Source: Anaerolineae bacterium (GTDB lineage Bacteria; Chloroflexota; Anaerolineae; B4-G1; SLSP01). Taken from it: a stretch of DNA of 37,772 nucleotides. Below, in pieces: positions 1-37,772 of the stretch. The stretch spans positions 1-37,772 of the forward strand of contig JALXBP010000133.1 in assembly GCA_026991395.1 (NCBI GenBank). Reading direction: 5' to 3'. A program made the position numbers and the translations under genes. Under the pieces are notes generated by a model that was not told the origin of the DNA, made no database searches, and was given only the letters and a program-made list of their open reading frames with translations. Numbering within the stretch: the stretch's first letter is position 1; each line of letters begins with the position of its first letter.

Positions 1-201
1 GCTCCAATCCTGCGTCGGCAGCGGGGTGGGTGTGGCGGTCGGCAGGGGCGTGCCGGACGGTGTGACGGTGGAGAGTGTGGTGGGCGCGGGCGCGGCGGGC
101 CGCCGGAGGAGGGCGGCAGCCGCGAGGGCCAGGAGGGTGAGGAGTAGCACGGCTCCCAGCAGGACCGGCCAATGTGTGCGGTTCGTTTGGGTTGTGTTCA
201 T
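1..201 (-). CDS. N-terminal fragment of an exported/membrane-anchored protein, running off the left edge
   Basis: Reverse strand from ATG (199-201) reads MNTTQTNRTHWPVLLGAVLLLTLLALAAAALLRRPAAPAPTTLSTVTPSGTPLPTATPTPLPTQDWS: hydrophobic segment then Pro/Thr-rich linker; AAAGGAG ribosome-binding site upstream. Not in the ORF track, because it is open at the edge. Confidence 0.65.
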   Translation of the reverse strand, partial: MNTTQTNRTHWPVLLGAVLLLTLLALAAAALLRRPAAPAPTTLSTVTPSGTPLPTATPTPLPTQDWS

Positions 202-311
202 CGGGTTGTGCTCCTTTCTGTATCACCAACGTTAGTGGTGGCAGCGGCGCGATAAAAGTATACCATGATTTCATCTACTCAGCAACAGATCAGGTGGCAA
301 GTAACGCAGGG

Positions 312-668
312 ATGGAAGGTTGCCGGAGACGGGGGGACGATCCGGACCCCAACCGTGCCAACTACGACGAGACCGGCATCGGCACGACCAGCGCGGTGGG
401 CTGCTTCCCCGGCGGAGCCAGCCCCTGCGGAGTGGAGGAGTTGAGCGGGAATGTCTGGGAGTGGTCGAGGAGTTTGTATCGCGGCTATCCTTACGTCCTT
501 GAGGATGGACGCGAGGACCTTGAGGCGGATGGCCGCCGGGTGGTGCGCGGCGGATCGTTCCACCTCAATGAGAGCTTCGTCCGCTGTACCTATCGCGACG
601 GGCACTTCCCGGACGGTCGCTGGTTCAACTTCGGGTTTCGCTTGGCGGTGGTGCCCCGCTCTCTATGA
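312..668 (+). pseudogene. Isolated C-terminal fragment of an FGE-sulfatase (C-type lectin fold) domain
   Basis: DPDPNRANYDETGIGTTSAVGCFPGG...LSGNVWEW...RVVRGGSF...FVRCTYR...FGFRLAVVPR matches the C-terminus of the 23038-26133 protein (DPDPNCANYDESGIGTTSAVGCFPGG...MSGNVWEW...RVLRGGSF...FVRCAYR...VGFRLAVVSR). The NACHT and N-terminal FGE parts are absent. Confidence 0.7.
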
Positions 669-675
669 GCGCTGT

Positions 676-702
676 CCCTCTGGTCGCGCCGCAGGCGCGG
701 CC
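676..702 (+). repeat. 27-nt repeat copy 1, hairpin-forming, just 3' of the FGE fragment
   Basis: CCCTCTGGTCGCGCCGCAGGCGCGGCC; CGCGCC-GCA-GGCGCG stem (extendable across one T.G mismatch). Identical to 26199-26225. Confidence 0.85.
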
Positions 703-717
703 TCCCCGCCTGACCGC

Positions 718-1236
718 CTACGGATCGGCGAGCCACACCGCCACGGTCGTCACCGCACCGACGGAGCCGGGCAGATCGAAGGGCTTGCTCGTGCCCAGCC
801 GCCGACCTCCACGGCCTGCACAGGCCACCCAGCGGAAAGGCCCCTTGCCCAGGTCGGCCTCGGCGACCCACCACCGCTTCCGGGCCGTGACCTCGCCACC
901 GTCCACGGTTACGTCGTCCGGCGTCCCTTGCCAGCCCTCGACGTCGTGCCACTCGCCCAGGCCATCCTGCCACTGGACGACGGTCCACACGCTCTGCCAA
1001 TGGGCCTCGTTCCAGGGCCAGGTGGCGGGGAAGTGCGCCTGCAACTCGATCGTCGCGCCGGGCGGAGCCGGGCGGCGCGGGTGCGGCGGCGCAGGGGTAG
1101 CCGTCGGTGTGGGGGTGGGGGGCCGTGGCGGAAGCGACGGTTGGGCCTGCGCCAGCCCCGGCAACAGGATGAGGAGGGTCAGCATGCCGAACCAGAGGGT
1201 CGGCAAGGGATGCGGATAGCGTCGGCTCCCGTTCAT
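718..1236 (-). CDS. Secreted 172-aa protein with Pro/Thr-rich linker, unknown function
   Basis: MNGSRRYPHPLPTLWFGMLTLLILLPGLAQAQPSLPPRPPTPTPTATPAPP...; AAAGGAGG RBS; ATGA overlap with the stop of the giant gene. Confidence 0.75.
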   Translation of the reverse strand: MNGSRRYPHPLPTLWFGMLTLLILLPGLAQAQPSLPPRPPTPTPTATPAPPHPRRPAPPGATIELQAHFPATWPWNEAHWQSVWTVVQWQDGLGEWHDVEGWQGTPDDVTVDGGEVTARKRWWVAEADLGKGPFRWVACAGRGGRRLGTSKPFDLPGSVGAVTTVAVWLADP

Positions 1237-4200
1237 CGTGCCTCCTTTCCTCTCGGCGCGCCCCGGGGGCGGGGTGGAAGGTGGTCCCCGGCGGGATGTT
1301 CCGTCGTGCCGTCGAGGGCTGCCGATGTTACGCCCGCCGCGTGCAGGACCACGTCCACCGGCCCCCTGATGTTGTCGTATGCGCCGCCGAGCAACTCGTG
1401 ATTCTCCTGCACCGCGCCGTAGTCCGTGGCGGTGTTGGCCGAGTCCACCTGCGCCCACACCTGGGTCTCCTCGGCCAGCGGACGGTCGATCCGGCTTAGC
1501 TCTGCCCGATAGTAAGCATCGCCCACGGTGAGCGTGAGCCTCCCGCCCGGCGTGAGGGCGGGCAGGGCGTCGGCGGTCACGCCCCACACGACCCCCTGCT
1601 CACCCAAGAGGCTCCAGGTCTGGTTGACGCCGGTCGGCGCGCTCTCCGGGTCGAGGTAGAGATCGACCCAGAACTCGTCGGTAACGGGCCTGTCGCCGAT
1701 GTTCCGGATGACCACCTGCACGTTGTCGGGGGTGGCGACGATGCGCTCGACCACGAGGTTGGGGGCCGGGACGTGCTCCCTCGCGACCATCGGCAGATGG
1801 ACGATGGGCCGGGGGAAGAGTTCCACCTCGAACGGCCCCGCCGTGGTTACGTTGCCCGCCTCGTCGGCAGCGGTAACCCACAGGAGATAGCGCCCGGCGA
1901 TCGGCGGATGGAGGTCGTAGCGCCACGTCCGGCCCGAACGCTCCGGCGGCTCGCTGTAGAACTCGCCCGTCGGCGTCCGGACATCCACCCGCAGGTAAAC
2001 CGTCGGCCCGCCGTCGCTCGCCGTCCCCTCCAGCACGCGGAGGGTGGGGGTATAGACCACGGCGCTCACCACCTGCATCGCCGTGATCACCGGCGCGACG
2101 TTGTCGATGATGACGAGCATCGTCGTCGGATCGGCGGTGCGGTTGCCCACTGCGTCCGTGCCGTAGAGCGCGAGGGTCTCGGTTACGAAGTCCAGCGGCT
2201 CGTCGCCGATCACCCGGTAGGTCCAGCGGCCCGACGTGGCGGCGCTGGAGCGCGGCGTCAGCACCAGCAGGCTGCGCTCGTAGGCTCCGTCGTCGGTGGA
2301 CGGGTTCGAGTCGCAGATGCGCAGCGTCCACGTGCCCGCCGCCGTCTCGCCCCGGAAGGCTTGCAGCGGCTCGCGGGGCCTGGCCCGCCGTTCGTAGTAG
2401 GGGGCGGTCGGGTCCTGGTCGCCGCGCAGATCGCCCAGGCCCACCGGCTCGGCGTCGTCGAGGAAGAGGTCGGCGTTCCGGAAGTCGGTGCCGGGGATGC
2501 CGTCGTCGAGCAGGCGCACGCTCGCGCCCGTCGGCGATTCCAGCGTGACGCGGAGGTCGTCGCGGCGGGCGTGGGCGGCGACGAAGCCGACGCTCACCCG
2601 CCCGATGGGGAAACTTTCGGTAACCGTGAAGGTGCGCACGATCTCGCCGCCGCCGCAGGTCGTGGTGCCGTCGATGGCGACGGGGGCGGGCGGCACATCC
2701 TCCCGCACGACGATCGGGGGAGCGGGGGCGTCCGTCAGCAGCGTGGCCGGGCCGCAGGTGGCATCGGCGCAGAGTTCGACCCCGGCTACGCCGCCCTCGT
2801 CCACCACCTCGCCCTCCAGCGCGAAGGTGCCCGCCCGCAGCAGGCTGCCGGAGACGATCCCCGTGGCGGTTACGTCGAAGGTTACGGTCGGCGGCCTCGC
2901 ATCCACCAGGAAGGGCTGCCAGGCGCTCCAGGCGCTCTCCTGCCCCCAGGTGTCCGTGGCTCCGAGGCGCAGGTTGAGGGTCTGACCGTCGCGGGCGCTG
3001 CTCGTATCCCAGGCGCACGACCATCGACCGTCCTCCGGCGTCTCGTCCGGGCAGGCGAAGCTGCCGATCCCCTGAACCTCCACCGTCACCAGGGGGACGC
3101 CGGAGTCGTCGTAGGCGTAGCCGATCAGCCTGTTCTCCCCGGCGGCGATCCGGTAGGTCGGCTCCTGAATCCCCAGGAAGCGCGGGCTTTCGTTGTCCAC
3201 CCGGTGGTCGGCCCATATCCACTCCAGCGGCTCGCCGGAGGAGGGGTGGGCGTCGTCGTAGAGGCGCGCCTCGACCGAGGCCCGGGGCGCGCTGCTCCGG
3301 CCCGTGTCCACCACGCCCCGGAAGACGAGCGTCCCCTCCCCGCCCGGAGCGATGTCGCCCAGGCTCACCAGCCGGTGGTCGTCGCCGGGCGTCAGGCGCA
3401 GGGCGTCGTGGGCCGAAAGGTCCACCTGCACGCCGGTAGCGGGGTCCGTCCCCTCGTTGCGGTAGCGGAGGGTGTAGGTGATGACCTGGCCGTCGCCCAG
3501 CGGCGGCACGTCGGCGTTCGGCCGCTCGCCCGGCAGCAGCCCCCACAGGTCGAACAGTCCGTCGTCCAGGTGATGATAGACGGCCCCCGGCGGCTCGACC
3601 GAGAGGCGGAGCCGGAGATCGGCGTCCGGGTAGGGGGCGGTGATCCCGTCGCTCCCGTTGGGGCAGACCCCCGCGCCCAGCCCGTCCCAGTGGTAGCGGT
3701 GGTCGAGGGCGAACTCGTGCGCCCCGTCGGAGGGCCTCTCGATCACGCGGCGGCTGTCCACACTGTTGCCGTTGGGCATCACGGCCCACAGGCGCAGGCC
3801 GTCCTCCTCGCTGGCGAAGGCCACCAGGTTGAGCGGCGTCGAGGCCGGATCGGCGATGCCCAGCAGGTCGAAGGGGAGGTAGAGGTCGGTCTGCCCGTCG
3901 CGCAGGGCCGGGTCGAAGCGGTACTGCGATGTCGAGAGGGCGCGTTCGAAGGCCCAGGCGCGCCCGTCCCACTGCAGCAGGAGGGCGGTCTCGGAATCGC
4001 GCACCCAGACCAAATAGTCGGCAGCCATGCCGACCGTCGGCGAGAGGGGCGTGGCATCGGGCAGATAGAGGCGCGTGTCGGTCATCGTGGCGCTGTAGGG
4101 GTCGAAGGCGGTGATGGTGCCACCGGCCCGGATATCCAGGTAGATGAAGAGGTCGCCGTCGGTGGACCAGTTAGCGCCGGTCCAGGCCAGGCGCAGCGCT

Positions 4201-7200
4201 TCCTCGTTCCAGGTAACGTAGAAGGTCTGCTCAGCGCTCATGGCGGCCCGGCCCGTCGCGTTGCGGCTGACCCGCCGGTCCACGCCGACCCGCGTGCAGC
4301 CGCTCTCCATCCAGCCGTCGTAGAGGCCGTCCGGATCGTCTAAGAGCACGTAGTCCGGCGTGGCGGGGCCGTCCACGTAGACCGGGCCGATGCGCTGCGC
4401 CCGCTGCTGGCCGTACACATCCCGGCAGGTAAGCTGCACCGACACCTTCTGACCGTCGCGGGCCTGGTACCGGGCCTGCCGCACGGGTGGACCGTAAGCG
4501 GCGGCGGTCGTCGTTACCGTGCCGGTCGTCCGGATCGTCCATTCGGCCAGGTAGTCGGCCAAGCCGCTGCCGTCGCTGCTGGCGGTCCAGGTGAGAATCA
4601 GCGTGGGCGAGACGGCCCGCAGGGTATCGCCGGGGGCGAGCGGGGTGCCGCCGCTGCTCAGGGTGAGGGTAACCGGGGCGGGCGGAACCACGTCCACGGT
4701 GACGAGCGCGGTGGCCTGCGCCGTGTGCACGGCGATGTCGGTGGCCTGCGCCGTGACGGTGTAGGTCTCGCCGTCGGGAAGCGGCCCCGCGCCCAGATAC
4801 CAGGGCACGACCCACGGGCCGCTGGCGGAATCGACGCTCCCCTCGAAGCGGCGCGCGCCGGTGACGACGACCCGCACGCCGGGCCGACCGACGGTGTCGG
4901 TAACCCGTCCGCTCAGGTCGAGGGTGTTGGGCAGGTGGTAGTGGGTGGTGGTGAGCAGCGTGGGGGTGATGACGACGCTCGGCGGCTGAGCGTCCACGGT
5001 GACGGTGAGGGTGTCGGTGGCGACGTTCCCCTCCCGGTCGGTAATCAGCGCCCGGAGCCGGTGCTCCCCCTCGCCGGAGGGTGCCCAATCGGTGGACCAG
5101 TAGGTGCCGGTAACGATGCCGCTCCACGTCTCGGTGTAGAGGGTGGCGGCATCCACGGTAACGGTCAGGGCCTGCAGCGAGGAGGTGATCGCCTCGGCCT
5201 GGCCGGTAACGCTAACCGGCGCCAGGCTGCCGAGCACCGGCGGCACGCTGAGGATGGAGACGGTGAGGCTGGGTTGGCTCTGCGCCTGGGGCAGGGCCGT
5301 CGCGGGGAGGGGCTGCCGGGTGGCGGTCAGGGTAACCGTGGTGCAGTTGCCCGCCGTGTCGCAGGCCGTGGCCTGCTCGCCGCCTGTCGGGTCGCAGGCC
5401 GCCGTCCCCCCGCCGACGCCCGAGAGGCTCAGCACCCGCAGCCCGTAGTCCCAGGCGGCGACGCAGGCGTAGCCGCCGGAGAGGGCGACGCCACGGGCGT
5501 AGCCCGGCGTGTAGAGGCCGTCCGTGAACCGGGGGTCGGCGGGGTCGGCGATGTCGATGACGGGCATCCCGCTGAGGCCGTCGGCCAGGTAGGCGTAACG
5601 CCCGCGGATGGCCACGTCCTCGGCATAGCCCGGCGTCTCGTAGGAGCCGACCTCGGTCGGGCTGAGCGGGTTCGACACGTCGATGACCCGCAGACCGGCG
5701 GGGCCGTCGGCCACGCAGGCGAGGGTGCCGGAGATGGCGACGCCGACGGCATCGCCCGGCGTATCGAAGGAGGAGACGACGGCGGGCGATGCGGGATCGG
5801 TTACGTCCACGAGCGCCAGGCCCGCGCTATCGCCGACCACGTAGGCGTAGTTGCCGGAGACGGCGACGTCGTAGGCGGGGGCGAGGCTCGGAACGATCCC
5901 CGCGTAGAAGCCGGTCGAGAGGTCCAGCACTATCAGCCCGTTGCCTCCGTCGGCCACGTAGGCGTAGTTCCCCGCGACGGCGACGGCATGGGCCTCCGGC
6001 GTCTCGGCCCCTCCGAGCAGGGCCGGGTGCGCCGGGTCCGAGACATCCACGATGACCAGGCCGTCCGTCTCGTCGGCCAGGTAGGCGCGGCTGCCGACGA
6101 TCGCCACGTCCAGCGCCCTGCCCGTCGTGGCGAAGCGGCCCAGTGGGCGCGGATGGCCGGGGTCGGCGATGTCCACCACCTGCAGGCCGCGCTCCCCGGC
6201 GGCGACGTAGGCGCGGGTGCCGGAGACGGCGACGGCATGGGCGATGCCGACGGTGTCCAGCGCGCCGACCTCCCGCAGCGTCGCGGGGAAGAGGTCGCAG
6301 ACGGCGGTCAGCCGGTCGAGGGGGCGCGCCGTCTCGGCGGTGCCGCCGGAGAGGGCCGCGTACCAGGGGGAGCGGACGTGGCGGCGCTCGGTGGCGACGC
6401 CCACGCCGCACGGCGTCCGGAAGCGCTCCGCGTCCAGGCTGAAGTCCTGGGCGACGGTGGTGTAGCGGCAGTAGGGGCCGATGATGGTGCGCGTCATCGT
6501 CAGGCGCGGGGCGAGGGTATCCACCTCGCCGCGCCACACGCCACGGCTCTCCACGGCGTTGTCCACGTGGCCCGCCGCATCCCGGCCCCGCAGGTCGAGC
6601 CGGTAGGAGCCTTCCAGCCCGGCGGGCGGCGTAACGCTCCACTCGGCCACTTCCCCACCGGCGGGGACGAGCGTCGTCTCGCGCCAGCGGCTCTGGTAGA
6701 GGGCGTTGATCTCCTGCTCCGACAGGGCGCGCGGGTAGATGCGCACATCGTCCAGCCGCCCCTGCCAGTACGCCAGGACGTCCGGGGCGGCGGTTACGTC
6801 CCAGCGGAGCGTGGCCGAGGTGCGGGCATCGGCGAAGGTGTGGCTGCCGGTGCCGAGCGTGGTGTCGAGGGCGAGGGTCCCCAGGGAAGACCAGACGAAG
6901 CGCCCCGTCGTCGGGTCCCATCCCGCGCGCTCCACCTCGAGGGTGGCCGGGCCGCAGAGGGTGATCGCGCGGTCGATGGGAAGCTCCCGATTCGGCGCGG
7001 GCCAGGGCGGGGTGATGTACGCCGCCGCGCCATCGACGCTGACCCGATAGAGCGGGGTCCAGGCCGGATGGGGGATGATCCCCTGCAGGGTGAGGACGGC
7101 GCAGGAGGTGTTGGCGACCGCGTCGCGGCCCACATCGAACCGCTGCGTGGGGTAGGGGGTGCGACCGGCGAACCGGTCGGTCGCCGCCCGCTCGACGCCG

Positions 7201-10200
7201 TCCACGTAGATTCGGCAGGTGGTGCCGTCGAAGGTAACCGCCACGTGGTGCCACGCATGCTCGGTGAGGATGCTGCCGGTGGTGAAGGTCTCCCGGCTGC
7301 TGCCGTCGCCGAAGCCGACCTGCAAGGCGGTGCGGTTGACGACCCGCAGGAAGGGGTAGGCGTAGGGAGCCTCGCCGTAGGCCCCGCTGCCCAAGATGGG
7401 GTAGGCCCCGTCATCGGCGGGCGCGGGGTAGACCCAGGCCATCTGGGTGAAGCGGCCACCGCTCAGGTCGAGACCGGCGTCCGGGGCGACGCCGACGTAG
7501 TCGTCCGTGCCGTCGAAGGGCAGCGCGTAGGCTCCGACCGGGCCGGGCACGGCCTGTTTGGCGGGGTCGTCCGCGCCGATGTGCAGCGTGCCGTGGTGTT
7601 CCCAGCCGGAGACGTCCTCCAGGCGCGCGCCGTCGGCGGCCCAAGCGCTCTCGAAGGGCAGCCGCAGCAGCGGGCCGTCGCCCAAGTAGAGAGCCTCGAT
7701 CTCGTCGGCGGAGAGGGCGCGGTCGAAGAGGCGCACCTCGTCGATCCGCCCGGCAAAGGGTTCCTCGCCCCAGAGGTCCCGCCCGATGAGCAGGTCGTCG
7801 TCGGCATCGGGGTTGGCGGGGGCGCTTCCGGCGATGGTCTCGCGGGCCTCGCCGTCCACGTAGAAGGTAACGCTGTTGTCGGCACCCATCACGGCGGCGA
7901 CGTGGTGCCACCTCCCCGGCGTCAGCCCGACGTCCGTGGCCTCGTAATCCTGCACGCCGAAGGTGGCGAAGCGCAGACCGGCCCCGTCGAGGAAGAGGCC
8001 GAACCCGTCCGCGCTGTGCCAGCGCTCGGTGCCGATGATGCGCTGCACGCCGGTGAGCCGGTCGGGGTTGATCCAGGCCATCACGGTGAAGTCGTTGGTC
8101 AGCCGGTTGATGGCGCTCTTCCTGATCCAGACCCAATCGTCCAGCCCGTCGAAGCGGGCCGCGCTGCCCTCGTGGCCGGTCGCGCCGACGGTCGGACAGA
8201 GCGCGCCGTAGCACCACCCGTCGTTCCCCTCGCCGGAGATGTCGCGGAAGGTAACGTTGCCGTTGCGGTCCGGGGCGTCCTCGAAGGGGAGGTGGAGCAG
8301 TTCCCCGGCGGGCGCGGGTTCGTCGCAGAAGGGCGAGCCGGGCAGGGTGGACTCGAAGGCCGCCTCGACGCGGGAGAGACCGGCGACGGAGAGATCGGGG
8401 CAGGTGGCGGCATCGGCGACGAAGGAGACGGCCGTCCCGGCCCCGTAGTTCCCGTCCCACGCGGCGACCGTCGTGCCGCAGACCTGCACCGTGCCGGTTA
8501 CGCCGCCGTCTCCGCCGCCGTCGCTCAGGGTGATCCGGCAGGCCGCGCCCTGGTGGCCCCGTCCGTCCCAGGTGTAGGTCGTCCGCGAGGCGAAGGTGCC
8601 CTGCTCGACGCGGTAGAGCGTCGTCTCCAGGCACCTGATCTCGATGCCGGTCTCGTCGCCCGCGTCGTCGGTCGTCCAGGAGACGAGGAGGGGCACGGCC
8701 CGGTCGGTAACGTCGCCCCGCAGGGTAACCGTGCCGGTGAGGGTGGCCGTGGGGATGCCCGCCAGGTCGAGGTGGGCGGCGGGGGCGTCCGCGTCCACGT
8801 AGAGGGTCGCCAGATCGACGCCCGTCCGGTTGCCGACCCGGTCGGCAGCCTCGGCGTGGACGGTGTAGGGGCCGTTGGGCGCGCCGCCGGTGAAGAGGTA
8901 GGCCACGCTCCAAGTGCTCCCCGTTACCGTGGCGGCCTGCGTCCCCAGACCGGCGGGGGTGCCGTCGGGGGTGAGCAGCGTTACCCGCAGGCTGCCCTCG
9001 GCCAGACCGCTGCCGTCGTACCCGCCGGGGAGGGAGGGATCGCTTACCGTGCCGCTCAGGCGCACCATCCAGGCGTGCTCGATGGCGGGGTGCGGCACGG
9101 CGTCGAGGCGCGAGCCGTCGGCTGCGTCCAGCGTCAGCGCGGGGGGCGTGCCGTCCACGTAGAGGGTGTAGTCCTGCGGCGAGCGCTGCCGGTGGCCGAC
9201 GCGGTCCACGGCGCTGGCGCGCAGGGTGTAGCGCCCCTCGCCGGAGGGGGTGAAGGTGGGGCACCAGGCGGTGCCGTTCGGGGCATCCAGGCAGCGCGGG
9301 GCACTGACCCAGGTGAAGGCGCTCTGGCCCTCGCGGCGGAAGCCCAGGCCCACCTGCATCACCTCGGAGGTGGGGTCGATGGCCTCGACGTGCATCACCA
9401 CGTCCCGCTCGGCGCGGTAGTCTGGGCCGTCGGTGCGGATGGAGCGCAGGAGCGGCGTGGGGTCGTCGGCGTCCACGATGACGGGATGGCTCTGGCGGTC
9501 CTCGACCCACTTGCCCTGGTAGAGGAAGACCTCGCGCACCTGGCGGGGCGAGAGGGCGTAGTCGTAGAGCATAACCTCGTCGATGCGACCGGCGAAGGCG
9601 GTGAAGAAGGGATTCCACTCCCGCCCGATCTTGAGCGGGGCGTCGCTCTGGCAGACGGTGCTGGTAAGCGCCACGCTCCGATCCAGACTGCCGTTGATGT
9701 AGAGGTTGACCTGCTGCCCGTCGTAGGTCATCATCAGGTGGTTCCACTGGTTCAGGAGCAGTTCGCCGACGCTGTCGTAGGCCCGCCAGGTGCTGCAGTT
9801 GCCGGCCTGGAAGGAGAAGCGCACCTGGGTCGAGTCGGGCAGCAGCATCAGGCTGTAGTTGCGTTCACCGCCGTTGTCGTTCTCTTTGGCCAGGATGACC
9901 TGCCGCCCGCTCTTGAGTTGGGTGGGCATAACCCACGCGCCGACGCTGAAGGTGGTCACGTCCAGGGCCGGGTCGTCGGGGACGGTGATGACGTCGTCCA
10001 CGCCGTCGAAGCGGGGGGCCAGGCCGACCCGTCCCTGCGCGCCGACGGCGGGGCAGGCGGCGCTGTCGCCGCACGCGCCGTGATTGTCGTGGCCCGAATC
10101 GTCCCTGAAGAACGGCTCCCACCAGAACCGGGCCACGGCGTCGCCGGTGCGGTCGTAGTACTCCACCTCGAGGTGGTGGATGCCCTCGGAGAGGGTGCGG

Positions 10201-13200
10201 GTGGCCCGGTACTCGTGGAGCGTCTGGTCGAACCAGCGGTCGATGATGAGGCCGTCGTCCAGCCGGACGCGCATGCCGTCGTCGGTGCGGGCGATGAAGG
10301 TGTAGGTGCCGGCGTCGAAGTAGAAATCGCCGCTCCAGCGCGCGGAGAAGTCGTCGGGGCCGATGCCGCCGACGGGGCCGCCGGTGCCCCACTCGTGGTC
10401 GAGGGGCCAGGTGTCGCAACCGGTGAAGGCCGGATCGCCGCTCAGGTCGGCGTTGGCGTAGTATTCGCTCCGGAAGGCGCAGGCGGGCGTGGATTCGTCC
10501 AAGTGCATCTGGAAGCGGGGGGCGGCGTGGAAGAGGACCTGGACTTCGACGTCGGTCAGGGGGCGGTGGAAGAGGCGCACGTCGTCGATGCGGCCCTCGA
10601 AATAGTCGTGCCCGGCGTCCCTGGCGTAGCCGATGTTGACGCCGGTCTGCCGGTCGAAGTCGGAGGAGGCCTTGCTGCCGGAGGCGACCGGCGTGCCGTC
10701 CACGTAGAGCCGCTGTCCTCCCGCGATGCCGCCGAAGGTGTGCACCAGGTGGTGCCACTCGCCGTCGGCGTAGTTCCGACCGGAGGAGCAGATTCTCTCC
10801 TGGCTCCACAGCCGCGCGCAGAGGTCGCCGTTCCGCAGGTAGATGTCGCGGTCGTCGTCGTAGTCCCCGCCGCCCGGCGTGCCGCTGAAGGCGGAGAAGA
10901 TGCCGCAGTCGGGGCATCGGGTCCGGAACCAGAGGGAGAGGGCGTAGGCCCGCTCGGAGACGTCGATGTTGACCTGGATGTTGTCGTCCACGCCGTCGAA
11001 GAGGGCGGCCTGGTTGATGCGCCCGCTCACGCCTGCGGTGGGGCAACTTCCGCCGTCGGTGCTGTTCCAGGCGCAGATGCCGTCGCCCATACCGGCGACG
11101 TTGTCGAAACTGCTCGTGCCGGGGGCATCGTCGAGGGGCAGGTGCAGGCCGGTAGCTCCGGTCTGGTAGAGTTCCAGCACCTCGTCGGCGGTCAGCGTCC
11201 GCTTGTAGAGGCTCAGTTCATCGATCCGGCCCTGGAAGCGGATGGAGGGGTTCCGGTAATCCACCCAGACCGAGCCTTCCGAGTCGCCGGAGAAGGTCAT
11301 CGTGTACCATTGAGTGCCGTCCTTGTATTCCTGCGGGGTGTCGTTGGTGTCGAAGAGCCAGCCGCCGCCGTCGAGCGGGTCGTCGCCGTCGTCGGGAGCC
11401 GAGCCGCAGCGCTCGCCGCCGTCGTCCTCCCACATCCTCAACGTGCTATCGCCGTAGATGGTGCGTTCCACGTGCACGCCGTACCATCTGCCGTCGCCGT
11501 GATTGTCGTCTATGTCCCCCTGGTTGAATATCTCGCTCCCGTTCCAGGTCATACAGAGTTCGGCAGTGCCGACGCCGTCGTTCTCGTTGGTAACCTCGAT
11601 GCTGTCGATGTCGATGCGGGCCTGGTCGGTGGTGCGGCCGATGTAGAAGATGTACGGGAACGTGTTCGGCGCGGGCCGGTCGTTGCCCAGGTTCCACTCG
11701 TCGGTTCGCTGACCGTTGACGTAGAGCGTGGCGACGTTGCCGGTGAAGTTGCCGTCCGAGTCGTAGGAGGGGCCGAAGGTTACTGCCACGTGATTCCAGG
11801 CGTCGAGGGTGAGGACGTCGCCGCTGGTGCGCTGGACCCATCCGCTGCCGGTGCCGAAGCCGAAGCGGAGTTTGCGGCCCAGGCGCAGCAGGGAGGGGTA
11901 GGCGTAGGGATCGGCATGGGCGGGGTCGCTGCCGTCGGTCTTCCCGTAACCTTCGTAGCGGCCAAAGATGCCCTGGGCGTAGTCGCTGCCGGTATCGTGG
12001 CTGCCGGAATCGGGATAGAGCCAGAGCGCCAGCGTGAACAGGCCGTCGTCCAGGGAGAGGGTATCGTTGGGCACGACCGAGATGTAGCTGCGGCCGTCGA
12101 AGTGCGCGGCCTGGCCGTTCATCCCCGTGGCGCGACCGGGACAGGCCCCCGTGCAGCCGCCCACGCTGCCGAAGCCGGAGGCGTCCAGGAAGGCCGTCGC
12201 TCCGGGCGGCTCTTCGAAGTGCATCTCGAAGACGGGGCGGAGGTAGAGGGCGCGGATCTCCTGCGGGCTGAGGGGCCGAGCGAAGAGGCGCACGTCGTCG
12301 ATGTAGCCGTCGAAGCGATTGCCGCCGTAGGCGCGGCCCAAGTGGACCGTGTCCTTTCCCCGGAAGGGGGCGTGCCCCGTCTCGACGGCCGTGAGTTCGC
12401 CGTTGACGAAGATGGCCATCTCGCCGGTGGCCTCGTCGTAGCGGAAGACGAGGTGATACCACTCGCCGCTCGCCAGCGTGGTGTCGCTGCTCAGCGCGTT
12501 GTTGTAGAAGTTCATACGGGGATGACCGTTGCGGACGCCGAGGAACAGGCCCTCGTTCGTCGCCCGCCTGTCCGTGCCCATCACCGTCCTGCTGCCGGTG
12601 AAGTCGTCCCCCTTGACCCAGGCGGAGAGGGTGAAGCTGCCGTCGTCGAGGCCCAGCGTTTCGGCGTCGGGGAGGATGACGTACTTGTCGCCGCCGTCGA
12701 AGCGGAGGGCGTAGCCGAAGATGCCGGATTGCTGGCGGGCCGGGCAGTGGCTGGCGCTGCACGTGCCGTTGCGGGGCGGCAAGGCCCCGGAGTCGTCGAG
12801 GAAGGTGGTGGCACTTACCGCTTCGTCCAGGCGCAGCCACAGTTCGGCGAAGTTCGATTGCTCCTGCCGGTCGGTGACGAGCGCACCGGCCACCTGGGTC
12901 AGGTCCATCCGCGCCGAGGGGGCCTCCTCGCTCACCTGGACGTTGCCCGCCATCGTGGCCCGGCCCTGCGGTTCGAGGACGAAGGTGGTGAGCGGTACGT
13001 CGTCGGCGAGCAGGCCGGGGAAGTCGGTGCTCAGCAGGCCCTGGGCGTAGCGACCGGGCAGATTGTTCTCGACGGTGGCGCGGTAGTCCAGTTGCTCGCC
13101 GGGGCGGACGATGAGGTCGTTGGGGTTGTAGAGGCCGTCCCGAAGCCGTTGGACCTCGGCGTGCGAGAGGGCGTGGTCGAAGAGGGCGACCTCGTCGAGG

Positions 13201-16200
13201 GTGCCGACGAAGTAGAGGCCGACCTCGAAGACCCCGGCGGCGAGGTCTTGCGCCGGAGCCTGCGCCGAGTTGTCCAGCACGCCGTCGATGTAGAGTTCTC
13301 CCCTCCCGTCCGCTTCCCGGACGCCGACCAGGTGATGCCAGGTGCCGTCGTTGACGGCCCGGCGCGAGGTTACGCGGAAGCCGTAGCCTTCTGGGCCACG
13401 GGTGTACCAGAGGATGCGCCCGTCGTTCTGCATCTCCATCGCGTAGCCCGAATGCCCGTCGGGCGAGAACTGGTCCAGGATGTGGAGGCTGCCGTGATGG
13501 TCGGTCCTGACCCAGGCGGCTACGGAGAAGGGGCCGGGGCCGGAGATGGCGGTGTTGGCTTCCACCGGCTGCGGGCCGGAGCCGTCGAACTGCACGGCAT
13601 GGCCGTACCTGCCCGTCACGCCTGCGGCGGGACAGCCGTCGCTGCCGCACGAGCCGACGTTCCCGTAGCCGGACGAGTCGGCGAAGACGGTCGCGCCAGC
13701 CGGTTCCTCGAAGCGCAGCAGCAGGCGGGGGGCGTCGGCCTCCGAGACCTGCGAGGAGAGCGAGAGGACGTTGGGATTCGAATAGGCACGGGGATTGAAG
13801 CCGTAGGCCCTTTCCAGGAAGTCGGAGAGCGTGTCCCCGTCGGCGTCGGCGTCGAGGGGATCGGAGGTAACCCGGGTGGTGAGGGCGGAGCCGTCGGCGG
13901 CGAAGCCGTACACGATCTCCCAGCCTGCCACTTCCTCCCCGTCGGTCAGGCCGTCGCCGTCGGTGTCCGGACGGCGGGGGTCGGTCTCCAGCCGAAGCTC
14001 CTCGGCGTCGCTGAGGCCGTCGCCGTCGGTGTCGAAGAGGGTGGGGTCGCTGCCCACGTCGAGTTCGAAGCGATCCGAGAGGCCGTCGCCGTCGTCGTCC
14101 CACCGGCTGTCGTTGGGATCGGAGCCGTTGTCGGCAGGGTTGGGCAGGCCGTCGCCGTCGAAGTCCTTCTGGCGCGGGAAGACGAGGGGCAGGCCCAGGG
14201 TGTTCTCCACGTCGGCGTCCTGGCCCCAGGCCAGACTGTAGCCGCCGTCCTTGGGGACGGGGGTGTAGAAGTCGTCCAACGTGGCGGGGAAGATGTCGTA
14301 CTCGAGGTCCCGGCCCAGGTCGATGTGGTTCGTGGCCTTCTCCGTGCGGACGTAGCAGATCGGAGGGGTTCCGAGGGACCAGCATTCCTGGGCGGGGATG
14401 GCATACCCTTCGGCCAGATAGAGCCTCACCGTGCGGTTGATGCCCGGCTCGTCCAGCAGCACGCCGCTGCCGTCGGTGGCGACCCGGCGCACGATGAAGA
14501 CCTTCTTGCCGTCGGCGGGCGTCCAGTCCGTAACCTGCCGCCGGGAGAGGCTCTCGTGGATGTCCCATGCCTCGGTCTGGTAGGCGTAGCGGAAGGTCGA
14601 TGAGCGCAAGGTGCGCTGATTGTACTGCCAGGCGTAGATGGCGGCCTTCCAATCGAAGGGGAGCCTGGCGAGGCCGATGGTGGTGGTGACGGTAGCCTGA
14701 ATGGCGAGGGCGTTGCCCGCCGCGATGCCCTTCGCCGGATCGAGGACGTTCTGCCGGAACTCCTGGATGTCGAGGCGGTCGTCGGCTTCCATATCCACCA
14801 TGATGTTGCTGGAGTAGATGGACCACTTGACGACCTCGGAGATCAGCCCGCTGATGCCCTTGCAGAACCACCGGCCGACCTTGCCCTCCTCCCAGCCGAA
14901 GGCGGTGCAGAGGGCGAGGATCACGGCGTCTATCGCGGCGATGACGGCGGCGATGATCTGCCCGACGACGGGAATCAGCGAGATGGCGAACATGACGACG
15001 GCCGTGACGATGGTGGCGAGGGTCCCGGCCACCATTGCGTTGAAGGCCAGGCTGCCGATCGTAACGCCGCTCGCGGCCCACATAGTGATGAACGCTCCCA
15101 CGGCCACTACCGCGCCGACGATCAGCCCGATGATGCCGGCCTTCATACTGGACTCGCCGACCGTGTCGATGGCCTCGAGGCCCACGGCGAGGCGGCTCAC
15201 GTTCTGGAGGAATACCCGACCGTGCTCCACGACATCCTTGATCGCCATCCCCACGCTGACGACGGACAGGACGACGCCGAGCGCACGCCCGGCCGTCTTG
15301 CCTTGGGCGGCCAGCGCGACCGTTACCCCCACGGTGAGGATCGCGCCTGCGGCCAGCCCGCCGATCCTGGCCTTGCTCATACGGGAGAGCTTGGAGGTGA
15401 TGTTGCCTAACGTGGCCCTGATGGTGCTCCATCGCAGGGCGTGTCTCGTCATCTGCAGCGCCTCGCCGAGGTAGGCGTAGAGGGCGATCATCCTCCCCAT
15501 CGGCGTCTTCAGGTCGGCGGCCAGCCTCTGGAAGCCCGAATCCATCAATTCTCCCAATGTGTCTTCCAGGTACAGCAGATAGTCCTCGGCCAGGAAACTG
15601 ACGACGATCCCGATGCCGTTTCCGACCTCTTTGGCCAGTCGGCCCGTTTCCCGTGCCAGGGAGAGGTCTGCCTCGCTGGCGTCGAGGTCCCAGACGTGCT
15701 GTTCTCCGATGCGCACCATCTTCGTCACGCCTATGAACATGGCGAGATAGAAGGATCGGGCCAGCGCGGTCTGCCCGGCGGCCACGCGGACGCCCTGCAC
15801 GTCGGCGGGATCGCCCACCGGGAAGACCTCCTGGAGGCGCACCTGGAGGAGGTCCCAGTACTCGTCGATGGGATAGGACTCCCAGCGGCCGTCGCGGTAG
15901 CGGAAAGGTGCCCAACTCAGGAAGGTCATCGTCATCTCCGGCGCGCCGGTCGGCTCCGCATCGACGGCCAGACGGTCGCCATCGAGGGTGACCAGGCTGG
16001 CGTCGTCCAGGTTGACGCCGCGATACCGCTCCTCGCGGGCGAAGAGCAGGGTGGGGGCGCTCGCCAGCGGCTGACCGCCGTCCGTAAAGTAGGTATGCAG
16101 GACGTTGACCGTCTCGGTCATCATCACGGTGGCGATGTGATCCCGGTCGGGGTAGGAGAAGTTTTCGACCTGCATCGTCGCCGTCACGGGGATGCCCCAG

Positions 16201-18788
16201 CGGTCGGTGATGGTGGTGCCGGGGGCGATCTCGTCGGCGTCGAAGCGGTCGGCGATGGTCGTGTCGCCGTGCTGAGGGAGGATGCTCACGTCGCGGAGAC
16301 CGTTGCCGTCCTGGTCGCGTCCGGTGAGGAAGACAGTCTCCAGCCCGTTCGCCAGCAGCCACAGGTGATCGTCGAGGTTCGGGTTGTCGTCGCTGCGCGG
16401 GTCTTCGAAGGCGATGGCGACATCCATCCCGTGATCCTCGCGCACCTCCAGGCCGGTGAGGACCCATTCGTCGGGGTAGGTATGGACGGGCCGCTGCCGA
16501 TTCAGCACCCAGTTGGCGGCGTCATCGCACCAGGTGGCGGCCTCCTCCTCGCCCGTGCCGGGAGGGACGGGCTTGCAGGCGTCGGTGAGCATCATCACCA
16601 GCCAGACGACGCGCACCTGGTGGGCCACGCCCCAGCTATCCGAACGGGGCCAGTAGGCTATGCGGGCGGCGAAGGCTTCGCGCCCCCCGCCGGTCTCGTC
16701 GGCGACGATGTTCAGGGGGACGTAGACGAGGAGGGTGCCCTCGTCGTCCTTCTTGCGCACCGAGATGCCGTAGGCGTCCGTCCTCGCCTTGTCGAGCCAG
16801 TCGTCCACCTCGGCGTCCTTGTCCCGGATGGCGGGAGCGCCCGGCTTGACGGGCAGGTTGCCATAGCCGCCGTCGTAGGGGATGGTGATTTCGAGCATGG
16901 GGACCAGGCGCATATCGCCGTTCTCGTCGCCGGAAGAGGGCGTGTCGCCGTTGGCTGTGGCGACATCGGCGAAGGTGGCGTCGTTCCCCCTGCGGCGCTG
17001 AATCTGGCCCTCCTCGTCGCCGCTGGGCCAGTCCAGGACGTTCATCGCGTAGGTGAGGTGGGCGGCCTCGACGGGGCGGAGTTGCAGGTCCACCATGACG
17101 GGGTAGCCTGGTCGGAGGCCGTCCACCTGGAGTTCGAGGGCGCGGTCGGCGTCGAAAGGAGCGTCGGGGCTTCCCGCCTTCCCGGCGGGCGAAAGGTCCA
17201 CCCGGTCCGAGACGCCGTCGCCGTCGTCGTCCCGGTCGAAGAGATCGGGCGTGCTGTCGCCGTCGCTGTCCTTGTCGCAGGGCGTAGTGTAGGGCGGGGA
17301 ACCGGCGGGCGGGAAGGTGCTCCAGCACTCGTAGGTGTCCGCGATGCCGTCCCCGTTGCTGTCCGGATTGTTGGGGTCCGAGTACCAGCGCTGCCCGCTG
17401 CCGACGGGGTACTCGAACCCCCGGACCTCGGTGGCGTCCGAGATGGAGTCGCCGTCGGTGTCGGCGCTCTCCGGGTCGGTGCCCAGGATCATCTCTTGGG
17501 CGTAGGTGAGGCCGTCGTGGTCGGCGTCGCCGTCCGGGTCGGGAGCGGACGCACCTTCTAAAAGGAAGGAGGGGGAAGCGGCGAGAGGGAGGTCGGCGGG
17601 CGGCGTCGAGGGCCGCTCCTCGAGGGGATTGCGATGGGGGTCCCAGTCCGGTGCCCGGAGTGCCCGGAGCACATCGTCTTCCGCCTGGCTCTCCTCTTCG
17701 CGCCGTTCCTGCGCTTCCCGCTCGACCGCCAGGCGCTGCGAGAAGGCATAGACCTGCCGGCTCTGGAGCAGCGGCGCGACGACCATCGAGAAGAGGATCA
17801 CCAGCACGAGGAGGGCGTAGGTCCGCTTCGAGCGGCGGTGGGTGAGGAGCAGCCAGAGCAGGCCGACCATGCTCGCGGCCATGCTTCCCTGCCGGGCGGC
17901 CCGCTGCCGCTCGCGGGGTGAGCGCGGCAGGCCCGGCAAGCCCGTCAGCCGGGCGAGGGGGCTGCGGGCTTCGGGGAGCGGCCCGAAGTCCCAGAAGTCG
18001 GTCCGGATCTCCGCCTCGATCCGCTCGCCGCTGCGCTGCGGCGGATAGGCCAGATGGACGGTCAGGCGCAGGGGCAGGCCCCGCCCGTCGATCCAGACCT
18101 CGCCGTGGCCGGTGGCCCGGCGGAACTCGTCCGAGGCGGAGAGCGTGACCCCGGCGGGCAGTGCGCCTTCCTCCCGCAGGTAGTCCTCGAGCTGCCGCTG
18201 CAGGTAGTCGGCAAAGGCGGGGCCGTCCAGGTCGAAGCGGTAGCGGGTGAAGGTGATACCCCCGTCCCTGGCCTCTCCTCCCTCGGGGGAGGGGAGCGCG
18301 CGGGTCTCCGTGCCCGCCTCGCGCACGTTGGCCGCACCGGCCAGGTAGGCCATCAGGTCGCTGCCGGGGGCGAAGGCGTCGGTGAAGTCGTCGATCTCCT
18401 GCCAGGTCCCGCCGATGGGGCGACCGTAGGCGCTGTCGCCCTCGATGCGCACCTCGACGCCGTCCCGCCCGGTCAGGACGTTGCCGCCGTCCTTCCACAG
18501 GGTCAGGAGCAGCGTGCGGTCGGGCAGATCGGCCTGCCCTTCGAGGTGCAACGTCTCCCGGCGGCTGCTGTGGCCCACGTTGACCAGCGTCGGAGCGGGG
18601 TGGGTGGTCTGCACGATCTCGGTGGCGAAGTGGTAGGCCCCGCTCTCCTGAGCGCGTCGCCAGGCGTTTTGCACCGCTTGCGCCGGTAACGGCGTGGGTG
18701 CAGCCCGCGAGGAGGTGCCGAAAATCAGCATCAGCGAGAGGATGATGCCGAGGCATAGAGTCCCATACCTGTGCTGCTTCGTCTTCAT
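1233..18788 (-). CDS. Giant modular secreted/surface protein (about 5,850 aa): LolA/LppX-like N-terminus, TSP3-like calcium repeats, internal hydrophobic region, LamG/ConA-like domains, PA14, Ig-like, LVIVD propeller, P-domain, CARDB-like C-terminus
   Basis: Uninterrupted ORF. Start at MKTKQHRYGTLCLGIILSLMLIFGTSSRAA (18788), preceded by GAAAGGGAGCGGCC. Motifs include DTDGDGLSDAEEL, repeated SAWV...FDGxDDxxxV...GRIDEVRLFxRALSxxEI, EYYANADLSG...FTARTDDGMRVRLDDGLIIDRW, and AVAVSGTRAYVAAGERGLQVVDIADP repeats. Confidence 0.85.
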   Translation of the reverse strand: MKTKQHRYGTLCLGIILSLMLIFGTSSRAAPTPLPAQAVQNAWRRAQESGAYHFATEIVQTTHPAPTLVNVGHSSRRETLHLEGQADLPDRTLLLTLWKDGGNVLTGRDGVEVRIEGDSAYGRPIGGTWQEIDDFTDAFAPGSDLMAYLAGAANVREAGTETRALPSPEGGEARDGGITFTRYRFDLDGPAFADYLQRQLEDYLREEGALPAGVTLSASDEFRRATGHGEVWIDGRGLPLRLTVHLAYPPQRSGERIEAEIRTDFWDFGPLPEARSPLARLTGLPGLPRSPRERQRAARQGSMAASMVGLLWLLLTHRRSKRTYALLVLVILFSMVVAPLLQSRQVYAFSQRLAVEREAQERREEESQAEDDVLRALRAPDWDPHRNPLEERPSTPPADLPLAASPSFLLEGASAPDPDGDADHDGLTYAQEMILGTDPESADTDGDSISDATEVRGFEYPVGSGQRWYSDPNNPDSNGDGIADTYECWSTFPPAGSPPYTTPCDKDSDGDSTPDLFDRDDDGDGVSDRVDLSPAGKAGSPDAPFDADRALELQVDGLRPGYPVMVDLQLRPVEAAHLTYAMNVLDWPSGDEEGQIQRRRGNDATFADVATANGDTPSSGDENGDMRLVPMLEITIPYDGGYGNLPVKPGAPAIRDKDAEVDDWLDKARTDAYGISVRKKDDEGTLLVYVPLNIVADETGGGREAFAARIAYWPRSDSWGVAHQVRVVWLVMMLTDACKPVPPGTGEEEAATWCDDAANWVLNRQRPVHTYPDEWVLTGLEVREDHGMDVAIAFEDPRSDDNPNLDDHLWLLANGLETVFLTGRDQDGNGLRDVSILPQHGDTTIADRFDADEIAPGTTITDRWGIPVTATMQVENFSYPDRDHIATVMMTETVNVLHTYFTDGGQPLASAPTLLFAREERYRGVNLDDASLVTLDGDRLAVDAEPTGAPEMTMTFLSWAPFRYRDGRWESYPIDEYWDLLQVRLQEVFPVGDPADVQGVRVAAGQTALARSFYLAMFIGVTKMVRIGEQHVWDLDASEADLSLARETGRLAKEVGNGIGIVVSFLAEDYLLYLEDTLGELMDSGFQRLAADLKTPMGRMIALYAYLGEALQMTRHALRWSTIRATLGNITSKLSRMSKARIGGLAAGAILTVGVTVALAAQGKTAGRALGVVLSVVSVGMAIKDVVEHGRVFLQNVSRLAVGLEAIDTVGESSMKAGIIGLIVGAVVAVGAFITMWAASGVTIGSLAFNAMVAGTLATIVTAVVMFAISLIPVVGQIIAAVIAAIDAVILALCTAFGWEEGKVGRWFCKGISGLISEVVKWSIYSSNIMVDMEADDRLDIQEFRQNVLDPAKGIAAGNALAIQATVTTTIGLARLPFDWKAAIYAWQYNQRTLRSSTFRYAYQTEAWDIHESLSRRQVTDWTPADGKKVFIVRRVATDGSGVLLDEPGINRTVRLYLAEGYAIPAQECWSLGTPPICYVRTEKATNHIDLGRDLEYDIFPATLDDFYTPVPKDGGYSLAWGQDADVENTLGLPLVFPRQKDFDGDGLPNPADNGSDPNDSRWDDDGDGLSDRFELDVGSDPTLFDTDGDGLSDAEELRLETDPRRPDTDGDGLTDGEEVAGWEIVYGFAADGSALTTRVTSDPLDADADGDTLSDFLERAYGFNPRAYSNPNVLSLSSQVSEADAPRLLLRFEEPAGATVFADSSGYGNVGSCGSDGCPAAGVTGRYGHAVQFDGSGPQPVEANTAISGPGPFSVAAWVRTDHHGSLHILDQFSPDGHSGYAMEMQNDGRILWYTRGPEGYGFRVTSRRAVNDGTWHHLVGVREADGRGELYIDGVLDNSAQAPAQDLAAGVFEVGLYFVGTLDEVALFDHALSHAEVQRLRDGLYNPNDLIVRPGEQLDYRATVENNLPGRYAQGLLSTDFPGLLADDVPLTTFVLEPQGRATMAGNVQVSEEAPSARMDLTQVAGALVTDRQEQSNFAELWLRLDEAVSATTFLDDSGALPPRNGTCSASHCPARQQSGIFGYALRFDGGDKYVILPDAETLGLDDGSFTLSAWVKGDDFTGSRTVMGTDRRATNEGLFLGVRNGHPRMNFYNNALSSDTTLASGEWYHLVFRYDEATGEMAIFVNGELTAVETGHAPFRGKDTVHLGRAYGGNRFDGYIDDVRLFARPLSPQEIRALYLRPVFEMHFEEPPGATAFLDASGFGSVGGCTGACPGRATGMNGQAAHFDGRSYISVVPNDTLSLDDGLFTLALWLYPDSGSHDTGSDYAQGIFGRYEGYGKTDGSDPAHADPYAYPSLLRLGRKLRFGFGTGSGWVQRTSGDVLTLDAWNHVAVTFGPSYDSDGNFTGNVATLYVNGQRTDEWNLGNDRPAPNTFPYIFYIGRTTDQARIDIDSIEVTNENDGVGTAELCMTWNGSEIFNQGDIDDNHGDGRWYGVHVERTIYGDSTLRMWEDDGGERCGSAPDDGDDPLDGGGWLFDTNDTPQEYKDGTQWYTMTFSGDSEGSVWVDYRNPSIRFQGRIDELSLYKRTLTADEVLELYQTGATGLHLPLDDAPGTSSFDNVAGMGDGICAWNSTDGGSCPTAGVSGRINQAALFDGVDDNIQVNIDVSERAYALSLWFRTRCPDCGIFSAFSGTPGGGDYDDDRDIYLRNGDLCARLWSQERICSSGRNYADGEWHHLVHTFGGIAGGQRLYVDGTPVASGSKASSDFDRQTGVNIGYARDAGHDYFEGRIDDVRLFHRPLTDVEVQVLFHAAPRFQMHLDESTPACAFRSEYYANADLSGDPAFTGCDTWPLDHEWGTGGPVGGIGPDDFSARWSGDFYFDAGTYTFIARTDDGMRVRLDDGLIIDRWFDQTLHEYRATRTLSEGIHHLEVEYYDRTGDAVARFWWEPFFRDDSGHDNHGACGDSAACPAVGAQGRVGLAPRFDGVDDVITVPDDPALDVTTFSVGAWVMPTQLKSGRQVILAKENDNGGERNYSLMLLPDSTQVRFSFQAGNCSTWRAYDSVGELLLNQWNHLMMTYDGQQVNLYINGSLDRSVALTSTVCQSDAPLKIGREWNPFFTAFAGRIDEVMLYDYALSPRQVREVFLYQGKWVEDRQSHPVIVDADDPTPLLRSIRTDGPDYRAERDVVMHVEAIDPTSEVMQVGLGFRREGQSAFTWVSAPRCLDAPNGTAWCPTFTPSGEGRYTLRASAVDRVGHRQRSPQDYTLYVDGTPPALTLDAADGSRLDAVPHPAIEHAWMVRLSGTVSDPSLPGGYDGSGLAEGSLRVTLLTPDGTPAGLGTQAATVTGSTWSVAYLFTGGAPNGPYTVHAEAADRVGNRTGVDLATLYVDADAPAAHLDLAGIPTATLTGTVTLRGDVTDRAVPLLVSWTTDDAGDETGIEIRCLETTLYRVEQGTFASRTTYTWDGRGHQGAACRITLSDGGGDGGVTGTVQVCGTTVAAWDGNYGAGTAVSFVADAATCPDLSVAGLSRVEAAFESTLPGSPFCDEPAPAGELLHLPFEDAPDRNGNVTFRDISGEGNDGWCYGALCPTVGATGHEGSAARFDGLDDWVWIRKSAINRLTNDFTVMAWINPDRLTGVQRIIGTERWHSADGFGLFLDGAGLRFATFGVQDYEATDVGLTPGRWHHVAAVMGADNSVTFYVDGEARETIAGSAPANPDADDDLLIGRDLWGEEPFAGRIDEVRLFDRALSADEIEALYLGDGPLLRLPFESAWAADGARLEDVSGWEHHGTLHIGADDPAKQAVPGPVGAYALPFDGTDDYVGVAPDAGLDLSGGRFTQMAWVYPAPADDGAYPILGSGAYGEAPYAYPFLRVVNRTALQVGFGDGSSRETFTTGSILTEHAWHHVAVTFDGTTCRIYVDGVERAATDRFAGRTPYPTQRFDVGRDAVANTSCAVLTLQGIIPHPAWTPLYRVSVDGAAAYITPPWPAPNRELPIDRAITLCGPATLEVERAGWDPTTGRFVWSSLGTLALDTTLGTGSHTFADARTSATLRWDVTAAPDVLAYWQGRLDDVRIYPRALSEQEINALYQSRWRETTLVPAGGEVAEWSVTPPAGLEGSYRLDLRGRDAAGHVDNAVESRGVWRGEVDTLAPRLTMTRTIIGPYCRYTTVAQDFSLDAERFRTPCGVGVATERRHVRSPWYAALSGGTAETARPLDRLTAVCDLFPATLREVGALDTVGIAHAVAVSGTRAYVAAGERGLQVVDIADPGHPRPLGRFATTGRALDVAIVGSRAYLADETDGLVIVDVSDPAHPALLGGAETPEAHAVAVAGNYAYVADGGNGLIVLDLSTGFYAGIVPSLAPAYDVAVSGNYAYVVGDSAGLALVDVTDPASPAVVSSFDTPGDAVGVAISGTLACVADGPAGLRVIDVSNPLSPTEVGSYETPGYAEDVAIRGRYAYLADGLSGMPVIDIADPADPRFTDGLYTPGYARGVALSGGYACVAAWDYGLRVLSLSGVGGGTAACDPTGGEQATACDTAGNCTTVTLTATRQPLPATALPQAQSQPSLTVSILSVPPVLGSLAPVSVTGQAEAITSSLQALTVTVDAATLYTETWSGIVTGTYWSTDWAPSGEGEHRLRALITDREGNVATDTLTVTVDAQPPSVVITPTLLTTTHYHLPNTLDLSGRVTDTVGRPGVRVVVTGARRFEGSVDSASGPWVVPWYLGAGPLPDGETYTVTAQATDIAVHTAQATALVTVDVVPPAPVTLTLSSGGTPLAPGDTLRAVSPTLILTWTASSDGSGLADYLAEWTIRTTGTVTTTAAAYGPPVRQARYQARDGQKVSVQLTCRDVYGQQRAQRIGPVYVDGPATPDYVLLDDPDGLYDGWMESGCTRVGVDRRVSRNATGRAAMSAEQTFYVTWNEEALRLAWTGANWSTDGDLFIYLDIRAGGTITAFDPYSATMTDTRLYLPDATPLSPTVGMAADYLVWVRDSETALLLQWDGRAWAFERALSTSQYRFDPALRDGQTDLYLPFDLLGIADPASTPLNLVAFASEEDGLRLWAVMPNGNSVDSRRVIERPSDGAHEFALDHRYHWDGLGAGVCPNGSDGITAPYPDADLRLRLSVEPPGAVYHHLDDGLFDLWGLLPGERPNADVPPLGDGQVITYTLRYRNEGTDPATGVQVDLSAHDALRLTPGDDHRLVSLGDIAPGGEGTLVFRGVVDTGRSSAPRASVEARLYDDAHPSSGEPLEWIWADHRVDNESPRFLGIQEPTYRIAAGENRLIGYAYDDSGVPLVTVEVQGIGSFACPDETPEDGRWSCAWDTSSARDGQTLNLRLGATDTWGQESAWSAWQPFLVDARPPTVTFDVTATGIVSGSLLRAGTFALEGEVVDEGGVAGVELCADATCGPATLLTDAPAPPIVVREDVPPAPVAIDGTTTCGGGEIVRTFTVTESFPIGRVSVGFVAAHARRDDLRVTLESPTGASVRLLDDGIPGTDFRNADLFLDDAEPVGLGDLRGDQDPTAPYYERRARPREPLQAFRGETAAGTWTLRICDSNPSTDDGAYERSLLVLTPRSSAATSGRWTYRVIGDEPLDFVTETLALYGTDAVGNRTADPTTMLVIIDNVAPVITAMQVVSAVVYTPTLRVLEGTASDGGPTVYLRVDVRTPTGEFYSEPPERSGRTWRYDLHPPIAGRYLLWVTAADEAGNVTTAGPFEVELFPRPIVHLPMVAREHVPAPNLVVERIVATPDNVQVVIRNIGDRPVTDEFWVDLYLDPESAPTGVNQTWSLLGEQGVVWGVTADALPALTPGGRLTLTVGDAYYRAELSRIDRPLAEETQVWAQVDSANTATDYGAVQENHELLGGAYDNIRGPVDVVLHAAGVTSAALDGTTEHPAGDHLPPRPRGAPRGKEAR

Positions 18789-18843
18789 GGCCGCTCCCTT
18801 TCCGTGAAACGATCCTTTGGGCCACGGCGGATAGCCGGTTTCG

Positions 18844-18883
18844 TCCATCGCGGCAGAGGGCGCGCCCGCTGCGCCGCGATGGA
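18844..18883. repeat. Long imperfect inverted repeat between the small ORF and the giant gene
   Basis: TCCATCGCGGCAGAGGGCGCGCCCGCTGCGCCGCGATGGA: 11-bp perfect outer arms, inner palindrome GGGCGCGCCC. No T-run. Confidence 0.7.
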
Positions 18884-18887
18884 TGAC

Positions 18888-19106
18888 TCAGGCGTCGTCT
18901 TCACGATCCCCCTCTGACCGCACATCGCCGGTGATCTCGGCCTCTGTCTTCATGCGCAAAAAGGCCAGCAACTGCTCGATGTCGGCAAAGCCCCACCGTT
19001 CGCCCGTATGGGGGCTTTCCAGCGAGACCCGCCACAAGAGATGGCCTTCCCGCCTGACCTGCCACAAACGCAGCAGATAGGCCAGGTAGAGCGGCTTGTC
19101 GGTCAT
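18888..19106 (-). CDS. Small 72-aa hypothetical protein
   Basis: MTDKPLYLAYLLRLWQVRREGHLLWRVSLESPHTGERWGFADIEQLLAFLRMKTEAEITGDVRSEGDREDDA; CAGGAGG RBS before ATG. Confidence 0.75.
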   Translation of the reverse strand: MTDKPLYLAYLLRLWQVRREGHLLWRVSLESPHTGERWGFADIEQLLAFLRMKTEAEITGDVRSEGDREDDA

Positions 19107-19148
19107 ACGGCCTCCTGCGACTCGTCCACAAGGCATCGAATTTCGCTC

Positions 19149-19182
19149 ATCATAACGGACGAACGTGGGGATAACGTGGGGA
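19149..19182 (-). promoter_or_regulatory. Candidate activator-dependent promoter with 11-bp-period direct repeats (SARP-type operator geometry)
   Basis: GTGGGGA (19165-19171), TAAC, GTGGGGA (19176-19182). Minus-strand TATGAT at 19149-19154 as -10; no recognisable -35. Confidence 0.5.
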
Positions 19183-19224
19183 AGGGCGGCCTGCCTCGAT
19201 ACCGGCTTCCCAAAGTCGTCGAGG

Positions 19225-19253
19225 TTGAAAAGGAGACGCCGAGGGGGTATAAT
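19225..19253 (+). promoter_or_regulatory. Sigma-70-like promoter for the BTAD/SARP-type regulator
   Basis: TTGAAA - 17 nt - TATAAT. Confidence 0.7.
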
Positions 19254-19376
19254 GTTCACAGGATCGGGTCTTTGATACGAGCTTGAAAGGAAGCGCCGTC
19301 TGGAACCCCTGCCCGATCGGATTTGCCGAGCACCGCTTTTTCGAGTCTTCCGAAGAGAGCCAACGCAAGTGTAGCT

Positions 19377-22300
19377 ATGAGCCGCCTCTCCTTGTGCCTT
19401 CTGGGAACCTTCCAGGCCACCCTCGACGGTCGGCCTGTGAAAGGCTTCGATTCCGACCGCGTGCGGGCACTGCTGGCCTACCTGTCGGTCGAGGCCGACC
19501 GGCCTCATCGCCGCGAGAGGCTGGCCGGGCTTTTGTGGCCGGAGCAGCCGGAGCAGGTCGCCCGCAGCAACCTGCGTTATGCTCTCTCGAACCTGCGGGG
19601 TGTGATCGGGGATCGCACCGCCTCGCCGCCTTTTTTGCGCATCACGCGCCACACCTTGCAGCTCAACCCCGAGGGCGACACGTGGGTGGATGTCGCCGCC
19701 TTCGTCCGGCACCTCTCCCTGGCAGAAGGAGCGCCGGATTCGGCATCCGTGGCCCATCTGGAAGAGGCGGTGGCCCTGTACCGGGGCGACTTCATGGCCG
19801 GCTTTTCGCTGAGCCACAGTGTGCTCTTCGAAGAATGGGTGCTCTTCACCCGCGAAGCCCTGGCCTGGAAGGCGGCGAATGCCCTGCGCCGCCTGATGGC
19901 CTGCGCGCAGCAGCGCGGCGATCTGCAGGCCGCCCAAAATCACGCCCGCCGCTTGCTGCAACTGGAACCCTGGCAGGAGGAGGTTCACCAGGCCCTGATG
20001 CGCCTGCTGGCGCTGGACGGGCAACGGGCGGCGGCGCTGGCGCAGTACGAAACCTGCCGCCGGGTGCTGGCGGAGGAACTGGGGGTCGAGCCTCTGCCGG
20101 AAACCGTCGCCCTGTACGAGCGCATCCGCGCCGGAGCGCTGGAAGGAGAAGCGGCCAGGCTCCACCGTCCCCCGGTAACCTTCTCCATCGCGAGGCTGGC
20201 CCCCGGCCTGACGGCGACGAGCCAGCCCTTTGTCGCCCGCGACGATGAACTGAATCGACTGCATCGGCTCCTGGAAGAGGTGCTGAGCGGCGAGGGGCGG
20301 GTGATGTTCGTCACCGGCGAGGCGGGGAGCGGCAAGACGGCCCTCATCCGCCGCTTCGTGGAGCAGGCGATGGCCCGGCATACGGGGCTTGTGGCAGCCT
20401 ACGGCCGGTGCGACGCCTTCACCGGCGCGGGCGACCCTTACCTGCCCTTCCGCGAAATCCTGCAGACGCTCACCGGCGACATCGAGACCCGGCGGGCCGG
20501 AGGCGAGATCGAGGCGGAGCACGCCCGGCGGCTGTGGTCCATCTGGCCGGAAGCCATCCGCGTCCTGCTGGAGGCCGGGCCGGACCTCGTTGACCTCTTC
20601 GTGCCGGGGGACGTGTTGGCCTACCGCGCCGAGATGTTCCTGCAGACGGACGGCATGGCCGACTGGGTCGGTCGGCGGGTCGCGCTCGCCAGGCAGCGCG
20701 CCGCTTCTGACGGGGTGCAGCCGCCTCAGAGGAATATCTTCCAGCAGGTGGCGCGTGTGCTGCAGACCCTCTCCGACTATTGCCCGCTGGTGCTGGTGCT
20801 GGACGATCTGCAATGGGCGGACAACACCTCGCTCGACCTCCTCTTCCATCTGAGCCGCGGGCTGACCGGCCACCGCATCCTCGTGCTGGGGGCCTACCGC
20901 TCCACCGATGTGGCGTCGGGCGGCGATGCTCGCTCCCCCCTGCCGGCCGTCGTCCACGAGATCGAGCGCCTCTTCGGCAACTGCCGCCTCGACCTGGACC
21001 GGGCGGATGGCCGACAACTGGTCGAAGCCTACCTGGACACCATCCCCAACCGCCTGGGGGCGACGTTCCGGGAGACCTTCCTGCGGCATACGGGCGGCAA
21101 TCCCCTCTTCGTGGTCGAGTTGCTGAGCAGCCTGCAGGCCGGGGGGAGCCTGGTCCGTGATGAGAGCGGCCGCTGGGTCGAGGCCCGGAGTATCCGCTGG
21201 CAGCGGTTACCGGCGCGGGTCGAGGCCGTCATCGCCGAGCGCATCGGACGGCTGCCGTCCGCCTGGCAGGCGCTGCTGCGCGTCGCGGCGGTCGAGGGGG
21301 AGGCATTTACCGCCGAAGTCGTGGCCCGCGTCCGGGGGGAAACGCCGCAGAAGGTCATCCAGACGCTGAGCGAAGACCTCGGCAGGCGTCATCGGTTGGT
21401 GCGGCCCACCCGTCTGCAGTGGTCCGAGCACGGTGTGCCGCGCCTTTCCCGTTATCGCTTCCGGCACAGCCTCTTTCAGCGGTACCTGTATGACCGGCTG
21501 GACGAGCCGGAGCGGGCCGCGCTGCATCGGGCGGTGGGCGAAGCGCTGGAGCACCTGTACGCCGACGCCAACCTCGAAACGACGGAGATCTGGCCGCGGC
21601 TGGCCTATCATTTCGAGGCGGCGGGGGTGCCGGACAAGGCCGTCGGCTATCTGCTCAAGGCCGGGGAGCGCGCCGCCCAAATGTCGGCTTACGGCGAGGC
21701 GATGACGCTGTTCAGCCGAGGGCTGGCGCTGCTCGAAGCGCTGCCCGATACGCCCGAACGTGCGCAGCAGGAGCTGGAGTTGCGCTTGGCGCTGAGCGGC
21801 CCCTTGCTGGTCATGCGCGGCTGGGGGGCCGACGAACGCGCCCGCGCCGCCGCGCGGGTCATCGAGTTGTGCCGACGCGCCGGAAACGAGACCCAGTTGC
21901 TGCGTGCCTTGTTCCTCCAGGCCGATATGCTGCGGGCGATCGGGCACCACAGGGAGGCCCTGCCCGTTGCGGAGCAGTACCTGGACCTGGCCCAGGCGAG
22001 TCAGGCTCCCGCCCAGATCGGGCTGGCACACTGGAGCCTGGGCGAAACGCACTTCCTCATGGGAAACCTGACGGCGGCCCGCAGGCATATGGAACGGGTC
22101 GTTGCCCTCTACGACGCGCGGCAAAATCGGGCGCTGCTGGCTTTGACCGGCGTCGATCCAACGGTGGCCTCTTCGAGTTGGCTTGCCTGGACGCTGTGGA
22201 TGCTGGGATACCCGGAGCAGGCCCTGGCCTATAGCAAGCAGGCGCTGGCGGCGGCCCGCGATCTGGATCACCCTCTCTCGACGGTCTTTGCCCTGACCTT

Positions 22301-22922
22301 TGCCGGTTGCGGCCTGGGCCATCTGTGCCGCCGACCTCAGGCGGTGGAGGAGGCGCTGAGGGCGATGGCGCAGCTCACGGACGACGAGATCGCCAGCATG
22401 CGAGCCTGGAGGCGGGTCTTCCAGGGGTGGGCGAGCGTAACGCGCGGGCAGGTCGAGGAGGGGATCGAAGCCCTGCGTGCGGGGATGGAGGCATGGCGGG
22501 CGATGAAGGCCGTCAGCGGCCTTTCCTACCAATCGCTCCTTCTGATAGAGGCATACGCGCGGAGCGGACGAGTCGAGGACGGCCTCTCGCTGGCCGCCCA
22601 GGTGCTGGCAGGGATGGAAGAGACCGATGAGCGCCTGGTCGAGGCGGAGGTCCATCGGCTCCGGGGGGAACTCGAACGGCTCCGGGGGCGGCAGGCCGAA
22701 GCGGAGGCCTGCTTTCTCGAGGCCATCGAGGTGGCGCGTCGGCAGCAGGCCAGATCGTGGGAGATGCGGGCCACGATGAGCCTGGCCGCATTGTGGCGTC
22801 GCACGGCCAGGCGTCGAAGGGCACGGGCTATGCTGCGCGACCTCTACGCCTGGTTCACCGAGGGCCTGGAGACGCCGGACCTGCAAGAGGCCGGGCGGCT
22901 CTTGCAGGCCTTGCGCTCGTAG
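19377..22922 (+). CDS. BTAD/SARP-type transcriptional regulator with AAA ATPase and TPR-like C-terminus
   Basis: MSRLSLCLLGTFQATLDGRPVKGFDSDRVRALLAYLSVEADRPHRRERLAGLLWPEQPEQVARSNLRYALSNLR...; Walker A VTGEAGSGKTAL; Walker B LVLVLDDLQWAD; helical repeats. ATG at 19323 is an alternative start. Confidence 0.88.
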   Translation: MSRLSLCLLGTFQATLDGRPVKGFDSDRVRALLAYLSVEADRPHRRERLAGLLWPEQPEQVARSNLRYALSNLRGVIGDRTASPPFLRITRHTLQLNPEGDTWVDVAAFVRHLSLAEGAPDSASVAHLEEAVALYRGDFMAGFSLSHSVLFEEWVLFTREALAWKAANALRRLMACAQQRGDLQAAQNHARRLLQLEPWQEEVHQALMRLLALDGQRAAALAQYETCRRVLAEELGVEPLPETVALYERIRAGALEGEAARLHRPPVTFSIARLAPGLTATSQPFVARDDELNRLHRLLEEVLSGEGRVMFVTGEAGSGKTALIRRFVEQAMARHTGLVAAYGRCDAFTGAGDPYLPFREILQTLTGDIETRRAGGEIEAEHARRLWSIWPEAIRVLLEAGPDLVDLFVPGDVLAYRAEMFLQTDGMADWVGRRVALARQRAASDGVQPPQRNIFQQVARVLQTLSDYCPLVLVLDDLQWADNTSLDLLFHLSRGLTGHRILVLGAYRSTDVASGGDARSPLPAVVHEIERLFGNCRLDLDRADGRQLVEAYLDTIPNRLGATFRETFLRHTGGNPLFVVELLSSLQAGGSLVRDESGRWVEARSIRWQRLPARVEAVIAERIGRLPSAWQALLRVAAVEGEAFTAEVVARVRGETPQKVIQTLSEDLGRRHRLVRPTRLQWSEHGVPRLSRYRFRHSLFQRYLYDRLDEPERAALHRAVGEALEHLYADANLETTEIWPRLAYHFEAAGVPDKAVGYLLKAGERAAQMSAYGEAMTLFSRGLALLEALPDTPERAQQELELRLALSGPLLVMRGWGADERARAAARVIELCRRAGNETQLLRALFLQADMLRAIGHHREALPVAEQYLDLAQASQAPAQIGLAHWSLGETHFLMGNLTAARRHMERVVALYDARQNRALLALTGVDPTVASSSWLAWTLWMLGYPEQALAYSKQALAAARDLDHPLSTVFALTFAGCGLGHLCRRPQAVEEALRAMAQLTDDEIASMRAWRRVFQGWASVTRGQVEEGIEALRAGMEAWRAMKAVSGLSYQSLLLIEAYARSGRVEDGLSLAAQVLAGMEETDERLVEAEVHRLRGELERLRGRQAEAEACFLEAIEVARRQQARSWEMRATMSLAALWRRTARRRRARAMLRDLYAWFTEGLETPDLQEAGRLLQALRS

Positions 22923-22981
22923 CCGCCCGCCGCCCTTCTCCCGCTCGTGAGATGGTCTCGATGGAGCGATGCGTCGTGAAG

Positions 22982-23010
22982 TTGACAAAGCGGGCCGCGA
23001 GGGGTAGAGT
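22982..23010 (+). promoter_or_regulatory. Sigma-70-like promoter for the NACHT-FGE gene
   Basis: TTGACA - 17 nt - TAGAGT, then GAGGAGGTGAGAG-ATG. Confidence 0.65.
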
Positions 23011-23037
23011 TTTGGCAGCCCGATGAGGAGGTGAGAG

Positions 23038-26000
23038 ATGCCCGTCGATCCACGAATTGCCGAGGTGGCCGCTGCGGTCGTGACCGCCCTCGTCCCTTAC
23101 CTGACCGAGGGGGGCAAGGCGGCGGCCCGGAAGGCCGGAGAAGCCTTGTTCGGTGCCATCAAGCGCCGGTTCAGCGGTCGGACAATCGCCGAGGCTGCTT
23201 TGGAGGAGTTCGAGGCCGACCCCGCCGACGAGGAAAACCGGCAGACCCTGGAAGCGCAGATCAGAAAAGCGCTGAAGCAGGATGCCGACTTCCTGGCCGA
23301 ACTGACCGAATTGCTGAAGGCGGCCCAGCCCCAAGTGACGGCGACAGGGCGCAGCGTCGGCGTGGGGAGAGATATGGATCACAGCGCCGCCATCACCGGC
23401 GACGGGAGCAGCGCGGCGATGGCCGACAGGGGCGGTACTGCCGTCAACGTCCAGAACGGCGACTTCGTTGGGCGGGACAAGATCGTCCTTGCCCCGTCGC
23501 CCACCCCTTCCCCCGCCGAGTTGCGCCGCGCCTACCTCAACCACATCTACGAGACGGTCGGCGCTCTCTCCCTGAGCGGCGTGGACCCCAAGGCGGCCAG
23601 CGAGGCCGAAACCCGCCTCAACCTGAGCGCGGTCTACACCGGTCTGTTCACCCGGACGCCGGAGGAGCAGGAGCGGGCCGAAAAGCCGGAAGCCCGCCTT
23701 CGAGGTGAGCAATCGCGGCGGCTTTCCGCCCTGGCCCACCTGGACCGGAGCCGCCGCCTGGTGCTGTTAGGCGACCCCGGCTCCGGCAAATCCACCTTCG
23801 TCAACTTCGTCGCCCTCTGCCTGGCGGGGGAGGCCTTGGGCAAGGAGGAGGCCAACCTGAAACGCCTTACCGCGCCGCTGCCCGTCGAGGACGAGGACGA
23901 GGAACCGAAGCCCCAGCCTTGGTCCCACGGTCCACTGCTGCCGGTGCGGGTGGTGCTGCGCGACTTCGCCGCCCGCGGCCTGCCCCCGGCCGGGGAGGAG
24001 GCCACCGCCAAGCACCTGTGGGCCTTCATCGCCGCCGGACTGGAGGGCCACGGTCTGGACGAGTACACCCCCCACCTGAAGCGCGAGTTACAGGAGCAAG
24101 GCGGCCTGCTCTTGCTGGACGGGCTGGACGAGGTGCCGGAGGCCGATCAGCGCCGCGAGCAGATCAAGCAGGCGGTGGAGGACTTCGCCGCCCTCTTCCC
24201 CCGCTGCCGCATCCTGGTCACCAGCCGCACCTACGCCTACCAGCGGCAGGACTGGCGGCTGCGCGGGTTCGAGGTGGCGGTGCTGGCCCCCTTCAGCAAC
24301 GGGCAGATTCGCCGCTTCGTGGATCGCTGGTACGCCCACATCGGCCAACTGCGCGGCCTCGATCCCGATGATGCGCAGGGGCGGGCGGAACGGCTCAAGC
24401 GGGCCATCTTCGACAGGGAGCGGCTGCACCGTCTGGCAGAACAGCCCCTGCTGCTGACCCTGATGGCCTCCCTCCACGCCTGGCGCGGCGGTGATCTGCC
24501 GGAGCGGCGGGAGGAACTGTACAACGACGCGGTGGACCTGCTGCTGGACTGGTGGGAGGGCCACAAGGTGCTGCGGGACGCGCGGGGCCAGGTGGTGATG
24601 CAGCAGCCCAGCCTGGCCGAGTTTCTGCGGGTGGGCCGAGAAAAGGTGCGGGAACTGTTGAACAGTCTGGCCTACGAGGCCCACAAGGCCCAGCCCGACC
24701 TGGTGGGGACGGCCGATGTGCCGGAGGGGAAATTGCTGAGCGGGCTGATGCACCTGAGCCGGAATCCGGAGGTCAACCCGGCTTTGCTGACCAGGTACCT
24801 GAGCCAGCGGGCCGGGCTGCTCCTGCCGCGCGGTGTGGGGGTCTACACCTTCCCGCACCGCACCTTTCAGGAGTACCTGGCCGCCTGTTACCTGACCGAC
24901 CACGACTACCCCGAGGCGGTGGCCGAGTTGGCGCGGCAGGAGCCGAACCGCTGGCGGGAGGTGGCGTTGTTGGCGGGGGCCAAGGCGGCGAGGGGCACCT
25001 CCTCCGCTATCTGGTCGCTGGTGGAGGCCCTCTGCTACCGGGACGCGGGGGAAAAGGAGACCCTGCCCGCAGAGGACGCCTGGGGCGCGCTTCTGGCGGG
25101 GCAGGCATTGGTGGAAAGCGCGAACCTGGAGCGGGTCAGCGAGCGCAACCGGCCCAAGCTGGAGCGGGTGCGGCATCATCTGGCCTGGCACGTCCTGCGG
25201 GCCGACGGGCTGGAAGGCCGCCCCTACTTGCCGCCGATCGAGCGTGCCGCCGCCGGCCGCACCCTGGCCCGCCTGGGCGACCCCCGCTTCCGTCCCGACG
25301 CCTGGTACTTGCCCGCCGACGACCTGCTGGGCTTCGTGCGCATCCCCGCCGGGCCGTTCCTGATGGGCAGCAGCGACGATGACGAGATGGCCTATGGCGA
25401 CGAGAAGCCCCAGCATCCGGTGACCTTGCCGGAGTACTACATCGCCCGCTACCCGGTGACCAATGCCCAGTACCGGGCCTTTGTCGAGGCGGGGGGATAT
25501 GAAAACCGCGCCTACTGGACCGAGGCGGGGTGGAGGTGGAAGGAGAAGAAGCAGGTAACCGGGCCGCGGGATTACGGCGAACCATTCAACCCGGCCAACC
25601 ACCCGGTGGTGGGGGTTACGTGGTACGAGGCGGTGGCGTACTGCGAATGGCTGACGGAGAGGCTGCGCGAGTGGGAGGGGACGCCGGATGAACTGCGCAG
25701 GCGGCTGGTCGGGGCGGATGGCCGTCCGCCCTGGCGCATTACGCTGCCCTCGGAGGCGGAGTGGGAGAAGGCGGCGCGGGGGGAAGATGGGTGGCGTTAC
25801 CCTTGGGGGAACGATCCGGACCCCAACTGTGCCAACTACGACGAGAGCGGCATCGGTACGACCAGCGCGGTGGGCTGCTTCCCCGGCGGGAAAAGCCCCT
25901 ACGAGGTGGGGGAGATGAGCGGGAACGTGTGGGAATGGTGCCGCACCAAGTGGGAGGGTGATTACCGGGATTACCGGGGCGATGACGCTCTGGAGGGCAA

Positions 26001-26133
26001 TGCCCCCCGGGTGCTGCGCGGCGGGTCGTTCGACGACGATCAGAGGTTCGTCCGCTGTGCCTATCGCAACTGGAACTACCCGTACCTCCTCCTCAGGAGC
26101 GTCGGGTTCCGCCTGGCGGTGGTGTCCCGTTAG
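23038..26133 (+). CDS. NACHT/STAND NTPase with C-terminal FGE-sulfatase (C-type lectin fold) domain
   Basis: Walker A VLLGDPGSGKST; Walker B GGLLLLDGLDEVPEA; ILVTSRTYAY; TFPHRTFQEYLAACYL; GNVWEW, RVLRGGSF, GFRLAVV. AGGAGGTG RBS. Confidence 0.9.
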   Translation: MPVDPRIAEVAAAVVTALVPYLTEGGKAAARKAGEALFGAIKRRFSGRTIAEAALEEFEADPADEENRQTLEAQIRKALKQDADFLAELTELLKAAQPQVTATGRSVGVGRDMDHSAAITGDGSSAAMADRGGTAVNVQNGDFVGRDKIVLAPSPTPSPAELRRAYLNHIYETVGALSLSGVDPKAASEAETRLNLSAVYTGLFTRTPEEQERAEKPEARLRGEQSRRLSALAHLDRSRRLVLLGDPGSGKSTFVNFVALCLAGEALGKEEANLKRLTAPLPVEDEDEEPKPQPWSHGPLLPVRVVLRDFAARGLPPAGEEATAKHLWAFIAAGLEGHGLDEYTPHLKRELQEQGGLLLLDGLDEVPEADQRREQIKQAVEDFAALFPRCRILVTSRTYAYQRQDWRLRGFEVAVLAPFSNGQIRRFVDRWYAHIGQLRGLDPDDAQGRAERLKRAIFDRERLHRLAEQPLLLTLMASLHAWRGGDLPERREELYNDAVDLLLDWWEGHKVLRDARGQVVMQQPSLAEFLRVGREKVRELLNSLAYEAHKAQPDLVGTADVPEGKLLSGLMHLSRNPEVNPALLTRYLSQRAGLLLPRGVGVYTFPHRTFQEYLAACYLTDHDYPEAVAELARQEPNRWREVALLAGAKAARGTSSAIWSLVEALCYRDAGEKETLPAEDAWGALLAGQALVESANLERVSERNRPKLERVRHHLAWHVLRADGLEGRPYLPPIERAAAGRTLARLGDPRFRPDAWYLPADDLLGFVRIPAGPFLMGSSDDDEMAYGDEKPQHPVTLPEYYIARYPVTNAQYRAFVEAGGYENRAYWTEAGWRWKEKKQVTGPRDYGEPFNPANHPVVGVTWYEAVAYCEWLTERLREWEGTPDELRRRLVGADGRPPWRITLPSEAEWEKAARGEDGWRYPWGNDPDPNCANYDESGIGTTSAVGCFPGGKSPYEVGEMSGNVWEWCRTKWEGDYRDYRGDDALEGNAPRVLRGGSFDDDQRFVRCAYRNWNYPYLLLRSVGFRLAVVSR

Positions 26134-26148
26134 CTCTGGTCTCTGACT

Positions 26149-26206
26149 CTCTGGACTCTGGAACTCTGACGGGGGGAGTCCAGAGGGGGGCCAAGCCCCC
26201 CTCTGG
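26149..26206. repeat. Overlapping, mutually exclusive inverted repeats after the NACHT-FGE gene
   Basis: CTCTGGACTC (26149-26158) pairs with GAGTCCAGAG (26176-26185). CCAGAGGGGGG (26180-26190) pairs with CCCCCCTCTGG (26196-26206), 11-bp perfect stem, 5-nt loop. Confidence 0.75.
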
Positions 26207-26225
26207 TCGCGCCGCAGGCGCGGCC
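26199..26225 (+). repeat. 27-nt repeat copy 2, hairpin-forming, 3' of the NACHT-FGE gene
   Basis: CCCTCTGGTCGCGCCGCAGGCGCGGCC, identical to 676-702. Confidence 0.85.
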
Positions 26226-26233
26226 TTCTGGGG

Positions 26234-26261
26234 TTGTCTGGCCCATCAACCGTGTTAGAAT
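26234..26261 (+). promoter_or_regulatory. Promoter suggesting a leaderless transcript for the NuoM/N-like operon
   Basis: TTGTCT - 16 nt - TAGAAT, 7 nt before ATG at 26269. Confidence 0.5.
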
Positions 26262-26268
26262 GCCCGCA

Positions 26269-27813
26269 ATGTACAAGCTCTACCCGCTGCTTTTCTACAC
26301 CGGTCTGACAGGGGCGCTCGTCGTGCTGGGCACCGCCGCCACTCCGCGCCTGAAACGCCTGCAGGCGGCGTTGACGGCGGGCTGGATGACGCTCCTCGCG
26401 CTCCTCTGGCTCCTCCTGCCCCGCTATCTCCACTGGCTCTTCTCGCTCTGGGCACCGCTGCGCTTGCTGGACGGGGCGCTCCTCATCGACCTGACGCCGC
26501 CGCTGTGGGCACTGGGGGCGGTCGTCGGGCTGGCGACGGCGGGCGTCGCCTGGGTCGGGGCCGCCGAGCGGCGTCGGCCTTCCGCCGTCGGCGGGGCCTT
26601 GGCGATCCTCCTGCTCCTCGTCTTCTGGCTGACGATCGGCGCCGGTTCGCTGCTGCTGACGCTGACGACGTGGGCGATCTTCGACCTCATCATCGCCGCG
26701 GCGCTGCTGATCAACGGCGGCGACGGGGAGCGCGTCGCCTTCACGCTGATGCTCAACGGCTTTGCGACGATCCTCCTGTGGATCGCGGCGCTCATCGCCG
26801 GACGGGAGGGGATCAGCACGCTCTGGCGGACGATGTGGCCCATTGGCTCGATGACGGCGATCTTCTTCCTCGCCGCGGTGATCCGCTTGGGGCTTTACCC
26901 CTTCCACATCGTCGCCCTCCACCGCCGCCCGCGGGGCGATCTGATGCTCGATTTCGCCACGATGCTCCAGCCGCTGCCCGGCTTGATGCTCCTCGTCCGG
27001 CTGCTGGCCCTGCCCGCCGCGCCGACCTTGCCGCGCTGGGTGATGGGGCTGGCCGCCGCGACGCTCCTCTGGGGGGGGCTGTACGGGCTTGCCGCCGGTG
27101 CGGAGCGGTGGCGCTACGCGCTCTACGGCCTGATGGGGGCGCTCGTCCTCGGGATGGGCGGGCGTGCCGATGTGATGCTGTTCCTCGCGGCGGTGGCGCT
27201 CTGGGTGGCGGCGGTCGCCCTCCTGCTGCTCCATCGAGGGGTGGAGCGGGGGAGACCCGCTTCGGCCTGGCCGAGCTGGCTGGCCGCCCTCTGGCTGCTC
27301 GGTCTGCCGCCCTCTCCGGCGGGGGCGCTCTACCGCGCGGCCTTCGCCGGGCTGCCCTGGGTGGGGAAGGTGGTGCTCGTGCCGCTCGTGGCGCTGCCCT
27401 TCGCGGCCCTGCTGCTCAAGGCGGGGGAGAAGGCCCCGGCACCGACGCGCCCGCCCTGGCCGCATCGGTGGCTTGCGTTGGAGGTGGGGGTGGCGATGGC
27501 GGCGGGGGCACTCCTCGCCGTGGGAAGGGTGGCGTGGGCCTCGTGGTCGGGGTGGCTCTTCTGGCTGGCCGCGGTGGGGATGGCGGCGGCGCTCGTCCGC
27601 TTCGCCGGGCAGCGGCTCCGTCTCGACGGCCCGGCGTGGCTCTCCCTCCTCGATCTCTTCGATCTGCGCTGGTTCTACCGTGCGCTGTGGCGCGGGTGGG
27701 AGCACACGTTGGGCGTGGTGCGGGCAGCGGCGGAGATCGTCGAAGGACGCGGGGCGCTGATCTGGTCGCTCCTCATCGTCCTCGTAACCCTATTGATGGT
27801 GATGCAGCGATGA
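26269..27813 (+). CDS. Polytopic membrane protein, proton-translocating NuoM/NuoN/MrpD-like
   Basis: Many TM segments; AVIRLGLYPFHIVALHRR resembles the antiporter-subunit core. ATG 26260 overlaps the -10, so 26269 is preferred. Confidence 0.65.
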   Translation: MYKLYPLLFYTGLTGALVVLGTAATPRLKRLQAALTAGWMTLLALLWLLLPRYLHWLFSLWAPLRLLDGALLIDLTPPLWALGAVVGLATAGVAWVGAAERRRPSAVGGALAILLLLVFWLTIGAGSLLLTLTTWAIFDLIIAAALLINGGDGERVAFTLMLNGFATILLWIAALIAGREGISTLWRTMWPIGSMTAIFFLAAVIRLGLYPFHIVALHRRPRGDLMLDFATMLQPLPGLMLLVRLLALPAAPTLPRWVMGLAAATLLWGGLYGLAAGAERWRYALYGLMGALVLGMGGRADVMLFLAAVALWVAAVALLLLHRGVERGRPASAWPSWLAALWLLGLPPSPAGALYRAAFAGLPWVGKVVLVPLVALPFAALLLKAGEKAPAPTRPPWPHRWLALEVGVAMAAGALLAVGRVAWASWSGWLFWLAAVGMAAALVRFAGQRLRLDGPAWLSLLDLFDLRWFYRALWRGWEHTLGVVRAAAEIVEGRGALIWSLLIVLVTLLMVMQR

Positions 27814-28430
27814 TCTCGATCTGGGTCGGTCGGCTTTCCGCCTGGGCCTCGACGCCGGCCGTCTGGGGCCTTTTCGTGACGGGAGCGATCATCTACATCG
27901 TCTCCCAGTGGCACGTGCGCCTGGTCGCGCTCCTGGCGCAGTATTTCCTCATCGGCATTCTCTTCAGCCGCCTCTTCGCCGACCGTCCGGAGATGGCGCT
28001 GGTGAAGATGCTCGTCGGCTGGCTGATCTGCGGGGCACTGCACCTGAGCGCCCGCATCCGCGAGGAGGTCAACCCGCGGGAGGCCCCACGCCACGGCAAG
28101 GCAGAGATTCCCTTCCGCCTCGTCACGCTCTTCACGCTGACGGTGGCGGCGGCGATGGCGGCGCAGCACTACCCCCTGCCCTTCGTCCCCCCCGACCTGA
28201 CGCTGGCCTGCTACCTGCTCGCCGTCCTCGCCCTCCTCTTCATCGGCACCGAGGCCGATGCCGTCGTCGTCGGCGTGGGGCTGCTGAACCTGCTGACGGC
28301 GCTGGACCTCTTCTACTCGGCGCAGGACCCGGCCATTCTCGTCACGGGGATGATCCTGATCATCGAGTTGCTCGTCGGGCTGGCCATTTCCTACCTGGCG
28401 GTGCGGCAGGTGCCGGAGGGGGAGCCATGA
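27810..28430 (+). CDS. Integral membrane protein, about 206 aa, companion of the NuoM/N-like genes
   Basis: MISIWVGRLSAWASTPAVWGLFVTGAIIYIVSQWHVRLVALLAQYFLIGILFSRLF...; ATGA overlaps at both ends. Confidence 0.7.
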   Translation: MISIWVGRLSAWASTPAVWGLFVTGAIIYIVSQWHVRLVALLAQYFLIGILFSRLFADRPEMALVKMLVGWLICGALHLSARIREEVNPREAPRHGKAEIPFRLVTLFTLTVAAAMAAQHYPLPFVPPDLTLACYLLAVLALLFIGTEADAVVVGVGLLNLLTALDLFYSAQDPAILVTGMILIIELLVGLAISYLAVRQVPEGEP

Positions 28431-29836
28431 CCATCGCGGGGCCGTGGGTCATCGTCGGCGTGCCGCTGGTCGTCGCCGCCGCGCTCCAGGTGCTGCGGCG
28501 CTGGACGACGGTGGCCGCCTGGGTGGGGGCCTTCACCGCGGCGGCGATGGGGGCGCTGCTCGTCTTCGCTCCGGCGGATGGGGAGATCGGCCTCGGGCGC
28601 TTGACGCTGGCCCTCTACGAACCGCTCGTCTTCCGCGGGCGCGAGTTGGTCATCGGCGGCTCCGATCCGTGGGCGCTGGCCTTCCTCTTCTTCACGACGG
28701 CGGGGCTGCTCGTCATCGCCTGGCGGCTGCTTCCCCAATCCCTCTTCTTCCCCGCGGCGCTGGCGACGGCGGCGCTCCTGGCCGCGGCGCTGATGGCCTC
28801 GCAGGTCGTCTACGTGGCGCTCTTCATCGAGATGGCGGCGCTGCTCATCGTCTTCCCGCTGCAGGAATCGGGCGGGAGCGGCGGCCTGCGCTATATGACC
28901 TACGCCACGCTCGCCCTGCCGGGGTTGATGGTTACGCAACTGCTGCTCGATCTCTTCGCCGTCTTCCCCAATGACGAGGGGCTGCTGGTTACCTCGGCGG
29001 CGCTGCTCAGCCTCTCCTTCGCCATTCTCTTCGGCGCGGTCCCCTTCCAAAGCTGGCTTTCCACCGTCGCCACCGACGGTTCGCCGCCCGTCGTTACCTT
29101 CATCTTCACCGCCCAGTTGGGCACCGTCTGGTTCATGCTCCTCGACTACCTGCAGACCTATCTCTGGCTGGAGCGGCAGGCGGCCCTGGGCACGATGCTC
29201 ACCAACTTGGGGATCGTGATGATCGTCCTGGGCGGCCTGCTGGCCGCGGCGCAGCGGCGCTTGGGGCGGCTCGTCGGCTACGCGATGCTGGCCGACAACG
29301 GCGCGATGCTCCTCGCCCTGGGCAGTGAGCGGACGGAGGGGATGGCGCTGGCGATGCTCATCCTCCTCGCGCGGCCCCTGGCCTTGGGGCTGATGACGCT
29401 GGGCCTGCAGGGGCTGCGCGACTTCGGTCAGGGCAGCGATGCGCACGAACGGCTGATGGGGGCCGCCTGGCACGTCCCCTGGCGGGCGGCGGCCTTCCTC
29501 ATCGGCGGGGTGGCGATGGCGGGCTTCCCCGTCTCGCCGGGCTTTGCGGCGCGCTGGGGACTGTACCACCTGCTCGCCCGCCGGAGCTTCTTCCTCACCA
29601 CGGCGGCGCTGCTCGGCAGTGCGGGGGTGATGTTGGGCGTCGTCGGGGCCATCCGCGCCCTGCTGACGCCGGAAAAGCCCGTCGGCGGGCGTCCCGTAAC
29701 CGTTGCCGAGGACCGCGTCGTCATCGTGCTCGTGGTCGCGCTCATCGTGGCGACCGTCCTCCTCGGCCTCTTCCCGCAGACGTTGGGCAGGACGGCGCTC
29801 CATCTGGCCGAAGGCTACACCTTCTTCGGCCCGTAG
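28427..29836 (+). CDS. NuoN/NuoM-like proton-conducting membrane protein
   Basis: MTIAGPWVIVGVPLVVAAALQVLRR...; LFGAVPFQSWLSTVATDGSPPVVTFIFTAQLGTVW; GFPVSPGFAARWGLYHLL. Confidence 0.75.
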   Translation: MTIAGPWVIVGVPLVVAAALQVLRRWTTVAAWVGAFTAAAMGALLVFAPADGEIGLGRLTLALYEPLVFRGRELVIGGSDPWALAFLFFTTAGLLVIAWRLLPQSLFFPAALATAALLAAALMASQVVYVALFIEMAALLIVFPLQESGGSGGLRYMTYATLALPGLMVTQLLLDLFAVFPNDEGLLVTSAALLSLSFAILFGAVPFQSWLSTVATDGSPPVVTFIFTAQLGTVWFMLLDYLQTYLWLERQAALGTMLTNLGIVMIVLGGLLAAAQRRLGRLVGYAMLADNGAMLLALGSERTEGMALAMLILLARPLALGLMTLGLQGLRDFGQGSDAHERLMGAAWHVPWRAAAFLIGGVAMAGFPVSPGFAARWGLYHLLARRSFFLTTAALLGSAGVMLGVVGAIRALLTPEKPVGGRPVTVAEDRVVIVLVVALIVATVLLGLFPQTLGRTALHLAEGYTFFGP

Positions 29837-29848
29837 GGGGAGGGGGCG

Positions 29849-31468
29849 ATGGCGCTGCTCTATGTCGATTACCGCGTCCGCCAGCGGGATCACCTCATCC
29901 GCCTCGTCAAGGCGATGGTCTCGCGGCTGAACCTGCGGGCCGTCCTGCGGATGACGTTGGAGAGCGCGGTGGAGATGCTCTACGGCAGCGTCGGGCTGAT
30001 CGCGCTGCGCCGCGAGGGCGATCTCTTCACCTTCGCCGCCACCTACGGCATCCCGCCCGCCGTCGCGGAATCCTTCCGCCCGATGCTGGAGGGGCTGAGC
30101 TATCGGGAGGGACGTTTGCACATCCCCCCGGAGTTGATGGAGGAGGTCGCCCGCGAGACGGGGCTGCTCCTCCGGCAGATGGTCGCCTTGCCGCTGCTCG
30201 TCGAGGGCAATCTGCTGGGGGTCATCTTCGTCTTCCGTCCGCACAGCGCGCGGTTCACGCCCGATGACGAGGCGATCCTGGCCGTCTTCGCCGACTATGC
30301 GGCCATCGCCGTCTACAATGCCCGTCTCTACGAGGCCGTTGACGCGGAGCGGATGCGGCTCAACGCGCTGCTGGAGGTGAGCGCCGACGGGATTATGATC
30401 TTGGGTCCCGACCTGCGCATCGAGCGCTTCAACGCCGCCTTCGCCGCGCTGACGGGGTGGCCTGCTGCGGAGGCCAGGGGCCGCCCCTACGATGAGGTCG
30501 TCGTCTGGGCGCGGCGCAGCGCCCCGCAGACGCTACGCCACCTGGTCGCGGAAGGCTGGCCGCCCGATCACCCCAGTCTCTACGTGGAAGGCGACCTGCG
30601 CCGACGGAACGGGAGCCTGGTCGGCGTCGGCATCACCTACGCCCCGCTCCTGACGCGGCGCGGCAAGCTGATGAACATCATCGCCGTGGCCCGCGACATC
30701 AGCCACTTCCGCGAGGCGGACAAGCTGAAGGAGACCTTCATCTCCATCGTCTCCCACGAGTTGAAGACGCCCGTCGCCATCATCCGCGGCTATGCCGAAA
30801 CGCTCCTCCGACCGGAGGCGCGGCGCGACGAGGCGCTGACGGAGGAGATGCTCTCCGCCATCGTCGAGGAGACCGACCGCCTGGCGCGGCTCGTGGACGA
30901 TCTGCTCGATGCCTCGCGGCTGCAGGCGGGGGGCATTCCCCTCAAGGAGATCGGCGAGGTCGATCTGGCGGCCATCGTCCGCCGTGTCGTCGAACGTTAC
31001 CGCCTGCAGACGGATCGGCACACGATCGTGCTCGACCTCCCCGCGGACTTCCCCATCATCCGCGGCGATGCGCGGCGGCTGGAGCAGGTCTTCGACAATC
31101 TCCTCTCCAACGCCATCAAGTACTCGCCGCGCGGGGGGACGATCGTCGTGCGCGGCGAAGTCCACCCCGCCGAAGTGCGCCTCTCCGTCAGCGATGAGGG
31201 CGTCGGCATCCCCCTCGAGGAGCAGGACAACATCTTCCAGCGTTTCTACCGCGTGGAAAGTCCGGAGACGCGGGCGGTGGCGGGTACCGGCTTGGGGCTT
31301 TACCTGACGCGGGCGATCGTCCAGGCCCACGGCGGGCGCATTTGGGTGAAGAGCGCGCCGGGCAAAGGCTCCACCTTCACCGTGGCCCTCCCCCTGCAGA
31401 CGGACCTGGCTCTCCGCGGCGGTCAGTCGGCGAAGAAGCCGCCGCCTATCACCTCCTCGCCGCGGTAG
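29849..31468 (+). CDS. GAF-PAS sensor histidine kinase
   Basis: FISIVSHELKTPVAIIRGYAE (H box), DNLLSNAIKYSPRGG (N box), VSDEGVGIPLEEQDNIFQRFYR and GTGLGLYLTRAIVQAHGGRIWVKSAPGKGSTFTVALP. Confidence 0.92.
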   Translation: MALLYVDYRVRQRDHLIRLVKAMVSRLNLRAVLRMTLESAVEMLYGSVGLIALRREGDLFTFAATYGIPPAVAESFRPMLEGLSYREGRLHIPPELMEEVARETGLLLRQMVALPLLVEGNLLGVIFVFRPHSARFTPDDEAILAVFADYAAIAVYNARLYEAVDAERMRLNALLEVSADGIMILGPDLRIERFNAAFAALTGWPAAEARGRPYDEVVVWARRSAPQTLRHLVAEGWPPDHPSLYVEGDLRRRNGSLVGVGITYAPLLTRRGKLMNIIAVARDISHFREADKLKETFISIVSHELKTPVAIIRGYAETLLRPEARRDEALTEEMLSAIVEETDRLARLVDDLLDASRLQAGGIPLKEIGEVDLAAIVRRVVERYRLQTDRHTIVLDLPADFPIIRGDARRLEQVFDNLLSNAIKYSPRGGTIVVRGEVHPAEVRLSVSDEGVGIPLEEQDNIFQRFYRVESPETRAVAGTGLGLYLTRAIVQAHGGRIWVKSAPGKGSTFTVALPLQTDLALRGGQSAKKPPPITSSPR

Positions 31469-32469
31469 AAGACGGCGGACTGCCCCGGCGCGAGGCCGCG
31501 TTGTGGCCGCGCGAAGCGCAGTCGCCAGCCCTCCTCCTCCCGTTCGAGCGTGGCCGCCGCCAGCGGCGCGCGGTGGCGAATGCGTACCTGCAGCGGTAGC
31601 GGCAGCGCTTCCGGCTCCCCGGCGGTGAAGACGACCGCTTCCAGCGCCGCCGTTTCGCGCAGGAGGGCGGAAAGCGGCCCCACGATCAGCGTGCGGGTTG
31701 CCTGCTCCATCCCCACGACGTAGAGCCGCTCGTCGCTGCCGACGCCCAGCCCTTTCCGCTGCCCGATGGTGTAGGCCGGCAGGCCGCGGTGCTCTCCCAC
31801 CACCCTGCCATCCGTGGTCACGATGGGGCCGGGGCGGAAGGCGTCCGGACGGCGGTCGCGCAGGAAGCGGCGGTAATCCCCCTCGGCGATGAAGCAGAGG
31901 TCCTGGCTGTCGCGCCGTTCGGCGACGAGGGGGAGGGCGCGGTCGCGGGCCAGCGCCCGCACCTCGGCCTTCGAGCGCATCTCCCCCAAGGGGAGCAGGA
32001 GGCGGCGCAGCATCGATTGGGGGAGGCGGTAGAGGAAGTAGCTCTGGTCGCGCCGCGGATCGCGGCCTGCGAGGAGGTGGACCGTGCCGTCCGCCTCCCG
32101 CCGGAGACGCGCGTAGTGGCCGGTCGCGATCCATTGGGCACCGAGGCGGTTGGCCTCGGCGAGCAGCGCCCACAGCTTGACCTGGGGGTTGCAGAGGACG
32201 CAGGGATTCGGCGTGCGTCCGGTCGAGTAGGCTTCGATGAACGGTTCGACGATGCGCTGCCGGAAGCGTTCGCTCAGATCGACGGTGCGCCAGGGCAGGT
32301 GGAGGTGCTCGGCCACGGCCTGTGCAGCGCTCAGCGCCGTCTCCGCCGCGGGTGGCCACAGGCGCAAGGTTACGGCGTAAGGCTCGTAACCGGCTTCGAG
32401 GAGGAGGACGGCGGCTACGGCGCTATCCACGCCGCCGCTCAGCCCGAGCACGACGCGGGGCTTCGTCAT
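31423..32469 (-). CDS. mnmA: tRNA-specific 2-thiouridylase MnmA
   Basis: MTKPRVVLGLSGGVDSAVAAVLLLEAGYEPYAVTLRLW (PP-loop), GRTPNPCVLCNPQVKLWALL, ATGHYARL, DQSYFLYRLPQ, SQDLCFIAEGDYRRFL, YTIGQRKGLGVG. Confidence 0.93.
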   Translation of the reverse strand: MTKPRVVLGLSGGVDSAVAAVLLLEAGYEPYAVTLRLWPPAAETALSAAQAVAEHLHLPWRTVDLSERFRQRIVEPFIEAYSTGRTPNPCVLCNPQVKLWALLAEANRLGAQWIATGHYARLRREADGTVHLLAGRDPRRDQSYFLYRLPQSMLRRLLLPLGEMRSKAEVRALARDRALPLVAERRDSQDLCFIAEGDYRRFLRDRRPDAFRPGPIVTTDGRVVGEHRGLPAYTIGQRKGLGVGSDERLYVVGMEQATRTLIVGPLSALLRETAALEAVVFTAGEPEALPLPLQVRIRHRAPLAAATLEREEEGWRLRFARPQRGLAPGQSAVFYRGEEVIGGGFFAD

Positions 32470-33131
32470 CGGGAGGCTGCTGTCGGCTCCGTCTCTTCGC
32501 GCCGCGAGAGGCGGTAGCCGTACCGTCGGCGTGTTTCCAGCACGAAGGGCGCTTCCAGCTTGCGCAGGGCGCGGCGGAGCCAGTGGATGTGGACATCCAT
32601 CGTGCGCGTGTTGCCCACATAATCGGTCCCCCACACTTCCTGCATCAGCCAGGCGCGCTGCAGAAGCCGCTCCGGCGCGCGGAGGAAGGCGGCCATCAAA
32701 GCCGCCTGCCGCGGGGTGAGGCGGACTTCGCGCCCGTCCCAGCACAGCGTGTGCGAGGTCATTCCCAGGCAGAGGCCCTCCCATCGGAGGACGTAAGCGT
32801 CGTGCGGCGAAAAGAGCCTCGTGAGCACGTTGCGCAGACGCCGCGGCGTCAGCGGGGGGGCGAGCATCTCATCGGGGGGCGGATGGCCGTCCGCTTCCCC
32901 CTTCCTGCCGAGGAGGTAGAGCAGGAGTACGTCGGGCCAGCGGGCGCGGCTGTCTTCGACGAAGCGGTGGAGATCGAAGCGGACGGAGGGCAGGTGCAGG
33001 ATGATCAGGTCGGGGGGGCGGTCTTGCATCAACGCCTCGCGGCGTCCACGGGCGACGTGGACGTCGTAATCGTCCTGCAGAGCCGACAGCAGGGTCCTTT
33101 CCGGCGTGCGTCGGCGGATGACGAAGAGCAC
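32466..33131 (-). CDS. OmpR-family-like winged-helix regulator with degenerate receiver domain
   Basis: C-terminal wHTH LTPRQAALMAAFLRAPERLLQRAWLMQEVWGTDYVGNTRTMDVHIHWLRRALRKLEAPFVLETRRRYGYRLSR. GTG start at 33131 preferred (GGAG 9 nt upstream); TTG 33146 and ATG 33194 are alternatives. Confidence 0.75.
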   Translation of the reverse strand: MLFVIRRRTPERTLLSALQDDYDVHVARGRREALMQDRPPDLIILHLPSVRFDLHRFVEDSRARWPDVLLLYLLGRKGEADGHPPPDEMLAPPLTPRRLRNVLTRLFSPHDAYVLRWEGLCLGMTSHTLCWDGREVRLTPRQAALMAAFLRAPERLLQRAWLMQEVWGTDYVGNTRTMDVHIHWLRRALRKLEAPFVLETRRRYGYRLSRREETEPTAASR

Positions 33132-33192
33132 TTGACGGCGCTCCAACCCCTCCCCCCCGAATGAAGTCGGACCGACAACGGGCCGCCTTCCC

Positions 33193-33220
33193 ATTATAGC
33201 CTCCCCGGCAGGGAGGACAA
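33193..33220 (-). promoter_or_regulatory. Sigma-70-like promoter for regulator-mnmA
   Basis: Minus strand TTGTCC - 16 nt - TATAAT; the TATAAT overlaps the ATG at 33194. Confidence 0.55.
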
Positions 33221-33241
33221 GGAGGGGAGATGGCGTGGCGC

Positions 33242-33270
33242 TTGACAACCTTATGAAGGCGGGCTATATT
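33242..33270 (+). promoter_or_regulatory. Consensus promoter reading into the cassette array (Pc-like position)
   Basis: TTGACA - 17 nt - TATATT. Confidence 0.65.
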
Positions 33271-33431
33271 TTACTTGGGGCGTGGTGCAAGGCAGGAATT
33301 TTCCCTTGTCGAGGGCCATACGTGGCGAGGGGGTGGCCTGAATGCAGCGGACAGGTCGTCTGTGGGGCTGAAGAGGGGGAAGGCAGTAGTTGTGCTGTGT
33401 GATGGTGGATCAGATTTGCCTCTAATTATAA

Positions 33432-33438
33432 GTTAGGC
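33432..33438 (+). other. Recombination core site GTTAGGC at the left boundary of cassette 1
   Basis: GTTAGGC is the exact reverse complement of the GCCTAAC starting attC1 (34363-34369), as expected for the two ends of one cassette. Confidence 0.6.
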
Positions 33439-33457
33439 GAGCAAGAGGAATGCAAAA

Positions 33458-34357
33458 GTGACCGTATACGAGCTTTACCACGATGAATCTATGGAAAATG
33501 GATACTGGCATGGCATCTTACTGGTTCCGGCGGAGAAAAAGCCATTATTGCTTGAATACCTTGGGAAAGCGCGCCATAATACTGGTTATCGTGACCCCTT
33601 GGGCATAAAGAAGGTGAAGAGAAATAACCGAGTTTTTGATTGTGCTTCATCATGGGTGCAACTTGGGCTGGGTTTCATGCGCTCTCGTGCTAAAACGCAG
33701 CCATTTTCCGTGTCACTTGGAAAACAAGGGAGGCAACGAATTCTTATCAACTTGCCGCAAGGCGCAATAGGAACTAAATTTATATTGTTTCGGGAACGTG
33801 ATAACCATAAAGCAATGACAGGCTACCCTGATAGGGCGAGTAAGATTGAGACAACATTCCGTTTTGGAATTAAAGGTGGTTTGCACTTCTTGGGGTCGGA
33901 CGAGCAACCTATTCACATTGAGAAAATGCACTTTGATGGTCACAAGCATCATCTCAGGCATTTGGACCGCAATCGCATTGTAGGACGATTGCAGGGGTTA
34001 CGAAGATATTGTAGTATCTCGTCACGACCGGATATTATTGATGATAGATCGTCGGATCACAGGGCAGAAGACGCGCAAAGTTATGAGGATTGTCAGTTGT
34101 TGCAATTGACGGACCTGTTGATAGGGAGTTTCAGGACTGCATTAGGGGTTGTAACTAGAGATATTCACAAAGAGTTGGCTCGACTACCTAAAGAATTAAT
34201 CTTAGACTACCAAAAGGGCTATGCCAGGATGAGAAACAGTAGGTGGTTCAGTTCCTTTTGGTTGAGTGAGTGTTTCCTTCAAAGCGATGGATGGCACTTC
34301 CAAACCTTGGAATTTGTTGAGGGCGATACAGATGTGAAACAATTATCTTTGCTGTAA
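33458..34357 (+). CDS. Cassette 1: DUF3800-like protein
   Basis: N-terminal YELYHDESMENGYWHGILLVP and C-terminal YEDCQLLQLTDLLIGSFRTALG resemble DUF3800; AT-rich relative to the flank. Confidence 0.55.
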   Translation: MTVYELYHDESMENGYWHGILLVPAEKKPLLLEYLGKARHNTGYRDPLGIKKVKRNNRVFDCASSWVQLGLGFMRSRAKTQPFSVSLGKQGRQRILINLPQGAIGTKFILFRERDNHKAMTGYPDRASKIETTFRFGIKGGLHFLGSDEQPIHIEKMHFDGHKHHLRHLDRNRIVGRLQGLRRYCSISSRPDIIDDRSSDHRAEDAQSYEDCQLLQLTDLLIGSFRTALGVVTRDIHKELARLPKELILDYQKGYARMRNSRWFSSFWLSECFLQSDGWHFQTLEFVEGDTDVKQLSLL

Positions 34358-34362
34358 TACTT

Positions 34363-34489
34363 GCCTAACCACGGCTTCGCCTGACCCGCCTCCAGCGGCG
34401 GGTAAGCGACACGAAATTTGCCCGCTGTGATTCTAGTCGAAGTTTCTCAGATTGCCCGTTCCGGCGGGCAGGAGAGCCCAGCGTTAAGT
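34363..34489 (+). repeat. attC-like site 1
   Basis: R'' GCCTAAC ... R' GTTAAGT. TAACcacGGCTtcgCCTGACCCGCC versus reverse complement of the 3' arm TAACGCTGGGCTCTCCTGCCCGCC: strong imperfect palindrome with an extrahelical A. Confidence 0.75.
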
Positions 34490-34523
34490 ATTTGGAAAAT
34501 TTCCTTCCGCAGGAGGTCGACTT

Positions 34524-34952
34524 ATGAGTGATGTTAAGGTGTATATCTCAGGAGCATTGACCAATGCTCCGAACCTAAAAGAACTACGTTCTTTCTATGA
34601 AGATATTGGTGCACTTTGTCGCGAACTTGCTATGGAACCTTATCTGCCTCACAAGTTTTCAGACCCGGAGCTCAACCCTGATCTTTCTCCAAGGCAGGTT
34701 TATGAGCAGGACAAGAAGCGTGTCCTCAGCTCAGATCTGGTGATTGCCTATGTAGGGGTCCCTTCGCTTGGTGTCGGGATGGAAATAGCCTATGCTGATG
34801 AGCACGACATTCCAGTGATTTTGGTTTACCCTGAAGGCGCCCGTGTATCAAGATTGGTGAGGGGTCTTCCCTCACGTATACTGATAGACGAAGTGCGATT
34901 TACCTCTAAGGAAGAAGCGCTATCACAGATCAGGAAAATTCTTACCGGGTAG
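34524..34952 (+). CDS. Cassette 2, gene 1: nucleoside 2-deoxyribosyltransferase-like protein
   Basis: MSDVKVYISGALT...VYEQDKKRVLSSDLVIAYVGVPSLGVGMEIAYADEHDIPVILVYPEG, with a candidate catalytic Glu in GMEIAYA; AGGAGG RBS. Confidence 0.7.
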   Translation: MSDVKVYISGALTNAPNLKELRSFYEDIGALCRELAMEPYLPHKFSDPELNPDLSPRQVYEQDKKRVLSSDLVIAYVGVPSLGVGMEIAYADEHDIPVILVYPEGARVSRLVRGLPSRILIDEVRFTSKEEALSQIRKILTG

Positions 34953-35154
34953 TTTATTTGAAGAGTGGAATTGAAGAAGAAGATGCGGAGCGTGTGATAG
35001 AGTGTTGTGCTGGCTTCATCAACAGGGTGTAATTCCCTAGCGAGTTTATGTTGGAGTATGAAAAACAGGTGATTTGATGTGATCCTCAGTACCAGTTTAT
35101 ATCGAGTATCAGGGGTAATCGTTATCTATGCGTTTTAAAAGAGGAGCATAGACT

Positions 35155-35904
35155 ATGCAAGAGGAAAACTACCCTTCGATTCTTATAGACACCCAGATAG
35201 TGCAAGCGGTTCGTGATGGAGAGTTACAAATAGTGGATCCTGATGGCCGCCCATTAATTGATGCTGGTACCGGAACAAGATCTGCAGATTCAGGATTAGA
35301 TGCGCATGGTTATGTGCTACATCTCAGGAATCTATATAGCTGGCGTGAAGGGAAGTGGATTTCTTTAAAAGGTGGGCGCTCATATGTCTTGCGCCCGGAC
35401 GAGTTTATTATCGCAGAGACATATGAAAAGCTTTCTTTGATGCGAAATGTTTGTGCTACTATTCATGCCCTAGCTCGTTTAACTTTGCAGGGGATTTCCC
35501 ATATTTCTACAACAGTCCATCCTGGTTGGGGGGCGTCTTCCCCTGAAGTTTTGCGGATAGGAGTTCGGAACATGGCACCTTGGCCTATAACTCTGCGAGA
35601 TAAACAACGAATTGCTCGTATGCTTCTCTGTAGAAGTTCTATCCCTGCTCAATTGGTTTCTGCTCCGACGGCGAAGGATATTTTTCAGTATATGGACACA
35701 ATTATTGGGGAGTATCAACGTATACGCAATAGGCAGAGTAAAGCTGTAAAAGTTTTGCTTCTGCTTGTAGGTACGTTCTTTGTAATTGTAGTTGCCTCCT
35801 TGCTCCCTGGTAATCAATCCCCGATTTTTGATTGGCTCAAAGCGTTAGGGGCGGCGCTTATTGGATTATGGGCAGCGTATATGTTTAGGATGATGGGATT
35901 GTGA
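35155..35904 (+). CDS. Cassette 2, gene 2: dCTP deaminase/dUTPase-fold protein with two C-terminal TM helices
   Basis: ILIDTQIVQAVRDGELQIVDPDGRPL...SGLDAHGYVLHL...YVLRPDEFIIAETYEKLSL...ALARLTLQGISHISTTVHPGWGASSPEVLRIGVRNMAPWPITLRDKQRIARMLL, then VKVLLLLVGTFFVIVVASLLP and FDWLKALGAALIGLWAAYMF. Confidence 0.7.
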   Translation: MQEENYPSILIDTQIVQAVRDGELQIVDPDGRPLIDAGTGTRSADSGLDAHGYVLHLRNLYSWREGKWISLKGGRSYVLRPDEFIIAETYEKLSLMRNVCATIHALARLTLQGISHISTTVHPGWGASSPEVLRIGVRNMAPWPITLRDKQRIARMLLCRSSIPAQLVSAPTAKDIFQYMDTIIGEYQRIRNRQSKAVKVLLLLVGTFFVIVVASLLPGNQSPIFDWLKALGAALIGLWAAYMFRMMGL

Positions 35905-35909
35905 TAAGT

Positions 35910-36029
35910 GTCTAACCTAGCGTACATCGGACACGGCTTCGCGGTGGGGCAACGTTGGCGGTTTTGAGGCGATATAGCGTCGCCCCTCTTGGGTAAACTC
36001 GCCGCTGCCGTTAACATCTTTCGTTGGGC
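35910..36029 (+). repeat. attC-like site 2
   Basis: R'' GTCTAAC ... R' GTTGGGC; inner arms CGGACACGGCTTCGCGG / CTCGCCGCTGCCG and GGGGC/GCCCC pair imperfectly. Confidence 0.7.
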
Positions 36030-36054
36030 TAATTAACCAAGGGAGAGCGTAGAA

Positions 36055-37002
36055 ATGAACGGCGAAGTGGCTCAGATAGTTGCCCTAGTAGCGCACGGGA
36101 ATCTATTTCTGAGTGGCAAGGATGTTGACCTTTCCACAAATTCCACACTTCAGTACATTTCCTCGATCAGGTTCGTTCGCTATGAAAGCAGGCAGAACAC
36201 ACAAGGCGTGGAAGTAGCCAGCAGTGTTTCCGAGTGGTTTGCTTTTTTGCGCTCGGCAAAAGCAACTCGTTTGTGGCATGTTGATTTTTACCACCAAAGG
36301 CAGGATATTCCGACACATATCGCCAGTGCTTTTTCGGGGGGTGTTTCAGCAGCCATTCAAGTCGATTTGCCCGAGGGTTTTGAACTATGGTTTCCAAAAT
36401 GGAAAACAACGGGACTTATCAATGCCGGAAGAAAAAGTGTAAAACAGGAGAGAGAACATCACCACAAGGCAACTTTGCAAAAGCTATCGTTACTTCTGTG
36501 CAGGGTTTTTCGATGCCGCGGGTCCCGCAACCACGCCTCCCCTGCAGTATCGAAAAGCAAGGGGGAGGCAGACTTTGAAGACAGATCCAAGCCCTGGTCT
36601 GTAGAATATCGTGGTTTTATGTCTCCAGATTCTTGTGCTTTACCCATGCAAGAGATGCGTGCGGTCAAGGAGAGGCTCAGGGAGGCCGTCTCGCGGGCTA
36701 AAGAGTTCGCGCAAGGAACGCACTGGACGAAAGATTTTACGAGGTCGTTGGAAGCATTAGAATCTCCTGCGCCTGTATTCCCCTTCCCGGATATGCTTCC
36801 TTCTTCCGGTTTTCCTTTGGAAGCGCGTCAATTGCTGGCTGCGGCTGCACAGGCCTATGTCTTTGGCGGTATGGGTTCCTGGAATGATCTGAGCTTGCCA
36901 AATGATCCGGACATCATCGAGGAATACGAAGAAATTAGCACGGAGCTTTACGAAGCCATCCAATTTGCTATCCTAATGGCGTCCAATGCCTTTGCGGCTT
37001 GA
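36055..37002 (+). CDS. Cassette 3: hypothetical protein, 315 aa
   Basis: ORF filling the space between attC2 and attC3; GGGAGA upstream of ATG; no family recognised. Confidence 0.55.
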   Translation: MNGEVAQIVALVAHGNLFLSGKDVDLSTNSTLQYISSIRFVRYESRQNTQGVEVASSVSEWFAFLRSAKATRLWHVDFYHQRQDIPTHIASAFSGGVSAAIQVDLPEGFELWFPKWKTTGLINAGRKSVKQEREHHHKATLQKLSLLLCRVFRCRGSRNHASPAVSKSKGEADFEDRSKPWSVEYRGFMSPDSCALPMQEMRAVKERLREAVSRAKEFAQGTHWTKDFTRSLEALESPAPVFPFPDMLPSSGFPLEARQLLAAAAQAYVFGGMGSWNDLSLPNDPDIIEEYEEISTELYEAIQFAILMASNAFAA

Positions 37003-37014
37003 GCGTTCGAATCA

Positions 37015-37118
37015 GCCCAGCACCGGTCGCAGCGGACAGCAGCTTCGCCAATCGCGAGAGCGGGCGCGAGAGGGACAGAGTGATTGTGCGGTCGCTGCTG
37101 CTGAGCTACACGTTGGAG
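37015..37118 (+). repeat. attC-like site 3
   Basis: R'' GCCCAGC ... R' GTTGGAG; GCAGCGGACAGCAGC versus GGTCGCTGCTGCTGAGC arms. R'' nearly matches the reverse complement of the cassette-3 start (GTTGGGC). Confidence 0.6.
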
Positions 37119-37168
37119 TAGAAGGAAAATGATCTTTGTAGACCATAGAGAGTAGGAGGGATGAGCGC

Positions 37169-37408
37169 ATGGAGAGGATCTGTCCCGGATGTAGAGGCAA
37201 AGGAGTCATCGAATGTCCTGTGTGTGGTGGGAGTGGCGTTGTTGTGAAGCGGCGGGGTGTGGTGGGGGAGATAGGGTTGAGGTCATTAAGGGAAGAGTGT
37301 CACACCTGTCAAGGAACGGGCAAGTTGCTGTGCGAGATGTGCGGGGGTGTGGGGAAGATCTTGGTGAGGGAGTTGGATTCGAGGAAGCGGAAGAGAGGGG
37401 GATTCTGA
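37169..37408 (+). CDS. Cassette 4: stand-alone DnaJ-type cysteine-rich zinc-finger protein
   Basis: Four CxxCxGxG motifs: CPGCRGKG, CPVCGGSG, CHTCQGTG, CEMCGGVG, in 79 aa. Confidence 0.75.
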   Translation: MERICPGCRGKGVIECPVCGGSGVVVKRRGVVGEIGLRSLREECHTCQGTGKLLCEMCGGVGKILVRELDSRKRKRGGF

Positions 37409-37494
37409 ATCGAGACCAAAGGGTGGGTTGAGGAAGAGTTGAGAGTTGAGCTGCACCAGGGGCGCAGAGAATGCGTGAGGGAAATGCGCATCTC

Positions 37495-37620
37495 GCCTAA
37501 CGGTTCACTTGAGCGGACTGGGCTATCGTGTGGGTTGCAAGGAGGATTGGGGCCGCTATTGGAACTCTGAGCATGGGGGAACCCGGGACCGATCCGCCAC
37601 TCAGCTTGATGTCGTTCGGT
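37495..37620 (+). repeat. attC-like site 4
   Basis: R'' GCCTAAC ... R' GTTCGGT (one deviation from GTTRRRY); CCTAACGGTTCACTTGAGCGGA versus reverse complement of the 3' arm CCGAACGACATCAAGCTGAGTGGCGGA. Confidence 0.5.
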
Positions 37621-37657
37621 GGCTGTCTATGAGAGGATGCTGAAGGATAACCCAATT

Positions 37658-37772
37658 ATGTCCAACGTACAGGCGTTCTATGACCAGAACCCGGAGGCAG
37701 AATGGACGCGCCTTGATCGTCACAGAACTGAGTTTGCGGTAACTTTGCGGGCGTTGAGGGAGTTTCTGCCCA
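37658..37772 (+). CDS. Cassette 5: N-terminal part of a probable SAM-dependent methyltransferase, truncated by the window
   Basis: MSNVQAFYDQNPEAEWTRLDRHRTEFAVTLRALREFLP; resembles N-termini of class I SAM methyltransferases. Confidence 0.55.
   Translation, partial: MSNVQAFYDQNPEAEWTRLDRHRTEFAVTLRALREFLP

Follow-up and report, generated by a model that had tools for sequence, protein, structure and literature searches.

What occupies the right end of this contig, where the composition of the DNA changes and small genes are separated by elements resembling attC sites, with no integrase gene beside them? Integrons are described as one platform, in which a single attI site lies beside a single integrase gene. 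The window, i.e., the whole stretch of DNA analysed, is an entire contig of 37,772 nucleotides (C133) from a 2.46-Mb assembly of 153 contigs, and its right end is the end of the contig. The sharp composition boundary claimed in the earlier note is real: GC content falls from 0.70 to 0.45–0.52 at about 33.2 kb, and from there to the contig end all open reading frames (ORFs) lie on one strand. The left border is a host response-regulator-like gene on the minus strand (32466..33191), which belongs to the GC-rich chromosomal flank (GC 0.70) and next to which stands mnmA (31423-32469). Orthologues of this border gene with 43-48% identity were found in genomes of the same family, and the cassette genes of the window were absent from the flanks of about 1.5 kb around them. 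A continuation of the window's right end was not found in any other contig of the bin, and an Rfam search gave no match.

To the right of this boundary, the window carries an integron cassette array, as can be seen from its attC cores, paired arms, extrahelical base and same-strand ORFs. The sites, all on the plus strand, are attC1 (34363-34489, 127 bp), attC2 (35910-36029, 120 bp), attC3 (37015-37118, 104 bp) and attC4 (37495-37620, 126 bp), the R' box of the last, GTTCGGT, being one base off GTTRRRY. Training sites were first gathered from contigs of class relatives with intact intI, and the arms of the relatives' attC sites covary strongly (116 cells changed on both sides versus 38.5 in shuffles). 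Model R1, made of these arms with the loops removed, did not separate the long-loop sites of the window from background and was rebuilt as a full-length covariance model, R3, from nine relatives' sites and nine from other contigs of the same genome, none of them from the window. The search of the 37.8-kb window with R3, with filters off, gave 34 matches, the top four being exactly the four elements proposed earlier between same-strand genes (E from 1e-9 to 5e-4) and the fifth having E=1.0; the individual values, rough because of a short calibration, are 1.4e-9, 4.6e-9, 5.4e-4 and 8.6e-5 for attC1 to attC4, respectively. A PSSM/duplex scanner trained on relatives only also placed three sites at the top within the array; among 60 shuffles, one fell in the range of the sites, and one false positive in host DNA had an equal score (33.2), and this scanner is regarded as supportive only.

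All four sites share with the attC sites of relatives the motif R''-16/17 nt-GAC and an extrahelical A, in agreement with the extrahelical base noticed earlier. The folding of attC hairpins holds for a part of the sites: the arms of attC1 (duplex −18.8) and attC3 pair better than all of about 3000 random pairs of the same length, whereas those of attC2 and attC4 reach only the 3–4% level against about 3000 random pairs. When the bottom strands were folded without constraints, side hairpins were preferred at three of the four sites. The loop of attC2 resembles, by inspection, that of an attC at C81:1706. The rule that a cassette begins with the complement of the box opening its own attC, which had been described as exact for cassette 1 and nearly satisfied by cassette 3, is confirmed in both cases (GTTAGGC/GCCTAAC, 7/7; GTTGGGC/GCCCAGC, 6/7), and cassettes 2 and 4 match at only about 4/7. 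The poor match of these two cassettes, together with the weak folding of attC2 and attC4, may mean that the inner array has decayed; the pattern fits newest-first insertion followed by decay further in, four sites being no proven trend.

The cassette genes all read on the plus strand. The ORF of cassette 1 (33458..34357, 299 aa) has no family match, and that of cassette 3 (36055..37002, 315 aa) matches no family above the cut-off; relatives of both were absent from the plasmids searched, and relatives of the former also from the viral contigs searched. Cassette 2 carries a nucleoside 2-deoxyribosyltransferase-like ORF (34524..34952, 142 aa; PF05014, 29.7 bits at a cut-off of 28.8) and a dCTP-deaminase-like ORF with a hydrophobic C-terminus (35155..35904, 249 aa; PF22769, E=9.5e-11; E~1e-3 against dCTP deaminases of the PDB). 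Cassette 4 (37169..37408, 79 aa) resembles a DnaJ-type CxxCxGxG zinc ribbon, its match to PF00684 (E=2.3e-7) being just below the cut-off, and the ORF starting in cassette 5 (37619..37772) is interrupted by the contig end.

At the head of the array, a predicted sigma-70-type, Pc-like promoter, TTGACA-17-TATATT (33242..33270, plus strand), agrees with the consensus at 11 of 12 positions, is the best in the region and reads into the array, the overall number of promoter-like matches being not above that in shuffles. Between it and cassette 1 extends a leader of about 190 bp (33240..33432, plus strand), repeated elsewhere in the genome, and at the end of the leader lies an attI-like core, TCTAATTATAA^GTTAGGC (33421..33438, plus strand), with a probable insertion point after G33432. 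The published cores of attI1 and attI2, AAACAAAGTTRRRY and AATAAAATGTTRRRY, have the same form (PMC12901181). The same layout occurs near intI in the relatives G020, G028, G032 and G100 and, one base shorter, in G171; by its core sequence, a putative attI thus stands at the head of the array. An imperfect inverted repeat of the leader (about 33381-33405) is conserved in sequence; as a conserved RNA structure the hairpin is not supported, since no compensatory changes were found, and the repeat may rather be protein-binding. Because matching cores lie near intact intI genes in relatives and a weaker homologue lies near an intI remnant, the leader is best read, from these sequence comparisons, as the attI/Pc region of an integron lacking its integrase gene.

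DNA searches, model searches and reading of contigs revealed nine leader loci in the genome: one each on C133, C50, C85, C93 and C102, two on C45 (1.8-2.0 kb and the 22.5-kb end; C45a and C45b) and two on C84 (near 51 kb and 39 kb; C84a and C84b). Two more were found in the sister genus G006, and beyond it only one match appeared among 396 genomes of the class, a weak one (E=2.8e-4) in G176 of another family, where the leader homologue and an N-terminal remnant of intI are about 170 bp apart; the leader is thereby akin to an intI-adjacent region. The copies, of about 145–210 bp, retain the predicted promoter and mostly head short low-GC cassette arrays within GC-rich host DNA. The attI core is kept at five of the nine (C133, C50, both C45 copies and, shortened, C84a) and lost at C93, C102, C84b and C85; attC sites follow the leaders at C133, C45a, C45b, C50, C84a, C85 and C102, and the C45a array runs on into C81 through an exact overlap of 127 bp. 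Most array contigs share the tetranucleotide signature of the host, with scores of 0.82–0.91 against C133; C84 and C93 score 0.65 and 0.70, and other genera 0.29–0.47. Identity between copies is 0.58 upstream of the promoter (random 0.60) and 0.76 beside attI, where the mean over the attI-proximal 75 bp across the two genera exceeds that of the rest of the leader. Such a peak at attI, with a random level before the promoter, is expected if only the promoter and attI were retained.

Two sources of the dispersed leaders were considered and rejected. Inspection of the 5' edges of the leaders revealed no evident core site or common flank, which does not suit dispersal by the integrase itself, and tRNA genes lie upstream of the C93 copy and near none of the other copies searched, so that a tRNA/rRNA promoter is not the likely source.

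Several features of the other arrays were recorded in passing. An ORF-less sequence of about 98 bp, 97–99% identical between copies, lies beside attC sites on several contigs of this genome, at L067:14974-15071, L069:17456-17553, L069:19478-19575 and L089:13943-14021 and is possibly an ORF-less cassette or a common attC remnant. One cassette ORF (L089:12690-13814; G000:C102, 45.7-46.8 kb) has an internal duplication and a run of N, and this cassette is incompletely resolved. The cargo also includes Abi_C/AbiJ-like, CHAT-domain and VRR-NUC proteins and a NACHT/NB-ARC-like ATPase with TPR; the genes at L088:10274-10966, L069:17700-19346, L067:11425-13862 and L069:579-1799 possibly encode relatives of phage-defence or abortive-infection proteins.

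Where, then, is the integrase? The earlier note saw none in view, and none scored above the TIGR02249 cut-off for IntI in the 153 contigs, where the matches were Xer-type recombinases and further attC arrays were found on other contigs. One of the recombinases (L003:916-1731; G000:C105; 271 aa) is a Xer-like tyrosine recombinase that resembles IntI along most of its length and lacks the IntI-specific insertion. No intI remnants were detected in the array contigs searched by tblastn with IntI of four relatives, and nowhere in the assembly was intI found beside an array, as in a complete integron. In the class, 106 of 396 genomes have an IntI above the curated cut-off, among them G014 and G020, which belong to the same family, and attC sites occur in 36 of the 48 genomes of the order. 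The relative G028 has an intact intI on one contig, degraded intI fragments on others (L103:1530-1815; L108:2342-2613) and at least eight contigs with attC sites, i.e., dispersed integron relics are present there too.

Several arrays stop at contig ends, and an intI gene may be missing from the assembly or left unbinned. It is possible, in our tentative estimate, that one or more ordinary complete integrons exist here, with intI upstream of one leader (for example, C45b) but dropped during assembly or binning; the remaining leaders would be side copies or relics of it. The C45b leader is interrupted by the contig end, a 197-bp repeat common to C45b and C45a would break the assembly, and the continuation of the window is missing from the bin; contigs of cassette DNA, with a composition unlike that of the host, are easily left unbinned, and the fragmentation of metagenome-assembled genomes is known to raise CALIN counts (PMC9024848, PMC9668308). 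However, at the eight leaders with upstream sequence, host DNA lies beyond the promoter and intI was not found; in either case, most platforms are thus without a linked integrase.

A comparable, rather limited likelihood is given to the arrays being dead relics, in which a once active integron had its attI/Pc region copied and lost its intI, and the arrays are static and kept for their cargo and promoter only. Consistent with this are the lack of IntI in both genera carrying the leader, the loss of the attI core from several leaders, the uneven quality of attC sites and the intI remnant in G176; stepwise inactivation of integrons has been described in Xanthomonas (PMC12444791). Against it, the conservation (0.76) of the attI-proximal 75 bp and the perfect R-box pair of cassette 1 suggest recent action of an integrase. 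A third possibility is that an integrase in trans inserted the cassettes into ordinary attG sites of the chromosome, with no platform at all. Insertion at attG is known as a process and Xanthomonas CALINs do lie at several chromosomal loci (PMC12444791, PMC12901181), but it is highly improbable here, for the arrays are preceded by a homologous leader of about 145–210 bp, five times with an attI-like core, and not by unrelated host sequence.

In our opinion, the array is quite probably one of several platforms in this genome, each with its own promoter and attI-like head and none with an integrase gene found beside it. This platform reading is supported by four independently modelled attC sites, the attI-like core, the nine plus two leader loci and the common occurrence of IntI in the class; its limits are the weak match in G176, the four leaders without an attI core and the inclusion of same-genome attC sites in the training of R3. 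It thus seems that the bacterium maintains a number of separate platforms for gene capture and not a single one. The integrase would act in trans, either as an enzyme that the lineage possessed until recently or as one encoded on an unassembled or unbinned contig; circular cassettes would be inserted at the point following G33432 by recombination between attI and attC, the newest first, and the promoter at 33242 would transcribe the leader and the first cassettes. Recombination of the sites is presumed, no integrase being known for them. A bolder version, a distributed integron in which a lineage of two genera maintains many scattered attI and promoter platforms served by a single unlinked integrase in trans, appears unlikely; if true, it would allow several cassettes to be expressed in the first position at once.

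About nine attI/promoter leaders without a linked integrase would change the scaling of cassette capture and expression per genome and would offer a natural case for trans action of IntI. The defence-like cargo fits the attention now paid to integrons as reservoirs of defence genes, and IntI in 106 of 396 class genomes means that integrons are common in this little-studied group. As to the earlier remark that such arrays are not well documented in Chloroflexota, if the host belongs there, reviews already list the phylum among integron bearers (PMC8618304, PMC9668308). The cassette array itself is of a known kind, and CALINs are well known and considered mobilisable in trans (PMC9668308, PMC12444791); a limited search of the open-access literature gave no account of arrays that lack an integrase and are headed by a repeated attI/promoter leader, and this dispersed arrangement appears to be undescribed there.

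Compared with known systems, the array resembles a sedentary chromosomal integron (intI-attI-Pc-cassette array) in its attC sites, same-strand cassettes and predicted promoter with an attI-like head, but differs in the absence of a linked intI here and in that about nine loci carry the head, followed each time by a short array. With CALINs, defined as at least two attC sites without intI (IntegronFinder, PMC9024848; PMC9668308), it shares four attC sites and no IntI; the earlier label of CALIN-like is correct to this extent and incomplete in that the array stands at one of the nine leader loci and has at its head a conserved promoter leader and an attI-like core, with several copies per genome. 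The dispersed CALINs of Xanthomonas are alike in having clusters of cassettes that are separate from intI and occupy several places on the chromosome, but the available part of that report (PMC12444791) mentions no repeated attI/promoter leader, and an intI or ilvD platform is usually recognisable there. Finally, the Delta-attI-type cassettes of mobile integrons (PMC12901181) also have attI away from intI and still recombine, but in them attI fragments replace the attC downstream of a cassette gene, whereas here the attI-like core and the predicted promoter head whole arrays.
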